A stretch of 58,651 nucleotides of DNA from Phycisphaerales bacterium. Its GTDB lineage: Bacteria; Planctomycetota; Phycisphaerae; UBA1845. A program made the position numbers and the translations under genes. The stretch lies in the NCBI GenBank assembly GCA_013140575.1, contig JABFSN010000219.1:1-58651 (forward strand), read 5' to 3'. The number at the start of each line of letters is the position of its first letter. Within the stretch, counting starts at the first letter, position 1. The notes under the pieces were generated by a model, which did no database searches, was not told where the DNA came from, and saw nothing but the letters and a program-made list of their open reading frames with translations. Of the stretch, positions 1 through 58,651 are shown piece after piece.

Positions 1-150
1 CACAACGCATCCGAACAACGCCAACGCTTCGCCACTCCCGTCCCGTGCATCCCTGCACCTGCCTTTCCGGGCCTTCATGCCCGGAACTGTATATCGGCGC
101 GCGACCCGTTTTTGGGATAGGCCCTAAAGGCGTCCGGCACCAAAGCCGCG

Positions 151-179
151 TTGTCCGGGGATCATTCGGTCGATACGAT
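151..179 (+). promoter_or_regulatory. Possible sigma70-type promoter for the HicB-like gene
   Basis: TTGTCC (151-156) and TACGAT (174-179) are separated by exactly 17 bp. The start codon follows at 199, so the leader would be only about a dozen bases. The boxes are moderate matches, so this is tentative. A perfect 8-bp hairpin (TTCCGGGC at 65-72 with GCCCGGAA at 79-86) lies upstream without a T-run. Confidence 0.35.
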
Positions 180-198
180 ACACGGGGAGGTAGGTGGC

Positions 199-417
199 AT
201 GGGTTATACGGTCATTCTGGAGCAGGAGTCCGACGGCGGTTACGTCGTCCATGCGCCCGCCCTGCCCGGTTGCGTCAGCCAGGGAGAGACCCGCGAGGAA
301 GCGCTGACCAACATCCGCGAGGCCATTGAACTGTATATCGAGGACTGCATCGAGGCGGGCGATCTGGTTCCCTTGGAAGTGGGCCGGGAGTTTATCGAGG
401 TCGAGGCCCGCAACTGA
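199..417 (+). CDS. HicB-family antitoxin-like protein, without a HicA partner
   Basis: This 72-aa protein begins MGYTVILEQESDGGYVVHAP and continues with the family pattern ALPGCVSQGETREEAL...IREAIELYIE, the compact partially degraded RNase H fold of HicB. HicB proteins normally neutralise the HicA mRNA interferase and often repress their own promoter. The ATG at 199 is preferred over an upstream in-frame start at 151 because GGGGAGG lies just upstream and the fold starts there. No C-terminal DNA-binding extension is present, and no hicA-like ORF (short, GSHH-like motif) is visible on either side within the window. It may be a solitary HicB-like protein, or its partner may lie upstream of the window edge. 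Confidence 0.85.
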   Translation: MGYTVILEQESDGGYVVHAPALPGCVSQGETREEALTNIREAIELYIEDCIEAGDLVPLEVGREFIEVEARN

Positions 418-436
418 CGAACACGTTCAATCCGTT

Positions 437-1120
437 TCATTCTTGGCGGTTTCGCTCCTTTCGCTCCATCAATCGTCCCAAGAAACCGCCTCCATGCCAA
501 GCCATCCCGCGTTGGAACCCAACGCTGTCCGGCAAGATCACTCTGCGACGCGGCCCGCTCCAACCGTCGATTCTGACCAACAGATTCACTTTACCGAAGC
601 GTATATCCAACTTTTCCGTGTCCTGCGCGATGCTGGCCAGTTTCGCGGCAGTATTGGGCGGAACTTCCTGGAATATCGTCAGACGAAAGCACATATTTGG
701 CATTGGGCACAGATCATTCGACTCCATCCGTACTGTGCCGGGAATGTGTTCCCCTTCACAGGAAAACCACCCATCAACGTCGAATCGCAACGCGAAGGAA
801 GAGGCATTCAGGAAATACAAGTGGACAAGCAGCCTGGCACTATCCTTACGCAAGTCGTGTTCCTGAATATTCGCCCCAACAGCGTGTATGAATTGCTCCA
901 AGCGATCGGGTTGACCGCCCGCCAGGATTGGAAAGCCCCAACGCATCATGCGAAACCGGCCAATCCACTTGCTTCCCAGCAGACAAGCAACGATCAGAAG
1001 TGTGACCGCGATTCCGATAATGCAAGAGCGCACCCACACTGGAAACCAGTTTGCCCAAAAGGCCTCGACGACAACGGCGCTGAGGGCGGCAGTAATGATC
1101 CCGATAAGTTTCTTGTTCAT
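437..1120 (-). CDS. Hypothetical membrane protein with two N-terminal helices
   Basis: This 227-aa protein has two hydrophobic segments at about residues 3-22 and 27-48, then a soluble domain of about 170 residues. It is not a family I recognise. The soluble part has an alternating strand pattern and a single DVDGWFSCEG stretch. The ATG at 1120 (MNKKLIGIITAAL) is chosen because GAGGT lies about 10 bases upstream and the first helix starts right after it; an earlier in-frame start at 1153 would only add 11 polar residues. It is convergent with the HicB-like gene, 19 bp apart. Base composition is slightly less GC-rich than its neighbours, which could mean it was acquired. Confidence 0.6.
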   Translation of the reverse strand: MNKKLIGIITAALSAVVVEAFWANWFPVWVRSCIIGIAVTLLIVACLLGSKWIGRFRMMRWGFPILAGGQPDRLEQFIHAVGANIQEHDLRKDSARLLVHLYFLNASSFALRFDVDGWFSCEGEHIPGTVRMESNDLCPMPNMCFRLTIFQEVPPNTAAKLASIAQDTEKLDIRFGKVNLLVRIDGWSGPRRRVILPDSVGFQRGMAWHGGGFLGRLMERKERNRQE

Positions 1121-1346
1121 TTTGCAAGACCTCGATGCGACAAGGTATCGCACGGTCGCTACGGTGCGTCAAACTATGCAGGCGGAGTTGCGGAACACTG
1201 GAGAGGTCAAGTCGCGCCAAAAGCCGACGGAACCGCTCCCTTGCGGTCGCGGCTCGGAAAGAAATCGGCTCGTCGCAACACCTGTCGTGTACGAACGCGG
1301 GAACCGGGCAGGGCGTCAAGCAGACGCAGAAGCGTGCGTCGCCCGA

Positions 1347-2147
1347 TCAACGCCCGGTGAATTGCGGTTTGCGCTTCTCGAGGAAGGCGCGGACGCCTTC
1401 GGCGTGGTCGGCGGTCTTGCCGGCCGTGGTTTGGAGGCACGCCTCGTATTCGAGCTGGTCGTCGAGGTCGACGGTCCAGCTTCGGTTGAACGCCCGCTTG
1501 GTCAGGCCGATGCCGCGCGTGGGCAGCGATGCGAGTTTGGTCGCGAGCTTAATGGTAGCGGCCGGCAGGTCGTCGTCGGGGACGACCTGATTCACCAGGC
1601 CGATGCGCAGTGCTTCATCGGCGTCCACCTTGCGGCCGGTGAAGACCATTTCCATCGCCCGGCCCATTCCGACGAGGCGCGGCAGCGTGAACGTGCTGCC
1701 GGAATCGGGAACCAGTCCGACGTTGATGAACACTTCGATGAACGAGGCCGACGCGGCCGCGACGCGCAGGTCGCAGGCCAGCGCCAGGCTGCACCCCGCG
1801 CCGGCGGCCACGCCGTTCACCGCGGCAATGACCGGCTTCTCCATGGTGCGAATGGTCGCGATCAGCGGGTTGTACAGGTTTCGCAAATGCTGACCCAGTT
1901 CCGGGGCCAGCGGATCGGCCATGCGCGCCTTGACCGTGTCCAAATCCTGCCCGGAACAGAACGCCCGCCCGGCCGCGGCGATGACCAGGCAGCGGACGGA
2001 ATCATCGCGGACGGCGGCCTTGGTCTCCTTAACCAGCGCGGCGAGCAAGTCGTCGTTGAACGCGTTCAACACGTCCGGGCGGTTCAGGCGCAACGTGCGA
2101 ACGGCGTTTTCGTTTTCGACGAGCAGGACCGATTCGATACCCGGCAT
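1347..2147 (-). CDS. paaG: Enoyl-CoA hydratase/isomerase, PaaG type
   Basis: This 266-aa crotonase-superfamily enzyme has the usual family length. The oxyanion-hole segments are visible: GRAFCSGQDL around residue 63 and NGVAAGAGCSLALACDL around residue 112. VPDSGSTFTLPRLVG follows, where the catalytic acid region lies. The C-terminal EGVRAFLEKRKPQFTGR matches the ending typical of PaaG, the isomerase that converts ring-epoxyphenylacetyl-CoA to an oxepin in aerobic phenylacetate breakdown. No other paa genes are in the window, so it could equally serve general acyl-CoA metabolism. It stands alone on the minus strand; the 293 bp before the next gene contain nothing I can identify. Confidence 0.85.
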   Translation of the reverse strand: MPGIESVLLVENENAVRTLRLNRPDVLNAFNDDLLAALVKETKAAVRDDSVRCLVIAAAGRAFCSGQDLDTVKARMADPLAPELGQHLRNLYNPLIATIRTMEKPVIAAVNGVAAGAGCSLALACDLRVAAASASFIEVFINVGLVPDSGSTFTLPRLVGMGRAMEMVFTGRKVDADEALRIGLVNQVVPDDDLPAATIKLATKLASLPTRGIGLTKRAFNRSWTVDLDDQLEYEACLQTTAGKTADHAEGVRAFLEKRKPQFTGR

Positions 2148-2440
2148 GGATTCGTTCTCCCGAGGCGACGTGGCGTCAGACTAGTCGCACGGGGCGGATC
2201 CGGCGAGATGGAGCTGTACGCGGCCGCGCAAACACAATACCCGTGGTGGGTCGTGCCGTGCAAATCGCGATGGGTTCGCCGCGGGCGCGCGCCGGGCTTC
2301 AGAACCCCGGATACGAGTCCAGGGCCGAACGAGAACTGGGTTGAGCTCGTTCCGCGTTACGGCCCCCCGCGCCCCGCCGCTACGTGCGCGGCAGGTTCCG
2401 GCCCGGTAGCCCGACACGAAGATTCAAGCCCGTCGTGCGA

Positions 2441-3967
2441 CTAGGGACAACAACCCGTGCTGCCGGCGAAGGCGTCGAGATCGCCGAGAATGTCGAAAAC
2501 GTCGACGAAGCCGTCCCCGGACGGACAGGGAATGATGTCCGTACTCAGCAAATCGCACTTGGAATAGTCGCCCGCGAAGGCGCCCAGGACGCATTCGATG
2601 TCGAAAATGTCGACGGTGCCGTCATGATTCGCGTCGCCGTAAATGTTGGGTTGCGACGCGCACAGGCAGTCGATGCAGCGCTGCATGGTGCATATCCCGC
2701 CGTCGCAGCCGCCGTCGTTGATGCAGTCGCAGCCGGGCGGAATCGACTCGGGAACCTTGACCGAGACCGTCAGCGATGCGGGGGTACCGGCCTTGAACAG
2801 TCCAATGGTCACGTCACCCGCGATGGGCGGCGCGTTGCAATCGAATCGGAAGTTGTACATCGTTGACCAGCGCAGCGCATTTCGATTGGCCGCCGCCACG
2901 CCGCCCGGCGAGGGCGTGATCCATGTGACGTTGCCCGCGGCGTGAACGCCGCCCCAATCCGTGCCGTCGTACGGCTCGCCGCTGTGGTAATTGACGTCAT
3001 GAAACTCGACGTTGGAGACGGCCAGCCCGTCGCCCACGGGGACGCGGAACATGCTCGCCGCCCGGTCGGAATTCATGTTGTACAAGGCGTATTCGTAGTG
3101 CCAGACGCCGCCACCGAGGTCGGTCACTTTGTATCCAAGGATGAAGCGCCCCTCGCCGGAAACGTAGGCGTCGGTCACCTTGGCGTCGGGGTCCAGCGTC
3201 GGCCAAGCCTCGATTGCCGCCTGCTGCGCGTGCGTCGATCCCGAAAACGAAAGATTCCAGATGCCGCCGTTGAAGCTGCCCACCGTGACCTGACGCCAGG
3301 ACGCGTTGTTGAACCGTTCGGCCGGGGATTCGTCGGTGGTGACGTAATGCGACTCGCCGAGCCACGTCGCGCCGACGTTTTGCGCCGGATCGACGTCGGC
3401 CGTCGCGACCTGCAGCCGCTTGTAGGTCGCGTTCCCGGCGAGGTTCCAATTCAGGACGTAAGGGTAGGCAAAAACGCCGGTGTAGGCGTTGATTTCCGAG
3501 CGCGGTCCCAACCCCGGCTGGGATCCGTTCAGGAACGACGAATAGGTGTCCGAACACTGCAACCCGAGCCAATCGCAACTCGGCTCGCTCGCACAATTGC
3601 CGCACAACGTCGAATCGGCCGCACAGAAACCATGCTTGACCCAGGACATCCCCAGCTGCTCGAATCGCGTCGAACCGGCGACGGTGCGCAGGCGGTACAG
3701 GTTCTGGGCGATGACCGGGTGTTGATTGCACTGCGATCCGCCGGTGCACTCGATCCAAATGGCCCGCAGGGTGCCGATGTTGCACGACGTGGTTTCCATC
3801 GAATAGCCGGAAAGGGTCCCCACCGCGCCATTTTCGGAAAACGCTCCGCCGACGGTGGACACGATTACATCCGGTCCCGCGGCTTGCCCGCCAGGCGCCA
3901 CCGCTCCAAAAACGACCATGCCGATCCCTAACGCCAACATCCGTCGGGTTCGATTCATTTGCTGCAT
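2441..3967 (-). CDS. Secreted protein with C-terminal dockerin-like repeats
   Basis: This 508-aa protein has a Sec signal peptide (MNRTRRMLALGIGMVVFGAV, then PGGQAA) and a large beta-rich body with scattered Cys (for example CNIGTLRAIWIECTGGSQC). A Cys-rich linker follows around residues 412-440 (DCINDGGCDGGICTMQRC). The last 68 residues hold a pair of dockerin type I-like calcium loops, GDANHDGTVDIFDIECVL and SGDGFVDVFDILGDLDAF. Such tails are frequent in planctomycete secreted proteins of unknown role and do not by themselves imply a cellulosome. The ATG at 3967 is chosen for the GGAAGGG just upstream; a second ATG at 3958 is possible. No enzymatic domain is recognised in the body. Confidence 0.75.
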   Translation of the reverse strand: MQQMNRTRRMLALGIGMVVFGAVAPGGQAAGPDVIVSTVGGAFSENGAVGTLSGYSMETTSCNIGTLRAIWIECTGGSQCNQHPVIAQNLYRLRTVAGSTRFEQLGMSWVKHGFCAADSTLCGNCASEPSCDWLGLQCSDTYSSFLNGSQPGLGPRSEINAYTGVFAYPYVLNWNLAGNATYKRLQVATADVDPAQNVGATWLGESHYVTTDESPAERFNNASWRQVTVGSFNGGIWNLSFSGSTHAQQAAIEAWPTLDPDAKVTDAYVSGEGRFILGYKVTDLGGGVWHYEYALYNMNSDRAASMFRVPVGDGLAVSNVEFHDVNYHSGEPYDGTDWGGVHAAGNVTWITPSPGGVAAANRNALRWSTMYNFRFDCNAPPIAGDVTIGLFKAGTPASLTVSVKVPESIPPGCDCINDGGCDGGICTMQRCIDCLCASQPNIYGDANHDGTVDIFDIECVLGAFAGDYSKCDLLSTDIIPCPSGDGFVDVFDILGDLDAFAGSTGCCP

Positions 3968-4558
3968 GTTTCCCTTCCGCCAACCGGTGCGATGCGCCAT
4001 GACCATGCGATCCGTGACGCCGCCCGGCCGATCCTTAACGATTCCTGCGAGCTCCAATTCGCCGATTGCGCTGGATTTCCTGACATCCCTTTGGTTTGTT
4101 CGGGCGCGCAGGCGTGCCGCGGTCGATACACCGTTCGCATTTATGGCCGCGATCGGCGGTGCCCAAACATACGACCCCGCACCCACGACGACAACGCGGA
4201 CGTGCCCAGTTTATCCGACGCTTGCGACGCACACAAGTAGTTTTCGGGCGATTTGGTATGCGTTTTTACACTTTAATTGTTTTCGAGGTTTACCCATAGG
4301 CAGAATCGGCAGTCCGGGAGGCGGAGACGGCGGGTTCGTCGTTTTCGTGAAGCCTCGCGCGCAGGCGCGGACCAATTGCGGCGACCACGGCACGCGGGTT
4401 GCGGTTTTGAGAATTCGATCGCGGGATTCCGTCCTGGCCGGCAGGGGTTCGAGGATCGCCACGGCGCGGCACGCGGATTGCCGAGCGTTCGATCGCGCGG
4501 CGCGCGGGGGCACGGGTTTTGATTTCGGAATGTTTTGTTTTCCATCCGATGGATCCGA
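3968..4558. other. Non-coding stretch between divergent units
   Basis: No convincing gene is seen. An AT-rich patch at about 4250-4300 is the likely promoter area for the minus-strand dockerin-like protein, but I cannot assign boxes with confidence. Open frames across the region overlap each other and lack ribosome binding sites. Confidence 0.5.
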
Positions 4559-4567
4559 TGCTATGAT
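4559..4567 (+). promoter_or_regulatory. Extended -10 promoter for a candidate ncRNA
   Basis: TG-C-TATGAT is a near-perfect extended -10 element (TATGAT at 4562-4567). Upstream, weak T-rich matches at about 4538-4544 could act as a -35. The predicted start of transcription is near 4573-4574, exactly where a stem begins (see the ncRNA entry). Confidence 0.55.
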
Positions 4568-4572
4568 GATGC

Positions 4573-4810
4573 GTGTCGCCAAGATCGGGTTCTGCCGTAC
4601 GCGACAGGGAGCCTTTTTGCGCTGAACCTATCGTAGAACCCGGGAGGCCGTGATCGGAAGTGCAAAAACATGCCCGCTTGTCGGGACTTCTGCGCACCCT
4701 GCCGGCCACCCACGTTGCATCAGGGTTCTGCCAATTTCTCCCATCGGCACGTGCGGATCCGGGCTTGGGACTTGAGGGCTTGCCGTTTTGACGACAAGCC
4801 CCTTTTTTTT
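4573..4810 (+). ncRNA. Candidate structured non-coding RNA of about 237 nt, class unknown
   Basis: An extended -10 promoter and an intrinsic terminator bound this segment, and no credible ORF with a ribosome binding site lies inside. Visible helices are TGTCGC (4574-4579) with GCGACA (4601-4606), AGAACCC (4635-4641) with GGGTTCT (4723-4729), GGCCG (4646-4650) with CGGCC (4703-4707), GAAGT (4657-4661) with ACTTC (4686-4690), and a short CCCG/CGGG hairpin inside. The 10-mer GGGTTCTGCC occurs twice (4587-4596 and 4723-4732), and both copies can pair with the one AGAACCC, so two exclusive folds are possible. I see none of the signature motifs of SRP RNA, tmRNA or RNase P RNA. 6S RNA or a novel class remains possible. 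Confidence 0.5.
4776..4810 (+). terminator. Rho-independent terminator
   Basis: GGGCTTG (4776-4782) pairs with CAAGCCC (4795-4801) around a short loop and is followed by eight Ts (4803-4810). It ends the candidate ncRNA; no plus-strand protein gene lies just upstream. Confidence 0.8.
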
Positions 4811-4874
4811 GCGCCTTCGGCGTCGCGTCGGCCTCGCCGGTGTACGTGGTTCGCGGTCGCGACGGCGTTTCCTT

Positions 4875-4976
4875 CGCCCCTGCCGGGGCGGGATTCCATG
4901 TGCGTCGGCATCCACGGGTTGCGCGATGCTGCGCATCGCTCCACCCGTGGCTACCGTCCGCCGCCCCGCCGGGGCG
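4875..4976. repeat. Composite GC-rich palindromic repeat
   Basis: The inner hairpin pairs CCACGGGT (4912-4919) with ACCCGTGG (4943-4950) and contains GCGATGC/GCATCGC as a second stem. Flanking arms are CGCCCCTGCCGGGGCGG (4875-4891) and CCGCCCCGCCGGGGCG (4961-4976). This type of non-coding repeat is common in planctomycete intergenic regions. It lies in the leader of the downstream GlmU-like gene. Confidence 0.65.
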
Positions 4977-5098
4977 AAATCACGTGCAGGACACGAACCG
5001 GCGCTATTGGTCGCCGGCCACCTGTTGATCCCGCGCCCGCATATCTGCCGATGGAGTTCGCGTGCGGCCGCGACGGCCGCGATGTATATTGACCCACC

Positions 5099-6388
5099 AT
5101 GACGCGAATCATCTTATTTGAAGACGCAGCATTCGCCGACCTGCTGCCGTTGACCTACTGGCGATCGGTGTTCGAGCTGCGCTGCGGGCGCCGGACGTTG
5201 TTCGACCGCTGCGCGTCCCGTTGGGGGGTCGCGCCCGTCGGCGTGCTGACGCGTTCGTGGATCGCGAACGTGGCGGCCGACCGGCTGGGCCTTCCGGTCA
5301 ACGAACCGCTTGAGCCCGGCGACGTGCTGATCAACCCGCGCTGGTTGCCGGAACGCGGGACGACGCTTCCGAAACCGCCGTTTCTGGGAACGTGCGAGGA
5401 CGGCATCGCCTGCATCGTATGCGACAAGGCGTTGGCCGCCCTGCTGGGTCCGCAGGATTTTCTGGATCGCAAACGCTGGTCGGAATTGATCGAGCAGATC
5501 GGCCGGGCATCCCTTCCGGGCGCGATGATCGGCTACCCGTGGGATCTGGTGTTGCGCAACGGTCAACTGATCGCGGAGGACTGGCGGGCGTCGGACGCGG
5601 GCATCGCCGGCGACGTACACGCGTCGGCCGTGCTGATCAATCGCGACGCGATCCACGTGGCGCCCGGCGCTCGCGTTCAGGCGATGGCGTTGCTGGACGC
5701 GAGCGACGGCCCGGTGATCGTGGAAAAGGACGCGGTCATCGGTTCGCACGCGGTCGTCGTTGGACCGGCGTGCGTGGGCGAACGTTCGCTGGTCAAGCCG
5801 CACGCGTTCCTGCACGGGGGCAGCAGCATCGGACCGGTGTGCAAGGTGGCCGGCGAGGTGGATGCCTGCGTGTTCGACGGCTATTCGAACAAGGCCCACG
5901 ACGGGTTTTTGGGGCACTGTTACGTGGGCAGTTGGGTGAACCTGGGCGCGGGGACCACCAATTCCGATTTGAAGAACACGTACGGCACGGTCCGCGTGCC
6001 CATCGGCGGCAAGGAGGTCGATTCGGGGCAGATGTTTTTCGGCGGAGTCGTCGGCGATCACGTCAAGACCGGCATCCAACTGGCGTTGACCACGGGCAGC
6101 GTCATCGGTTTCGGCGCCAACGTGGCGTGCAGCCGCATGCCGCGGACGTTCGTGCGTTCGTTCAGTTGGGTGACGGATCGCGGCGTGGAGGAGGGCGACG
6201 TGCGGCGGTTGGCGTCCACCGCGGCGACGGTCATGGCGAGGCGGAACGTGACGATGACCAAATCCGAATCCGATTTGTTCAACAAGCTGCCCGAGATCGT
6301 GGCCTATTTCGAGCCCGACGTCATCGCCCACCGGGCGGCGTACGAATCGAGTGAACATCGCGGTCAGGCGAAACCGGTGACGCAGTGA
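5099..6388 (+). CDS. GlmU-like sugar nucleotidyltransferase/acetyltransferase
   Basis: This 429-aa protein matches the alternative GlmU family, with an N-terminal pyrophosphorylase-like half and a C-terminal left-handed beta-helix built of hexapeptide repeats. It starts MTRIILFEDAAFADLLPLTY and contains the family marks LPLTYWRSVFELRCGRRTL and, in the helix, CYVGSWVNLGAGTTNSDLKN and GTVRVPIGGKEVDSGQMFFG. The family is thought to make UDP-N-acetylglucosamine or a related activated sugar for cell-envelope polymers. The N-terminal half diverges from classical GlmU and lacks a clear LAAGxGTRM loop, so the nucleotidyl step is less certain than the acyltransferase fold. It is a single gene; the next gene begins 64 bp later. 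Confidence 0.85.
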   Translation: MTRIILFEDAAFADLLPLTYWRSVFELRCGRRTLFDRCASRWGVAPVGVLTRSWIANVAADRLGLPVNEPLEPGDVLINPRWLPERGTTLPKPPFLGTCEDGIACIVCDKALAALLGPQDFLDRKRWSELIEQIGRASLPGAMIGYPWDLVLRNGQLIAEDWRASDAGIAGDVHASAVLINRDAIHVAPGARVQAMALLDASDGPVIVEKDAVIGSHAVVVGPACVGERSLVKPHAFLHGGSSIGPVCKVAGEVDACVFDGYSNKAHDGFLGHCYVGSWVNLGAGTTNSDLKNTYGTVRVPIGGKEVDSGQMFFGGVVGDHVKTGIQLALTTGSVIGFGANVACSRMPRTFVRSFSWVTDRGVEEGDVRRLASTAATVMARRNVTMTKSESDLFNKLPEIVAYFEPDVIAHRAAYESSEHRGQAKPVTQ

Positions 6389-6452
6389 TCGACGGGGACG
6401 CGACGCGAACAACGAGCGCACCCGCCGATCGGCGGGCGGAAGCAGGTCGAAC

Positions 6453-7115
6453 ATGACGACTCGACGCATCATGGCCAAGCTGTCACGCCTGGCGCTTAAC
6501 TCCGCACCCGCGCTGGTGACGCTGGCCGGCGCCACCGGATGCGGATTCGACCTGCTGCTGAATCAGACGGCGTCGTTCGGCCCGTCGGGTTCGAACGCGA
6601 CGGCCGGCGCCGCGGTCGGTTCCGGTCAGCGGGGGACGTTCGACGTGGTCGTCGAGAACAACACGCCCTACCGGGCGATCTTCACCTACGGGGTGTTTGA
6701 CAACACCGACACGGAGAGCGCGCCGGCGTTCTTCCAATACTCGCCGGACAGCACGCGGCGCCCACCGCGGGCCCAGTCGTCGCTGGAAGCCAACGAAACG
6801 TCCCCGGTGATTTCGCTGCCGTGCGCCCGCGTGTTTTCCATCGGAAGCAGCGGGTTGATCGGCCGGATCATGGAAAACGAAACCGGCGCGTTCGACGAGA
6901 CCGCGTTGCTCGACGGGGTCGGCTTTGCATCGCAGGCGATTGACGGCGATGACCCGACGGAACCGGACCGGGGATTCGCCCCCGCGTTCGAGGCCCTGCT
7001 GGGCGCCGATTTCAACTGCGGCTCGCTGCTGCACATCACGCTCGAATTCGACGACGTCGCCGACGCTCCGTTCCGCGTCGCGATGCAGGTCTACGCGGCA
7101 CGAAACCCGCCGTGA
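6453..7115 (+). CDS. Putative lipoprotein of unknown function
   Basis: This 220-aa protein has a charged N-terminus, a hydrophobic stretch and a lipobox-like ALVTLAGATGC with Cys at about residue 30, so it is probably membrane-anchored. The mature part includes a VVVENNTPYRAIFTYGVFDN segment and two further Cys residues that could form a disulfide. No family is recognised. The start at 6453 follows an AGG-containing ribosome binding site. It sits between the GlmU-like gene and scpA in the same orientation, with gaps of 64 and 157 bp. Confidence 0.6.
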   Translation: MTTRRIMAKLSRLALNSAPALVTLAGATGCGFDLLLNQTASFGPSGSNATAGAAVGSGQRGTFDVVVENNTPYRAIFTYGVFDNTDTESAPAFFQYSPDSTRRPPRAQSSLEANETSPVISLPCARVFSIGSSGLIGRIMENETGAFDETALLDGVGFASQAIDGDDPTEPDRGFAPAFEALLGADFNCGSLLHITLEFDDVADAPFRVAMQVYAARNPP

Positions 7116-7272
7116 TGCCCCCATAAATCGGTGGTCGCGGTGTCCCATCCGCGCATCGATCGCGGCGACCGTCTTGACCGCCGCGCCGCCCCGATTGACA
7201 ATGCGCTCGTGATCCAATCCCGCCGGTGAATGCACGATTGCGTCGGCCGACGGTTGAACGATTGTCCCGTCC

Positions 7273-8316
7273 ATGAACGACTACCGCGTCGATGTCGACT
7301 CCTACAACGGTCCGCTGGACCTGCTGCTGTTCCTGATCCGGCGGCAGGAAGTGTCGATCCATGACATTCCCATCGCCCGGGTGGCCGAACAGTACCGGTC
7401 GTTCGTCGGCGTGATTCAACTGATCGACCCCAATCTGGCCGGGGAATTCCTGGTGATGCTGGCTTCGTTGATGGAGCTCAAGTCGGCGGCGCTGCTGCCG
7501 CGGGCGCCGGAATCGTCGGACGCGGGTGTCGACGAACCGCTGGACCCGCGGTCGGATTTGATCCGGCAGTTGATGGCGTACAAGTCGTTCAAGGACGCCG
7601 CCCGGCGATTGGGGACGGCGGCGGAGATTCAGGCGTTGCGCTTTCCGCGACAGCCGGCCGACGCGCCGGCCGAACCGGGCGAAGTGGACGTCGAGGACGT
7701 GTCCATCTGGACGCTGGTGAACGCGTTCAGCAACCTGCTCGACCAAATCGGGAAGACCAAGGGCTTCCACGAGGTGGTCTACGACGAGACCCCGCTGACG
7801 CTGCACGCGGACGACATCGTCGATTCGCTGCAACGCGAGGGCGGCTCGCAGGTGTTCGAGTCCATCTTCACGGGTCGGAACAAGGCCGAGATGATCGGGC
7901 TCTTCCTGGCCATGCTGGAGCTGATCCGGCAGCGGCGCATCCGCGTGACGCAGGAGGTACTGTTCGGGCCGATCACCATTCACCTGGTCGATCCGACGCC
8001 GCTGGACGAGGTGGTGGAAGGCGTTTCGGGGTCGATGGACGGATCAGTCGATTCGAACGTAGCGGCGCCGTTCGGCGCCCGTTTCGGGGCGTCGGATGGG
8101 GAGGACGAATCAGCGGTCGAGGCGGGCGACGCGTGGGGCGATGCGCAAAACCCGACCGGCGATTCGGTCGATGATGACGATGGGGACGCGGCCGGTGTGT
8201 TCGACGGTCGATCCGGCCTCGTCGAAGCGCACGGCGGGGCCGTCGACGGGGAACCCGTCGGTACCAACGGCAAATCGCCGTCGCGGGCGACGGAATCGCG
8301 GGAGCCGACAGCATGA
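7273..8316 (+). CDS. scpA: Segregation and condensation protein A
   Basis: This 347-aa protein starts MNDYRVDVDSYNGPLDLLLF, the hallmark of ScpA, the kleisin of the bacterial SMC-ScpAB complex. It continues with FLIRRQEVSIHDIPIARVAEQY and ends its conserved part with a winged-helix segment, MLELIRQRRIRVTQEVLFGP, around residue 215-235. Family members are usually about 230-280 aa. Here about 100 extra residues (from about 245) form a low-complexity acidic tail (for example DDDDGDAAGVFDG). No scpB is nearby. The stop overlaps the next gene's start by 4 bp (ATGA), indicating translational coupling with the RidA-family gene. Confidence 0.92.
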   Translation: MNDYRVDVDSYNGPLDLLLFLIRRQEVSIHDIPIARVAEQYRSFVGVIQLIDPNLAGEFLVMLASLMELKSAALLPRAPESSDAGVDEPLDPRSDLIRQLMAYKSFKDAARRLGTAAEIQALRFPRQPADAPAEPGEVDVEDVSIWTLVNAFSNLLDQIGKTKGFHEVVYDETPLTLHADDIVDSLQREGGSQVFESIFTGRNKAEMIGLFLAMLELIRQRRIRVTQEVLFGPITIHLVDPTPLDEVVEGVSGSMDGSVDSNVAAPFGARFGASDGEDESAVEAGDAWGDAQNPTGDSVDDDDGDAAGVFDGRSGLVEAHGGAVDGEPVGTNGKSPSRATESREPTA

Positions 8317-8774
8317 CCGTGACCGAACGTATGGCCGAACTGGGAATCCACCTGCCTGATCCGGCGAAGCCCGTGGGCAGCTACGTGCCGGCGATTCAGG
8401 CCGGTTCGCTGGTGGTGACCAGCGGGCAACTGCCCATGCGCGAAGGGATGCTGGTGTGCGCCGGGAAGGTGGGGCTGGACGTGACGCTGGAACAGGCGTC
8501 GGCCGGCGCGGGCATCGCGGTAACCAATGCACTGGCGGCGGCCGCGGCGGTCGTCGGGGGGATTGAGCGCATTAAGCGCGTTGTGCGGGTGTGCGTCTAT
8601 GTCAACAGCGCCCCGGGGTTCACCGACCAGCCCAAGGTGGCCAACGGGGCCAGCGATCTGCTGGTCAAGATTTTCGGTGACAACGGCCGGCACGCGCGGT
8701 CGGCGGTGGGCGTTTCGGAATTGCCGTTAAACGCGGCCGTCGAGCTCGACTTGATGGTTCAGGTCGCGGTCTGA
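8313..8774 (+). CDS. RidA/YjgF-family protein
   Basis: This 153-aa protein is of the longer RidA subgroup. Conserved segments include VTSGQLPMREG around residue 36, RVVRVCVYVNSAPGFTDQPKVANGASDLL in the middle, and HARSAVGVSELPLNAAVELD near the end, where the Arg and acidic residue shape the ligand pocket. RidA proteins hydrolyse reactive enamine/imine intermediates, but this subgroup is less characterised. It is translationally coupled to scpA by a 4-bp overlap, an unexpected pairing. It converges with the minus-strand transporter 12 bp away. Confidence 0.9.
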   Translation: MTVTERMAELGIHLPDPAKPVGSYVPAIQAGSLVVTSGQLPMREGMLVCAGKVGLDVTLEQASAGAGIAVTNALAAAAAVVGGIERIKRVVRVCVYVNSAPGFTDQPKVANGASDLLVKIFGDNGRHARSAVGVSELPLNAAVELDLMVQVAV

Positions 8775-8786
8775 CCGGAATCCACG

Positions 8787-10016
8787 TCATGTGCCGCCGC
8801 CCAATCCGTACCGCAGATACAACCACGCCGCGCAGATCAGCAGCGTGACAACGGTTACCGGTATGCCCACGCGGGCGTGTTCGCTCCACGACACGCGAAT
8901 GCCGCGATGGGCGGCCTGGTCGACCACGATGATGTTGGCGATGCTGCCGACGATCAGCAGGTTGCCGGCCAGCGTGCTGGACAGCGCCAGCAGCGAACCG
9001 GCCATCGGCGAATCCGCGAACGGCAGGAGCAGCATGACGGCGGGTACGTTGGACACGACGTTGGACAGGACCGACGTGGTAACGAACAGATCGGCCGGGC
9101 GGTGCAGGTTGATGCCGGCCGAATGCAGTGCCGCGGCCATTTGATCGAGCCCGCCGGCTTTCTGAAACGCGTGGTTGACGATGAACAGCCCGGCAAACAG
9201 GACCAGCAATTGCCAGTCCACCAACGCCAGCATCCGCCGGGTGTGCATTTTCCGGCTGGTCAGGATTACGCTGGCCGCGGCGAGCGCGGCCAAATCCTGC
9301 GGCACCGAAGTGAACAGGAACAACGCGACCAGCACGGTCAGGACCACCAGTCCCTTGCCGGTTTGCCAGGCGTTGAACGGGGCGGCGTCGATGTGCACGT
9401 CGCGCGGCTCCTCGTGCCATCGGTCCCGAACCGATCGGCAGATGACATACCATGTCACCCACAGCCCGATCGCCGACGGCACGACCGCATCCGCCAGGTA
9501 ACCTGAAAACGACAGCCCCATTCGCTGGCCGATCAGGATGTTCTGCGGGTTGCCGATCAGCGTGGCGGCCGATCCGACGTTGGCCCCGCAGGCGAGACCC
9601 AGCAGGAACGGCGTGGGCTTCAGACCGCGGAGCAGGCACGCCTCGATAATCAGCGGCGTCATGACGATGCAGATCACGTCGTTGGCCAGGACGGCCGACA
9701 GCGATCCCGCGGCCAGAATGACCAGCGCCAGGACGGCGTTCGGACCGGCGTGGGTGTTGGCGATTCGCCGGGTGACGGCGGTGTAGAATCCGCCGAGGCG
9801 GAATTGGGCCGAAACCACCATCATGGCAATCAGCAGGGCCGTCGTCGGCACGTCGATCGCCGTCCATGCGGCCGGCGGCGTGATCCGACCCGTCGCCAGC
9901 AGGGCGATCGCGCCCAGTAGGGCGACGCCCGTGCGGTCCAGCGCCAGACCGGGCAGGCGGCCGAAAAACATGCCGGCATAGACGATGATAAACGTGACGA
10001 GAACGACGCCGTCCAT
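8787..10016 (-). CDS. ArsB/NhaD-superfamily ion transporter
   Basis: This 409-aa polytopic protein has about 11-12 hydrophobic segments. The motifs SAVLANDVICIVMTPLIIEAC and NVGSAATLIGNPQNILIG are typical of the ion-transporter superfamily that includes ArsB, NhaD and citrate carriers, and a second half repeats the pattern (VLSNVVSNVPAVMLLLPF). Substrate cannot be told: arsenite, sodium/proton or dicarboxylate are all possible. The ATG at 10016 is preferred to a GTG three codons upstream. It starts 28 bp after rnpA on the same strand and may be cotranscribed with it. Confidence 0.85.
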   Translation of the reverse strand: MDGVVLVTFIIVYAGMFFGRLPGLALDRTGVALLGAIALLATGRITPPAAWTAIDVPTTALLIAMMVVSAQFRLGGFYTAVTRRIANTHAGPNAVLALVILAAGSLSAVLANDVICIVMTPLIIEACLLRGLKPTPFLLGLACGANVGSAATLIGNPQNILIGQRMGLSFSGYLADAVVPSAIGLWVTWYVICRSVRDRWHEEPRDVHIDAAPFNAWQTGKGLVVLTVLVALFLFTSVPQDLAALAAASVILTSRKMHTRRMLALVDWQLLVLFAGLFIVNHAFQKAGGLDQMAAALHSAGINLHRPADLFVTTSVLSNVVSNVPAVMLLLPFADSPMAGSLLALSSTLAGNLLIVGSIANIIVVDQAAHRGIRVSWSEHARVGIPVTVVTLLICAAWLYLRYGLGGGT

Positions 10017-10044
10017 GCATTCCACCCGCCGACGGATGCGTCGA

Positions 10045-10458
10045 CTAATCTGCCGCGGCCCGCCGCTGGGCCTTTTTCGCGGCGACGCCGCATAGGCGCG
10101 TCAGCGATTCGCGGAGTTCGCACAACGTTACGTCGCCGCCCGATCGGGCGACGCAGACGAGATCCATTCCGGGCGGCAATTCGTGCTGCACGTGCCGGAA
10201 CGCCTCGCGGATCAGCCGTTTGACCCGGTTCCGCACCACGGCACCGCCGATCTGCCGTCCGACGGCCAAACCCAGACGACAATACGCCAGCTCATTACGC
10301 GCGGCGAAAACTTTCAACCGATCATCCGTCGCGCTGCACCGGACCTCGAACACGCGGTCGAACTCCCGCCGCAGCCGGAGCCGCCGTGACCGCGGCAACG
10401 TCAACGGACGCGCTGGTGACGAGCCGGTTTCCGTGGTCCGTTTCGATTTACCCGGCAT
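10045..10458 (-). CDS. rnpA: Ribonuclease P protein component
   Basis: This 137-aa basic protein binds RNase P RNA for 5' maturation of tRNA precursors. It contains LRLRREFDRVFEV, LGLAVGRQIGGAVVRNRVKR and LIREAFRH, covering the RNR signature. Length is typical. The ATG at 10458 gives the family-like start (MPGKSKRTTETGSSPARPLT), with a slightly long N-terminal extension. In most bacteria rpmH precedes rnpA; here the upstream bases hold the promoter of a divergent TPR gene and no rpmH. Confidence 0.93.
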   Translation of the reverse strand: MPGKSKRTTETGSSPARPLTLPRSRRLRLRREFDRVFEVRCSATDDRLKVFAARNELAYCRLGLAVGRQIGGAVVRNRVKRLIREAFRHVQHELPPGMDLVCVARSGGDVTLCELRESLTRLCGVAAKKAQRRAAAD

Positions 10459-10483
10459 CGGGTGTTCCCTCGTAATTCCACGT

Positions 10484-10512
10484 TTGAACGCCCGGGGCAA
10501 TGCTCCTATACT
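10484..10512 (+). promoter_or_regulatory. Promoter of the TPR protein gene
   Basis: TTGAAC (10484-10489) and TATACT (10507-10512) are separated by 17 bp. The predicted transcript starts near 10519, which rules out the in-frame ATG at 10517 and supports the GTG at 10559. Confidence 0.6.
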
Positions 10513-10558
10513 GATTATGGTCGCTCGCCGATACAAACGATATCCGGAGCACCGCCAC

Positions 10559-11875
10559 GTGATTTCCCGCAGCTGCCCCAGTTCTCCCATTCGACGGCGT
10601 GCGTTGGCTCGATCGGCCCGCACGGCGGGGGCGTGCGTCGTTCTGGCCGTCGGGATCATCGCGGCGGTCACGTCCGGCCAGACGCGAGTCGAAAACCAGG
10701 CCGATCCCACGTCGGCCGGTCTGGAACCGTTGGGGTCGTCCGCGGTGACCGATCCGTTCGGGGGGCGGGGGGCGGCCGGCGGTTCGATCGTCGGCCCGAT
10801 TTCGCCAACGTCGTTTTTCGAATTGGATCGCAGCGTCCTCGACGATCCGGTTCTGTTATTTCCCGAATACGCAGCGGGCGAGATCGGATTCACGCCCCGG
10901 CCCACGTCGATCCTGCGGCCGCTGCCGGGATTCGCCAACCGGCCGTTTGATTTTTCGCGGTTTTCGCTGCTGTTGCCGCGGTCGATGGCGGGCGACGCGT
11001 CGGCGGCGGCGCGATCGGCCCAATTGCCCGCACCGGATTCGGATGACGAGTTCGGTTTTGACCGCGATCCGCTGTTCGATCTAACGTCGCCGGCGAACGG
11101 GTTCGTGAATCCATATGCGATGCCGCCGCAGCCGATGGATGGCGTTCCGACGGCCGGATCGGAAGCCGCGCGCGATACATCGAGTTTTGCGGGCGAATCC
11201 AATGCGTCGGTCGGGACCGCCGCACGGCCAGGGCTTGCGCCCCGCGATTTCACCGATATCGCGGGGCGCCGCGGCGACACGGCCGACGAGCGAACGCCCG
11301 CCGACGAGGCCCTCCAACGGACGTTGTCGTTCACCCGACCGATCGGCAATGGCGCGGCCGATGCGGCGTCGTCATTGGATCATGAACCCGGCGAGCGTTA
11401 CCTGCGCCAGGCGGAAGAATTCATGCAGTCCGGTCAGTTCCTTCGCGCCGTCGCGCAATACGAATTGGCCATCGTCGCGAACCGCAGGAATGCACGGGCG
11501 TATCTTGGTCAGGCCCATGCCACGCTGGCGGCCGGGCAGTATCGAATCGCGGCGCGGCGGATACTGGCCGCGTTCAGACAGTTCCCCGAACTGATCGAAT
11601 CGGACATCGACCTGCGGCGGGACATTTCCCCGTCATCGGCATTGTCGGTGTGCCGCGCCGAATTGCATGCCCATGTGGAACGGGACACCGATTATTCGCT
11701 TCGTTTTTTGCTCGGCTATCTGGACTATTTCAGCGGCGACGCATCGTCGGGGATGGACCATTTGCGCGCCGCGGCATTGGCCGCGCCGCCGGATTCGATT
11801 GTCGCCACGTTGCCCGATCGCCTCGCCGCGGCCCGCGCTCGGCGCGACACGGGCGCATCGACGTCTCCCCGGTAA
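10559..11875 (+). CDS. Secreted or anchored TPR-containing protein
   Basis: This 438-aa protein has an Arg-rich N-terminus and one hydrophobic segment (TAGACVVLAVGIIAAVTSGQ), fitting a signal peptide or anchor. A long region of low similarity and low complexity follows. From about residue 280, tetratricopeptide-like helices appear (YLRQAEEFMQSGQFLRAVAQ, then NARAYLGQAHATLAAGQYRI). TPRs usually bind partner proteins; no partner can be named. The GTG at 10559 is chosen because GGAG lies 9 bases upstream and the promoter places the transcript start after the alternative ATG. It converges with hutF, 18 bp apart. Confidence 0.7.
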   Translation: MISRSCPSSPIRRRALARSARTAGACVVLAVGIIAAVTSGQTRVENQADPTSAGLEPLGSSAVTDPFGGRGAAGGSIVGPISPTSFFELDRSVLDDPVLLFPEYAAGEIGFTPRPTSILRPLPGFANRPFDFSRFSLLLPRSMAGDASAAARSAQLPAPDSDDEFGFDRDPLFDLTSPANGFVNPYAMPPQPMDGVPTAGSEAARDTSSFAGESNASVGTAARPGLAPRDFTDIAGRRGDTADERTPADEALQRTLSFTRPIGNGAADAASSLDHEPGERYLRQAEEFMQSGQFLRAVAQYELAIVANRRNARAYLGQAHATLAAGQYRIAARRILAAFRQFPELIESDIDLRRDISPSSALSVCRAELHAHVERDTDYSLRFLLGYLDYFSGDASSGMDHLRAAALAAPPDSIVATLPDRLAAARARRDTGASTSPR

Positions 11876-11893
11876 TAATCCCCGAACGACGAG

Positions 11894-13198
11894 TTAGACG
11901 ATCCAGTTTCCGCCCACACAGACGCCCTTGATCACGCGCGAATCGCATCCGAACACAAATGCAGCCAATAACGTCTCCGGTGACCATCCGTCGAGCGCCG
12001 GGGAATCCAGATCGATCGAAATCAAATCCGCGTGACGCCCCGTCTGTATGATTCCGGCGTTCACATTCAAGGACCGGGCGCCGTTGACGGTTGCAACCCG
12101 CCACAGTGCGCCGGCCGCGTCGCCCCGTGCGTCCGTACAGACGCCACGGCGTTCCAATCGCAGACGCTGAACGTATTCCAACCAGCGCATGTCCTCGTTG
12201 AAATCGAGACGCACATTGCAATCGGAACCCAGACAGACGTGTCCGCCGCCCGCCAAGTATCGTCCGATGTCGGCTATGCCGTCGCCAAGATTTCCCTCGG
12301 TTGACGGACAAGCACAGACGGTGGCGCCGGAATCGGCGAACCGCGCCAGATCGTCGGCCACGGTATGCGTGCAGTGAATGGCCGTGAATTCAGGTCCCAC
12401 GTCCAGACGGTCCAGCAGTAATTCCATCGGGCGGGCGCCGTAGTGTCGGACGCAGCGCTCAATTTCCTGGCGCTGCTCCTCGACGTGAATGTGGAACGGA
12501 ACGCGGTCGGATTTGGCCCGCTGATGAATACGTACGATGTCATCGATGGGCACGGCGCGGACACTGTGGGGGGCGAGCCCGATGGACTGCGTTGATTTCC
12601 GCAACTGTCGACTTGCCTGATCGCATTGCCGAAAATAATCGTCGATGTCCCGCGATGCGAATCGCCGTTGGGCGCCCTCGATCGGCATCGCAACGTCGCC
12701 GGTCAGATAGCACGTCTGCAACAACACGACCCGGATTCCAACCTGCGCCGCGGCCGACAAGACCACGTCGTCCAATTGATAAGAATCATCGTTCGCCGAA
12801 TGATGCAGGTAGTGGAACTCGCCGACCGTGGTGATTCCCGCGCGCAGCATTTCGCCAAAACACTTGACGGTCCAATCAAACGTCGCGTCCGCGTCCAACC
12901 CGTTGACGAACGCGTACATTTCGTCGCGCCACGTCCAGAAGTTACCCCCGCGCAGTGCGAATGACTCGCATCGGCCGCGTAGCCCGCGCTGAAACGCGTG
13001 CGAATGGGCGTTGATCATGCCCGGCAGAACGGCCTGACGTTTCAGTCGCCGGTCGACCGGCAGATTCAGCCGACCGATGCGCCCGATCGTGCCGTCGGAT
13101 TGGATTTCGATCTGCATGTCGGCATGGAACGCATCGTCCATTAGCGTCAAGTCGGCCTGGATTACATCTACGCCGTTTCCGGCCGCCGCATCGATCAT
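11894..13198 (-). CDS. hutF: Formimidoylglutamate deiminase
   Basis: This 434-aa amidohydrolase would convert N-formimino-L-glutamate to N-formyl-L-glutamate and ammonia in the HutF branch of histidine degradation. Metal and catalytic motifs are visible: NAHSHAFQRGLRG around residue 68, HIHVEEQ in the middle, then IHCTHT, CPSTEGNLGDG and GSDCNV. SIGLAPHSVRAV is also characteristic of HutF. The ATG at 13198 lies 8 bp after the hutI stop, so the two form one unit. The next enzyme (HutG) and the earlier ones (HutH, HutU) are not in the window. Confidence 0.93.
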   Translation of the reverse strand: MIDAAAGNGVDVIQADLTLMDDAFHADMQIEIQSDGTIGRIGRLNLPVDRRLKRQAVLPGMINAHSHAFQRGLRGRCESFALRGGNFWTWRDEMYAFVNGLDADATFDWTVKCFGEMLRAGITTVGEFHYLHHSANDDSYQLDDVVLSAAAQVGIRVVLLQTCYLTGDVAMPIEGAQRRFASRDIDDYFRQCDQASRQLRKSTQSIGLAPHSVRAVPIDDIVRIHQRAKSDRVPFHIHVEEQRQEIERCVRHYGARPMELLLDRLDVGPEFTAIHCTHTVADDLARFADSGATVCACPSTEGNLGDGIADIGRYLAGGGHVCLGSDCNVRLDFNEDMRWLEYVQRLRLERRGVCTDARGDAAGALWRVATVNGARSLNVNAGIIQTGRHADLISIDLDSPALDGWSPETLLAAFVFGCDSRVIKGVCVGGNWIV

Positions 13199-13206
13199 GG
13201 AATGGG

Positions 13207-14439
13207 TCAATCCTGCCGCCGGTGCACGACCCGCCCGCCCTTGATGACGGTGCGAACGCAGTTGCGCCCCGGCTCGTACATCCACCGTGCGTAATCGGGC
13301 ACGTCGAGAATCACCAGATCGGCCGCCCGGTCGGCATCGATCGCACCCGCGGTTTCCCGGCGATGGACCGCGGCGGCCGCGTTCACCGTCACTGCGACCA
13401 TCACCTCGTTCGGGGTCATGCGCATCTGCGTGCACGCGATGGACATCACCAGCGGCAACGATTCCACCATGGACGAACCGGGATTGTAGTCGGTCGCGAC
13501 GGCCACCGGGACGCCGGCGTCGAGAATCGCCCGGGCGGGCGCCTGGTGCACGCCCAGAAAAAACGAACAGCCCGGCAGCAGCACGGCGATCGTGCCCGCA
13601 CGCCGCATCGCCGCGATTCCGTCCGCGTCGATCGTTTCCAGATGGTCGGCGGTCACCGCCCCAACCTCCGCGGCCAGCCGCGACGCACCCATCTGCGTGA
13701 TCTGATCGGCGTGTATTTTTGGCGTCAGACCATGACGCCGGGCGGCCAGCAAAACGCGTCGCGATTCATCGACGCTGAACGCAGTCCGCTCGCAGAACAC
13801 ATCGCAGAACTCGGCCAATCGTTCATTGGCCATGCGTCGCAGGAACGCGTCGTCGCAAATCATATCCAGATACGCGCCGCGCCGATCCGCGAATTCGGGC
13901 GGTACGGTATGGGCGGCCAGGCACGTGCCGATCAATTCGATGGGCTGCAACGATCGCAGCCGGGCGACGGCCCGCAGCATCTTGATTTCGTCGTCGACCG
14001 TCAGTCCGTACCCGCTTTTTATTTCGACGGTGGTGACGCCGTTGCCCAGCATCCGTTGCAATCGCGGCAGCGCCAACCCGACCAGCTCATCGACCGATGC
14101 CCGGCGGACCGCCTCGACGGTCACACGGATTCCGCCGCCCTCCTCGGCGATTTCGGCGTAGGATTGGCCTTCGATTCGGCGGACGAATTCGTGTTCCCGC
14201 GTCCCGGCGAACACGGTGTGCGTGTGGCAGTCGATCAGCCCCGGCGTGACGCAGCCGCCCCCCGCATCCAACTCGTCGGCGTCGGCAGGCACATCCACCG
14301 ATTCGGCCGGCCCGAATTCGGCGATCCGCCCGCCGTCGATCAAAACGGCCGCGCGATCGATGGTTTCGACGCGCGGCCGACCGGTCTCGGCGTCAAACCG
14401 GGGCAATACGAGTTGGCCGATGTTCCGTACGACAAGCAT
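13207..14439 (-). CDS. hutI: Imidazolonepropionase
   Basis: This 410-aa enzyme opens the ring of imidazolone-5-propionate to N-formimino-L-glutamate, the third step of histidine breakdown. Conserved segments are LIDCHTHTVFAGTREHEF (metal-binding HxH), VEIKSGYGLTVDDEIKMLRA, KIHADQITQMGASRLAAEVG, and TDYNPGSSMVESLP with the metal-ligand Asp. The length is typical. It is followed by hutF, so its product feeds directly into the next gene's enzyme. Two ATTGGAC repeats at 14645-14651 and 14658-14664 lie upstream and could be an operator, though this is weak. Confidence 0.95.
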   Translation of the reverse strand: MLVVRNIGQLVLPRFDAETGRPRVETIDRAAVLIDGGRIAEFGPAESVDVPADADELDAGGGCVTPGLIDCHTHTVFAGTREHEFVRRIEGQSYAEIAEEGGGIRVTVEAVRRASVDELVGLALPRLQRMLGNGVTTVEIKSGYGLTVDDEIKMLRAVARLRSLQPIELIGTCLAAHTVPPEFADRRGAYLDMICDDAFLRRMANERLAEFCDVFCERTAFSVDESRRVLLAARRHGLTPKIHADQITQMGASRLAAEVGAVTADHLETIDADGIAAMRRAGTIAVLLPGCSFFLGVHQAPARAILDAGVPVAVATDYNPGSSMVESLPLVMSIACTQMRMTPNEVMVAVTVNAAAAVHRRETAGAIDADRAADLVILDVPDYARWMYEPGRNCVRTVIKGGRVVHRRQD

Positions 14440-14888
14440 TCTGTTGAATTCGATCCGCTGACTCGGAACTGCGAATCCGAATCGGTCATTTTCAAGAAAC
14501 AGGTCGCGGGATTCCCATTACGGGCAGCGTCGTTCGCGCGCGAACCCCGCAAATGCCAAATTGAACCCGAAACCGCCTATTCCAACGTCGATTCGTGCGA
14601 TTTTGTCAAATTCCCGGAATACCGTTTGACCGGCCGGCAATCATATTGGACCTTGTTATTGGACAAACAAATTCGACCTTTTTCCCTCCTCCTCCTTGGG
14701 AAGCTCGCCGGGATGGGCACTAAAATGCTCCCCGGCCGGTTTCCTTTTTACCGCGCCCGCGACATGCGTTGAATAGTCCCACCCCATAGAATTCGGACGC
14801 GTCCGCCTTAACGATACGCGGCGGCAGGCGTCGCACCCGTCGTGGCAAATCCCCACCGTCGTACGGCGACCGCGACCGGTTGGTTTTG
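14440..14888. other. Intergenic region between divergent hutI and cls
   Basis: The centre (about 14560-14700) is AT-rich relative to its surroundings, as expected for divergent promoters. On minus, TATGAT and an upstream TTGTTT are present but 19 bp apart. The repeated ATTGGAC (14645-14651, 14658-14664) is the only operator-like pattern. No gene or RNA is seen. Confidence 0.4.
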
Positions 14889-16331
14889 ATGATCATCGAA
14901 TCACACGTCGTCGTCATCGCAGGCATCGTCGCATGGCTGGGGCTGGGGTCCATGGCCGCCGGGCACGCGATCATGTTCAAACGCGACGCCCGGGGGTCGG
15001 CGCTGTGGACGATTATTGCGTTCACCCTCCCGTTGCTGGGTCCGTGGTTGTATTGGGTGCTGGGCATCAATCGCGTCAAACGACGGGCCATCAAGCTGCG
15101 GGCCCCGGTCGCCGCGGAATCGCCGGCCGCCATTCCAACCGACCACGCCTTGACCGAATTGGATGTGCAGCGCGCCCTCGGCCACCTGGCCCGGTTGAAG
15201 CGCGTGACCGATCGATTGAGCCGATTCCCACTTCTGGCGGGCAACACGGTCAATCCGCTGCACGACGGCGACGAGGCCTATCCCGCGATGCTGGCCGCCA
15301 TCGAAAGCGCCACGCGCTCCGTAACGCTGGCGAGCTACATTTTCGAATGGGACGACGTCGGGCGGCGGTTCACCGACGTACTGGGGTCGGCGGCGAATCG
15401 CGGCGTCAAGGTTCACGTCCTGTTGGACGGCATCGGCGCCGTGGAAGCCTATTCGCGGGTCGGGCGGCGATTGATACGGGCGGGAGCCGAGGTGGCGGCT
15501 TTTTTTCCGTTGCGGATTCCAACCGGTCGCCTGCGGCTGAATCTACGGAACCATCGAAAAATCATGGTGGTGGACGGGCGCGTCGGGTTCACCGGCGGGA
15601 TGAATATATCGCAGAAACACTGCCGGGCGGCGCCGCGGCGGCAGCGCGCGGAGGATTTGCACTTCGGAATCAAGGGTCCGGTGGTTGCCGAGTTGCAGGC
15701 CGCGTTCGTCGAGGATTGGTACCTCGGAACGGACAAGATTCTGGACGGGGATGCGTATTTCCCGGCGTTGACCCCTGACGGTCCGGCCCAGTGTCGCGGT
15801 ATTTGCAGCGGACCGGACGATCCGGCCGAACCCATTCATTGGACGATTCAGGCGGCGCTGTCCGCCGCCATCCGGGAAGTGGTCATCGTGACGCCCTATT
15901 TCATTCCCAGCCCGGCATTGATCGCGGGCATGGCCATCGCGTCCATGCGCGGGATCGCCATACGCCTGGTGTTGCCATCCCGGGTCGATCGCCGGTTCAT
16001 GCGTTGGGCGGCCGACGCCTATCTGTGGCAGGTGCTGGTGCACGGGGTTCGCGTGTATCATCGCCCGCCGCCGTTCGTGCACACGAAACTGATGATCGTG
16101 GATCGGCAATGGGTGTTTCTGGGCAGCGCGAATCTGGACCCGCGCAGCTTCCGGCTGAATTTCGAGTTCAACGTCGAGGTCTACGACGCCGGGCTGGGCG
16201 GTCGGCTGGCGGCGTGGCTGGACGACGTGCTGAACGGTTCGCGCGAGGTGACGTTGGAAATGGTCGACGGGCGATCGATGCCGGTGCGGTTGCGCGACGG
16301 CATGGTGAAGCTGTTTTCGCCCTACCTGTGA
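14889..16331 (+). CDS. cls: Cardiolipin synthase (phospholipase D family)
   Basis: This 480-aa protein has two N-terminal transmembrane helices in a PLD-nuclease N-terminal module (about residues 1-62, ending WLYWVLGINRVKRRAIK). Two HKD catalytic motifs follow: NHRKIMVVDGRVGFTGGMNI around residue 220 and VHTKLMIVDRQWVFLGSANL around residue 400. DPRSFRLNFEFNVEV after the second motif is typical of cardiolipin synthases, which join two phosphatidylglycerols at the membrane. The ATG at 14889 is used; in-frame TTGs lie up to three codons earlier, and the ribosome binding site is weak. Confidence 0.93.
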   Translation: MIIESHVVVIAGIVAWLGLGSMAAGHAIMFKRDARGSALWTIIAFTLPLLGPWLYWVLGINRVKRRAIKLRAPVAAESPAAIPTDHALTELDVQRALGHLARLKRVTDRLSRFPLLAGNTVNPLHDGDEAYPAMLAAIESATRSVTLASYIFEWDDVGRRFTDVLGSAANRGVKVHVLLDGIGAVEAYSRVGRRLIRAGAEVAAFFPLRIPTGRLRLNLRNHRKIMVVDGRVGFTGGMNISQKHCRAAPRRQRAEDLHFGIKGPVVAELQAAFVEDWYLGTDKILDGDAYFPALTPDGPAQCRGICSGPDDPAEPIHWTIQAALSAAIREVVIVTPYFIPSPALIAGMAIASMRGIAIRLVLPSRVDRRFMRWAADAYLWQVLVHGVRVYHRPPPFVHTKLMIVDRQWVFLGSANLDPRSFRLNFEFNVEVYDAGLGGRLAAWLDDVLNGSREVTLEMVDGRSMPVRLRDGMVKLFSPYL

Positions 16332-16420
16332 CACCGCGGCGCGGTCCGACGGACGCATCGTCGATTCTGGAATCCAATTATGGATCATGGGGATGGGGTC
16401 GCAGGAATGGCGGGTGCCGA

Positions 16421-17371
16421 ATGAACTCGTTGCCACGCGATTACACGGGCGAAATGGCCGGCGTCGCGACCGCGCTGTTGTGGACCGCGACCAGCCTGTT
16501 GTTTTCGGTCGCCGGTCGGCGCATCGGTCCCACCGCGGTCAATCTGACCCGATTGTCGTTCGCCATCGTGCTGCTCGCCATCACCCACCGCGCGTGGTCG
16601 GGTAACTGGGTGCCGGACGTGGGCGCTCGGCAGGTTGCATTTCTGGCGGTTTCGGGGGCTATCGGGTTGGCCATCGGCGATCAGGCGTTGTTCCATGCGT
16701 TCCTCGACATCGGCCCGCGGCTGTCCACGCTGATCATGACCACTTCGCCCATATTCGCGGCGTCGTTCGGATACATGGTTTTGGGCGAATCGCTGGGGCG
16801 GTTGGGGCTGGTCGGAATGGTCATGACCATCGGCGGCGTTTCCTGGGCCGTGCTGGAACGACGCCCGCGGCCGGTGGCGGGCGCGCCGAGCCGAACCGCG
16901 CGCGGCGTGGCGTTGGCGTTGGTCGGCGCCGTTTGTCAGGGCGGGGGCCTGTTGTTAAGCAAACAGGGCATGGGGCACGGCTGGCTGCCGGCCGGCGAAC
17001 GGCTGGATCCGCAGGCGGCCACGCTGGTGCGCGTGGTGTTCGCCGCACTGGCCATGATGCCGATCGTAGCCATTCGGCATCAGTTGATCCGCCGTCGGCG
17101 GTCCGTTCCATCGCCCGAACCGAAACGTTCCGACCGGATCGGCTACGTGCTGGCCTGCTGCGGGGCCGTCGCCGGACCGTATCTCGGCGTATGGATGTCG
17201 CTGGTGGCCGGCGATCGGGCGCCGATCGGCGTCGCCCAAACGCTATGCTCGATGACGCCGATTTTCATTCTACCCGCGGTGGCGATCATTCACCGCGAAC
17301 CCGTCAGCCTGCGGGCGGTCGCGGGGGCGCTCGTGGCCGTCGGCGGTTGCGCGGTTTTGTTTGTGCGGTAG
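16421..17371 (+). CDS. EamA-family (drug/metabolite superfamily) transporter
   Basis: This 316-aa protein has about ten transmembrane segments in two repeated EamA units. The first starts around MAGVATALLWTATSLLFSVA and includes GDQALFHAFLDIGPRLSTLI; the second starts GVALALVGAVCQGGGLLLSK and includes QTLCSMTPIFILPAVAI. Substrates of these transporters vary and cannot be assigned here. The ATG at 16421 gives a normal start one family helix before the first repeat; the ribosome binding site is not obvious. A palindromic repeat pair begins 10 bp after the stop. Confidence 0.87.
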   Translation: MNSLPRDYTGEMAGVATALLWTATSLLFSVAGRRIGPTAVNLTRLSFAIVLLAITHRAWSGNWVPDVGARQVAFLAVSGAIGLAIGDQALFHAFLDIGPRLSTLIMTTSPIFAASFGYMVLGESLGRLGLVGMVMTIGGVSWAVLERRPRPVAGAPSRTARGVALALVGAVCQGGGLLLSKQGMGHGWLPAGERLDPQAATLVRVVFAALAMMPIVAIRHQLIRRRRSVPSPEPKRSDRIGYVLACCGAVAGPYLGVWMSLVAGDRAPIGVAQTLCSMTPIFILPAVAIIHREPVSLRAVAGALVAVGGCAVLFVR

Positions 17372-17380
17372 TCGCCGCTG

Positions 17381-17484
17381 GTTTCCATCGGGCGGCTTGC
17401 CGTGGCACGGGCATCTTGCCCGTGGAGACATGGGCTGGAAGCCCATGCCCCACGCATTCGCGGATCGCGGGTTTCCATCGGGCG
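17381..17484. repeat. Two hairpins bounded by a 14-bp direct repeat
   Basis: GTTTCCATCGGGCG occurs at 17381-17394 and again at 17471-17484. Between the copies lie CACGGGC/GCCCGTG (17406-17424) and CATGGGC/GCCCATG (17429-17447). The direct repeats resemble a target-site duplication around a small non-coding element. Confidence 0.7.
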
Positions 17485-17561
17485 ATGATCCCGTACAATG
17501 CCCGGCACAGGCGTGGTCGCGGTCGCGATCGGGTCGAAACCGGACGGATCAGGGATCAATC

Positions 17562-18053
17562 ATGAATACAGCCGATGTGTTGGGCTTGGTCAGTCGATGG
17601 ATTCACATCCTATCCGCCGTGCTGGTGGTCGGCGGCGCGGCGTTCAATCGATTCGCCCTGATGCCGGCCGTCGAGGGGGTGCTGGACGATCAGACGCATC
17701 AACGGCTGCGGGAACGCATCGTCGCCCGCTGGAAGAAGGTCGTACACACGTGCGTCGCGTTGTTGTTCATCAGCGGGGCATACAATTTCTATCTGTCCTT
17801 CCAACACAAGGTGCCGCCGTTGCCCTACCATCCGATGTTCGGGCTGAAACTCCTGCTGGCGCTGACCGTATTTTACTTCGCAATCGCACTGACGAGCACC
17901 AGCCCCGGTTTCGCGAGGCTGCGTGCCAACGGCCGAAAATGGCTGACCGTACAGATCACGCTGGCCATCATCATCATCCTGATATCCGGCGTGATGAAAA
18001 CCGTGCATCAATCGGCCATGCTGTCCGCCGCAACCGGTGCGGCGGGTTCGTGA
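17562..18053 (+). CDS. CopD/HemJ-like four-helix membrane protein
   Basis: This 163-aa protein has four hydrophobic helices (about residues 8-30, 60-80, 92-112 and 127-145). The first contains RWIHILSAVLVVGGAAFNRF, resembling the His-containing first helix of CopD and HemJ-type proteins. A His in VVHTCVALLFISGAYNF in helix 2 could be a second ligand. Function is unknown; heme or copper binding is only suggested by the resemblance. The ATG at 17562 has AGGG seven bases upstream. It is a single gene after a repeat-rich gap. Confidence 0.65.
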   Translation: MNTADVLGLVSRWIHILSAVLVVGGAAFNRFALMPAVEGVLDDQTHQRLRERIVARWKKVVHTCVALLFISGAYNFYLSFQHKVPPLPYHPMFGLKLLLALTVFYFAIALTSTSPGFARLRANGRKWLTVQITLAIIIILISGVMKTVHQSAMLSAATGAAGS

Positions 18054-18236
18054 CGTTGTCGGCGGTGCGATTCGCGCTCGTCGTAACCACACTGCGGACA
18101 ATACCCCACCGGCACCGGGACGGACCGTGACGCACCCATCAATCGCCATCATAATGGCGGAACCGGTGTTCGCCTGCGCGACGGCCCATCGAATTCGGCC
18201 GCGGACCGTGCAGAACGACCGATTCCGCTGAATCCA

Positions 18237-19427
18237 ATGGCCGCCTCCGCGATCAAATCCATCGCCATTTATCCGCTGGCCATTCCGTTGCGGCAATCCG
18301 TCGATCACGCGGCACAACAGCGTCGGGTGGCCGACCCGGTGGTGGTGGCCGTCGAGCTGTACAGCGGAACGATTGGCTACGGCGAGACGCTGGCTCGACC
18401 CTACGTCACCGGCGAAACGCCCGCGTCCGTCGTCGATTCCATCACGAACCAGTTTGTCGAGGCATTAATGCACCTGGCGCCCACTGCCTTCCCGTTGGCG
18501 TTGGAATCCATCGACGCGTTGCCCTGTCAGGATGCCGACGGCGATTCCATCGCGGCGGCACGGGCAGCCGTCGAATTGGCCCTACTTGACGTCTACACCC
18601 GCCATTTCGGCCGGCCGATGTCCGACGTCGCCGGTTGGATGGGGTTCCACGAATTCGCCGCACCCGGCAGCCTGCCCGCGGTTCGATGCAGCAGCGTCCT
18701 GGCGTCAAACGACCCGGCGCGATTGAAACGCACGATCCGCCGGTCGCGATGGTTCGGCCTGCGCGATTTCAAATTGAAGGTCGGCAACGACGCCGATGAT
18801 GAACGCGTTCGATTCGTCTGGTCGCGCGTGCGACGAGCGGTAAACGCCGGCCGGGCGACGCTGCGGATTGACGCCAATGCGGCATGGACGCTGGATCGGG
18901 CCATCGAACGGCTGACGGAATGGTCGGACGTCGCGCTGATCGGCGTCGAACAACCGCTGCCCCGCGATTCGGACGACCAGTTGCCGCGCCTGCGGGCGGA
19001 AACCGGCGCCCGGATCATTCACGACGAATCGCTGTGCACGCATCACGATGCCGAACGCCTGATCGAATTGGGGGTCGCCGACGCGTTCAACATCCGCATC
19101 AGCAAATGCGGCGGATTCCTTCCGTCGTTGCGATTGGCCCGGCTGGCCCGCAAACACGGCGTTTCCATCGTGTTGGGCTGCATGGTGGGCGAAACGTCCA
19201 TTTTGTCCGCGGCCGCCCGGCGCTTTCTGGAACTGGTGCCGCACGTTCGTCTGACCGAGGGCAATTACGGCACCTGGTTGATCGAACGCGACCTGATTGC
19301 CCGACCGTTGCGATTCGGATTCGGCGGGCGGGTCCAACCGTTGCCCGGTCCGGGTTGGGGCATCGATGTCGACCGCCGGCGGTTGGAATCGTTGGCGTTG
19401 GAACGGCCCCGGCGAATCGAGTTTTGA
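18237..19427 (+). CDS. Enolase-superfamily enzyme (dipeptide epimerase or muconate-type)
   Basis: This 396-aa protein has the mandelate racemase/muconate lactonizing layout. The catalytic KxK is in FKLKVG (about residue 180). Metal ligands fall in LRIDANAAWT, IGVEQPLP and IIHDESLCT, and the opposite base is in NIRISKCGG. The N-terminal capping domain starts IKSIAIYPLAIPLRQSVDHA. This set fits L-Ala-D/L-Glu-type dipeptide epimerases or muconate cycloisomerases; substrate is not resolved. It ends 81 bp before the convergent SDR gene. Confidence 0.85.
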   Translation: MAASAIKSIAIYPLAIPLRQSVDHAAQQRRVADPVVVAVELYSGTIGYGETLARPYVTGETPASVVDSITNQFVEALMHLAPTAFPLALESIDALPCQDADGDSIAAARAAVELALLDVYTRHFGRPMSDVAGWMGFHEFAAPGSLPAVRCSSVLASNDPARLKRTIRRSRWFGLRDFKLKVGNDADDERVRFVWSRVRRAVNAGRATLRIDANAAWTLDRAIERLTEWSDVALIGVEQPLPRDSDDQLPRLRAETGARIIHDESLCTHHDAERLIELGVADAFNIRISKCGGFLPSLRLARLARKHGVSIVLGCMVGETSILSAAARRFLELVPHVRLTEGNYGTWLIERDLIARPLRFGFGGRVQPLPGPGWGIDVDRRRLESLALERPRRIEF

Positions 19428-19508
19428 TCGCAACGGCAGACACGCCTGCGTCGATCGAATGCGACGCACGCCCGTCGCGTCCGCGCCGACGGCGCCCCGG
19501 CCGTGGCA

Positions 19509-20366
19509 TCAATCGGCGTGGAACATCTTCAGGATCAACCTGTCCACGAGGCGGTCCGGCAGAACCGCCTTCAGCAACGGACCGAATCGCGCCGCGGACG
19601 TGACGCGATAGCGTGCCCGGCATCGGCTTGATTCCACGGCACGAACGATCACCCGCGCGACCGATTCCGGGCTGGCCGCGACGGCGCCCAGTTGTTGTCG
19701 CCAGCGCCGTTGCCACCGACCGTAACGGCCGGCGTAACGCGATCCCGCCGCCGGCGTCGATGCGTCCAACGCCGCGACCGACGTATCCCCGAACGACGTA
19801 CGGATCGCGCCCGGTTCGATCAGCACCACGTCGATGCCGCTGCCGCGCAGTTCCATCCGCATCGTGTCCGTCAAGCCGTTCAGCGCGGACTTGCCGGCGT
19901 TGTACGCCCCCATGAACGGCAACGCCACGTGCGCCACCACGCTGGAAATATTGATGATGCGCCCGGCGCCCGCGGCCCGCATGACGGTCAGCACGCGCTG
20001 CGTTAGTTCCAACAAACCGAACAGATTCACGTCGAACTGGCGGCGGACCGCATCGATCGTCAATTCCTCGACGGCACCGGCCTGCCCGTACGCCGCGTTG
20101 TTGATCAGCACGTCCAGACGCCCGAATCGACCGATGATCGCGTCGATGACGCCGTCGAACGAACTCGGTTCCGCGACATCCAGCCGAGTCGTCATGACCC
20201 AATCACCGGCATCGGCGAACATTTTCGTCAATTCGTCCACCGATTCCCGACGCCGCGCACTGGCGCAAACGACGTGGCCCCGCGACAGCAGTTGTGCGGC
20301 CGTCACGCGCCCGATGCCCGCCCCGCAGCCGGTCACGAGCACCACGCGGGACGGAATGCGTGCCAT
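19509..20366 (-). CDS. Short-chain dehydrogenase/reductase
   Basis: This 285-aa classical SDR has the nucleotide-binding TGCGAGIG at residues 11-18, NNAAYG around residue 89, the catalytic Ser in INISSVV and the YNAGK active-site pair around residue 150. ARRRE near residue 40 hints at NADP preference. The length and long C-terminal part resemble SDRs acting on lipids or steroid-like substrates, but substrate is unknown. The ATG at 20366 follows a G-rich site and lies 22 bp after the preceding gene's stop. It probably ends the HNH-fmt-unknown-SDR unit. Confidence 0.88.
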   Translation of the reverse strand: MARIPSRVVLVTGCGAGIGRVTAAQLLSRGHVVCASARRRESVDELTKMFADAGDWVMTTRLDVAEPSSFDGVIDAIIGRFGRLDVLINNAAYGQAGAVEELTIDAVRRQFDVNLFGLLELTQRVLTVMRAAGAGRIINISSVVAHVALPFMGAYNAGKSALNGLTDTMRMELRGSGIDVVLIEPGAIRTSFGDTSVAALDASTPAAGSRYAGRYGRWQRRWRQQLGAVAASPESVARVIVRAVESSRCRARYRVTSAARFGPLLKAVLPDRLVDRLILKMFHAD

Positions 20367-20388
20367 GAACCGGCCCCCCACCAATCGC

Positions 20389-22554
20389 CTATCCGGCCAG
20401 CATGGCCCCGGCCCGCTCGCCGGCCCGAACCATGATGGCCCCGCCGCAGCCAACCGGCGGATGCCCGTCGAAAACGACCGTCGAATCAGTCCGGTTCACG
20501 GCCAACAACCCGAATTGCAGTCCCACCATGTGCTCGATCGTCGCCGCCGCGAGATTGGTTCGCCAAACCGAGTTGCAGATGAACGAACCGTTTCCCCCCG
20601 GTAGTTCGATCCGGATCAACCGCGCCCCCGCCGATGCGGCCGCACGGTGCAATGGGGTATCAAACGGCCCGGCGTGGACGTTTACCGTCGGCGCCATCGG
20701 AATGTCCCGCCACGCCGCACCATCCCGCCGGTCGATGCGTTCGCCCACGCCAACCGTTCGGCCGAAATGCGACCCCGTGCCGAATCGCCGCGCCAGTTCA
20801 GGCAACTGTGTCATTTGCCGGACCGCATCCCGATCGTCCCGAGCGTGGACCACCCGCAATTCGTTCGACGGGTGTTCCGTCACGTCAATAACGGCCGCGA
20901 TCGTCCCGTGATCGAATTCCCCCTCGACCGGAACGCGGTCGCCCGCCGACCGTTCGTCCCACCAGCGGCCCTGCCAGGCGGCGCACAGCGGAATCCACGC
21001 CAGGCGAAACGATCCGATCAGTTCCGCGGCGCACGGGTTTTCAAATGGTTCCGCCCGAACCAGTTGTTTCAAATAAAACAGCGCCCCGTAGACGCCGGAC
21101 ATGTCGTCGCCGCGCAACCCGGTACGAATCAGAATCAACGGACGCGCCGGCAGGTTCAATCCGAACGATTCGCCGGCGCCGCCGACCTCGATGATTTGTT
21201 CATGGCGTTCCCGTCCACGCAAGCGCAGCGCCGGAAAACGAACCGCCGCCTCCTCCAAAACGCCGCCCCATTCCTTGTCATCGGCCGCGGGCACGACGTA
21301 CTGACCCATTCCCGCCCGGTCCGCGCCCAGCATGTTCAACAGTATCGTCGCGGCCACGTTTGGCTCGTCGCAGGACGTGGCCGTCGTTTCGACCGCATCG
21401 ACATCGAACACGATCACCCCGCCGCCGTCGATGGCCTTGTACAGGCAGATCGGTTGATTCGACGTTCGATCAAGATCCGCCATCGACACCAAAACCGTTT
21501 CATATCCGTGCTTCGCCGCCAACCGATTCAGTGCCGCTCCCTTGCGGAACTGGCGCTGCCGGAACATCGTTCCGTCGCCGACCATGGTCGCCAGCGGAAA
21601 TGTGTCGCGCAGGGCGAACCCGCGGGTGATGAAATCCGCGTTCCAGACGCACCCGCACAGCGGATCGTCCGCCTGTTCGATCGTCTGCAACCCAGGTCCG
21701 TCGCGCAGAATTCGCGAAAATGCCCCCAGCGACAGGATAACCAGGCATTTTGATCCCAGCGCGTGCAGCGCCGTCAGCGACCGCACACACGCCGGAAGCG
21801 AGTCATCCGCGATGATCACCGCGTCGCAGGACGGCGGACGGCGGTTCAACGGCCGCGCCGACAGGCATGTTACGTGGGCTGCGCCGAATCGCGCCGCCAG
21901 AATCGCCGCCAATGGCCGATTGCCGCCGTGTTCGTCGACCACGCATACCCGACGGACCCGCACCGGCGGTGGGTACGTGTAGTTCGGCGGCGGCAACGCC
22001 AGCGGATGCGACCGCATGTCCGGCTCGATATTGGCGAACACGTGCACCGAATGAACTGCCACCTCGCCGATCGCGTTCCGCAAGCCGACCTCGATGGTCA
22101 TCGCCCGGCAGATCGCCGGCGTTCGGTAGTATGCGCGCAACCGTTCCGCGCCCGTCGTTCCAGTGACGCACGCCAAATGAATCAGGCATTCGTGGTCAAC
22201 GTCCCCGGCGTCCGGCCGAACCCATAACCCGGCGCCCGCCCGTTCGGTGGGGGCGTCGCACGAGCCGACGATCACGGCCTCGATTCGGTACCAATGATTC
22301 GGTTTGCAATGCAGCCGTTGCTGAAACACACCCCGGCGGTTCGCCGCCGCGCTACGTATGACGACCCGACTCGGTTTGCCCGCGCCCGTCGATTCCCACG
22401 CCCACTTCACGCCGTCGCCGTCGGGCGTCCACGTCCATCCGCGCGGCGATTTCACGCCGTCGGTTAGTTCCGGATTCCTGATGCGATTCTGCGCGGCGGC
22501 CACCTGTTGCCCCTTCCCGGCCACGGACAATTGGTTGCGAGTGTCTATAGCCAC
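20389..22554 (-). CDS. Large protein of unknown function in the fmt operon
   Basis: This 721-aa protein is not a family I recognise. The first 170 residues (NPELTDG...PRGWTW...QQRLHCKPNHWYRIEAVI) look like a beta-sandwich of the carbohydrate-binding kind. The next part (VRVRRVCVVDEHGG...CDAVIIADDSL...LVILSLGAFSRIL) has an alternating alpha/beta pattern like a ThuA or amidotransferase-like Rossmann fold. The C-terminal half includes RPLILIRTGLRGDDMSGVYG and GNGSFICNSVW. No signal peptide is seen. The start is uncertain: the GTG at 22554 is the first good in-frame start, 26 bp after fmt. Its place between fmt and an SDR gives no clear clue. Confidence 0.6.
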   Translation of the reverse strand: MAIDTRNQLSVAGKGQQVAAAQNRIRNPELTDGVKSPRGWTWTPDGDGVKWAWESTGAGKPSRVVIRSAAANRRGVFQQRLHCKPNHWYRIEAVIVGSCDAPTERAGAGLWVRPDAGDVDHECLIHLACVTGTTGAERLRAYYRTPAICRAMTIEVGLRNAIGEVAVHSVHVFANIEPDMRSHPLALPPPNYTYPPPVRVRRVCVVDEHGGNRPLAAILAARFGAAHVTCLSARPLNRRPPSCDAVIIADDSLPACVRSLTALHALGSKCLVILSLGAFSRILRDGPGLQTIEQADDPLCGCVWNADFITRGFALRDTFPLATMVGDGTMFRQRQFRKGAALNRLAAKHGYETVLVSMADLDRTSNQPICLYKAIDGGGVIVFDVDAVETTATSCDEPNVAATILLNMLGADRAGMGQYVVPAADDKEWGGVLEEAAVRFPALRLRGRERHEQIIEVGGAGESFGLNLPARPLILIRTGLRGDDMSGVYGALFYLKQLVRAEPFENPCAAELIGSFRLAWIPLCAAWQGRWWDERSAGDRVPVEGEFDHGTIAAVIDVTEHPSNELRVVHARDDRDAVRQMTQLPELARRFGTGSHFGRTVGVGERIDRRDGAAWRDIPMAPTVNVHAGPFDTPLHRAAASAGARLIRIELPGGNGSFICNSVWRTNLAAATIEHMVGLQFGLLAVNRTDSTVVFDGHPPVGCGGAIMVRAGERAGAMLAG

Positions 22555-22580
22555 CCCGCATCGCCGACGCAACGCCGTGC

Positions 22581-23534
22581 CTATTCGGTGATCCGTTCGA
22601 AATGGTCCCCCGCCTGCACCGTTCGTCCGTTGACGAATGCCCTCCATTCCATGACCCGGCCGCCTTCCGGTTTCAATTCCATCAATGCCACTGTCCCGTC
22701 CAGTGCGTGGATCCGACCGCCCGAATCGACCGCGCCCGGTTCACCGGTGGCCACGCCGTCACCGCGTCGCGCCCGCGCCAACGTCACGCGTTCCTGTCGT
22801 TGTCCATCGACGGAGACGTATCGGCATGTCGCCCCCGGCCACGACCATAGCCCGTTGATCCAGGCGACCACCTCCGCGGCCGTCCGGTCGAATCCGATCC
22901 GTCCATCCTGTTTCGTGAATTTGGGCGCCCGGGTTGCCAGCGAATCGTCCTGCGGCCGACCGGCCGGAACGGCGCCGCCGTCGAATTGATCGAGTACGTC
23001 GCGCACCGCGTCCGGTCCCAATTCGGCCAGTCGATCGTGCAATTCCGACGACGTTTCCGATTCGCCGATCGTGGTCCGCCGCGTCGCCAGAATCGGTCCG
23101 GCGTCCATCCGATCGACAAGGTGAAACACGGTGACGCCGGTTTCGGTTTCCCCCCGGATGATCGCCCATTGAAATGGGGCCGCGCCGCGGTATTTCGGCA
23201 GCAGCGACGCGTGCAGATTGACGCATCCGCCCGAAAACACCCCGCGAAACGGAACCCGAATCTTCTGACCAAACGCGATCACCAGTCCGACGGTCGCCCG
23301 GCATTCCCGCGCTCGTTTGATCACGTCTGGCTCGTTGATATCCTCGACATCAACGACGGGAATTCCCATCGCCGCGGCCCGCGTCTTGACCGGCGTCGGC
23401 AATAAACGCCGGCCGCGGCCCCCCGGGCGATCGGGCGATGTCACGACCAGCGGAATGTCCACCGTCGGGTCGGTGTGCAACGCGGCCAACGTGGGCAGCG
23501 CGAATTCCCCCGATGCGATCAACACCACCCGCAT
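22581..23534 (-). CDS. fmt: Methionyl-tRNA formyltransferase
   Basis: This 317-aa enzyme formylates initiator Met-tRNA with 10-formyl-tetrahydrofolate. The N-terminal domain shows FALPTLAALH, TSPDRPGGRGRRLLPTPVK and the active-site stretch LHASLLPKYRGAAPFQWAI, with conserved Asn in VNLHAS and Asp in RMDAGPI. The C-terminal OB-like domain begins around residue 205 (DGRIGFDRTAAEVVAWINGL). It begins immediately after the HNH gene stop (TGA then ATG, no gap), so translation is likely coupled. No def gene is nearby. Confidence 0.94.
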   Translation of the reverse strand: MRVVLIASGEFALPTLAALHTDPTVDIPLVVTSPDRPGGRGRRLLPTPVKTRAAAMGIPVVDVEDINEPDVIKRARECRATVGLVIAFGQKIRVPFRGVFSGGCVNLHASLLPKYRGAAPFQWAIIRGETETGVTVFHLVDRMDAGPILATRRTTIGESETSSELHDRLAELGPDAVRDVLDQFDGGAVPAGRPQDDSLATRAPKFTKQDGRIGFDRTAAEVVAWINGLWSWPGATCRYVSVDGQRQERVTLARARRGDGVATGEPGAVDSGGRIHALDGTVALMELKPEGGRVMEWRAFVNGRTVQAGDHFERITE

Positions 23535-24218
23535 TCAGGTCTCGATTTCGGCCGCGACGTGGTCTAGAAAATGGCGCCAAGAGTCGTAGCGCCGATCACG
23601 CATATTGACCGTGAACGCCGGGCTCCGTTTGGGTCGGAACGGCAAACGCAGCAGTTTCATGCCCGCTCGTTCCGGCGTCCGGCCGCCTTTTCGGACGTTG
23701 CAGCGCAAACACGCACACACCACGTTTTCCCAGGTGTGCGGCCCCTTCAGCGAACGCGGAACGACGTGGTCGAGGCTTAATTCGCTGGCCGGCAGCCGCC
23801 GCTTGCAATACTGGCATTGATTGCTGTCGCGGGCCATGACATTTCGCCGGTTCAGCCGCAGGTTTTGCCGCACCACCCGATTGAACGTCAGCACGCGAAT
23901 GATCCGCGGCACTACCACGTCGAACCGCACGGTTCGCACCCAATCGACCGGACCGGCCGCACCCGCGTCACGGATCCGGCCGTTTCCGTTCCCGCCGCCG
24001 TGACCGTTTCCATTCCCGTTGCCGCCGTATTCGGCTTCGCGCTGCAAAATGCTGAGTTCACACCAGTCGTCGAACCCGTAGGAAACGAATCGGTCGTCCT
24101 CGACATGGACGATTTCCGCAACCGGCCGGTGCTGATGGTCGCGTTTGACGAGGACGGAGAAGGCCCGGCGTGCGCTGACCACCCTCAACGCGACATAGTG
24201 GGCGTTAAGGACCAGCAC
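23535..24218 (-). CDS. HNH endonuclease with Gly/Asn-rich insert
   Basis: This 227-aa protein belongs to the widespread HNH family starting MLVLNAHYVALRVVSARRAF. The HNH core is NQCQYCKRRLPASELSLDHV, followed by VPRSLKGPHTWENVVCACLR and CNVRKGGRTP, with four Cys in two CxxC pairs for zinc and the catalytic His in LDHV. The domestic role of this family is unknown. Residues about 65-80 form an unusual GNGNGNGHGGGNGNG stretch, from hexanucleotide slippage, in a loop before the conserved core. It is the first gene of the tight HNH-fmt unit. Confidence 0.85.
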   Translation of the reverse strand: MLVLNAHYVALRVVSARRAFSVLVKRDHQHRPVAEIVHVEDDRFVSYGFDDWCELSILQREAEYGGNGNGNGHGGGNGNGRIRDAGAAGPVDWVRTVRFDVVVPRIIRVLTFNRVVRQNLRLNRRNVMARDSNQCQYCKRRLPASELSLDHVVPRSLKGPHTWENVVCACLRCNVRKGGRTPERAGMKLLRLPFRPKRSPAFTVNMRDRRYDSWRHFLDHVAAEIET

Positions 24219-24360
24219 GCTTCGATCCAGCGACGATGGGCCGCAACCAGTGGAATGACTCGACGTGCCAGGTCCGAAGATCGCACCTCCCGTGGATGCC
24301 GTTCTGCGCGGCGCCCGATTGACAGCAGATTCTACGCGGGACGCCGCCGTCCCTCAAGAA

Positions 24361-25406
<1,046 letters not shown>

Positions 25407-25410
<4 letters not shown>

Positions 25411-26291
25411 CGGGCTTTTTTTTCCACGGTTTCGACCGGCAGCAGCCACGGGCGACCATCGCGGGCCAACGACGCAATTTCGAATCGCACCCCATAGACC
25501 GAGGCCAACACATCGGGTCGCAGCGATTCCGCCGGTGAACCGTACGCCGCCGCCCGGCCGTTGGCGAGCAGAAGAACCGCATCGCAACGTTGTCCCGCCA
25601 GATTCAAATCGTGCGTGACGACGACGACCGTCAAGCCGCGTTCCGAACACAACCAGCGCAGCAGGCCGAACACCTCGAGTTGATAGTACGGATCCAACGC
25701 CGCGGTCGGTTCGTCCAGGATCAGCAATTCGGGTTCTTGTGCCAATGCCGCGGCCAGGTGGACCCGTTGCCGTTCGCCGGCCGATAGGGTGTCGAGCCGC
25801 CGGTCGGCAAACGCAAGCGTGTGCGTCACATCCATGCAGCGATCGGCCGCTCGATGATCGGCGTTCGATTCAAACCACCGGAACCCGCGCCGCGGATAAC
25901 GCCCCAACAACACCACCTGCCGCGCGGATAAATCCGGCGGCGCCGACAGGGATTGGGGCAGGAAGGCGACCGTCGATGCCCGTTGCCGGTGGGTCATGCG
26001 TTCGATCGGACATTGGCGGAGCGAAATCGTCCCACCGCGCGCGGTCAACAACCCCACCGTCAGCCTCAACAACGTGCTTTTACCGGCGCCGTTCGGGCCG
26101 ACGACTGCCAACATCGATCCCCGCGAGACGTCAAAATCCAACGGTCCCAGGAATGCCGGACTTGCGTCGTATCCAAACGTCAATCCGGCCACCTGCAATA
26201 GCGGTCCGCCACACTCGGATTCTCGGGTGGCACGGGCAAGCGTACTCGCTTGCCCGTGTTTTCCGGTCCTTGCGTGTTGGTCGTAATTCAT
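25407..26291 (-). CDS. BtuD/FecE-family ABC importer ATPase
   Basis: This 294-aa ATPase has Walker A GPNGAGKST, the Q-loop FLPQSLS, signature LSAGERQR, Walker B LLILDEPTAALD and the switch His VVTHD. The conserved domain begins LLQVAGLTFGYDASPAFLGP. The N-terminus is unclear: the only good in-frame ATG (26291) adds about 32 residues that are largely the translation of a palindromic repeat (HGQASTLARAT). An in-frame TTG just before the core could be the true start, so the first residues are doubtful. The stop overlaps the permease start. Confidence 0.88.
26231..26258. repeat. Palindromic repeat, copy 1 (12-bp stem)
   Basis: CACGGGCAAGCG and CGCTTGCCCGTG pair perfectly around the loop TACT. 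The element is in, or directly before, the N-terminal coding part of the ABC ATPase. It is preceded by GGTGG. Confidence 0.75.
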
Positions 26292-26308
26292 GATGGACGT
26301 CCGCGGCA

Positions 26309-26336
26309 CACGGACAACGGAGTACCGTTGTCCGTG
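26309..26336. repeat. Palindromic repeat, copy 2 (12-bp stem, opposite orientation)
   Basis: CACGGACAACGG and CCGTTGTCCGTG pair perfectly around AGTA, the reverse complement of the loop in copy 1. The outer GGTGGCACGG is shared, but the inner stem differs in matched pairs, so the structure is kept while the sequence changes. Confidence 0.75.
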
Positions 26337-26385
26337 CCACCCAATTCGAAGTTTCATCCGTGGCGAACCACTGGCGGCGGTCCGT

Positions 26386-27393
26386 TCATCGGACCGATTC
26401 GTCCGTGGGCGATTCACCGTCGCCGTGAATGACACGCGCCAGCAATTCCGCGGACTGCGCCACGCGCTGCGACGGGATCAGAAGAAAGTCGTCGGTCAGG
26501 AAATGGATGCGACCATTTCGGACCGCGTCGATGGAATCCAATCGTTGCCACTGGTCCAGCAGTTCCCGGCGTTTGGCGTCGTCGAGGTCCCGACCGGACA
26601 TGGCCTCGATGATCACCGCGGGATTTCGTCCCACGATTTCCTCGATGCTGACGGTGGGATAGCGCGTGGCCTGATCGTCGAAAACGTTCTGACCGCCGGC
26701 GATTTCGATCAACTCGTGAATGAACGTGCCGCGACCAACGCTAAGAACGTGTTCGAGCGCGGTCGGGCTGCGCATCGTAAGTAGAACACGAACCCGCGGC
26801 CGGGTTCCGATGCGGACGGCGACGGCGTTCAGCGATCGCTGAATGTCCGCGACCATCGCGGCGGCTTCCGCGATTCGGCCGACGCCCGATCCCAAATCGT
26901 GAACCGTCCGATACAGGTCGCCCAGCGTTTCGACGCCGTCGTCGTAGATGCGAATATGGTGTGCGGCCGCCATCTGTTCGAGCGCCGGCGTCTTGCCGCG
27001 GAGAATCAACAGGTCGGGCCGCAGCGTTAGAATCAGTTCGAGATCGGGGTCGCGCAATCCGCCGATTTTGGGCACACCGGCCAATTCCAGGGGGTACGTG
27101 CAGTAGCTGCTGACGCCAATCAACCGGTCGCAGGCGCCCAGCCCGCAGATGATTTCCGCGGCATTGGGCGCCAATGCAACAACCCGAGTCGCGACGCCGC
27201 CGGGAGTGTCCGTTGAATTCGCGTTGGACTGCCGACCACGCTCGTCGGCGGTCGCCATCGTCGCGCAGACCACCCACGCCGTCGCGATGGCGACGGTTGT
27301 GATCCGACGGCGCCGTTGCCGCAGGTCCCTGCGGTTGGCGGGCCGTGTTCGTTGGGGGATTCCGGTTCCGATGACCGATAGCTCCTGAATCAA
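26386..27393 (-). CDS. BtuF/FepB-like ABC importer substrate-binding protein
   Basis: This protein is about 335 aa and has a basic N-terminus and a signal segment, RRITTVAIATAWVVCATMAT. The periplasmic-binding domain follows: RVVALAPNAAEIICGLGACD, LIGVSSYCTYPLELAGVPKI, LILTLRPDLLIL, and C-terminal YPTVSIEEIVGRNPAVII. It would deliver cobalamin, siderophore or heme to the downstream ATPase and permease. The start is uncertain: no ATG precedes the signal peptide, the TTG at 27393 is taken, and an upstream TTG (27468) falls inside the predicted promoter. A repeat separates it from the ATPase gene by 94 bp. Confidence 0.83.
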   Translation of the reverse strand: MIQELSVIGTGIPQRTRPANRRDLRQRRRRITTVAIATAWVVCATMATADERGRQSNANSTDTPGGVATRVVALAPNAAEIICGLGACDRLIGVSSYCTYPLELAGVPKIGGLRDPDLELILTLRPDLLILRGKTPALEQMAAAHHIRIYDDGVETLGDLYRTVHDLGSGVGRIAEAAAMVADIQRSLNAVAVRIGTRPRVRVLLTMRSPTALEHVLSVGRGTFIHELIEIAGGQNVFDDQATRYPTVSIEEIVGRNPAVIIEAMSGRDLDDAKRRELLDQWQRLDSIDAVRNGRIHFLTDDFLLIPSQRVAQSAELLARVIHGDGESPTDESVR

Positions 27394-27439
27394 GACGTCC
27401 GGTAAACGTTGCCGCGCATACCCTACCGTATGCGCACAG

Positions 27440-27468
27440 GGTATCGTACGCGGCGGAATCGGCGTCAA
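27440..27468 (-). promoter_or_regulatory. Possible promoter of the ABC importer operon
   Basis: On minus, TTGACG (27468-27463) is followed after 17 bp by GATACC (27445-27440). The -35 is strong and the -10 weak. Just downstream, GCATAC/GTATGC and ATACCCT/AGGGTAT can form mutually exclusive hairpins in the leader. I found no cobalamin-riboswitch motif. Confidence 0.4.
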
Positions 27469-27696
27469 GCCGAACCGTCGGGACGCAACTTTCCGTCGCC
27501 GCGGGTGGTATCAGTTTACGGTCGGCCGACGCGGTCGCGCCGCATCCCGGTCTGCGCGGGGGTGGACAGGCGCGGTTTTGACGCGAGAATGCCCCGTCGG
27601 ACCTGACCGGCGGCTGACCCCCCGTGGGTCGTGATGCCACGGACGGATGGACGCGGATTTGTCGACCGGACGGTTTCTGGCAACGGATCACCGATA

Positions 27697-28710
27697 GTGC
27701 GAAGAACACCGATCTGCCGTTGCTTGGCGTTTTCACTGATTTGCGGCGCTGCGACGTCCGCGATCGCGGAACCGCACGCAACGTCGATTAATGTCAGATT
27801 GATATCCGAAAAGCTTCACGTCAATATCGGTGAACCGATACGTGTTCAATTCTTGATTGAAAACTGGTCCGACGAACCGGCCGTACTGTTCGTCCCCGGA
27901 ACCGATCCGAAACTGTCCGCGGAAGTCATGGGGCTGCCGATCGAACACGTGTTCAGCGGCGAGGCGTTCGCGGCGCTGACCATTCGCAACGACCAGAATC
28001 GGCAATGGAACGTGGCGGTGAACTACCAGCCGCCGGCCACGTCGCCGGTGGTGACCGTCGGTCCGCGGTCGTCGGTGGGCGCGATGGTGGACATTCGCGA
28101 GTACTACACCGTGTTCAAGTCGCCGGGGGTTTATCGCATTCAATGGCTGCCGTACGGCGGCGTGTTTCAATCCAACCCGCTGGTGATCAACGTCGCGCCG
28201 TTGAAGCAGGCGGAAATCGTCACCGACCTGGGCAAGATGACCGTGCGGTTCTTTTACGAGGACGCGCCGCGGCATGTCGACAATTTCATCGAACTGGCCA
28301 AAACGGGTTTTTACGACAACCTGACGTTTCACCGCATCGAGTCGGGGTTTTTCATTCAGGGCGGCTGCCCCAACGCCGACGGCACCGGAATCCGGCCGGA
28401 CGGCGTCAAGGTCAAAAGCGAACTATCCACCCGGCCGCAGACGCGCGGGAAGATCAACATGGCCCTGCTCGACGACGATCCGGATTCAGCGAGCTGCCAG
28501 TTTTTCATCACCAACACGGACGTGCCGGAATGGACCGGGCGGTACTGCGTGTTCGGCGAGTTGACCGGCGACGAATCCTTCGCAACGCTTGACAAACTGA
28601 TGGCCGCACCGGCGGACGAACCGGGGCGCCCCATCGGCAAGATCATCATCCGCAGCATCCGCATCAGCGACGCGCCGCGCGAGAGCGCCTCGAACGGCGA
28701 CCGGCCCTGA
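27697..28710 (+). CDS. Secreted cyclophilin-type peptidyl-prolyl isomerase
   Basis: This 337-aa protein has a signal peptide (RRTPICRCLAFSLICGAAT, cleaved near SAIA-EP), an Ig-like beta domain (about residues 27-165), and a C-terminal cyclophilin domain. The latter shows GKMTVRFFYEDAPRHVDNFI, GFYDNLTFHRIESGFFIQGG and NMALLDDDPDSASCQFFITN, the catalytic Arg being in FHRI. It catalyses proline isomerisation in the cell envelope or outside. The GTG at 27697 gives a compact signal peptide; a longer form from the ATG at 27634 is possible. The fusion to a large N-terminal domain is less usual than single-domain cyclophilins. Confidence 0.87.
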   Translation: MRRTPICRCLAFSLICGAATSAIAEPHATSINVRLISEKLHVNIGEPIRVQFLIENWSDEPAVLFVPGTDPKLSAEVMGLPIEHVFSGEAFAALTIRNDQNRQWNVAVNYQPPATSPVVTVGPRSSVGAMVDIREYYTVFKSPGVYRIQWLPYGGVFQSNPLVINVAPLKQAEIVTDLGKMTVRFFYEDAPRHVDNFIELAKTGFYDNLTFHRIESGFFIQGGCPNADGTGIRPDGVKVKSELSTRPQTRGKINMALLDDDPDSASCQFFITNTDVPEWTGRYCVFGELTGDESFATLDKLMAAPADEPGRPIGKIIIRSIRISDAPRESASNGDRP

Positions 28711-28925
28711 CGGGCATTCCATCCGCACCCATGGCCATCGAATACCATCGGAGAGCCCTCCGTTCGCCGGGCCGGGCCGGAACGGGCGGACGTCCGCGTC
28801 GGCCGACACGTCCGGACGACGCATCGCCGCGGAGGGTCGGGTTGGGAGCGGACTCGCGAATTATGCGTTGGAAATTCGAATCTTTCGTTTTGTTGTAAAA
28901 TAAATTAGGCTATCCAAATTTATGG
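28711..28925. other. Intergenic region, no gene seen
   Basis: The first part is GC-rich (28711-28860), then the sequence turns strongly AT-rich (28860-28922) before the promoter at 28926. No hairpin with a T-run closes the cyclophilin gene. The AT-rich patch may act as an UP element. Confidence 0.4.
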
Positions 28926-28954
28926 TTGACGCGGGCGTACGCGACCGCTAGTCT
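28926..28954 (+). promoter_or_regulatory. Promoter of the small lipoprotein gene
   Basis: TTGACG (28926-28931) and TAGTCT (28949-28954) are separated by 17 bp, directly after an AT-rich stretch. The leader to the start at 29083 is about 120 nt. Confidence 0.5.
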
Positions 28955-29082
28955 CCATCGGTCGTAACAGCGCGGGGCGGCGCCTATTGACGAGTGCGGC
29001 GGGCGTTTCTGTTTTTCGCCTGACGGCCGCCGCGGGGTCACCGCCCGGCACCAAAACGACAACGATAAAGGAGCATTCAAAC

Positions 29083-29262
29083 ATGGATCGCGCGAACAGG
29101 CGTTTCGTCAGGATACTGGTCCCATGGTCCGTCGTAACCGCCGGTCTGTTGCCCGGCTCGTGCGCCCTGCAATTCCGCGACGCGTTGATCTCGGCGACCG
29201 CCAACTTCACGGCCGGCACGTTCGTCGAGATTCTGTCGTCGCTGATCCCGGTCGGCACGTGA
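29083..29262 (+). CDS. Small lipoprotein-like protein (59 aa)
   Basis: This short gene is well supported by AAGGAG nine bases before the ATG and by the upstream promoter. The protein has an Arg-rich start, a hydrophobic segment (ILVPWSVVTAGLLPGSC) and a lipobox-like LPGSC with Cys at about residue 31, leaving a mature peptide of under 30 residues (ALQFRDALISATANFTAGTF...). Function is unknown. It precedes the beta-barrel gene by 157 bp in the same direction, so the two may act at the same membrane. Confidence 0.65.
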   Translation: MDRANRRFVRILVPWSVVTAGLLPGSCALQFRDALISATANFTAGTFVEILSSLIPVGT

Positions 29263-29419
29263 CCGCCGAAGTTGCGACCGGCTCGCAAAGCCGGCGATGC
29301 GGCTTGTGATCCAGGCGGATGGGGCGGACTGCCTTCACTGCGTCGCCAGGGCGCGCCAAACAGGTGCTCGCCGTTGGGGGGCGCCGTGGAGTCGTTGTGA
29401 CCCGAAGCGGAGGAATGAC

Positions 29420-30274
29420 GTGACCGGGCGTACAAGGGCGTTGCTGTTGGGCTGTGCATTTTCGGCGGTCCCGGACGGATCGGCGGCGCGTGAACAGTCC
29501 GAATCCGACGAGGCGAGCAAGGGAAGATCGAGTGAGCCGCTGGTCACCGACCGGCCCGATTTCACGGAAAGCACCGACGCCGTCCCGACCGGCCGGTTTC
29601 AGATCGAGATCGGCTACCTGTTCAGCCACGACCGGGAGCACGACGAGCGCACGCGGACGCACGAGTTCCCGCAAACGCTGTTTCGCATCGGCATCGCCGA
29701 ACCGTTTGAATTGCGACTGGGCTGGGGCGGGTATGCGTTCGGCGATTTCGCGTTCGAGAACAGGAACGCGTTCGGGCGGCGGTTCACCGATGAGACCGAC
29801 GATCAGGGCGGAAGCGACACGTCGGTGGGGTTTAAGGTCAAGCTGGCCGAACAGGCAGGCCTGCGTCCGAACCTGGGTCTGATCGCCGAGATGTCGCTGC
29901 CGTCGGGCAGCACGGACCAGACGTCGGGCGATGTGGACCCCAACGTCAAGTTCCTGTGGGCGTACGATTTGAACGACCGGTTTTCGCTGTCCGGCAACGT
30001 GAACGTCGGCGTGCCGACCGAAGACACCCATCGGTTCGTGCAGACGGCGGTCTCGCTGAGCCTGGCATGCGGACTGACGGACAGCGTGGGATCGTACGTC
30101 GAGTATTTCGGCGTCTACCCGGACGCCGACGGTCAGGACGCGGCCCATTCGCTGAACGGCGGGTTCACTTTTCTATTGAGCGACGATTTGCAATTCGACG
30201 TGTTGGTCGGCGTGGGACTGAACGAACAGGCCGACGATTTTTTCACGGGCGTCGGCGTTTCGTGGCGGTTTTGA
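29420..30274 (+). CDS. Outer-membrane beta-barrel, MetA-like family
   Basis: This 284-aa protein has a short signal sequence (RTRALLLGCAFSAVPDGSAA) and then the opening TDRPDFTESTDAVPTGRFQI and EIGYLFSHD, typical of the 'MetA-pathway of phenol degradation' transporter-like barrels. Alternating polar and nonpolar strands run to the end, which closes with the aromatic FTGVGVSWRF expected for outer-membrane insertion. The specific substrate is unknown. The GTG at 29420 is chosen because GGAGGA lies six bases upstream; an upstream in-frame start would have no ribosome binding site. Confidence 0.8.
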   Translation: MTGRTRALLLGCAFSAVPDGSAAREQSESDEASKGRSSEPLVTDRPDFTESTDAVPTGRFQIEIGYLFSHDREHDERTRTHEFPQTLFRIGIAEPFELRLGWGGYAFGDFAFENRNAFGRRFTDETDDQGGSDTSVGFKVKLAEQAGLRPNLGLIAEMSLPSGSTDQTSGDVDPNVKFLWAYDLNDRFSLSGNVNVGVPTEDTHRFVQTAVSLSLACGLTDSVGSYVEYFGVYPDADGQDAAHSLNGGFTFLLSDDLQFDVLVGVGLNEQADDFFTGVGVSWRF

Positions 30275-30310
30275 CGGGCGTGCCGGATCCGCCCGCAGTT
30301 CGAATCAATC

Positions 30311-30579
30311 ATTCACCGCGGAGGCGCGGAGGACGCAGAGGGAGGAAGTTGGGATGTTGCCGCGGGACATTTCGGTCTAAGACGGACATCACGAGACGAC
30401 CGGCCGATTAAATTAAAATGGGCCCATTGGCGGGATCCGAAACGGGCGTGCTTGCGCCCCAGGCAATCGCGGGAAGGGATTCCCGCGAAGCGTGGGTGCG
30501 AGAAAGGAATCTCGCACCAGCGGCCGGATTCTCGCACCGGCGGCTGCTTATCCGCGGCCTCCGCGCCTCCGCGGTGAAT
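30311..30579. repeat. Segment bounded by perfect 22-bp inverted repeats
   Basis: The 22-bp arm at 30311-30332 (starting ATTCACCGCGGAGG) is the exact reverse complement of 30558-30579. The interior has several hairpins (for example GCGGGAA/TTCCCGC at about 30469-30486). No transposase is present, so it is a non-autonomous or composite repeat. It fills the gap between the barrel gene and the zinc-ribbon gene. Confidence 0.75.
30469..30521 (+). repeat. 53-bp dispersed repeat, copy A
   Basis: It begins GCGGGAAGGGATTCCCGCGA and ends in CTCGCACCAGC. Two hairpins are inside. The near-identical copy B is at 31140-31192 in the same orientation. Confidence 0.75.
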
Positions 30580-30587
30580 CTTCCGAG

Positions 30588-31028
30588 TCAGTATTTTTCG
30601 GAAGTAGCCAGGTCGAACCCCTCGTGGGCCGGGTTCAGGCGGCCGCCGCGGTATTCGGCGCGGCAGGCGTAGCACGTCGTGACCTTGCCGATGACCAGAT
30701 AGAAGGCGAGATCCACCAGCACCGCGGCCGCCAGAATGGCGTAGGCGAGCATGAAATTCGTGCGCAGAAAGTACACGCTGGCCAGCCCCGCGACGACGAC
30801 GACGGCCAACCCGACGCGCTGCGGGAAATCCTTGCGGATAAACAACTCGGTCCCCCCGCACACCGTGCAACGATCGACCGAATGGCCGCAGCGAATCGAC
30901 TCGGTCAGCTTCAGCGGTTGGGTGTGCCTGCACCGCGGGCAGGTGATGGAATCGCCGGCGTCTTCCAACGGCGCGTACTCGATGATGGCGACGCAACCGT
31001 CGTGCGGGCAGTGGTAGCGAATTTGCAT
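30588..31028 (-). CDS. Zinc-ribbon membrane protein of unknown function
   Basis: This 146-aa protein has an N-terminal zinc-ribbon region with repeated Cys pairs (CPHDGC, CPRCRH, CTVCGG), two transmembrane helices (about residues 72-88 and 93-113) and another CYAC pair after them. Cytoplasmic zinc ribbons on a two-helix anchor are seen in planctomycete proteins of unknown role. No enzymatic motif is visible. The stop lies 9 bp from the end of the inverted-repeat segment, and 53-bp direct repeats sit on both sides of the gene. Confidence 0.7.
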   Translation of the reverse strand: MQIRYHCPHDGCVAIIEYAPLEDAGDSITCPRCRHTQPLKLTESIRCGHSVDRCTVCGGTELFIRKDFPQRVGLAVVVVAGLASVYFLRTNFMLAYAILAAAVLVDLAFYLVIGKVTTCYACRAEYRGGRLNPAHEGFDLATSEKY

Positions 31029-31139
31029 GGCGGCATTTCAACGGCCGGGACCGCGGGATGTCAATTCGTTCGTGCGGGCGGAGCGTCCGGGCATCGTACG
31101 TGCGATTTGGCCCGCAGTGTTCAAACGGCAGCGGCTGAC

Positions 31140-31192
31140 GCGGGAAGGGATTCCCGCGACGGATGGGTGCGAGAAGGGATTCTCGCACCAGC
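31140..31192 (+). repeat. 53-bp dispersed repeat, copy B
   Basis: This copy matches the one at 30469-30521 over its full length with only a few differences. It is followed at once by the hairpin GGCGGGT/ACCCGCC (31196-31212), which abuts the stop codon of the next gene. Confidence 0.75.
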
Positions 31193-31212
31193 CGTGGCGG
31201 GTGAAACCCGCC

Positions 31213-32025
31213 CTACAGCGGGAGCAGGAACTCGGTCGCGAGGAATTGGCTGCTGAGTTCGCCGATGTACACGAACACCGACGCGAAGTAGAGGATGCCG
31301 GTGGCCGATTGCGTGCTGCGGAGGCGGACGCAATCGGACACCATGTAGGCGAACACGCCGACGGCGAGCAACCCGACGGCCACGCGCAACGACAGGACCA
31401 GCCAATCTCCCATGATGCGTTCAAAAAACGGTCCGTCGAAACCGGGTAGGGCGCCGGTCGAAAACAACGTGACGCAAACGACGAAATAGACACCGCGCAG
31501 ACCGACCGACAAGGCGAACCAGCGAACCAGCGATTGCAGCGGCGTGATGGTCATTTTCGTGGCCGTCAGGTAGGCGTGTCCGAGAAGCCAGGCGACGGTC
31601 ACGCTGCCGAGGAGCATGGCGCCGAGGCATTGCCCGATGACGGCCAACGCCATCAAGACCCCGGTCGAGTGCACCGAAGCCAACGGTCGGGCGAACAGAC
31701 AGGCCGCGACCATTCCGCAGACGCCGCCGAGAATCGCCGGCACACGGATCAGTGCCGTGCTCCTTGTCCGCGCGGCCAAGGGCTGAAGCATGACGATGAC
31801 GGCGGCCGCCGCGGCGCATGACAATGATGCAAGCGCCGCGCGCGACGTCGGCGGCGCGACGATCAAGCCCGATCGCCGCCAAAACCAAACCGTGACGCCG
31901 GCGCCGACGGCGCAACTGATGATCGCCGGCAGGCGAATGAACCGCGCGGCGATCAGGTCCAGTCGGCTGAATCCCAGAACGGTCAACACGCCGCCGCCGA
32001 GTGAACACAGGAGGGATGCGAGCAT
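31213..32025 (-). CDS. Polytopic membrane protein of unknown function
   Basis: This 270-aa protein has about eight hydrophobic helices with short loops and basic inner ends. I recognise no motif that assigns it; conserved-looking parts are WLLGHAYLTATKMTITPLQS and ILYFASVFVYIGELSSQFLA. It starts at the ATG at 32025 and is the middle gene between the glycosyltransferase (143 bp upstream) and the zinc-ribbon gene (184 bp downstream), all on minus. The HAYLTATKM stretch with a His inside a helix could bind a cofactor, which is only a guess. Confidence 0.65.
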   Translation of the reverse strand: MLASLLCSLGGGVLTVLGFSRLDLIAARFIRLPAIISCAVGAGVTVWFWRRSGLIVAPPTSRAALASLSCAAAAAVIVMLQPLAARTRSTALIRVPAILGGVCGMVAACLFARPLASVHSTGVLMALAVIGQCLGAMLLGSVTVAWLLGHAYLTATKMTITPLQSLVRWFALSVGLRGVYFVVCVTLFSTGALPGFDGPFFERIMGDWLVLSLRVAVGLLAVGVFAYMVSDCVRLRSTQSATGILYFASVFVYIGELSSQFLATEFLLPL

Positions 32026-32168
32026 TAGCGGCGAACCTTAATCGACACGTCGTGTGAAGGGAAAACGCCGAAACACCGAACGCCAAGAAATCGAAACGTC
32101 GAAGAGTCCAAAACGGAAACGGCAGTTTCAACGCCCGCCCTGGCACGACACGTGTGGCGATTGGGCGG

Positions 32169-33422
32169 CTACTGCGATCCGCCTGTCAACAGCGATTCGA
32201 GCCGGGCGAGTTCGTGCGGCCAGGAGGCGTTTTGGGCGACCCATGCGCGGGCGGCGGCGCCGATCGCGGCGCGTTCCGCGGGGGCATTCAGCAGGCGAAC
32301 GATGGCGTCGGCGTAGGATTGGGGGTCATCGGCGATCAGGAAATGCCGGCCGGCGACGGCGTCGATGCCTGCCGCGGAGATGGACGTCAGAACGACCGGG
32401 CGGGCGGCGGACATGGCCTCCAACACCTTGTTTTGTATGCCCCGGCCGATCCGCAAGGGGGCGACGCTGACCGCGAATCGTTCGAGCCGCGGCCGCACGT
32501 CGGGTACGGCGCCGGTGACGCGGATGTTCTCCCGACCGGCCAGCGTCCGCACGGCGCGGGTGGGCGCGCGGCCGACGATTTCAAGAGTGGCATTTGGAGC
32601 GCGATTGCGGACAACGGGGAACACGCAATCGGCAAACCATCGAACCGCGTCGATGTTGGGCGCGTAGTCCATCTGGCCGACGAAGCCGATGACGGGGTCG
32701 GCGCGGTCCGCGGTGCGCAAGGGTTCCATGCCGATGTCGGCGCCGTTGCCGATGATATGTAGCCGATCCGACAACGCGTCGGGCGAGTCGTGGCGCGGGA
32801 GTCGAGCCCCTGTCGTCACGGGCGGGACGCCCGTGCCACGAATAGCGCCCGTGCGGCGCAGCGCGTCCGCCTCGCCGCGGGTGACCACGGTGCAGGCATC
32901 GAACGCGCCAAGCCAGTGGCTTTCGCGCCGGCGCAGGCGATGGGCTTCGGTTCCATACAACCATGATCGCAAGCCGGATGCCCGTTCGGCGTAGGCCTGC
33001 CATTTAAGGCTGTCGCAGTCGCACAAGTCGAGGACGACGCGACGTGCGCGGACCGCGTCGCGGTACGGGGCCACGCCGGAGGAAAAAAACAGGGCGGCAT
33101 CGAATTCAACCGCTGCCGACCATCGGCGGAGCACGTCGGACATTTCGCGGTTCCGATAAAATCCTTCCGTAATCGTCCCCCCGACGGCAAGCCGCAGCGC
33201 GCCGCGGACGGCCGCGACCGATCGTGAAAGCGGTACGGCGTGGACGCCCGCGCACCACCGGCGCAGCGTGGGAACGTGCGTCGCGTCGGCCGGGTCGTCG
33301 AAGAACGCCGCACACCAGACGTCGTGACGCGCCGCCAGGTATTCCAACTGATGGCACGAGCGAATCTTGTCACCCTTGTCGGCGGGGTAGGGAAGGCGGT
33401 GGGCGACGTACAGTATTTTCAT
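32169..33422 (-). CDS. Exosortase-associated glycosyltransferase
   Basis: This 417-aa group 1-like glycosyltransferase starts KILYVAHRLPYPADKGDKIR, the hallmark of the sugar transferase associated with the PEP-CTERM/exosortase A system. Its C-terminal GT-B half contains VIGFVGQMDYAPNIDAVRWF and APLRIGRGIQNKVLEAMSAA. It would add a sugar to an exopolysaccharide precursor at the inner membrane. The sequence RGTGVPPVTTG at about residues 193-203 is the translation of a palindromic repeat inserted in frame between the two halves. The start at 33422 lies 11 bp after the FemAB gene. Confidence 0.9.
   Translation of the reverse strand: MKILYVAHRLPYPADKGDKIRSCHQLEYLAARHDVWCAAFFDDPADATHVPTLRRWCAGVHAVPLSRSVAAVRGALRLAVGGTITEGFYRNREMSDVLRRWSAAVEFDAALFFSSGVAPYRDAVRARRVVLDLCDCDSLKWQAYAERASGLRSWLYGTEAHRLRRRESHWLGAFDACTVVTRGEADALRRTGAIRGTGVPPVTTGARLPRHDSPDALSDRLHIIGNGADIGMEPLRTADRADPVIGFVGQMDYAPNIDAVRWFADCVFPVVRNRAPNATLEIVGRAPTRAVRTLAGRENIRVTGAVPDVRPRLERFAVSVAPLRIGRGIQNKVLEAMSAARPVVLTSISAAGIDAVAGRHFLIADDPQSYADAIVRLLNAPAERAAIGAAARAWVAQNASWPHELARLESLLTGGSQ
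32817..32835. repeat. Palindrome inside the glycosyltransferase gene
   Basis: CACGGGCG and CGCCCGTG pair around GGA. The reading frame stays open through it, giving RGTGVPPVTTG. Similar hairpins lie at 17406-17424 and 26231-26258. Confidence 0.8.
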
Positions 33423-33433
33423 TCCATTGCCGC

Positions 33434-34552
33434 CTATCCGGGGATCTGTTTGGAGAGCCACGCGCCGAGCGGGATGGTGACAAACGACGGCAGCAGCGGC
33501 CAGACGCGCCGGGCGAGTGCGAAGCGTCGATGGGATGGAGACAGATCGGGCGGCGTGCATCCCGGAGCGACGTAGACCTGATATTCCAGCGGAGTCGGTT
33601 CGAATCCCTGGTGCCGCTTGAACGCGACGGCGCCGTGATTGTCGATGCGCGACCGGCCGAAATCGAACGTGTGGCAACCCAGTTGGACGGCCCGCTCCAT
33701 CGCGCACAGGTAGACGTAATTGTACGCATTCAGAGGGGCGCCGCCGGGCGATGTTCCCACAAAATAGGGCATCGCCGTTCCGCGGTGGACCCACGTGATC
33801 AGGCCAGCGACCGGCGTTCCGCGGCACAATACGAGCGAGACGAATGATTCATCGGACGCCCCATTCACCAGCGCCGCTACGAAACGGTACGGGTAGGCGA
33901 TCGAACCCAGACGGCCCATGGCGCCGGCGTACAACCGCCAGGCGACGGGCAGGTGTTCACGACCGACGACGTGCGCCAACCCGAATCGGTCACGAGCGGC
34001 GCGGGCGGCGGCGCGGGCCTTGCGGGGCAGCGCGGCCAGGCATTGGTCGGCACGCACCGGCAACGGCTTGCGAAACGTGACGTAGCGTTGGACGGCGGCG
34101 ATGTCCGGCCAGATGGCGCGTTCGGAGCGTAGTTCCAGACAGCGGGCGGCGCATTGCGCGGTCAGCCGGATGGCCTCGCGACGGAGCGCATCCAGCCCCT
34201 CGGCGTCATTGCCGATCGCGCCGCCATACACGGCATACGGAACGCTGACAAGCATTCGGCCGGCCAATCGGCTACGGACCAACATCAACGGCAGTCCGGC
34301 GACGATTTCCGAGCCCCGCCGGGCGACAAGCGTCAGATCCTGGTGACCGAACGCGTCGCGGACGGCTGTCGTCCATGCGGTCGCGTGAAAACACGATCCC
34401 GCGGCGAGACGACCGACGAATTCGTCCCACTCCGCAGTGTGTTCCGCGGCGAGGAACTCGATTCGCGGGACGTTGCGATTCCGCATCGGCGCCTGGGTCG
34501 CTTGCTCAATTGATGGAACGTGGGCGGCGACGGAAGCGGCCAGGGTAGTCAT
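33434..34552 (-). CDS. FemAB-like protein, exosortase-associated type
   Basis: This 372-aa protein of the FemAB/GNAT-like superfamily has the C-terminal signature CHTFDFGRSRIDNHGAVAFK followed by RHQGFEPTPLEYQVY, which is close to the family associated with XrtA/PEP-CTERM gene clusters. FemAB enzymes transfer amino acids from tRNA to peptidoglycan precursors; the role in this subgroup is unknown. The start at 34552 gives a normal family length; the ATG at 34486 is an alternative. It precedes the glycosyltransferase by 11 bp, so the two are cotranscribed. No exosortase gene is in the window. Confidence 0.87.
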   Translation of the reverse strand: MTTLAASVAAHVPSIEQATQAPMRNRNVPRIEFLAAEHTAEWDEFVGRLAAGSCFHATAWTTAVRDAFGHQDLTLVARRGSEIVAGLPLMLVRSRLAGRMLVSVPYAVYGGAIGNDAEGLDALRREAIRLTAQCAARCLELRSERAIWPDIAAVQRYVTFRKPLPVRADQCLAALPRKARAAARAARDRFGLAHVVGREHLPVAWRLYAGAMGRLGSIAYPYRFVAALVNGASDESFVSLVLCRGTPVAGLITWVHRGTAMPYFVGTSPGGAPLNAYNYVYLCAMERAVQLGCHTFDFGRSRIDNHGAVAFKRHQGFEPTPLEYQVYVAPGCTPPDLSPSHRRFALARRVWPLLPSFVTIPLGAWLSKQIPG

Positions 34553-34618
34553 CAATGGAATTATCGGTCTGGACGGGGTTGGTGTTGACCGGAAGTCGGC
34601 CGAGCCGGGCGCCGCCGC

Positions 34619-34648
34619 TTGACTTTGGGGGTGCATTTGGGACAGAAT
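34619..34648 (+). promoter_or_regulatory. Promoter of the giant secreted protein gene
   Basis: TTGACT (34619-34624) and CAGAAT (34643-34648) are 18 bp apart. The leader to the start at 34831 is about 175 nt. Confidence 0.45.
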
Positions 34649-34830
34649 AACCGCACAGCATCAACCCCCACCAGAAGCGGGGAATCGGGGTTGGAGCGGG
34701 CGGGAAGCAAAGGTTCTGGAATTCAGCGCCGTATTGGCCGGTGTCGTCCCGGCAACGCTGTCGAACCCCATTCCGCGCGATCCGAGAGTTGAGTTGAGGC
34801 CTGCGCGCGATGCCTCGTGGAGGAACCAGA

Positions 34831-37800
34831 ATGAGGTCGTTAATTGGTCGTTGTTTCGCCGTGGTGTGGGTGGTCGTTGTGGCGGGCGCTCCTGCGGCGC
34901 GGGGTCAGGCGGGCGAGAACTCGGTGGGCGTGGGGCCGGTGTTCGGCGTGGACCCCGAGGAATACGGAGCGCTGCATCGCAGCCCGGCGCCGGCGGGATT
35001 GATGCCTTCGTTCAATCTGCCGGTGTTGTACGACAACACCACCATCTGCACGCCGGACGTGATTAATTACGCGGTCGGCGGGCTCTTGAACCCTTCTCCG
35101 GGATTGGGTTTGGAGGACTGGTTCACGACCAGCGGCGGCGACATCGTCGCGTTCGACCTTTACGTGGTGAACGGGGCGACCGGGGCGGTTGCCAACAGCA
35201 TCGGGCAGTTCCAGTTTTTCGCGGGGGCCGATGCCAGCCACATCGGCTCGGCCATCACCGTGCCGACGGCGGCGTCGTTTCGCACGACGGGCTCGCCCGC
35301 GTTAAGTTCGGTTCCGGTGTACCGGGACGCGGTCACCAACGAGCCGAAGTTGATGCGCGTGAGCGTTAACTACCTGGACAAGACATACACCGTCGTGGAC
35401 GCCGAAACGGGCGTCGCGCTGATCAACCCGCCCGTCCAGGACATCGGCGCCCGCGAGGGGTTCCGCCTGCCTCCGGGCAAGGTGGGCGCCACGTTGCGTT
35501 TCGCCAATGAGAAGTCGTTGTGCCAGGGCGGCTTTCCGGTCTGCGGTCCGGCGATGGCCAGCGGCGGCAGTGGAAACGAGAACGGGTTGCACATCATCAG
35601 TGCCGAGTTGTGTCCCAACCAGTTGGAGATCGGTTTCTTGTGTCCGAACGTGCCCGGCTGGACGCCGGGACTGACCATGGACTCGCGGAATTCCTGCACG
35701 GGCGGCAACGTCTGCAACCTGAACCGGCCATTTTACGGTTTCGCGATGACCTTGTACGTCGGCTCCGGCGAAACGGGCGACGGTAACAACTCCACCCCCA
35801 CGGCGGATCCCATTGTGGTGGCCGCCCCCGTGGCCCCGGATTGTTCGAGCGACTTGGTCTCGTTGGACGCGTTCATAGGCGACAACGCGACGCCGTACAT
35901 GGGCGTGCCGGTGGATTGGTTCGACTGCAACGGCGACGGCGACGTGACGCTGATCGACTTCGGCTGTTATCAGCGCTGCGCCAAGAACAACGTGACCGGT
36001 GCGTGCCGCATCCACGATCAAAACAGCGACCGAAACGTCAACGTCTCCGATTGGACCGTGTTCTTGAACTGCTCGCTGAGCACGCCCCATGCACCGCAGT
36101 GTTCGGGGATTTTGTTCGACCCGCCGATCTTCCTGAAGGACATCGACCTGTACCGGATTTCGAATCTGACGGTGGGGCACGTGCTGTCCGTGAAGGTGGA
36201 GGGCGACAAGAGCCCGGCCACCGGACCCACGTGGGATCCGTATCTGCGGATTTTCAGACAAACCGGAGGCGTGCTGGATCCGACGCCCCTCGCGGTCAGC
36301 GACGATTACGAACGCGGCAGCTTCGACGCGTTCATGACCGTGGTCGTGCCGGCCGACAGCGGCAACGCGCTGTACGTCGGGGTGAGCGCGTATCAGAACC
36401 GTAACTACGATCCGAACAGTCCGGCGGGGATTCCGGTGTTGCCCACCGCGGACGACGCCGGCGGGTACCGGCTGACGCTCGGGCGCACCAATCCCACGTG
36501 TGTCATCGACAACAACAGCGGCGGACATACTTCGCCGCCCTACGTGAGCAAACACGAGCCGGACGACACCATGGCCCAAGCCGACGCCAAGGGCGCCTTG
36601 TGCCATCCCGAGCTCGCCGGCTGCCTGATTCTGCGCGGCGTCCTGGGCGACGGCTCGTTCAAGGAGTATGGACAGGATATCGACCTCTATAAAATTCAAC
36701 TGGACGGTGCCCGGGCCAACAACCAGCGCATCACCGCGATCATGGTCGGCATCGCCGGCGGCGGCTTTGAAACCGAATTGGACGTCGCCATCGCGCTGTA
36801 CGATTCGTTCGGCGAGTTGATTGCGACCGCGGACCAGGCGAGCTCGTTCCAGGATTTCGGAAACGACCAGTCCCGTCCGGTCTTCGCGGCGAGCGTCCGG
36901 GGCGACGCCCTCGACGGCCCGGATCTCCAGGGGATTTACTACCTCGGCGTGATGGGGACCGGCCGCGGGTTGTTTGATCCGCTCAGTTGCGAGCCCATTT
37001 TCCCGGCCGTTCCTCCTACGTTGCTGAATTTCCCGCACGGCACGCAGGTCGCGCTGACCAACGACACCGACCTGCGTCCGACGGTGGGCGGGCGGGTCAA
37101 CATGCCCGGCGGTCCGTTGACGGGTTGCGAGCCGGGCGTGTCGCCACCCCCGGCGGCGACGCAGCAGTACCGCATCAACATCCTGACCAACAATTCAACC
37201 CTGGATGCGTTCGGTCCGCTGGACCGCTGCGAATTGAGTTCCATCGTTGGTGACGATTCCATCCCCGCCGCGTGCGCGCTTCTGGCGGCGCCGGCCGATC
37301 GGCTCGCGGCCATTGAGAAGGAGAACTTCTACCTGGGGAACGGCCGCTTCGGTGGTCACCAGGGCGACGTGAATTTCTACCGCGTGCCGGCCGATCCCGG
37401 CGACCTGGTCGCGTTCGTGATTTCCGATCAGGAGCAGCCGCCGGTGGACGAAAACCTGACCCGGTCGTTTCTAGGGTTGCTGGATTCCACCGGGTTCCCG
37501 TTCGCCACCCACGACTATTCGCACGAATTCTTCAACGACGCGATGAGCGACAACCGGTCCGACGAAATCGCGGCCACGGTGGTGGGCACCATGCCCGCGG
37601 GCATCGGTCCGTTGGCGTACGCCATGGTGGCCATCGACAACGGGAACTTCCTCTATTCGGAAAACGCGCCGTTCGACGCCCGTTTCGCGGGCACCACGTT
37701 GTCCCGGCGGTTTGAGACGGACATTCTGCGGTTGCGCGAATACCGGATGGGGGCCGCGGTCATGAACCCGGCCGTCCCGTTGCCGGTCAATACGCGGATG

Positions 37801-38718
37801 TTCGTCGTGCCGCAGCGCGGGCTGGACAACAACCACACGAGTTGCGATACGGGCTTCAATCCGCCGACGAACGATGACTGTTTCCCGCCCATTCTCGAGA
37901 TCGACCCCATCACCGGGGAAGCGGAAACAATCATTGTGGGTGCGCCGTCGTTCGGCATGATTCGCGCGCTCTACAACCAGGTCGCCAAGCTCTCCGGGCG
38001 GCAATCGAACAACCCGCTGATCGCCTACGACGGAACGCACCTGTACGTGACCGTGGAAGAGTGCGTCGATCTCGACCCCGAGACGGGACCATTCTGTTTC
38101 CAGTTGAACCGACCCCTGTACCGGATAAACCCCAACCTGCAACCGACTCAACCCGGCTACATCTCCTTCGTCGGCGACATTCAGGGGTATCCGATTGGCC
38201 ATGCCCTGACCGGCATGACCGAGTTGGGCGGAAACCTGTATGCCCTGGATACGGCCACGAGCATGGAAGCGAATTCGTTCCGATACTGGAACAAGACCCT
38301 GCCGCCGATCATCGGGAATGGAGGAACGCTGACGCCGACGCTGCCCGATCCCGCGAACGTGGACCTGCGCTGGGACGATCTGGACGGCGATATCGGTTCC
38401 GACCTCAACGACCTCTACGTGCCCTGCACGTACCAGGGTTTGGAGCCGGGCATCTGCATTTTCCGGCCCAACGTGGCCATGGGGACGATCCCCCAGGTCG
38501 GAAAGCTGATCGACCCCGTGACCAATCCGGACTTCGTTCCCGGACCGCGGTTGGGGGCGGTCGCCGCACTACCCGGCGTGGTGATCACGTCGGACAAGTT
38601 CGGCCCGGTCATTCAATACTGGAGACAGTGGAACGCGACCGATCCGGAAGTGCTCGGCACGGTGACGGCGATGGAGTTGCCGCGCGAGTTCCTGGTGCGT
38701 CGTATGACCGTTCGATAG
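34831..38718 (+). CDS. Giant secreted protein with EF-hand-like and PPC-like domains
   Basis: This 1295-aa protein has a signal peptide (RSLIGRCFAVVWVVVVAGAP, then AARGQ). Around residues 363-415 a dockerin-like pair, DWFDCNGDGDVTLIDFGCYQ and DQNSDRNVNVSDWTVF, is internal rather than terminal. Several beta-sandwich repeats of the pre-peptidase C-terminal kind follow, each opening with a D-x-DLY/NFYR pattern (DIDLYRI near 437, QDIDLYKIQ near 615, GDVNFYRVP near 844). The last third (LYRINPNLQPTQPGYISFVG, GGNLYALDT) resembles a beta-propeller. No protease, cohesin, LPxTG or PEP-CTERM anchor is seen. GGAGGA lies seven bases before the ATG. Role is unknown; adhesion or calcium-binding is plausible. 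Confidence 0.8.
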   Translation: MRSLIGRCFAVVWVVVVAGAPAARGQAGENSVGVGPVFGVDPEEYGALHRSPAPAGLMPSFNLPVLYDNTTICTPDVINYAVGGLLNPSPGLGLEDWFTTSGGDIVAFDLYVVNGATGAVANSIGQFQFFAGADASHIGSAITVPTAASFRTTGSPALSSVPVYRDAVTNEPKLMRVSVNYLDKTYTVVDAETGVALINPPVQDIGAREGFRLPPGKVGATLRFANEKSLCQGGFPVCGPAMASGGSGNENGLHIISAELCPNQLEIGFLCPNVPGWTPGLTMDSRNSCTGGNVCNLNRPFYGFAMTLYVGSGETGDGNNSTPTADPIVVAAPVAPDCSSDLVSLDAFIGDNATPYMGVPVDWFDCNGDGDVTLIDFGCYQRCAKNNVTGACRIHDQNSDRNVNVSDWTVFLNCSLSTPHAPQCSGILFDPPIFLKDIDLYRISNLTVGHVLSVKVEGDKSPATGPTWDPYLRIFRQTGGVLDPTPLAVSDDYERGSFDAFMTVVVPADSGNALYVGVSAYQNRNYDPNSPAGIPVLPTADDAGGYRLTLGRTNPTCVIDNNSGGHTSPPYVSKHEPDDTMAQADAKGALCHPELAGCLILRGVLGDGSFKEYGQDIDLYKIQLDGARANNQRITAIMVGIAGGGFETELDVAIALYDSFGELIATADQASSFQDFGNDQSRPVFAASVRGDALDGPDLQGIYYLGVMGTGRGLFDPLSCEPIFPAVPPTLLNFPHGTQVALTNDTDLRPTVGGRVNMPGGPLTGCEPGVSPPPAATQQYRINILTNNSTLDAFGPLDRCELSSIVGDDSIPAACALLAAPADRLAAIEKENFYLGNGRFGGHQGDVNFYRVPADPGDLVAFVISDQEQPPVDENLTRSFLGLLDSTGFPFATHDYSHEFFNDAMSDNRSDEIAATVVGTMPAGIGPLAYAMVAIDNGNFLYSENAPFDARFAGTTLSRRFETDILRLREYRMGAAVMNPAVPLPVNTRMFVVPQRGLDNNHTSCDTGFNPPTNDDCFPPILEIDPITGEAETIIVGAPSFGMIRALYNQVAKLSGRQSNNPLIAYDGTHLYVTVEECVDLDPETGPFCFQLNRPLYRINPNLQPTQPGYISFVGDIQGYPIGHALTGMTELGGNLYALDTATSMEANSFRYWNKTLPPIIGNGGTLTPTLPDPANVDLRWDDLDGDIGSDLNDLYVPCTYQGLEPGICIFRPNVAMGTIPQVGKLIDPVTNPDFVPGPRLGAVAALPGVVITSDKFGPVIQYWRQWNATDPEVLGTVTAMELPREFLVRRMTVR

Positions 38719-38754
38719 GCGGAAGGGACATAGGGACCGAGGGACGTACGATTC

Positions 38755-38793
38755 GCAGGCCGGTGCGTTCAACACGCACCGGTCTGCGTTTTT
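38755..38793 (+). terminator. Rho-independent terminator of the giant protein gene
   Basis: A 14-bp stem (38755-38768 with 38774-38787, one wobble pair) with a 5-base loop is followed by five Ts. It ends the single-gene transcript 37 bp after the stop codon. Confidence 0.8.
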
Positions 38794-38899
38794 CATTGGC
38801 GACGCTCAGTTTCGGATGGAACGCCGGACAGACCGTCGGGCGCACCCTGCCCGCGGCGGGTTCGAGCACCGACGCTTGGACGGGGAATGACCGCGCGGG

Positions 38900-39289
38900 T
38901 CAATGCGCGCCGGCCGCGCAGTGGGACTCGTAGGCGGCGGCGTCCATCAGGGCGTCCAGGCCGGAGCGGTCGCCGGGTTTGATTTTGACCATCCAGGCTT
39001 TGTGGAATGGATCGCCGTTGACGAGTTCCGGCGCGTCGGCCAGGGCGGCGTTAATCTCCGCGACGGCGCCCGAAACAGCGGAAATCAGCTCGGCCGTCGC
39101 CTTGACCGATTCGATCTCACCGAACGCCTTTCCGGCCTGCACCTTCGTCCCGACTGCGGGCAGATCGACGAAGGTGATGTCGGTGAGTTCGTCGGCCGCG
39201 AACTGCGAAATGCCGACGACCAGCAGGTCGCCTTCGGGCTTGAACCATTCGTGAGTGGCCAGGTACTTGCGATCGGTTGGGATTTTCAT
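38900..39289 (-). CDS. gcvH: Glycine cleavage system H protein
   Basis: This 129-aa protein carries the lipoyl arm of the glycine cleavage complex. It starts MKIPTDRKYLATHEWFKPEG and contains VGISQFAADELTDITFVDLP and the lipoylation site GEIESVKATAELISAVSG (Lys about 62). The family C-terminus NGDPFHKAWMVKIKP is present, with a short His/Ala-rich tail. It lies downstream of gcvT on the same strand, separated by 438 bp of repeats. gcvP is not in the window. Confidence 0.95.
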   Translation of the reverse strand: MKIPTDRKYLATHEWFKPEGDLLVVGISQFAADELTDITFVDLPAVGTKVQAGKAFGEIESVKATAELISAVSGAVAEINAALADAPELVNGDPFHKAWMVKIKPGDRSGLDALMDAAAYESHCAAGAH

Positions 39290-39370
39290 GTCCGTAACTT
39301 TTCCAAACAACGACGCCGTGCCGGTGACGTGTTTAGCGTCTCCGCGGACTGCCTGCCACGGGCAGGCCTG

Positions 39371-39528
39371 AATGTAGCCCCGTGTTCCAACACGGGTACA
39401 CCGGCGCGATGAAGACGCCGAGTCCCGAAGGGACGGCTGAAACGCTGCGCTCGGCTTCAGCCGTCCCTTCGGGACTGGCGGAATCAAAAACGGCGTGTCA
39501 TCCCAGCACTGAAGTGCTGGGCTACATT
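39371..39528. repeat. Nested palindromes between gcvT and gcvH
   Basis: The outer arms AATGTAGCCC (39371-39380) and GGGCTACATT (39519-39528) enclose three hairpins: CCCGTGTT/AACACGGG (39379-39396), a perfect 21-bp stem at 39421-39441 with 39456-39476, and CCCAGCACT/AGTGCTGGG (39502-39521). On minus this lies in the gcvT-gcvH spacer and would fold in the transcript. Confidence 0.8.
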
Positions 39529-39612
39529 CATCCCGTCCCCGCGGGACGCCAGACACTTATGCGTCGGCGACGTTGGTGTCAAACGACGTCTTCATCCCTT
39601 TCGGTGTTCGTT

Positions 39613-39630
39613 CGCGGGCTCGCGCCCGCG
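39613..39630. repeat. Short hairpin, half of the bipartite element
   Basis: CGCGGGC (39613-39619) pairs with GCCCGCG (39624-39630), and is followed by GCTCCGATT, close to the GCTCTGA end of the 87-bp bipartite elements elsewhere. It looks like a half copy. Confidence 0.5.
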
Positions 39631-39727
39631 GCTCCGATTCCCCGCTTCGACCGCGCGTCGGATTTCGATTCAGGCGCACCCGCGGGCGTTCCCCATCCGG
39701 CGGCGGCGCGCCCGCGCCGTCATCGCG

Positions 39728-40813
39728 TCACTTCGCCCGCCTGTAAAACGGCAGGGGCACGACCCGGGCCGGCGCTTCCTTCCGGCCGAGATCGATGGAT
39801 ACGTGGGTGCCGGGTTCGGTCCATTCCGTCGCCAGAAACCCCATGGCGATGCTCTTGTCCAGCGTGAGGCTCATCGTGCCGCTGGTGATCGTTCCCACGG
39901 GGGCGCCGTCCCTGACGATGGGATAGCCTTGCCGGGCGATCCGCTTGCCCTCCAGTTCCAACCCGACCAGTTTCTTCCGCAGGCCGACCGCCTTGATCGC
40001 ACGCATGGCCGCCGCTCCGACGAAATCGACGGACAGATCGACGCACCAGCCCTGCCCGGCCGACAGGGTATCGACATCTTCCGTTAATTCGTGTCCGTAC
40101 AGCGGCATCGCGGCTTCCATGCGCAGGGTGTCGCGGGCGCCGAGACCGGCGGGCCGGCACTCGCCCGAGGCGCCGCCGTCGCTCACCAGATAAGGCAGGA
40201 TCATCGCGACCGCGGCCGCGGGAACGATGGCCTCCACCCCGTCCTCGCCGGTGTAGCCGCTGCGATAAATGCAATAGTCCATGCCCAGAACGCTGCCCTC
40301 GACGAACCAGTAGCGTTTCAGTGAACCGACCGGCACGCCGAACCGCGATTCGACCAGCGAAACGGCGGCCGGACCCTGGACGGCGAACATGGCCGTGTCG
40401 AGGGTCTGATCGAGAATGTCGGTCTTGCGGCCGGCCGAGTGGCGATGCAGCCAGGCGAGAATTTTCTCGCGGTTGGAGGCGTTGCACACCATGACCCAGT
40501 GGCCGGCGTGGCGGCTGACGATGACGTCATCGAGGATGCCGCCGTCCTCGCGACAGACGTGCGCGTATTTGGATTGACCGACGGCGGTGTCTTTCAGATT
40601 GCGCGTGCATACGTGCTGCAACAACGCCTGCACATCCGGCCCGTCGAAGCGGATTCGGCCCATGTGGGAGACATCGAAGAGCGACGCGTTCGTTCGGGTG
40701 TGGACGTGCTCCTCGGTAATGCCGCGATAGTAGACGGGCATGTGCCAGCCGGCAAAGTCAACCATCTTGGCGCCGAGCGATACGTGGAAGTCGTGCAGGG
40801 GTGTTTGAAGCAT
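39728..40813 (-). CDS. gcvT: Glycine cleavage system T protein (aminomethyltransferase)
   Basis: This 361-aa protein transfers the aminomethyl carbon from the H-protein lipoyl arm to tetrahydrofolate. Family marks are KMVDFAGWHMPVYYRGITEE, FDVSHMGRIRFDG, SGYTGEDGVE, ARDTLRMEAAMPLYGHELTE (with the catalytic-region Asp) and the C-terminal SGTMSLTLDKSIAMGFLATE. The length is normal. The leader of about 235 nt contains a bipartite repeat element. It is the first of the two gcv genes here. Confidence 0.96.
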   Translation of the reverse strand: MLQTPLHDFHVSLGAKMVDFAGWHMPVYYRGITEEHVHTRTNASLFDVSHMGRIRFDGPDVQALLQHVCTRNLKDTAVGQSKYAHVCREDGGILDDVIVSRHAGHWVMVCNASNREKILAWLHRHSAGRKTDILDQTLDTAMFAVQGPAAVSLVESRFGVPVGSLKRYWFVEGSVLGMDYCIYRSGYTGEDGVEAIVPAAAVAMILPYLVSDGGASGECRPAGLGARDTLRMEAAMPLYGHELTEDVDTLSAGQGWCVDLSVDFVGAAAMRAIKAVGLRKKLVGLELEGKRIARQGYPIVRDGAPVGTITSGTMSLTLDKSIAMGFLATEWTEPGTHVSIDLGRKEAPARVVPLPFYRRAK

Positions 40814-40901
40814 GAAACCGATGCCCCTTTACGGCACAGGCCGCCCGGCGCCCGTGGCACGGGCATCCTGCCCGGCATGTGTTTAGCGTATGCCCCCCAT
40901 T

Positions 40902-40988
40902 TCAGAGCACCGGGCGCAAGCCCGGTGTTTGGCGGATCAAGGGCGCCCCGCGTTCGAAGCATCCGCGGGCTTGCGCCCGCGGCTCTGA
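40902..40988 (-). repeat. Bipartite 87-bp palindromic element, copy 1
   Basis: The ends are TCAGAGC and GCTCTGA. Hairpins inside are CACCGGGC/GCCCGGTG (40908-40927) and CCGCGGGC/GCCCGCGG (40963-40982). Outside, GTTTAGCGTATGCC on the left and GCTAAACGCATACC on the right extend the match to other copies. It is in the leader of gcvT. Confidence 0.8.
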
Positions 40989-41050
40989 TTGGAGATACCC
41001 CTCGCTAAACGCATACCCTGCCCGTGCCGCTTTTGCCAGCTTGGGGTGTA

Positions 41051-41079
41051 AGGCTAGGGACACACGCCGTTACTGTCAA
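41051..41079 (-). promoter_or_regulatory. Promoter of gcvT, overlapped by a 10-bp inverted repeat
   Basis: On minus, TTGACA (41079-41074) is followed after 17 bp by TAGCCT (41056-41051). GACACACGCC (41059-41068) and GGCGTGTGTC (41091-41100) form a perfect 10-bp inverted repeat, one arm in the spacer and the other just upstream of the -35. It could be an operator. Confidence 0.55.
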
Positions 41080-41135
41080 CCGATTGCGGGGGCGTGTGTC
41101 GTTGTTGCAGTCGGCGCGGTGTAGCGTTTCGAGCG

Positions 41136-42221
41136 TTAATCGACGCGCGGGCGAGACGCCGCGGCACGCAGGGCGGCGAGGACGTCGCGCTTGACGTCGT
41201 CGAGGCGGCCGTACCGTCGCGCCCCGGCGGCGCGCTGGTGACCGCCCCCGCCGAATTGCCCGGCGAGCGCGGCCACGTCGACCGTTGCCTTGCTGCGGAA
41301 GCTGATTTTGATGACGTGCTGGGGCTTGCCGCCAAGGTCGGCTACCAGGGCGGCGGTCTCGACGGTGTGAATGCGCAACGCCTGATTCACCAGGTCTTCG
41401 GTGTCGGCGGGGACGGCGCCCAGCGTCTCGAACATCGACCGGGTCACGGTCAGGATGGCGACGCGATCGTCGTCGTGGAGTTCCATGCCGTTGACCGCGG
41501 CGCCGAACAGCCGCACCCGCGCGACCGATTCGGATTCGAACAGCCGATCGTAAATGTCGTTGGGGCAAACACCGCTGCCGACTAACTCGGCCGCGGCGCG
41601 GAGCGTTCGTTGATCGGTGTTCGAGAACCGGAACCAGCCGGTGTCGGTGGCGATTCCAACGAACATCGCGAGCCGGGCAGCGTCGTCCACGCGCCATTCG
41701 CAGGCGCGAGCCCAGTCATGGAGGATCAGACAGGTTGCCGACGCCGATTCATCGACCATGTATTCGTCGGCCACGTCGTCGCGCGTGACGTGGTGATCGA
41801 CCACGACGATCGGGGGATTCCCCGCGCGACGGGCGGCGCGAAGTCGTTCCGCCACCGGGGTCAATTGGGTGTAGGCGCAGGTGTCCATAATCAGGATGCC
41901 GTCGCAGGAGAAGATATTATCGAGTTCGACGATTCGGCCATTGCCGGTCCCCGCGTCTCCCGGCGGTGCGGATTCCACGGACGGTGGTTTCCAGCGTAAA
42001 ACGCAAATAGGGTCGTCGCGGTCGATCCACACGTATTTGTCGGACGGTGGTTCAAAGAGCACCGCCTGTGGGTCAGCGCCCAGTGATCGGAAGATCGCCC
42101 GCATGGTCAGAAGGGAGCCGATGGCGTCGCCGTCGGCTCGGCCGTGGGTCAGGAGCAGAGGTCGTCGCCATGAAGCGATGCGGCGTCCGATTGATTGAAA
42201 CTGTTCGAGCGTCGTGGTCAT
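41136..42221 (-). CDS. DHH/DHHA1 phosphoesterase, NrnA-like
   Basis: This 361-aa protein has the N-terminal DHH domain (LLLTHGRADGDAIGSLL, ILIMDTCAYTQL, VVVDHHVTRDD) and the C-terminal DHHA1 domain ending FGGGGHQRAAGARRYG. NrnA-like members degrade nanoRNA and dephosphorylate 3'-phosphoadenosine 5'-phosphate, using manganese. The ATG at 42221 overlaps the ribF stop by 4 bp (ATGA), which fixes the start and implies coupling. An insert of about 30 residues (KPPSVESAPPGDAGTGNGR) near residue 70 is unusual. In many bacteria this gene lies near ribF and truB. Confidence 0.9.
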   Translation of the reverse strand: MTTTLEQFQSIGRRIASWRRPLLLTHGRADGDAIGSLLTMRAIFRSLGADPQAVLFEPPSDKYVWIDRDDPICVLRWKPPSVESAPPGDAGTGNGRIVELDNIFSCDGILIMDTCAYTQLTPVAERLRAARRAGNPPIVVVDHHVTRDDVADEYMVDESASATCLILHDWARACEWRVDDAARLAMFVGIATDTGWFRFSNTDQRTLRAAAELVGSGVCPNDIYDRLFESESVARVRLFGAAVNGMELHDDDRVAILTVTRSMFETLGAVPADTEDLVNQALRIHTVETAALVADLGGKPQHVIKISFRSKATVDVAALAGQFGGGGHQRAAGARRYGRLDDVKRDVLAALRAAASRPRVD

Positions 42222-43186
42222 CGGCCGGCATTCCCGGTGAAGGGTCCGGCGGGGCATGGATTCGACGCATCGCGAACGGCCTGAATATCGTCCGCGATCT
42301 GCCGGGCGAGGTCGTCCGGCGAAGGAAACCGCCGCTGGGGGCGCAACCAGTCGTGGAACCGCAGTTCAACGGATTTGCCGTTGAGATCGCCGGCGAAATC
42401 GAGCACGTGGGCCTCGATCTTGCGGTGGTCACCGCGGAATGTCGGATTCGTCCCGATGCTGATTCCGGCGGGGGCGTCGAATCCGTCCCGTTTTAGCGTT
42501 CCAACGTAGACGCCGTCGGCGGGAATCAACTGGTCGATGTCGCCGATGTTGGCGGTGGGGAAGCCAAGTGCGGCGCCGCGATGATCACCGGGTGCCACAC
42601 GTCCGCGCACCGCGTAGGGTCGGTCGAGACCGGCGGCGGCCTCGCGCACGCGGCCCACGTGGATGAGCTCGCGAACGACGGAACTGGAGACGTCGACGGT
42701 TTCGCCGGCGAGGATGATGCGGACCGGTTCGATGATGCAGACTTCGAAACCGAATTCCGCGCCGAGCGTCTTCAACAGCCCGGGGTTGCCTTGTCGGCCC
42801 TTCCCGAACGCGAACGATTCTCCCTCGACCATGTGCCGCGGGTGGAAGCGATCGACGACTTCGCGGATGAATTCGCGCGGCTCGAGGGCGAGCAGTTGGC
42901 GTGTGGCCCGGACCACGACCGCCAGATCGACCCCGTGCTCGGCGAGGTGTTCCAGTTTCTGATTGAGCGTGGTGAGTTGCGGAGGGGCCGACTCCGGGCG
43001 GAGAATGACGAGTGGGTGCGGGTCAAACGTAACGGCCACGAGCGGGACGTTGCACCGGCGGGCCAGCTCGGCGGCGCGGGCGAGCAACCGGCGGTGGCCG
43101 CGATGGACCCCGTCGAAATTGCCGATCGAGACGACCGACGAATCCCGGCGGGCGGCGGGCGAATGCCAGTCATGAGTAATGTGCAT
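42218..43186 (-). CDS. ribF: Bifunctional riboflavin kinase/FAD synthetase
   Basis: This 322-aa protein makes FMN and FAD from riboflavin. The N-terminal adenylyltransferase domain has VSIGNFDGVHRGHRRLL and ITFDPHP-like VTFDPHPLVIL, with VSSSVVRELIHVGRV closing it. The C-terminal riboflavin kinase domain has LGFPTANI, SIGTNPTFRGDHRKIEAHVL and DFAGDLNGKSVELRF. The length is typical. It is the first gene of a two-gene unit with the DHH phosphoesterase and is divergent from a glycosyltransferase. Confidence 0.95.
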   Translation of the reverse strand: MHITHDWHSPAARRDSSVVSIGNFDGVHRGHRRLLARAAELARRCNVPLVAVTFDPHPLVILRPESAPPQLTTLNQKLEHLAEHGVDLAVVVRATRQLLALEPREFIREVVDRFHPRHMVEGESFAFGKGRQGNPGLLKTLGAEFGFEVCIIEPVRIILAGETVDVSSSVVRELIHVGRVREAAAGLDRPYAVRGRVAPGDHRGAALGFPTANIGDIDQLIPADGVYVGTLKRDGFDAPAGISIGTNPTFRGDHRKIEAHVLDFAGDLNGKSVELRFHDWLRPQRRFPSPDDLARQIADDIQAVRDASNPCPAGPFTGNAGR

Positions 43187-43224
43187 GGATATCCACCCGG
43201 TCGCGACCGGCCACGAACTGCGTC

Positions 43225-43253
43225 AGAATAAAAGCGAGTCGTTGCAATAGCAA
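43225..43253 (-). promoter_or_regulatory. Promoter of ribF
   Basis: On minus, TTGCTA (43253-43248) is followed after 17 bp by TATTCT (43230-43225). A small palindrome GTTGC-AATA-GCAAC (43241-43254) overlaps the -35. Confidence 0.5.
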
Positions 43254-43264
43254 CGTGCGAACGG

Positions 43265-43292
43265 TTGACAGTGTTACGCGACGCGGTAGTCA
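43265..43292 (+). promoter_or_regulatory. Possible promoter of the divergent glycosyltransferase
   Basis: A perfect -35 TTGACA (43265-43270) is followed after 16 bp by TAGTCA (43287-43292). It runs opposite to the ribF promoter. The transcript would start very near the chosen gene start. Confidence 0.35.
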
Positions 43293-43300
43293 TGGGGACC

Positions 43301-44446
43301 ATGCTGGAGGCGGTCAACGAGACATCGGGGGACATGGCGTCGCCCGCGGCGCCGATGGAGGTGGTGCTGTGCATCGATCACGATGCGTTGGCACGCCTGC
43401 GGGCCGTGATTCGTCATTTGTGCGTTGGCCTGGTCGACCTGAACGTCAAACTGCGCGTGGTCAGTCCATCGGAAGAGGCGGCGCCGCTGGCCGCGCTGGG
43501 ACCGATTCAGGTCGTTCGCCACGATCCGCTGGGTTGGCCGCGAACACGGGCGCGGATGCGCAGGGTCCGCGAGCAGATTTCCGACCGGCGGCCGAGCGTC
43601 ATCTATGCGGTTTCGAGCGGGTCGTTTGGGTTGGGCGGGTATCTGGCCGACGAATGTGGCGCGGGGCTGTGCGTGGGAATTACGGCCTGGCGCGACATTG
43701 ACGCGCTCGAAACGCTGCGCGCCGGGCAATCGGCGCTCCGCGTTGTGGCCGGTGAACCCTTGATGAAGCGACTGCGGGAGCGGGAGGGCGCCGATGTGGC
43801 GCGTCAACATCTGATCCGCCCGGGGGTCCAACGCGGAACCGAGACGACCTGCTTCGACGAGCCCGACCGGGTGCCGTCGATCGTCTGCACGTCACGGCTG
43901 GAAACGCGCTTCGGCGTCCACGTGGTTATCGACGCCGTCGAGCGGCTGCGCGACCGCGGGCATCAAGTCCTGTTTTTTTTCACGGGCGCGGGATGCGACG
44001 AGGACGCATTGCGCCGCCGCGTGAATGAAAAGCGGCTAAACGCGGAGGTGACGTTCGCACGTGCCACGGCCGAACCCGCGGATATTCTCCGCGGCGCGGA
44101 CGTGCTGATCGTGCCGCCCGGCGACGACGACATTTCCGCCCGGCCGTTGCAGGCCATGGCCAACGGTACCGTGGTAGTCTGTTTCGCCGGCGGATGCGCG
44201 GACTATTTCCACCAGGGCGAGACCGCGGTGGTTTGCGACGATCGGACGCCCGCGGCGTTGGCTCTTGGAATCGAGTCGTTATTGACGGACCATGATTACG
44301 CCTGCCGTTTGGCGCAATCCGCGCGGAATTATGTCCTTCGCCACCATACCATGAGCGCCATGAGCGCGCTCACCCGGGACGCACTGTTGCGGGCCGGCGC
44401 CGAAGACAGCGTCGTCGCGGCCCCGGGAGGCCGCGGCCCTGCGTGA
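43301..44446 (+). CDS. Glycosyltransferase family 4-like protein
   Basis: This protein of about 381 aa looks like a GT-B glycosyltransferase. Recognisable parts are VPSIVCTSRLETRFGVHVVI, HQVLFFFTGAGCDEDALRRR, EVTFARATAEPADILRGADV and the C-terminal AMANGTVVVCFAGGCADYFH, with the donor-binding region around ADVLIVPPGDDDISARPLQA in place of the usual PSxxE. Acceptor and sugar are unknown. The start is uncertain between ATGs at 43292, 43301 and 43334; 43301 is chosen because GGGGA lies just before it. It converges with holB. Confidence 0.75.
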   Translation: MLEAVNETSGDMASPAAPMEVVLCIDHDALARLRAVIRHLCVGLVDLNVKLRVVSPSEEAAPLAALGPIQVVRHDPLGWPRTRARMRRVREQISDRRPSVIYAVSSGSFGLGGYLADECGAGLCVGITAWRDIDALETLRAGQSALRVVAGEPLMKRLREREGADVARQHLIRPGVQRGTETTCFDEPDRVPSIVCTSRLETRFGVHVVIDAVERLRDRGHQVLFFFTGAGCDEDALRRRVNEKRLNAEVTFARATAEPADILRGADVLIVPPGDDDISARPLQAMANGTVVVCFAGGCADYFHQGETAVVCDDRTPAALALGIESLLTDHDYACRLAQSARNYVLRHHTMSAMSALTRDALLRAGAEDSVVAAPGGRGPA

Positions 44447-44515
44447 CATACGTCATGGTTGCCGAGCCCGCGCCTGTGTCTTGGCGGCCGCCCTGCGGAC
44501 ATCAGACGCCGTGGA

Positions 44516-45658
44516 TTACGACGCTGCGATCAATCGCCCCAACCCGATCAACAACGATTCGATGCATAGCTGGACATTGACGTTCCTCTGCAATTGCCAT
44601 TCCGCCGACGCCAGAGCGCGGACCGCGTCACCCGCGGCGCGGGGCGTTAGACGCAGTGACCCGGTCATGCTTGATCGGAGCCCGCTCGCCGCAAGATGCC
44701 CGTCACCACCGTCCACCGAGGCACGCATGGATCGCCGGATGCGCATGGCCAGCAGACCGAGCAGCGACGTCAGCCCCCTGCGTTGGGCCTCCGTGTCGGT
44801 CGCGTCTTCATCATCAAGCTGGACGCGCTCGCCGAGCTTCTTGGCGCTCGCGATCATGCGTTTCGCCGTCGCGGTGATGTCGCCGGTGGGCAGACTGCCC
44901 AGCAATTCGGCCATCGCCGCGTCGTGCTGCAACAGTTCGTCGTCGATATAACGCTGGGCCAATCCCATGCTGCCGCCGGCGTAGTCTGCACACAGACGGG
45001 CCTGATCCTCCGTCATGGACGGGTTCATGGCGGCGAGACGCTCCGCGACGAATTCCGCCGGCAATGGATCGAATGACACGATCTGGCATCTCGAACGGAT
45101 GGTCGGCAACAGACTCCCCGGCGCCGACGTAATCAGCACCAGATAGGTGCGCGCCGGCGGCTCTTCGAGCGTCTTCAATAGGGCGTTTTGGGCCGCATCG
45201 TTCATCAGGTGGATGTCTCGCAGAACAAAGACCTTGGCCCGCCCCATGACCGGCTTGGTGCCCGCCACGTCGATGACGAACGCACGGACCACTTCGACGC
45301 TGAAAACCGATCCCCTGCGTTTTCGGATTTCCGGGTCGGGATGCTGCTTGACCAGCTCCCGATCGACCACGTGCAAGTCGGGATGAGCGCGGTTCACGCA
45401 CGCGCGGCAGTTTTCACATTCCCCGCACGCATCGGCCACCGGGCCGCCCCAATTCGCGAGCCCATCGATGCCGTCGCCGCATCGCTCAACACGGGCGTCG
45501 CACAACAGGATCATTGCCAGGCGATGGGCCAACAATTCGCGCCCCACGCCATCGGGACCGGCAAACAAGAGCGCGCCGGCCAGCCGATCCGCGGCCAATG
45601 CCCGCTGGATCATCCGTTGCGCTCTTGGTTGATGCCGAACGTCTTCAATGGAATGCAT
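44516..45658 (-). CDS. holB: DNA polymerase III subunit delta'
   Basis: This 380-aa clamp-loader subunit has the AAA+ fold with an altered P-loop (LFAGPDGVGRELLAHRLAM), as expected for the non-hydrolysing delta' subunit. Four Cys for zinc fall in CGECENCRACVN. FVLRDIHLMNDAAQNALLKT then LEEPPARTYLVLITS and LLPTIRSRCQIVSFDP (the SRC motif) follow. The C-terminal third is helical, as usual. It stands alone; the 260 bp to accC carry one bipartite repeat. Confidence 0.92.
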   Translation of the reverse strand: MHSIEDVRHQPRAQRMIQRALAADRLAGALLFAGPDGVGRELLAHRLAMILLCDARVERCGDGIDGLANWGGPVADACGECENCRACVNRAHPDLHVVDRELVKQHPDPEIRKRRGSVFSVEVVRAFVIDVAGTKPVMGRAKVFVLRDIHLMNDAAQNALLKTLEEPPARTYLVLITSAPGSLLPTIRSRCQIVSFDPLPAEFVAERLAAMNPSMTEDQARLCADYAGGSMGLAQRYIDDELLQHDAAMAELLGSLPTGDITATAKRMIASAKKLGERVQLDDEDATDTEAQRRGLTSLLGLLAMRIRRSMRASVDGGDGHLAASGLRSSMTGSLRLTPRAAGDAVRALASAEWQLQRNVNVQLCIESLLIGLGRLIAAS

Positions 45659-45765
45659 GGAATCGACCGTTCAGCCAATCGCGAAAACCGACACGCGCGA
45701 TCCAAAACTGAGAAACTGCCGGGGCAATGCGGGCGGATTGAGTGGTCGGCGGGGAAATCGCGCAA

Positions 45766-45852
45766 TCAGAGCCGCGGGCGCAAGCCCCCGGATTCTGAAA
45801 ATGCGGGTCACACTCGGTGCGCCCATCATCGGGCCTGCGCCCGGTGCTCTGA
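45766..45852 (+). repeat. Bipartite 87-bp palindromic element, copy 2
   Basis: It begins TCAGAGCCGCGGGC, ends in GCTCTGA, and is exactly the same length as copy 1 (40902-40988) but in the opposite orientation. The first hairpin has one mismatch (CCCCCGG in place of CCCGCGG). Confidence 0.78.
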
Positions 45853-45918
45853 AATCACTGCCGTACGCTCCATTCATTTCGACGCGGCAGCCAATGCCAC
45901 GAATCCGCCCGCCATCCA

Positions 45919-47268
45919 CTAGAAATTCCCCGCCAGCGTGCGCTCCAGAAACCCCGTGTCGAATTCACCGTTCACGAACGCATCCATCTGGAATATCTGC
46001 CGGTGAAGCCCGATGGTGGTCTTGGTGGGGGCAACGTCAAACTCGTCCAGACACCGTCTCATGCACGCGATCGCCTCTTCCCGCGTCGCCCGGTGTACGA
46101 GCAGCTTGGCGATCATCGAATCGTATTTCGGCGAAATGCGATAGCCCTCATGGACGTGGGTGTCGAGCCGGACGCCGAATCCTCCCGGCGGCCGAAACCG
46201 GGCGATGGTTCCCGCGCTCGGCCGAAACCCGTTGGCCGGGTCTTCGGCATTGATCCGGCATTCGATGGCCGCCCCAACCGGCTTAATGTCTTTCTGGGCG
46301 AATCCCAGCGGCTCGCCCGCGGCGATGCGTATCTGCGTCTTGATCAGATCGATACCGGTGACAAGCTCCGTCACCGGATGCTCCACCTGGATGCGCGTGT
46401 TGGCCTCGATGAAGTAGTATTCCCGCTTGCCCGCCACCAGAAACTCAAACGTGCCCGCGTTCGTATAACCGGCCGCTTTGCACAGCCGAATGGCCGACTT
46501 GCACAAATCGTCGCGGGTCCGCGCGTCCAGACCGGGACTCGGCGACTCTTCGATCAGCTTCTGATACCGTCTCTGCATCGAGCAATCGCGCTCGTGCAAA
46601 TGGACAACGTGTCCGCTATGGTCGGCGACGATCTGCACCTCGACGTGCCGCGGCCGCTCAACGTACTTTTCAAGATACAGACCCCCGTCGTTAAACGCCG
46701 CTTTCGATTCGCGCTCCGACTGCTCCAGAAACGTCCGCAGTTCCGCGTCGTTTCGGGCGATGCGCATCCCCCGACCGCCGCCGCCCGCGGTGGCCTTGAT
46801 CATCACCGGGTAGCCCAATTTGCGGGCCGTCGCCGCGGCATCGTCCGGGCTTTCGATCAACCCGTCGCTTCCCGGAACCGTCGGCACCTTCGACTTCTTC
46901 GCCAGTTCGCGGGCCGACGCCTTGTCGCCGAGCTGCCGCATCGCCTCGGCCGTCGGTCCGATGAATTCAATGTTGGACTCGCGGCACTTGTCGGCAAACG
47001 CGGCGCTCTCGGCTAGAAATCCATAACCCGGATGCAGTGCGTCCGCGTTGGCGATCTCGGCGGCCGCGATGATGCGGTCGCTCTTCAGATAGCTCTCCCG
47101 CGCCGCCCCCGGACCAATGCAGACGGTCCTGTTCGCCAGCTTCAAGTAGGACGCGTCGCGGTCCTCTTCCGAAAAGACACAGACCGTCTCAATGCCCATC
47201 TCCCGGCAGGCGCGCAGCACGCGCAACGCGATTTCCCCCCGGTTGGCTATTAGAATGCGTTCGAACAT
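45919..47268 (-). CDS. accC: Acetyl-CoA carboxylase, biotin carboxylase subunit
   Basis: This 449-aa enzyme carboxylates biotin on AccB for the first step of fatty-acid synthesis. It starts [20 protein letters not shown]. The ATP-grasp Gly-rich loop is in [13 protein letters not shown] (about residue 163), [20 protein letters not shown] follows, and catalytic residues are in [17 protein letters not shown]. The length is that of the standard subunit. It follows accB by 30 bp on the same strand. Confidence 0.97.
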
Positions 47269-47298
47269 GGGCGAATAATTCGACGCGGCATTGGCCGG

Positions 47299-47781
47299 TC
47301 AGTGCGGTCGGACCAGAAACAGCCGCTGTCCGAATTCGACAGGTTGCTCGTTGACCGCCAAGACCTTTTCGATAGTGCCGGACACGTCGGCCGGTATCTC
47401 GTTGAACACCTTCATGGCCTCGATGATGCACACCACTTTGTCCGGCGTCACCGCCGTCCCCGAGTGCACGAACGGCGGCGAACCGGGATGCGACGATCCG
47501 TAAAACGTGCCCACCATCGGCGACGTGATCGCCACCAAATGCGCGTCCGCTTCGGTCTCGACCGGCTTCGATCCGGCCGGCGCCGGCGGCAACGGCAACG
47601 CTGACGCCGGATGCACCGGCATGGAGTGGATCGCCGGCATCGGCTCGTACGAAACGTGCGGCGGTCCCGTCCGTTCGGGTCGGCGCAGCGTGATCTGTTC
47701 CGTCCCGTTGCGCAGCGAAATGCTCAACAGGTCGTTGTCGACCATTAGCTGGACGAGTTCCCTGACTTGTTCGATATCCAC
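47299..47781 (-). CDS. accB: Acetyl-CoA carboxylase, biotin carboxyl carrier protein
   Basis: This 160-aa protein has the AccB N-terminus (DIEQVRELVQLMVDNDLLSI), a Pro/Ala-rich linker, and a C-terminal biotinyl domain with SPMVGTFYGSSHPGSPPFVH and the attachment site IIEAMKVFNEIPADV. Biotin is attached to the Lys in EAMK. The usual Met after the Lys is replaced by Val. The GTG at 47781 is chosen because the family starts there; earlier codons in the frame belong to the overlap with the peptidase gene's end. It lies between the aminopeptidase P gene and accC. Confidence 0.94.
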   Translation of the reverse strand: MDIEQVRELVQLMVDNDLLSISLRNGTEQITLRRPERTGPPHVSYEPMPAIHSMPVHPASALPLPPAPAGSKPVETEADAHLVAITSPMVGTFYGSSHPGSPPFVHSGTAVTPDKVVCIIEAMKVFNEIPADVSGTIEKVLAVNEQPVEFGQRLFLVRPH

Positions 47782-47825
47782 CGGAATCCCGTGCCGGGTC
47801 CGTTCCGCCGCCCGCGCCGGCGACG

Positions 47826-48932
47826 TTACAGCACCGACCCCTTCAGGTCCTTCGCCAGCCGGCTCAGCACGCGGCAGCCGTCGGCCGTCACCAGCACGTC
47901 GTCTTCGATCCGCACGCCGCCCACGCCCGGCAGGTAGATGCCCGGTTCCACGGTGACCACCATGCCGGCCGTCAGCCGTTCTTTCGAGCGCCAGCTCAAC
48001 GACGGCGCTTCGTGAACGTCCAACCCCAGCCCGTGCCCCAATCCGTGTCCGAAACGGTCGCCGTATCCCGCCTTGCCGATGAAATCGCGCGCCACCGCGT
48101 CCACATCGCACATCCGTTCGCCGGGGCGTATCGCCTGAATCGCGGCCAATTGGGCGTTCAGAACGACTTCATAGACCTTTCCAAGGCGGGGTTGAATCTT
48201 ACTGACGAACAACACACGGGTCAAATCGCTGTGGTAAAACCCGACCCGCGCGCCCCAATCGAACAAAATCGCCGACCCCTTCTTCACCCGCCGATCCCCC
48301 GCCCGGGCATGGGGGCGCGACGCATTCCCATCCACCGCGATGATCGTGTCGAACGCCTGGGCATCCGCGCCGCGATTCCGCATCTCGAATTCCAACCGGG
48401 CCGCGATCTCCCGTTCCGTCTGACCCACCCGGATCGACCGCCGCGTCGCCGAGAACGCCTCCTCCGCGATGCGGATGGCCCGGTTCATGACCGACAATTC
48501 GGTCTCGTCCTTGCAACGCCGCATCTCCAACGCGATCGACGGCGCACCCGTCAGGCGCACCGGCTTGGTCAGCGACCGCAACTTCGCGTGGGTCGCCACG
48601 GTCATGCCCTCCTGCTGCACGGCCACCCGATCCAGCTTCAGCTTGCGGCACACGTTGGCGATCTCGTCGGTCAGCAACCCCTTGCGCAGGTGTTTCTTCG
48701 CCCATGGAATTTCATGGTCGATGGTCTCGTCGAACCTCCCGTCGCTGATGACGTGCACCGCCTTCGGCGTGACCAGCAACGCCGAATCCTCACCGGTGAA
48801 ACCGGACAGATAGAAACTGTCCATGTGCGACGTAATCAGATACGCCGGCACCCCCTTCTCGGCCATCACCCGACGGCAGCGGGCCAACCGTCCCGCGATG
48901 ATGGGATTCATCAGACCGTTTTTGCCGGCCAT
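47826..48932 (-). CDS. Aminopeptidase P family (Xaa-Pro peptidase)
   Basis: This 368-aa metallopeptidase has the creatinase/aminopeptidase fold. Metal ligands are in LFDWGARVGFYHSDLTR (two Asp), FGHGLGHGLGLDVHE (His), VTVEPGIYLP and VRIEDDVLV (two Glu). It releases N-terminal residues before proline. The ATG at 48932 has GGGGGGA six bases upstream; the ATG at 48947 is less likely. The order peptidase-accB-accC is common in bacteria, often with efp, which is absent here. Confidence 0.92.
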   Translation of the reverse strand: MAGKNGLMNPIIAGRLARCRRVMAEKGVPAYLITSHMDSFYLSGFTGEDSALLVTPKAVHVISDGRFDETIDHEIPWAKKHLRKGLLTDEIANVCRKLKLDRVAVQQEGMTVATHAKLRSLTKPVRLTGAPSIALEMRRCKDETELSVMNRAIRIAEEAFSATRRSIRVGQTEREIAARLEFEMRNRGADAQAFDTIIAVDGNASRPHARAGDRRVKKGSAILFDWGARVGFYHSDLTRVLFVSKIQPRLGKVYEVVLNAQLAAIQAIRPGERMCDVDAVARDFIGKAGYGDRFGHGLGHGLGLDVHEAPSLSWRSKERLTAGMVVTVEPGIYLPGVGGVRIEDDVLVTADGCRVLSRLAKDLKGSVL

Positions 48933-49198
48933 CGCACGTCCCCCCATTCATGCGTCCTGTTGTTCACGCGACAACGCGTACACGCCGAAATGCTACCCGA
49001 CGACGGAAATGCCCGCAAAACCCTCGCACGCCGATTGTCACCGAACGTCGGGTGAGCGTCGGTCGATGCGCTCGGCGAAACCCCATCGGCACGGATTGGC
49101 GCCGCCGCCGCGCGCATTACCCCGGCCGGCCTGCATTCAGGACGTAACTTGCCCGCGGTTCGGCCGCGGACTCGCGTTCGGGCGCCGGCGTGTCGGCA

Positions 49199-50233
49199 TT
49201 ACGTCCACCGAAACCACTTGAGCGCCAGCAGAAACGACAGGCCGCCCCACGCCATCAGAATCAGCAACCGCATCGCCTGATCGGCCAGCGTGCCGCCCTC
49301 CAGAATGATGGAGCGCAGCGCGTCGTTCAATTGCGTCAGCGGCAACGCCTGAATGAACGGTTGGAACGCATCGGGGAATTTTTCGCTCGAAAAGAAAATG
49401 CCCGAAAACAGCCACATGGGCAGCATCACCAGGTTCATCAAACCCGATATCGTCTCGATGCGTTTCGCCCGGCTGGCGATCAACAGCCCCAACCCCGCGA
49501 AGCTGACCGACCCGACGAATGCGATCACCACGATGGCCAACCACCCGCCGCTGACCCGAACATCGAACAGGAAAACCCCCGCCCCCAGAATGAACAACAA
49601 TTCCGGTATCGTGAACACCAGCCGTCCGCCGATCAGCGCCAGCAGAAAATGCGGCTTGCGCATCGGCGTGGCCACCAGCCGCCGCAGCAGGTTGCGCACG
49701 CGCATGTCCGTCACCACGAACCCGATGCCCCACAATCCCCCGCCCATCAGGTTCATGCCCAACAGGCCCGGCACCAAAAAATCGATGTACCGCGCCCCCG
49801 GCTCGGTGATTTCGCGATCGGCCGTCGCCACCGCGTCCGCCCGGCCCAACGCCCGTTGCAACACGTCGTCCAGACGCGCACGAGCCAACGCACTGTCCGG
49901 CCGAGTCGGATCGAAGGCATATTCAAGTTTGTCGCCGCGCTCGACCACGATGGCCGACTTGCCCAGCCGCAGCCGCTCCGTGCATTCGGCGGTGGGGCGG
50001 ACGTGGGCGACGAAGCCGCCGGCATCATCCAGATGGGACTTGATTCCCGCGGCCGCCGGGCCGTCGGCGATGTCCACGTCGATCACCTCCTGCGGCCGAT
50101 TGCGGAACGCGATCCCCAGCAGAATGGTCAGGATCAGCGGAAACCCGTACGTCCAGAAAATGGCCTCCGGTTCGCGGTAGAACGTCCGCATCCGCCCCAG
50201 GAGCAGCTCTTTAATTGGATGATATTTCTTCAT
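49199..50233 (-). CDS. ABC-2 type transporter permease
   Basis: This 344-aa protein has a first transmembrane helix near residue 28-45 (FWTYGFPLILTILLGIAFRN), a long extracytoplasmic domain (about residues 46-150), and five helices in the C-terminal half (GLLGMNLMGGGLWGIGFVVT to ILMAWGGLSFLLALKWF). The pattern is that of ABC-2 exporters. It overlaps the ATPase gene by 23 bp. The exported substance is unknown. Confidence 0.9.
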   Translation of the reverse strand: MKKYHPIKELLLGRMRTFYREPEAIFWTYGFPLILTILLGIAFRNRPQEVIDVDIADGPAAAGIKSHLDDAGGFVAHVRPTAECTERLRLGKSAIVVERGDKLEYAFDPTRPDSALARARLDDVLQRALGRADAVATADREITEPGARYIDFLVPGLLGMNLMGGGLWGIGFVVTDMRVRNLLRRLVATPMRKPHFLLALIGGRLVFTIPELLFILGAGVFLFDVRVSGGWLAIVVIAFVGSVSFAGLGLLIASRAKRIETISGLMNLVMLPMWLFSGIFFSSEKFPDAFQPFIQALPLTQLNDALRSIILEGGTLADQAMRLLILMAWGGLSFLLALKWFRWT

Positions 50234-51179
50234 CGCGCAAATGGCGTCCCGTTAAGGTGACAAACACGTCCTCCAGGCTGACGTGCCGCGTGGCCAGTCG
50301 CCCCAACTCGAGTTGCCGCGATTGCAGCAACGTAATCAGCGCGGGCAGCGCCCGGTGCGGCTCGGAAACGGTCAACGAATACCCGCCGCCCTCGGCCCGC
50401 GCCGCGTTCACCGACGGCAGCCCCTGAAACAGATCGGCGCCCACGACCGACCCCTGTCCGTCCGAATGGATCAGGTCGAACTCGATGACGTGCTCGCCGC
50501 CGATCTGCCGTATCAATTCGTCGGGCGATCCCAGCGCGATCACCTTGCCGTGATCCACCACGGCCACGCGATCGCACAACCGCTGGGCTTCGTCCATGTA
50601 ATGCGTGGTGATCAGCGTGGTCCGCGCCCGATCGCGCTGCTCGCGGATGATGTCCCACAATTCGCGGCGCGACTGCGGATCCAGTCCCGTCGTCGGTTCA
50701 TCCAGGAACAACAGTTCCGGATCGCCCACCAGCGCGCACGCGACGGCCAATCGCTGCTTCTGCCCGCCGGACAGCTTTCCGACGAACGCATTGGCCTTTT
50801 CATCCAGCGACACCATGTCGATGGTCGATTCCGGTTCCCGTCCCGTGCGGTAGAAACTGCGGAACAAGGTCAGCGTTTCCAACACGGTCAGCTTGTCATT
50901 CAGTTTGGTGTCCTGCAGCGAAATGCCGATCCGCTGGCGGATTTCGTCCGCGTCCCGACCCGACCATTGCCGGCCCAGCACCTCGACGTGCCCCGATGTC
51001 TGCGTCAGCAGCCCCTCGAAAATCTCGACCGTCGTCGTCTTGCCCGCGCCGTTGGGGCCCAGCAGCCCGAAACACTCCCCCTCGTGTACCTCCAGCGTAA
51101 TTCCGTTGACCGCGTCGACCGCCTTCTTCCGGGCGTCGTAACGCTTGTACAGATCCCGGCAGTAGGCCGCGAATGCCAT
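50211..51179 (-). CDS. ABC-2 exporter ATPase
   Basis: This 322-aa ATPase has Walker A GPNGAGKTT, Q-loop ISLQDTKLN, signature LSGGQKQR, Walker B LLFLDEPTTGLDP and TTHYMDEAQRLCDRVAVVDH, the mark of the drug/polysaccharide exporter type. The C-terminal part is typical of the DrrA-like group. The ATG at 51179 has GAGGA nine bases upstream. It is cotranscribed with the overlapping permease gene. Confidence 0.93.
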   Translation of the reverse strand: MAFAAYCRDLYKRYDARKKAVDAVNGITLEVHEGECFGLLGPNGAGKTTTVEIFEGLLTQTSGHVEVLGRQWSGRDADEIRQRIGISLQDTKLNDKLTVLETLTLFRSFYRTGREPESTIDMVSLDEKANAFVGKLSGGQKQRLAVACALVGDPELLFLDEPTTGLDPQSRRELWDIIREQRDRARTTLITTHYMDEAQRLCDRVAVVDHGKVIALGSPDELIRQIGGEHVIEFDLIHSDGQGSVVGADLFQGLPSVNAARAEGGGYSLTVSEPHRALPALITLLQSRQLELGRLATRHVSLEDVFVTLTGRHLRDEEISSN

Positions 51180-51278
51180 GACCAATCATCCTCGGTTCGA
51201 TAGCGTCGACGAACAGACCGCGATTCTAACGGCGCGCCCCGCGCTCGCAATCCGCACCGGCCTGCCGCCCAGACCGAC

Positions 51279-51590
51279 CGTCGCCTGGCCGGGCCGGTCG
51301 TGATCGCCGCGTGGGTCATGCAAGAGTTGGCCGATGGCCTCGCCGCACCGCCGACTCGCGGAGCATTCCTGCGGCTGTCCGAATCTCTCCCAAAAGACGC
51401 CGAGCTTCTCCTGATGGAGTTCGACCCGGCCCCTTGGCCAGGAGTGATGGATCTTTACCGAAACCGCCCGGGCCAAGCCTGGTCGCTGACCGATTGCACA
51501 TCATTCGTCATCATGCAGGATCGGGGAATCCGTGACGCCTTGACCGCCGATCATCACTTCGAACCGCCCGGCTTCGTCGTCCGGCGCAAA
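51279..51590 (+). pseudogene. 5'-truncated PIN-domain (VapC-like) toxin relic
   Basis: The frame encodes IAAWVMQELADGLAAP, YRNRPGQAWSLTDCTSFVIM and QDRGIRDALTADHHFEPPGF, which match the last two-thirds of a VapC-type PIN nuclease. Acidic residues remain in QEL, LTDC and TADHHFE, but the N-terminal strand with the first catalytic Asp is missing, there is no start codon with a ribosome binding site, and the frame runs past the usual end into repeats. No antitoxin gene is adjacent. It is probably a decayed toxin. Confidence 0.6.
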
Positions 51591-52002
51591 TCGCCCACCG
51601 CGCAACTCTACAACGCCAGCTTCATTGCGCACGCGATCAGCGGAATAAGCACGCCGGCAACACTGCGCCCTTCCCAGCCCCCGCGCGCGAACAGGAACGG
51701 TGGCTGCATTGCGCCCTTCCCAGCCCCGGCGAGTCTGGGATTGTTTTGTTTCGCGCGCTCGGGGAAGCCCATGTTTGGGTCTCAACTCCCTACCCCCCGA
51801 CACCCAAACATGGTACTCCGTGAGGGCACCGATCGAAAAAATCCCAGCCCCGGAACGGTCAATAGCCGGGGGTGTAGTTCGCGACAGCGGACGGAACCCC
51901 CGGAATCGTCCACGCCGTAAACACAAGCCCCGGCGGGGCGAAAGACGCCATGACCGCACTTTCGCTCATCGCGTTGTAATGGTAACCCGCGCCCCGCGAC
52001 GC
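51591..52002. other. Repeat-rich non-coding stretch
   Basis: It holds an 18-bp direct repeat TGCGCCCTTCCCAGCCCC (51664-51681 and 51710-51727) and a 12-bp-stem hairpin (51769-51813). No gene with a ribosome binding site is seen. The open frames across it are continuations of the PIN relic frame. Confidence 0.5.
51769..51813. repeat. 12-bp inverted repeat with 21-base loop
   Basis: CCATGTTTGGGT (51769-51780) pairs with ACCCAAACATGG (51802-51813). No T-run follows on either strand. Confidence 0.65.
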
Positions 52003-52031
52003 TTCACCGGACCGGCACCGGCCACTATCAT
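52003..52031 (+). promoter_or_regulatory. Possible promoter of the SEFIR relic and cyclase-STAND gene
   Basis: TTCACC (52003-52008) and TATCAT (52026-52031) are 17 bp apart. Transcription would start near 52038, 20 bp before the SEFIR start codon. It could now drive the cyclase-STAND gene through a 240-nt leader. Confidence 0.45.
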
Positions 52032-52057
52032 GCACCGTGGGTCGGAACGGCGCCGGT

Positions 52058-52180
52058 ATGTCCCACGTCTTTATCAGTTACAGCCATGACTCGCCCGGTC
52101 ATTCCGACCGGGTTCGGGAACTGGCCGATCGGCTCATTTCACAGGGAATAGCGGTCGAACTCGATCAATACCATCCCCGG
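52058..52180 (+). pseudogene. Truncated SEFIR/TIR-domain gene
   Basis: The frame encodes MSHVFISYSHDSPGHSDRVR and ELADRLISQGIAVELDQYH, the first 40 residues of a SEFIR domain (TIR-like signalling fold). It stops being SEFIR-like exactly where a palindrome begins (52181); downstream the frame reads repeat sequence and ends at 52282. A full SEFIR is about 150 residues. Such domains usually sit at the N-terminus of proteins with the same NTPase and TPR parts as the next gene, so this looks like the remnant of that protein's original effector domain. Confidence 0.6.
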
Positions 52181-52227
52181 GCCGGGTGCCCCATCTCTTG
52201 CGCAGCAAGAGGTGGGGGATGCCCGGC
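52181..52227. repeat. Palindrome at the SEFIR breakpoint
   Basis: GCCGGG at the left end pairs with CCCGGC at the right end, with CTCTTGC and GCAAGAG as inner arms around GCA. It has one or two unpaired bases per arm. It marks the point where the SEFIR coding sequence ends. Confidence 0.75.
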
Positions 52228-52278
52228 GGGTGTTGGTCGCACGATCTCCGCGCCACGCCCGACTGCCGGAGAAGCTGC

Positions 52279-55200
52279 ATGATTCGTCCCGACGCAAACC
52301 AACCCCCGAACGCATCGCCCGGCACGCCGCCCGCCATCAGACTCGCAATGGAGGCGACGCCGTCGCCGGAACTGATTCGGTGGGCCGAATCGGCCGAGTA
52401 TGTTCCCCTCGCGGTCGTGTTCACGGACGTGATCGGAAGCACGCGACTGACCCGGAGCCTGGGCGATGAAAAGTGGAAGGAGATCCGCGAGACACATTTC
52501 CGACGTGCCCGCGAAGCGATGAGCTCACAGCGCGGCTTCCAAATCAAAACCATCGGCGACGCGGTGATGGCCGTCTTCCCCAACTCGGTCAATGCCGTTT
52601 CATTCGCCATGGACCTCGAACGCAACACCGGCGACGAACGGATTCGCATTCGCGCCGGCGTCCATATCGGCGAATTGGAGTGGAACAAGCTCGACGTCTT
52701 CGGCAACACCGTCAACATGGCGGCTCGAATCTGCCGCATGGCCAAGGGCGGTGGTATCTGGATTTCCGAGCAGGTGATGCAAGGTCTGGTTGCCCGCAAT
52801 CCCGAATGGCGAGCGGGCTGGACTTGCCACGAGAACGTCTCGTTGCCCGGACTTGAACCCGATCTCTACAGACTGTGGTCGCTTCCGCCGTCGCGGGACG
52901 GCGGCGTCGCGATCGACACCCAGAGGCGTCCGGCCGCGACCACGACACCCTCAACCGTCCCCGTACTCGTCTCTCACCATCAGCGCATCGCCCGCGGCGG
53001 GGCGGCGGAGCTTTTCGGGCGCGACGCGGAATTGAAAATGCTCGACGACGCATGGTCCTCCGCGCCGCCGAACAAGCTCAACGTGGTCACGTTCGTCGCC
53101 TGGGGCGGCGTGGGCAAGACGGCGCTGGTGAATGAGTGGGTGAACCGGCTGGCGCGGGACGGGTGGCGCGGGGCGCGGCGGGTGTTTGAGTGGTCGTTCT
53201 ACAGTCAGGGCAGCGACGAAAAGCGGGCGGCGTCGGCCGACACGTTCACAGCGGCCGCCCTGCGCTTCTTCGGCGATCCCGCGCTGGCCGACAGTCCGGC
53301 GTCGGCGTGGGACAAGGGGGTCCGGCTGGCGCAACTGGTCGCCCAGGAGCGTTCGCTGCTGGTGCTGGACGGGCTGGAGCCGTTGCAGCATCCGCCCGGT
53401 CCGGGCGGAAAGGGCGTTCAGGCGGGCGAGATCAAGGAGCCGGCCGTCGCGGCGCTGCTCCGCGGGCTGGCCCGGAACAACGCCGGGCTGTGCGTGGTCA
53501 CCACCCGCGAACGCGTCACCGACCTGTCGTCGTTCGGGGCCGCAGCACCTCAACCGGATCTCGACAACCTCTCCGAAGAGGCCGGTTCGGCGCTGTTGCG
53601 ACGCCTGCTCGAGCCGACCGATTCGAAACGGGTTCACCGGGTCGAGAGCACCGACGCGGAGCGCCGCGCGATCAGCCGCGAGGTGAAGGGTCACGCCCTG
53701 ACACTGCAACTGCTGGGCAGCTACATCCACAAAGCCCTGCGCGACGTGCGCCGCTGGCGGGAGGTGAAGTTCGTAGAGGCCGACGCCATCGTGCAGGGCG
53801 GCCATGCGTTTCGGGTCATGGACGGGTACGTCAAGTGGCTGGGCGAGAGCGGCGAGGCCGGGCGGCGGCAGTTGGCGGTGCTGCGGGTCATGGGTTTGTT
53901 CGATCGGCCGGCCGATCCGGCGTGTCTGGCCGCGCTGCGAAAGCCGCCGATCGCGGGTCTGACCGACGCGCTGGGCGGGCTTTCCGACGAGGAATGGAAC
54001 GTCGTGCTGTCGGACCTGGAGTCGATCGGGCTGGCCACCGTCGCGGAGTGGGAGCGGCCGCGGGTGAAAGGGTATGACGAAGAAACGGGGCGGGCATCGA
54101 TGAAAACCCAGCAACGTGGATACCGCGGCGACATCGGCGAGCCGGGGGAGTTCACGCCGCCCGCGCCGCCGCCGGCCGGGGCGGTCGCGGTCGACGTTCA
54201 CCCGCTGATCCGCGAGTACTTCGCGGCGCGGGTCCGCGAGACGAACCCCGACGCGTGGCGCGAGGGGCACGCCCGGCTGTTCGGGCACCTGTGCGCGTCG
54301 GTCCCCTATTGGCCGGAGGGGATGGAGGGGCTTCAGCCGCTCTACCAGGCCGTCGCCCACGGCTGCCTAGCCGGGCTGCACGAGAAGGCCCGCGCCGACG
54401 TCTTCCGGGATCGCATCCTCCGCGGCACGGAGGCCGGCGGGTATTACAGCATAAAAACACTCGGTGCGTTCGGGCCCGACCTCGGGGCCGTGGCCTGCTT
54501 CTTCGATGAGGCGTGGACACGGGTGTCGGACAAGCTCACGGAATCTCGTCGGTCGTGGCTGCTCGGTGAAGCGGCCACGCGTCTTCGCGCTTTGGGCCGG
54601 CTCACCGAGGGCGTCGGGCCGATGCGCGCGGCGTTGGGAATGGCCGTGACGGCGACGCCCCCAGACTGGCATAACGCCGCGCGTCGCGCGGGCAACTTGA
54701 GCGAGCTGCAACTGACGCTGGGCGACGCGGGGGCCGCCGTGGCCGACGGCAAGCGGAGCGTGGAACATGCCGACCGTAGCGGGGATGAGTTTCAGCGGAT
54801 CCTCAATCGCACGACGCATGCCGACGCTTTGCTCCAAGCCGATCGGCGGGACGACGCCCGGGCGTTGTTCGTTGAGGCCGAGGCCTTGCAGGGCAAGCGG
54901 CAACCGGAGTATCAACGGCTCTATTCGGTGCGGGGCTTTCAGTATTGCGATTTGATCCTGTCCGACGCGGAGCGGGCGGCTTGGCGATGCGTCTTGGATT
55001 TGAAATCTGAAATTTCAGATTTCAAATCGGCAAACGCGTGCGACGACGTGACCAACGCGTGCAACGACGTGACCGAACGTGCGACGCAGACGCTGGCCTG
55101 GGTCACGCCGATGAACTGGCTGCTTGATATAGGGCTGGACAACCTCACGCTCGCCCGGGCGGCGTTGTATCGGGCGGTGTTATCGCGAGGCGCCGCGGAG

Positions 55201-55629
55201 GGATGCGAATCCGTGGCCGGGGGTCCGTCGCCGGCCGACGCCGATCCGAATTACGGCGCCGACGATAAGACGTTGCCGGCGGCGGCGCTGACCGCTTTGA
55301 CGTACGAACACATGGCCGCCGCAGTCGATGGTTTGCGGCGGGCGGGCACGACGCACCACATACCCCGCGGGTTGCTGACGCGGGCGATATACCATTTCGT
55401 GATCGGCGACGCCGCGGCGGCCGCACGCGATCTGGACGAGGCGTGGGAGATCGCGCGGCGGGGGCCGATGCGGCTGCACATGGTGGACGTACACCTGCAC
55501 CGGGCGCGGCTGTTCCGCGACCGGGGGGCGCTGGAGGAGGCCGCCCGGCTCATCGACGAAACCGGCTACCACCGCCGCGACAAAGAGCTCGCCGACGCCC
55601 GCGCAGCCGCCCGCGGATGGCCTGCATGA
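52279..55629 (+). CDS. Class III nucleotidyl cyclase fused to a STAND NTPase and TPR-like tail
   Basis: This 1116-aa protein has three parts. Residues 44-170 are a class III cyclase domain: metal Asp50 (FTDVIGST) and Asp94 (KTIGDAVMAVF), the base-selecting pair Lys90/Asp139 that favours ATP, and transition-state Asn146/Arg150 (GNTVNMAARI). Residues 245-540 are a STAND-type NTPase: Walker A GGVGKTA (276-282), Walker B LLVLDG (360-365), CVVTTRERV and GHALTLQLLGSY. The remainder is helical and TPR-like. Homologous NTPases often carry SEFIR domains, and a SEFIR relic lies directly upstream. The ATG at 52279 has GGAG seven bases before it. Inferred role: a sensor that triggers cyclic-nucleotide synthesis, possibly in defence; the activity and ligand are unknown. 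Confidence 0.85.
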   Translation: MIRPDANQPPNASPGTPPAIRLAMEATPSPELIRWAESAEYVPLAVVFTDVIGSTRLTRSLGDEKWKEIRETHFRRAREAMSSQRGFQIKTIGDAVMAVFPNSVNAVSFAMDLERNTGDERIRIRAGVHIGELEWNKLDVFGNTVNMAARICRMAKGGGIWISEQVMQGLVARNPEWRAGWTCHENVSLPGLEPDLYRLWSLPPSRDGGVAIDTQRRPAATTTPSTVPVLVSHHQRIARGGAAELFGRDAELKMLDDAWSSAPPNKLNVVTFVAWGGVGKTALVNEWVNRLARDGWRGARRVFEWSFYSQGSDEKRAASADTFTAAALRFFGDPALADSPASAWDKGVRLAQLVAQERSLLVLDGLEPLQHPPGPGGKGVQAGEIKEPAVAALLRGLARNNAGLCVVTTRERVTDLSSFGAAAPQPDLDNLSEEAGSALLRRLLEPTDSKRVHRVESTDAERRAISREVKGHALTLQLLGSYIHKALRDVRRWREVKFVEADAIVQGGHAFRVMDGYVKWLGESGEAGRRQLAVLRVMGLFDRPADPACLAALRKPPIAGLTDALGGLSDEEWNVVLSDLESIGLATVAEWERPRVKGYDEETGRASMKTQQRGYRGDIGEPGEFTPPAPPPAGAVAVDVHPLIREYFAARVRETNPDAWREGHARLFGHLCASVPYWPEGMEGLQPLYQAVAHGCLAGLHEKARADVFRDRILRGTEAGGYYSIKTLGAFGPDLGAVACFFDEAWTRVSDKLTESRRSWLLGEAATRLRALGRLTEGVGPMRAALGMAVTATPPDWHNAARRAGNLSELQLTLGDAGAAVADGKRSVEHADRSGDEFQRILNRTTHADALLQADRRDDARALFVEAEALQGKRQPEYQRLYSVRGFQYCDLILSDAERAAWRCVLDLKSEISDFKSANACDDVTNACNDVTERATQTLAWVTPMNWLLDIGLDNLTLARAALYRAVLSRGAAEGCESVAGGPSPADADPNYGADDKTLPAAALTALTYEHMAAAVDGLRRAGTTHHIPRGLLTRAIYHFVIGDAAAAARDLDEAWEIARRGPMRLHMVDVHLHRARLFRDRGALEEAARLIDETGYHRRDKELADARAAARGWPA
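54997..55028. repeat. Perfect 32-bp palindrome inside the STAND gene
   Basis: GATTTGAAATCTGAAA is followed directly by its reverse complement, with no loop. It is AT-rich inside a GC-rich gene, keeps the frame (LDLKSEISDFKS, about residues 905-916), and lies in the helical tail. Confidence 0.9.
55033..55074 (+). repeat. 21-bp tandem duplication after the palindrome
   Basis: Two 21-bp units with one mismatch encode NACDDVT and NACNDVT. The unit length is a multiple of three, so the frame is kept. It begins 4 bp after the palindrome. Confidence 0.85.
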
Positions 55630-55918
55630 CGATTGCCGGCCGGGTTTTGGTTTCATCGCCCGACCTGCGTGATGATTTCCGTACAGGTCTTGATTCCGGC
55701 CCGCCCGGCCGGAATCGTCGGGCACGCCGGAACCGTCGGCGCCGTCGCGAACGGGCGCAAAACATCACCGCGGGTAACGATCTCGCTGCGGGTGACGATC
55801 ATCGTCACTACGTGACTAAATAGAACCACGGAATAGGGAAACCGATTCCATCATGACCCGCGAATCTTCGCCCGGATTATGACGCTCCTATCTTCGCCCG
55901 CAGGGCGCACGATCTTGG

Positions 55919-55973
55919 CCAGGGACTTCAGTCCCTGGATCGGGTTCCCCATTTCTTCCCGCCCGTAGGGCGG
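55919..55973. repeat. Pair of short hairpins
   Basis: CCAGGGACT/AGTCCCTGG (55919-55938) and CCGCCC/GGGCGG (55959-55973) resemble the hairpins in other repeat blocks of the window. Confidence 0.6.
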
Positions 55974-56026
55974 ACGAAACCCGGTTTCCCTTTTGTGCGT
56001 TCCTATTTAGCGTGCGAAACCCGCGA

Positions 56027-56151
56027 TCAGAGCCGTGGGCGGCTCCCCTTTACGCGAAGCGTCAAGGGCAAGCCCACGGACGACGACCCGGTGCGATATC
56101 CGTCGCCGCACCAAGGCCCTGCCAGCACCGGGCTCGCGCCCGGTGCTCTGA
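56027..56151 (+). repeat. Bipartite palindromic element, copy 3 (125 bp)
   Basis: The ends TCAGAGC and GCTCTGA and the final hairpin CACCGGGC/GCCCGGTG match copies 1 and 2. The left half is CCGTGGGC...GCCCACGG with an internal insertion. The flanks again show TTTAGCGT on the left and CGTACGCGAAACAC on the right. Confidence 0.75.
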
Positions 56152-56394
56152 ATGGCAACGGCGTACGCGAAACACGTACCATCGTCACCCGCGGCGTCGA
56201 ACGCGTGAACGGCGATCTCGTTTCCGCCCCCGGCCGATCACCCGGCGAGGCAGGTCCGCGGCCGTTGGCCGTGCCGCGGGTCATGGCCCCGTTCGCCCGC
56301 CCGGCGAGACCCACGCGAATGTGTTGAATGGCGTTTTGAAGAAGGCGGCGTGCCCCCGGTGACGCTGCTTGGCGCCGAAACGGCCCACGAGCGC

Positions 56395-56430
56395 AAAAAA
56401 ACACAGGCAAGCGAATTCGCCTGCCTGTGC
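56395..56430 (-). terminator. Rho-independent terminator of the secreted protein gene
   Basis: On minus, ACAGGCAGGCG and CGCTTGCCTGT form a stem around AATT with one wobble pair, followed by seven Ts (56401-56395). It lies 28 bp after the stop of the gene at 56459. Confidence 0.85.
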
Positions 56431-56458
56431 CGCTCAAAAACTTAAATGCGTCAAACCG

Positions 56459-57181
56459 CTAATCCGGGCTGCCGATGGGGTCGGCGCCGTCGCCGCCCGG
56501 TTGGGAAAGCGGGCCGCCGCTGGTGCCCGTGCCGTTCGTGCCTGTGCCGCCAAATTCTGTGCCGGGCGCTGTCACCGGCGGGGGCGGCGGCGGCATCGTC
56601 GCGGCCGTCACGATTTGCAAAGCGTAGTTGGGAACGGACACCCGATCGAAGCTGCCGGCGTCCACGACGATCTCGACGATGGGCAAACCCGTCACGCAGC
56701 ACGTGGGGCCGTCCAATGCCCGCCGCGACCGAACCGCCGGACGCAGCGCGTGACCCTGTAGCAGGGCCACGATTTCCGCCTCCGCGGTAACGGCAGGATC
56801 GGTGTTCACCAGCCACGTCTCGGCGTTCCGCGATCCCGGACGCAGCCCGGCGACAGGATTTCCGCCCTCGACGAAGTTGATGTCGATGCGCGTGCCGGCC
56901 GGGGACAACAACATGGTGGCCTGACGAGCGGGCCGCGACGGATCAAGCGGCACAGCAGCCAACTGCCGGGCCGCCGGGAGGTCGGCCACGGTGACCACGC
57001 GAACAGTTATTGCATCTCCCCATGGACCCTCGATGGACGCCATCGACGCGGGATCGTCGGGCGTCAAAATGACGGCCCCGGACCCGATGGCCGAGCCGCC
57101 CTGCGCGAATGTGGGGTACGCCCCGACGCACAGCAGCGGAAGAATCGCGGCGACGTGTTTGATTCCGACGTGCGTTGACAT
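56459..57181 (-). CDS. Secreted protein of unknown function
   Basis: This 240-aa protein has a signal peptide (MSTHVGIKHVAAILPLLCVG, cleaved near TFA-QG), a beta-rich domain (about residues 30-190), and a low-complexity Pro/Gly/Thr tail (MPPPPPPVTAPGTEFGG, GTGTNGTGTSGGP). Two adjacent Cys (PTCCVTG) occur at about residue 160. No family is recognised. It forms its own transcription unit, with a clean terminator and a 67-bp gap from the HTH gene upstream on the same strand. Confidence 0.65.
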   Translation of the reverse strand: MSTHVGIKHVAAILPLLCVGAYPTFAQGGSAIGSGAVILTPDDPASMASIEGPWGDAITVRVVTVADLPAARQLAAVPLDPSRPARQATMLLSPAGTRIDINFVEGGNPVAGLRPGSRNAETWLVNTDPAVTAEAEIVALLQGHALRPAVRSRRALDGPTCCVTGLPIVEIVVDAGSFDRVSVPNYALQIVTAATMPPPPPPVTAPGTEFGGTGTNGTGTSGGPLSQPGGDGADPIGSPD

Positions 57182-57248
57182 TTCAGTTCAACTCCTTCAT
57201 CTATCGCTACGCCCTACAGGCGCGATGTGCCACCCAATCGGCCCACGC

Positions 57249-58232
57249 TCAATCCGGCAAAACCCCCCAATAGCGGTTCCGCTTGAGCCAGGTCCACTCG
57301 CCGTCATCCTGCAGGTCCGCCCGAAGCCCGGGCGGCCAGGTCGATGTGTTTGATCCCTGCTTTTCGACCAGCGAGGTCAGTAATTGGCGACTCCAGGTTT
57401 CGTCGCGAAGATCGTTGGCGCAGGTCAGTGCCCCACGCATGGTGGACGCGAAATAAAACGAATCCAGCGATTCGCTGTGCAGCAGGCGGGCGACGCGCAG
57501 CATGCGCTCGGCCCGCGCCGGAAGCTCCTTGCTGATGCGCAGGGCGATGGCCCCACCGTTGTTCAGGATCGCCGCCAGCGTCCGGCGGCGAATGTCGTCA
57601 TCGAATTCCGGATTGAACGCCTGGGGGACGCAGGCCTTGCGACCCAACCCCACCACGCGCAACGAGCGGACGAGCTGGGCGGCGGTGGCGGCCGGCGCTG
57701 CGTACACGCTTTTCAGCACGTACATGATGCTCATCGGCCCATACGGATTGCGCCGCGGGCTGATGACGCTGCGGAGCACATCGCCGATGAGCAGGTCCAG
57801 CTCCTGGCGCTGGGCGTCCGGCTCGATGGTCAGCAGCACGCTGTCCGACTGTTGCTGAACGGCGATGGCGTGCGTTTTTTCACCGCTGTCCACCGCCGGC
57901 AACGCGGTCACCGTGAAACCGACGCTGTGCACTTCCTTGGTCTTGAGCGGTCCGCCGAACGCGGAGAGGCGTTTGCGCAGCTCCTCGCACTTGGCCAGAA
58001 TCTCGTAACCACGCTGAAGATTGATATCGCCGACGCGCGCGTTCTTGAGCCGTGAAAGCTCGGCGCTGTCGACACACAAGTATTGGGCGACCGCACGATT
58101 CGAGCGGATCCCGAACTCGCGGAACTTCTGGAGGTAGCCGTTTATCTTGTCGGCCAACTCCGCGTAGCGTTGCGTTACCGACCCAGCCCGAAGCACCGCG
58201 GGCACGGCCTCTGCGAATCCAACGGTCCGCAT
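57249..58232 (-). CDS. HTH-like DNA-binding protein of unknown function
   Basis: This 327-aa protein has a helical N-terminal region with SNRAVAQYLCVDSAELSRLK around residues 43-63, which fits a helix-turn-helix. NLQRGYEILAKCEELRKRL follows. The rest (residues 90-327) is unassigned; it includes LDLLIGDVLRSVISPRRNPY and ILNNGGAIALRISKELPARA. GGGGAGG lies six bases before the ATG, a very strong ribosome binding site. It might regulate the downstream secreted protein gene, an inference from position only. Confidence 0.6.
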   Translation of the reverse strand: MRTVGFAEAVPAVLRAGSVTQRYAELADKINGYLQKFREFGIRSNRAVAQYLCVDSAELSRLKNARVGDINLQRGYEILAKCEELRKRLSAFGGPLKTKEVHSVGFTVTALPAVDSGEKTHAIAVQQQSDSVLLTIEPDAQRQELDLLIGDVLRSVISPRRNPYGPMSIMYVLKSVYAAPAATAAQLVRSLRVVGLGRKACVPQAFNPEFDDDIRRRTLAAILNNGGAIALRISKELPARAERMLRVARLLHSESLDSFYFASTMRGALTCANDLRDETWSRQLLTSLVEKQGSNTSTWPPGLRADLQDDGEWTWLKRNRYWGVLPD

Positions 58233-58651
58233 CGTGATCCTCCCCGGTAACCGGCGCCGGCACCAACCATCCTCTTAGATACCGATCAAGTGTCGGCCTG
58301 CCGCCAAGTCCCCAGTATACACATAATCCTACTTCGACCGAAAACTACTTACTCAATTGAGAAATAGCGTCAGCCGAAGTTTTTTGCATTACGCTGTAGA
58401 TCGCTGTTTTTCATTGTAGCCGTAAAAGCGACCACTGCGCAAGCCTCCCGTCATTCGCGGGGGATTATAGGCCATCGCCCGCCGTCCGTCACGAAAAATC
58501 TTCCAAAATTGAGCGAATTCCTTTTTTGTAGGATTTTCATCGCGTCCCTGCCGTCGTCCGGCTCAGCACGACGGGAACACGGGGGCGGACGAGACGCGAC
58601 GATCGCCCGGCACGTTCCAAAACAGGAATATCCGCCCCACCCATCTTAGCC
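58233..58651. other. AT-rich upstream region at the window edge
   Basis: It is clearly more AT-rich than its surroundings, particularly 58300-58560. A -10 for the HTH gene is at 58314-58319. Nothing else is recognised: no ORF with a ribosome binding site and no structured RNA. The last 100 bases are GC-rich again. Confidence 0.5.
58314..58319 (-). promoter_or_regulatory. -10 element of the HTH-like gene
   Basis: On minus the sequence reads TATACT, with no clear -35 at the right distance (TTCGGT or TTTTCG is weak). Transcription would start near 58307, giving a leader of about 75 nt. Confidence 0.45.

Follow-up and report, generated by a model that had tools for sequence, protein, structure and literature searches.

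Small non-coding RNA gene on the forward strand, with promoter-like and terminator-like sequences of its own, upstream of a gene for an alternative GlmU. The window, i.e., the whole stretch of DNA analysed, comprises 58,651 nt of contig JABFSN010000219.1 (assembly GCA_013140575.1, Phycisphaerales bacterium). 6S RNA is a small RNA that mimics an open promoter and thereby blocks bacterial RNA polymerase. Judged by sequence comparison, the segment 4574–4811 almost certainly encodes the 6S RNA of the source bacterium, the degree of confidence applying to 6S membership. The RNA class is already known; the strong, co-evolving switch described below is the new part. The features of the locus are listed in Table 1.

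Table 1. Features of the 6S RNA locus, in window positions. A1 is an alignment of 51 sequences, the window and 50 relatives selected by RF00013.
Feature	Position	Strand	Basis
Extended −10 element (TATGAT, TG upstream)	4562–4567	+	Sequence scan; count of −10-like hexamers across members
Predicted primary 6S RNA transcript	4574–4811	+	Putative start 7 nt after the −10 element
Core match to Rfam RF00013 (6S RNA)	4586–4763	+	Model positions 1–187, 45.9 bits, E 4.8e-8
5′ strand of closing stem P1 and GGGAG helix (partner 4738–4756)	4592–4614	+	A1 columns 21–43 with 211–230
5′ strand of helix P2, predicted template for product RNA, ending in GAACC (4624–4628)	4617–4628	+	Alignment, pair counts
Putative product-RNA start, template U	4631	+	Alignment by eye with E. 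coli U44
Distal 5′ central bubble GUAGAACCC, 5′ strand of collapse helix	4633–4641	+	Duplex, covariation and masked-fold tests
Distal arm GGGAGGCC ... GGCCACCC with terminal hairpin	4642–4711	+	A1 pair counts
Shared 3′ strand GGGUUCUGCCAA (P2, 4724–4734; collapse helix, 4723–4731)	4723–4734	+	A1 pairs, duplex and masked-fold tests
3′ strand of GGGAG helix and P1	4738–4756	+	A1 pair counts
Intrinsic terminator (GGGCUUG...CAAGCCC, then U tract)	4776–4810	+	Fold; terminators in 42/87 members
Alternative GlmU gene (TIGR03991), downstream neighbour in conserved synteny with the 6S gene	5099–6388	+	Profile match, flanks of relatives

In a relaxed-threshold cmscan of the window, the RF00013 match spans all 187 model positions; the runner-up Rfam family over the same stretch reaches 22.5 bits. 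The score lies 0.5 bits short of the RF00013 gathering score (46.4 bits), and the standard Rfam scan of the window at the gathering cut-off does not report the 6S stretch for this reason. Because the gathering score is a curation threshold and not a biological feature, the RNA was filed as 6S despite the missed cut-off. The first-pass annotation, which had called for such a covariance search, had seen no signature of the common housekeeping RNAs. In this it was wrong, and a novel RNA class was rejected on the full-length match. Shared with 6S RNA/SsrS (RF00013) are that match, the rod with a central bubble, the single gene and its own promoter and terminator; unlike it, the window sequence has diverged to just under the cut-off.

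Of 100 relatives, 60 have an RF00013 match at E ≤ 0.01, and 29 of these score above the gathering cut-off; in a phylum sample of 294 genomes, the model matches 129 at E ≤ 0.001, with 81 above the cut-off. Whole-genome search with RF00013 gave no match in the source genome, though cmscan gives the same bases 45.9 bits. This miss is taken to be due to the first filter of the search tool, so the counts among relatives and phylum are lower bounds. 6S RNA is poorly recorded in planctomycetes in the literature searched, yet it is matched at the above frequency; a paper on Thermogutta found no 6S RNA and cites a survey reporting its absence in two relatives (PMC5673643). The lineage model R1, built from the A1 sequences, matches 91 of the 100 relatives, nearly always in one copy, and gave no match in 9/100. 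In the source genome it finds one convincing copy (4572–4777; 126.6 bits, with the window itself among the training sequences); a second paralogue was discarded, R1 giving only a scrap (E 6.56). R1 in turn matches all 40 of the 6S RNAs that were drawn from the RF00013 hits across the phylum, so the two models describe one family. One relative (G082) carries two strong 6S genes (L073 and L020; 161.0 and 160.6 bits), and the collapse helix described below is present in both RNAs. Within one genus (G028, G063, G070 and G073) the R1 match is confined to the middle of the RNA, e.g., model positions 48–166, suggesting from sequence that the closing stem has diverged there.

Promoter-like and terminator-like sites are frequent by chance around 4562–4811, and 0.6 sites like the extended −10 element are expected by chance in the scanned region. 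The family was therefore counted as a set of 87 sequences from 86 genomes (R1-positive G017, G028, G069, G070 and G073 left out). A TATAAT-like hexamer lies 5′ of the first helix in 62 of the 87 members, window included (9.9 expected by shuffling), mostly 25–31 nt upstream of it. By fold of the window RNA, the terminator consists of a hairpin at 4776–4801 and a U tract at 4803–4810. The strict terminator script, which requires a perfect stem, made no call in the window; over the members it made 42 calls in 87, versus 1.5 in shuffles. The extended −10 promoter, the terminator and a compact non-coding transcript at 4573–4810 with two alternative pairings, all proposed in the first-pass annotation, were thus upheld, with the ends about right. 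The helix it placed at the start site (TGTCGC/GCGACA) was not: an exact equivalent is kept in only 1 of 51 A1 sequences, and this 5′ hairpin was dropped as a conserved element. The single-sequence folding energy of the window RNA beats shuffles only modestly (z −1.83; 9 of 200 shuffles as good), and the structural case is for this reason built on the relatives.

The gene downstream scores 333.5 bits against TIGR03991 (cut-off 225.3); its closest named match is in a Phycisphaerae MAG, which points to that class as the probable origin of the window. In 38 of 86 relatives a GlmU-type gene of the same orientation starts 12–327 nt downstream of the 6S gene, and in one more it starts at 1155 nt; the downstream flanks extended over 390 nt in the shortest matching locus and about 1500 nt at most, and the misses include truncated loci. 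The weakest R1 member (L136, 46.8 bits) has the same neighbour and is thereby independently supported. In two MAG contigs (L049 and L050), the available sequence flanking the GlmU-type gene showed no 6S RNA. Directly 3′ of the terminator, positions 4850–4990 hold a dispersed palindromic repeat with at least 42 matches in the source genome (78–100% identity; 40 of 134 candidates scored). Folded as DNA, this repeat is far better than shuffles (z −4.36); it is possibly a REP/MITE-like element.

RNAalifold recovered only 14 pairs from the raw A1 alignment because the closing stem is gapped, so the structure was written by hand from the RF00013 alignment and its pairs were counted. The hand-written 6S fold pairs 86.6% of 2128 cells in A1, versus at most 52.3% in slid-structure controls. 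Changes on both sides occur in 27 of 42 pairs over the 51 sequences, and double-change cells number 229 versus 79.6 in shuffles, in relatives selected by a model that favours the pairs of P1 and P2 and not those of the collapse helix. Covariation supports the closing stem, the wide bubble at the centre and the terminal arm, and the comparative alignment proposed in the earlier annotation thereby returned a conserved fold. The product-RNA start of E. coli is named as U44 in PMC8876501. In the window RNA, product RNAs would be expected to start AUAGGUUC, and the predicted 14-mer from U4631 is AUAGGUUCAGCGCA.

As had been noted, there are two copies of GGGTTCTGCC (4587 and 4723) and a single AGAACCC (4635). 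The accompanying claim that AGAACCC switches between the two copies stood for one copy only. AGAACCC forms the distal end of the 5′ central bubble, and the second copy, which can pair with it, is the 3′ strand of P2; the first copy would take no part. A complement of the distal bubble is found in the 3′ strand in 39 of 51 A1 sequences and in the 5′ strand, at the first GGGTTCT copy, in 5 of 51, so the first copy is regarded as chance, and pairing of both copies with AGAACCC was discarded. The counts support, as the true alternation, P2 versus a central bubble collapse helix that would use only the second GGGTTCT copy.

According to PMC8876501, product-RNA synthesis on the 6S RNAs of B. subtilis and A. 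aeolicus opens P2, whose 3′ strand then joins the distal part of the 5′ bubble in a new helix; the pairing is termed the 'central bubble collapse helix'. The P2 3′ strand is likewise complementary to the distal 5′ central bubble in the window and its family. The alternative helix is thus built as in B. subtilis 6S-1 and A. aeolicus 6S (PMC8876501), but in the window family the GAACC that ends the 5′ strand of P2 recurs in the distal bubble. The resulting duplex is about as stable as P2 (means over the 87 sequences, −12.70 and −12.09 kcal/mol, respectively), the Bacillus and Aquifex RNAs being compared by description. E. coli 6S (ssrS) is of the same fold class, with corresponding strands GAGCCGAU/GGGTTC, but its distal 5′ bubble complements the 3′ P2 strand poorly (−4.3 kcal/mol); its release is described as using a hairpin of the 3′ bubble instead (PMC8876501).

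In 47 of 51 A1 sequences the duplex of the collapse helix is better than at least 95% of its shuffles. Among sequences outside the R1 training set, 34 of 36 pass this test, and a re-run over eight families gives 82 of 87 (5/87 fail). The inner columns of the helix barely vary in A1, where the GAACC core is nearly invariant; because P2 and the collapse helix share one strand, conservation of this core says little. At the outer pair, A1 columns 73 and 199 form a standard base pair in only 21 of the 51 sequences, and the outer end of the helix is therefore loose. The discriminating position is the base after GGTTC, parsed in 61 of 87 sequences (26 dropped for unmatched patterns). In 46 of the 61, this base pairs with the one immediately 5′ of the distal GAAC[CT]C (TA 13, AT 12, CG 11, GT 6, GC 4), a value as high in 0 of 2000 within-family permutations, which leave some relatedness in; pairing with its P2 partner occurs in 28 of 61 and was reached by 130 of 2000 permutations. 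Over the whole segment, pairing energy averages −12.70 kcal/mol with the own partner versus −11.35 kcal/mol with same-family partners (0 of 5000 permutations). For the phylum, 40 of the 129 RF00013 hits were compared, mostly high-scoring, six of them from the same class as the window. Of these 40, 10 pass the shuffle test for the collapse helix, whose mean energy over the 40 is −6.0 kcal/mol versus −9.5 for P2; the contrast with the window family would be inflated if the bubble boundaries, taken from the R1 alignment, are off. The strong collapse helix looks like a feature of one order of Phycisphaerae. Comparison of sequences shows that the RNA belongs to the 6S family, that it has the 6S ground fold and that the alternative helix is conserved.

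For the folding test, a product RNA of 9 or 14 nt was imitated by barring from pairing the template bases that it would cover, counted backwards from 4631; kinetics and protein were ignored. The free fold of the window RNA contains P2; with either mask the minimum-energy fold contains the collapse helix, the refolding costing 3.4 to 4.2 kcal/mol. P2 is present in the free fold in 45 of 51 A1 sequences and 28 of 36 sequences outside R1. Under the 14-nt mask the collapse helix forms in 42 of 51 and 30 of 36, respectively, versus 5.7 and 3.3 with the distal bubble shuffled; no refolding to it was seen in 15 of the 87 sequences in this model.

Polymerase binding, the start and synthesis of product RNA and the release are inferred by analogy with the 6S family. 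The rod-shaped fold would imitate an open promoter and sequester the housekeeping sigma-RNA polymerase. Upon a rise in NTP, the polymerase would copy backwards from 4631, and the short product RNA so made would displace P2. Once free, the 3′ strand GGGUUCUGC (4723–4731) would snap onto GUAGAACCC (4633–4641) in the distal 5′ central bubble, and the collapse helix so formed would close the central bubble and drive release of the polymerase. The alternative fold is best read as a release collapse helix maintained by selection in the lineage (probability about 0.8), and the release switch as described is rated the same. The two-fold switch has apparently been kept by selection across an order of planctomycetes.

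Several other readings were weighed. The RNA could be a true 6S RNA whose collapse helix is a roleless by-product of the conserved GGGUUC/GAACC motif, as the nearly invariant GAACC core (which says little by itself), the non-independence of relatives and the flanking pair of columns 73 and 199 (21/51) would allow; but the flanking base co-varies with the distal bubble beyond permutation (46/61) and not significantly with P2, own partners pair better than same-family ones, and other planctomycete 6S RNAs are largely without the helix, which makes a by-product unlikely. Release might also proceed as in E. coli, through an extended (9-bp) hairpin that forms in the 3′ central bubble once P2 is open, with the 5′-bubble helix secondary. 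Many relatives do carry CCUU(G)...AAGG, possible short hairpins, beside GGUUC in the 3′ bubble (seen in A1, uncounted), but the masked fold sends the 3′ P2 strand to the 5′ bubble in 72 of 87 sequences, and this route is considered quite improbable.

An unrelated structured RNA merely resembling 6S, such as a GlmU-linked sRNA or leader, would fit the conserved place upstream of the alternative GlmU (38/86) and the RF00013 score just below the cut-off. Such an origin is extremely unlikely given the match over the complete model, the 6S cut-off being passed in 29/100 close relatives and 81/294 phylum members, the agreement of R1 with 40/40 phylum-wide 6S RNAs, and the terminator that stands between the RNA and the GlmU-type gene.

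With the release collapse helix as the preferred reading, the comparative data provide evolutionary support for a helix otherwise described, in the available literature searched, from Bacillus and Aquifex work only. They also offer a natural series of strong switches for testing how 6S RNA lets polymerase go. It is suggested tentatively, as a rather doubtful extension, that in this order of Phycisphaerae the near-copy of the P2 end in the bubble makes the RNA nearly bistable, that co-evolution balances the two folds and that product RNAs of ~9 nt may flip them. If true, the 6S release switches of one order of Phycisphaerae would be unusually sensitive.

Elsewhere in the window, an ARAGORN tRNA-Thr call at 9411–9484 (minus strand) is probably false, because it lies inside a well-supported citrate-transporter-type gene (8787–10025) on the same strand. 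Positions 39502–39548 match the Rfam Acido-Lenti-1 RNA (RF01687) at 39.8 bits, above the cut-off of 37.

What the first reader, a model, noticed from the sequence alone, without database searches (positions are those of the whole stretch)
52279..55629. Cyclase-STAND-TPR protein: candidate cyclic-nucleotide signalling or defence system
A class III cyclase with all metal, base-selecting and transition-state residues visible is fused to a STAND-type NTPase with intact Walker motifs and a long helical-repeat tail. STAND proteins of this subfamily usually carry SEFIR/TIR or other effector domains at the N-terminus. Here a cyclase takes that place, suggesting that ligand sensing by the tail and NTPase drives cAMP-like signal production. 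No dedicated cyclic-nucleotide effector is adjacent, so the receptor would be elsewhere in the genome. The segment around it has the features of an accessory island.
Basis: partly seen in the sequence, partly recalled or inferred. Interest (0 to 1): 0.8.

Follow-up and report, generated by a model that had tools for sequence, protein, structure and literature searches.

The report
Immune-receptor-like protein with cyclase head
A bacterial protein built like an immune receptor (sensor tail, ATP-driven switch) carries a signal-making cyclase where its relatives carry a SEFIR or TIR effector, and a broken piece of a SEFIR domain still lies just upstream, so one lineage appears to have swapped the output of its receptor.

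Summary
Window 52279-55629 (+) encodes a 1116-aa protein: a class III cyclase with all six catalytic residues (D50, K90, D94, D139, N146, R150), a STAND NTPase with intact Walker motifs, and a TPR-like superhelix. Its STAND subfamily ('WSFYSQG') is widespread: 456 loci in bacteria and archaea. Of 70 relatives' N-termini, 33 match TIR_2, 16 SEFIR and 11 DUF4062, with single nucleases and others; none matches the Pfam cyclase model. Beyond that: (1) a truncated SEFIR head (36 aa, 69% identical to a close SEFIR-STAND relative) lies directly upstream, and a shorter one precedes a paralogue, so the output domain was probably swapped; (2) the genome holds sibling genes, one with two tandem cyclases and one with an XRE-HTH; (3) the cyclases are under purifying selection; (4) two distant members carry divergent cyclase-like heads. 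Not supported: an accessory island (neighbours are core genes) or defence as a demonstrated function; no cyclic-nucleotide effector was found. Best reading: ligand-gated cAMP synthesis, a new variant of known cyclase-STAND architectures (soluble adenylyl cyclase, mycobacterial CHD-ATPase-LuxR proteins), built on an NLR-like receptor family.

The parts
52279..55629 (+). Cyclase-STAND-TPR gene, 1116 aa
   Evidence: GGAG seven bases before ATG
52345..52902 (+). Class III nucleotidyl cyclase domain (about residues 23-208); D50, K90, D94, D139, N146, R150 intact
52999..53838 (+). STAND NTPase core (about residues 241-520), Walker A K280, WSFYSQG motif 305-311, Walker B D364, R410
53839..55626 (+). 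Winged-helix-like linker and long TPR-like superhelix (about residues 521-1116), presumed sensor
   Evidence: low divergence to paralogues compared with the front half
52058..52282 (+). Truncated SEFIR remnant: small ORF whose first ~40 codons encode a SEFIR head, then an inverted-repeat sequence; its stop TGA overlaps the ATG of the cyclase gene
   Evidence: SEFIR E=9.7e-4, below cut-off; 25/36 identical to L079; score 121 against a shuffle maximum of 58
52188..52218 (.). Imperfect inverted repeat (GCCCCATCTCTTGC...GCAAGAGGTGGGGG) interrupting the SEFIR frame; the flank after it is shared with paralogue C108
54997..55028 (.). Perfect 32-bp palindrome inside the coding sequence (peptide DLKSEISDFKS); elsewhere in the genome only in paralogue C108

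Best explanation
A ligand-gated class III cyclase, predicted to make cAMP. In the resting state the ADP-bound STAND module and TPR tail hold the protein closed and keep cyclase domains apart. When the tail binds its trigger, ADP-to-ATP exchange opens and oligomerises the STAND module, which brings N-terminal cyclase domains together as head-to-tail pairs and switches on synthesis of a cyclic nucleotide, probably cAMP because the base-selecting pair is Lys/Asp. In this lineage the cyclase replaced a SEFIR effector on an NLR-like receptor. Shown: domains, intact catalytic and NTPase residues, purifying selection, SEFIR remnant, SEFIR-type nearest relatives. Inferred: oligomerisation-driven dimerisation, ATP specificity, trigger, downstream receptor and biological role.
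For: Intact catalytic set in all four cyclase domains of the genome and in most relatives. dN/dS about 0.3 in the cyclase between paralogues (0.29/1.05; 0.20/0.68), similar to the STAND core, so the fused cyclase is maintained. N-terminus is the effector slot of the family (TIR_2 33, SEFIR 16, DUF4062 11 of 70). SEFIR head upstream, 25/36 identical to L079; the two closest STAND relatives found in the same order (G403, G762) are both SEFIR-STANDs. Tandem-cyclase paralogue fits a need for paired domains. The STAND-TPR model matches oligomerising receptors. The same cyclase clade is fused to other switch or sensor modules: Roc (with a C-terminal TIR), FHA, WD40, XRE-HTH.
Against: No activity data. 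No adjacent or genome-wide obvious cAMP receptor (only two loci with PF00027, both in redox operons). The canonical cyclase version is found in one genome only, among roughly 700 planctomycete-phylum genomes searched and the 80 best loci of the GTDB scan. Relative orientation in the tandem model is not confident (pTM 0.50), so the dimer is untested. In the STAND-core tree, C108 and the window gene are not clearly sisters, so cyclase gain may have happened more than once.
Confidence: 0.6

Rival explanations
1. An ordinary housekeeping or stress regulator: a cyclase-ATPase-TPR protein like mycobacterial CHD-ATPase-LuxR proteins or soluble adenylyl cyclase, sensing a metabolite and tuning cAMP, with no role in conflict.
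For: Same domain order is long known; the genes sit among core metabolic genes; no defence island; one sibling carries an XRE-HTH.
Against: STAND core belongs to a family whose heads are SEFIR/TIR/DUF4062/nucleases, typical of conflict systems; a SEFIR remnant lies upstream; patchy distribution (15 of 397 genomes of the class); paralogue mosaicism.
Confidence: 0.3
2. A Pycsar-like anti-phage cyclase that makes a cyclic pyrimidine or purine to trigger a separate killing effector.
For: PADLOC PycC models match the cyclase (E=2e-8); STAND relatives carry immune effectors; a Roc-cyclase-TIR protein shows cyclase and TIR joined in one chain.
Against: No PycTM/PycTIR-type effector nearby or among PF00027 hits; the base pair Lys/Asp fits ATP rather than UTP/CTP; PycC enzymes are not STAND fusions.
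Confidence: 0.15
3. The cyclase fold is no longer catalytic and acts as a nucleotide-sensing or oligomerisation domain.
For: The divergent cyclase-like heads of L114/L159 have lost several catalytic residues, so non-catalytic use may occur in this family; inactive cyclases are described in vWA conflict proteins (Kaur 2020).
Against: All six residues are intact in the four canonical domains of this genome; dN/dS about 0.3.
Confidence: 0.12
4. A decaying gene family: SEFIR-STANDs are breaking down in this genome and the cyclase fusions are chance products on the way out.
For: SEFIR head truncated, surrounding patch gene-poor with repeats, palindrome inside the coding region.
Against: Full-length open frames in two paralogues and no stops in the two contig-edge pieces; purifying selection in cyclase and STAND.
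Confidence: 0.06

Closest known systems
SEFIR-STAND / TIR-STAND proteins of the same subfamily (L079/L108, L103, G762, L038)
   Same: STAND core 50-60% identical in the best stretches, same TPR-like tail, one-gene layout
   Different: Effector is SEFIR or TIR instead of a cyclase
Soluble adenylyl cyclase (ADCY10)
   Same: Class III catalytic domain(s) followed by a predicted STAND P-loop module (PMC12802110); the C108 paralogue has two catalytic domains like sAC
   Different: The window protein has one cyclase domain; the STAND belongs to an NLR-like bacterial family; no evidence for bicarbonate regulation
Mycobacterial CHD-ATPase-LuxR proteins such as Rv0386
   Same: N-terminal cyclase, ATPase, C-terminal extension (ATPase from own knowledge)
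   Different: No C-terminal LuxR HTH; Rv0386 selects substrate in a non-canonical way (PMC3466318), whereas here the Lys/Asp pair is canonical
Pycsar (PycC cyclase + PycTM/PycTIR)
   Same: Class III-type cyclase related to PycC profiles
   Different: Fused to a receptor; no effector gene; different base-selecting residues
cNMP cyclases in VMAP/iSTAND2 conflict systems (Kaur et al. 2020, 2021)
   Same: Cyclase used as the messenger-making module of STAND-linked conflict systems
   Different: There as parts of multi-gene systems, linked through EAD/bDLD adaptors or direct fusions; here fused to an active STAND core of a SEFIR/TIR-type family

Membership tests
WSFYSQG-type STAND NTPase family (NLR-like) | Conserved STAND core with WSFYSQG, LLxLDGxEPLQ, Walker A and matching tail | tested here: met
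   456 relatives by pattern + tblastn
Class III nucleotidyl cyclase | Two metal Asp, base-selecting pair, transition-state Asn/Arg | tested here: met
Class III nucleotidyl cyclase | Class III cyclase fold | tested here: met
   Met for the paralogue's domains; window domain by homology (61% identical) and sequence match to Ma1120
Class III nucleotidyl cyclase | Head-to-tail catalytic dimer | tested here: inconclusive
   tandem model pTM 0.50; relative placement unreliable
Class III nucleotidyl cyclase | Measured conversion of NTP to cNMP | not testable with these tools
   -
SEFIR-STAND (bSEFIR-like) | Intact N-terminal SEFIR domain | tested here: not met
   only a ~40-residue remnant in another frame upstream
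Pycsar | Neighbouring PycTM/PycTIR cyclic-nucleotide effector | tested here: not met
Pycsar | Pyrimidine-selecting residues | tested here: inconclusive
   Lys/Asp pair of ATP-type cyclases present; PycC residues as in PMC11224242 not compared in structure
Mycobacterial CHD-ATPase-LuxR | C-terminal LuxR HTH | tested here: not met
   tail is TPR-like to the end
Soluble adenylyl cyclase-like | Two catalytic domains then STAND module | tested here: not met
   window protein has one; paralogue C108 has two
Anti-phage defence system | Defence-island context | tested here: not met
   family neighbours mostly housekeeping
Anti-phage defence system | Protection against phage | not testable with these tools
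   -

The most novel reading that the evidence does not exclude
An NLR-like bacterial immune receptor whose output was rewired from a SEFIR effector to second-messenger synthesis, caught with the old effector's stump still in place, and then multiplied into paralogues (single cyclase, tandem cyclase, probably HTH-cyclase) that share a homogenised sensor tail but differ in head and switch.
Probability: 0.4. Interest if true: 0.68.

Novelty: new variant of a known kind. Interest (0 to 1): 0.55.

Why it matters
Effector swapping on STAND/NLR receptors is usually inferred by comparing distant species; here remnant and replacement sit side by side, which makes the swap testable: same tail, different head. 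If active, it would be a single-chain receptor that converts ligand sensing into a cyclic-nucleotide signal, linking NLR-like immune receptors to the sAC-type cyclases, and would predict an unrecognised cyclic-nucleotide effector in planctomycetes.

Tried and rejected
First genome-contig scan with the single sequence gave nothing; the alignment scan worked. No relatives in viral contigs or phages; on plasmids only a 35%-identical stand-alone cyclase. Full-length AF2 did not model the cyclase, because the other homologues carry different N-termini. The tandem AF2 job could not place the two domains against each other, since all homologues aligned to domain 2. Neighbour scan of 37 relatives' loci for defence genes: a few hits (GajA, type II RM, TIR), otherwise housekeeping; no matched control was run. 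Some cyclase rows were first taken from the wrong strand and were replaced. Considered and rejected: the 32-bp palindrome as a dispersed repeat (only two copies).

Full report
OBSERVATION. The gene at 52279-55629 (+) is real: ATG with a GGAG seven bases upstream, 1116 aa. Pfam finds Guanylate_cyc (E=2.5e-13, residues 40-176) and, just under the curated cut-offs, AAA_16 and NACHT at 244-444. phmmer against the PDB finds the mycobacterial class III cyclase Ma1120 (E=3e-16). All six catalytic positions are intact: D50, D94 (metals), K90, D139 (base), N146, R150 (transition state); the STAND has Walker A K280, Walker B D364 and R410. The AF2 model of residues 240-1116 is confident and Foldseek places it with STAND-TPR protein 6MFV, Apaf-1, NRC resistosome NLRs and MalT. 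The cyclase was not modelled well in that job (pLDDT mostly 26-57).

THE FAMILY. A scan of GTDB species genomes with the STAND alignment found 456 relatives; the best 80 come from Planctomycetota, Verrucomicrobiota, Acidobacteriota, Proteobacteria, Chloroflexi, archaea and others. None was found in viral contigs or phages. Of 70 N-termini, TIR_2 matches 33, SEFIR 16, DUF4062 11, and SMEK, Mrr_cat, HNH and DUF676 esterase one each; Guanylate_cyc matches none (TIR_2 and SEFIR models overlap on the same domains). Because ranking used the cyclase-bearing query, a canonical cyclase-STAND elsewhere should have ranked high. Two members, L114 (Pyrinomonadaceae) and L159 (Hydrogenedentota), have a divergent cyclase-like head: no Pfam hit, but hhalign probability 93% and E 3e-7 to the cyclase profile, with several catalytic residues lost. 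They fall in different parts of the STAND tree, so cyclase-type heads look recruited more than once. In about 700 genomes of the phylum a canonical cyclase fused to this STAND was seen only in this genome.

PARALOGUES. The own genome (5.0 Mb, 268 contigs, 96% complete) has C108: two tandem cyclase domains + STAND + tail, 1401 aa by the longest start; C231: XRE-HTH + cyclase, cut by the contig end; and C1: STAND + tail, cut by the contig start. C231 and C1 may be halves of one gene; this is not shown. All four cyclase domains keep the six residues. Between window and C108, dS is 1.05 in the cyclase and 1.23 in the STAND core but 0.21-0.35 from residue ~451 onward, the jump in identity lying near residue 520; against C1 the STAND core is 90% identical. 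So the tails have been homogenised, or the front halves exchanged, by recombination: siblings share a sensor but differ in switch and head. dN/dS in the cyclase is about 0.3 in all comparisons of window, C231 and C108 domain 2.

THE SEFIR STUMP. At 52058 a small ORF starts MSHVFISYSHDSPGHSDRVRELADRLISQGIAVELDQYHPRAG, then runs into an inverted repeat and stops at 52282, its TGA overlapping the ATG of the cyclase gene (ATGA). It is the only SEFIR match in the genome (E=9.7e-4, under the cut-off, 38 positions). It is 25/36 identical to the SEFIR head of L079; the alignment score is 121 against a maximum of 58 in 300 shuffles that kept dinucleotide blocks. C108 carries a shorter stump (MTNVFISYSHDSPDHF) and shares 79% DNA identity over 117 bp around it and 77% over 77 bp just before the cyclase start. 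The nearest STAND relatives found in the same order, G403 and G762, are SEFIR-STANDs. The simplest history is a SEFIR-STAND in which the rest of the SEFIR was lost and a cyclase took its place before the two loci separated, or one locus converted the other. The STAND-core tree places the cyclase genes near SEFIR and TIR members, but C108 and the window gene are not clearly sisters (support 0.36 and 0.93 around them).

THE CYCLASE CLADE. Its closest relatives outside this genome are not STAND fusions: FHA-cyclase (L087), WD40-cyclase (L184), a chain with Roc GTPase, cyclase and C-terminal TIR (L183, Pfam E 1.5e-6 Roc, 2.3e-12 cyclase, 1.7e-22 TIR) and L088, whose pre-cyclase part resembles L183's by eye. 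So this cyclase is a mobile module used on several sensor and switch platforms. The tandem model of C108 shows both domains with the class III fold (domain 2: Z 22.8, 2.2 A to Rv1900c), but the mutual placement is unreliable (pTM 0.50).

CONTEXT. Neighbours are core genes and no mobile-element gene was identified near the gene. No defence gene of note was found by PADLOC among eight window proteins beyond generic ATPase matches of an ABC transporter. Loci of 37 relatives gave scattered defence hits and mostly housekeeping genes; no control set was run. The only PF00027 proteins in the genome are in ferredoxin and hydrogenase-like operons (operon identity read by eye), so the receptor of the messenger is unknown.

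MECHANISM. Established STAND biology (Apaf-1, NLRs, MalT; own knowledge, structural match) has ligand binding drive nucleotide exchange and oligomerisation. Class III cyclases need two domains head-to-tail. The inference is that oligomerisation pairs the cyclase heads and starts synthesis; the Lys/Asp base pair points to ATP, hence cAMP. The tandem paralogue could pair within one chain. None of these steps is shown experimentally.

KNOWN OR NEW. Cyclase-STAND chains are known: human sAC has two catalytic domains and a predicted STAND P-loop (PMC12802110); mycobacterial CHD-LuxR proteins such as Rv0386 are known (PMC3466318; their ATPase from own knowledge). cNMP cyclases as messenger makers in STAND-linked conflict systems were described by Kaur et al. 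(PMC7159879, PMC8195603). I found no report of a cyclase on this SEFIR/TIR-type STAND family in the held papers, but the search was limited. Hence: new variant of a known kind. Defence remains a hypothesis.

Noticed in passing
L183 / L207 (G484:C165, around 10073-10621): One chain with Roc GTPase, class III cyclase and a C-terminal TIR domain: two possible messenger makers on one switch protein.
   Followed up: partly
L035 (C231) 5923-6783: XRE-type HTH fused to the same cyclase (287 aa to the contig end); may be the missing front half of the C1 STAND gene.
   Followed up: partly
L114:8034-8726 and L159:223-1011: Divergent cyclase-like N-termini without Pfam match on STAND proteins from Acidobacteriota and Hydrogenedentota, with several catalytic residues lost.
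   Followed up: partly
window 54997-55028 and C108:42398-42429: Perfect 32-bp palindrome inside the TPR coding region, in frame, only in these two paralogues genome-wide.
   Followed up: partly
window 52058-52282; L034 7727-8105 (approx.): In both loci the truncated SEFIR frame stays open and stops within a few bases of the cyclase start, which could allow translational coupling.
   Followed up: no
L099 (G000:C19) 2567-3955: Another cyclase with a C-terminal helical repeat-like tail, matching PADLOC PycC (E=2e-18), next to ORFs that look by eye like Mu-type phage head genes.
   Followed up: no
L110 2767-6369 and 6240-10850: Two STAND genes of this family side by side and overlapping, one without an effector head, one with a short helical head.
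   Followed up: no
G000 C108, C83, C1: Paralogues share a near-homogenised tail (dS 0.2-0.35) but a strongly diverged cyclase and STAND core (dS above 1) between window and C108: a recombination mosaic.
   Followed up: yes
L212 (NZ_CP133084.1, Nitrosomonas plasmid) 4161-5504: Stand-alone cyclase, 35% identical, on a conjugative plasmid near transposase and recombinase genes.
   Followed up: no
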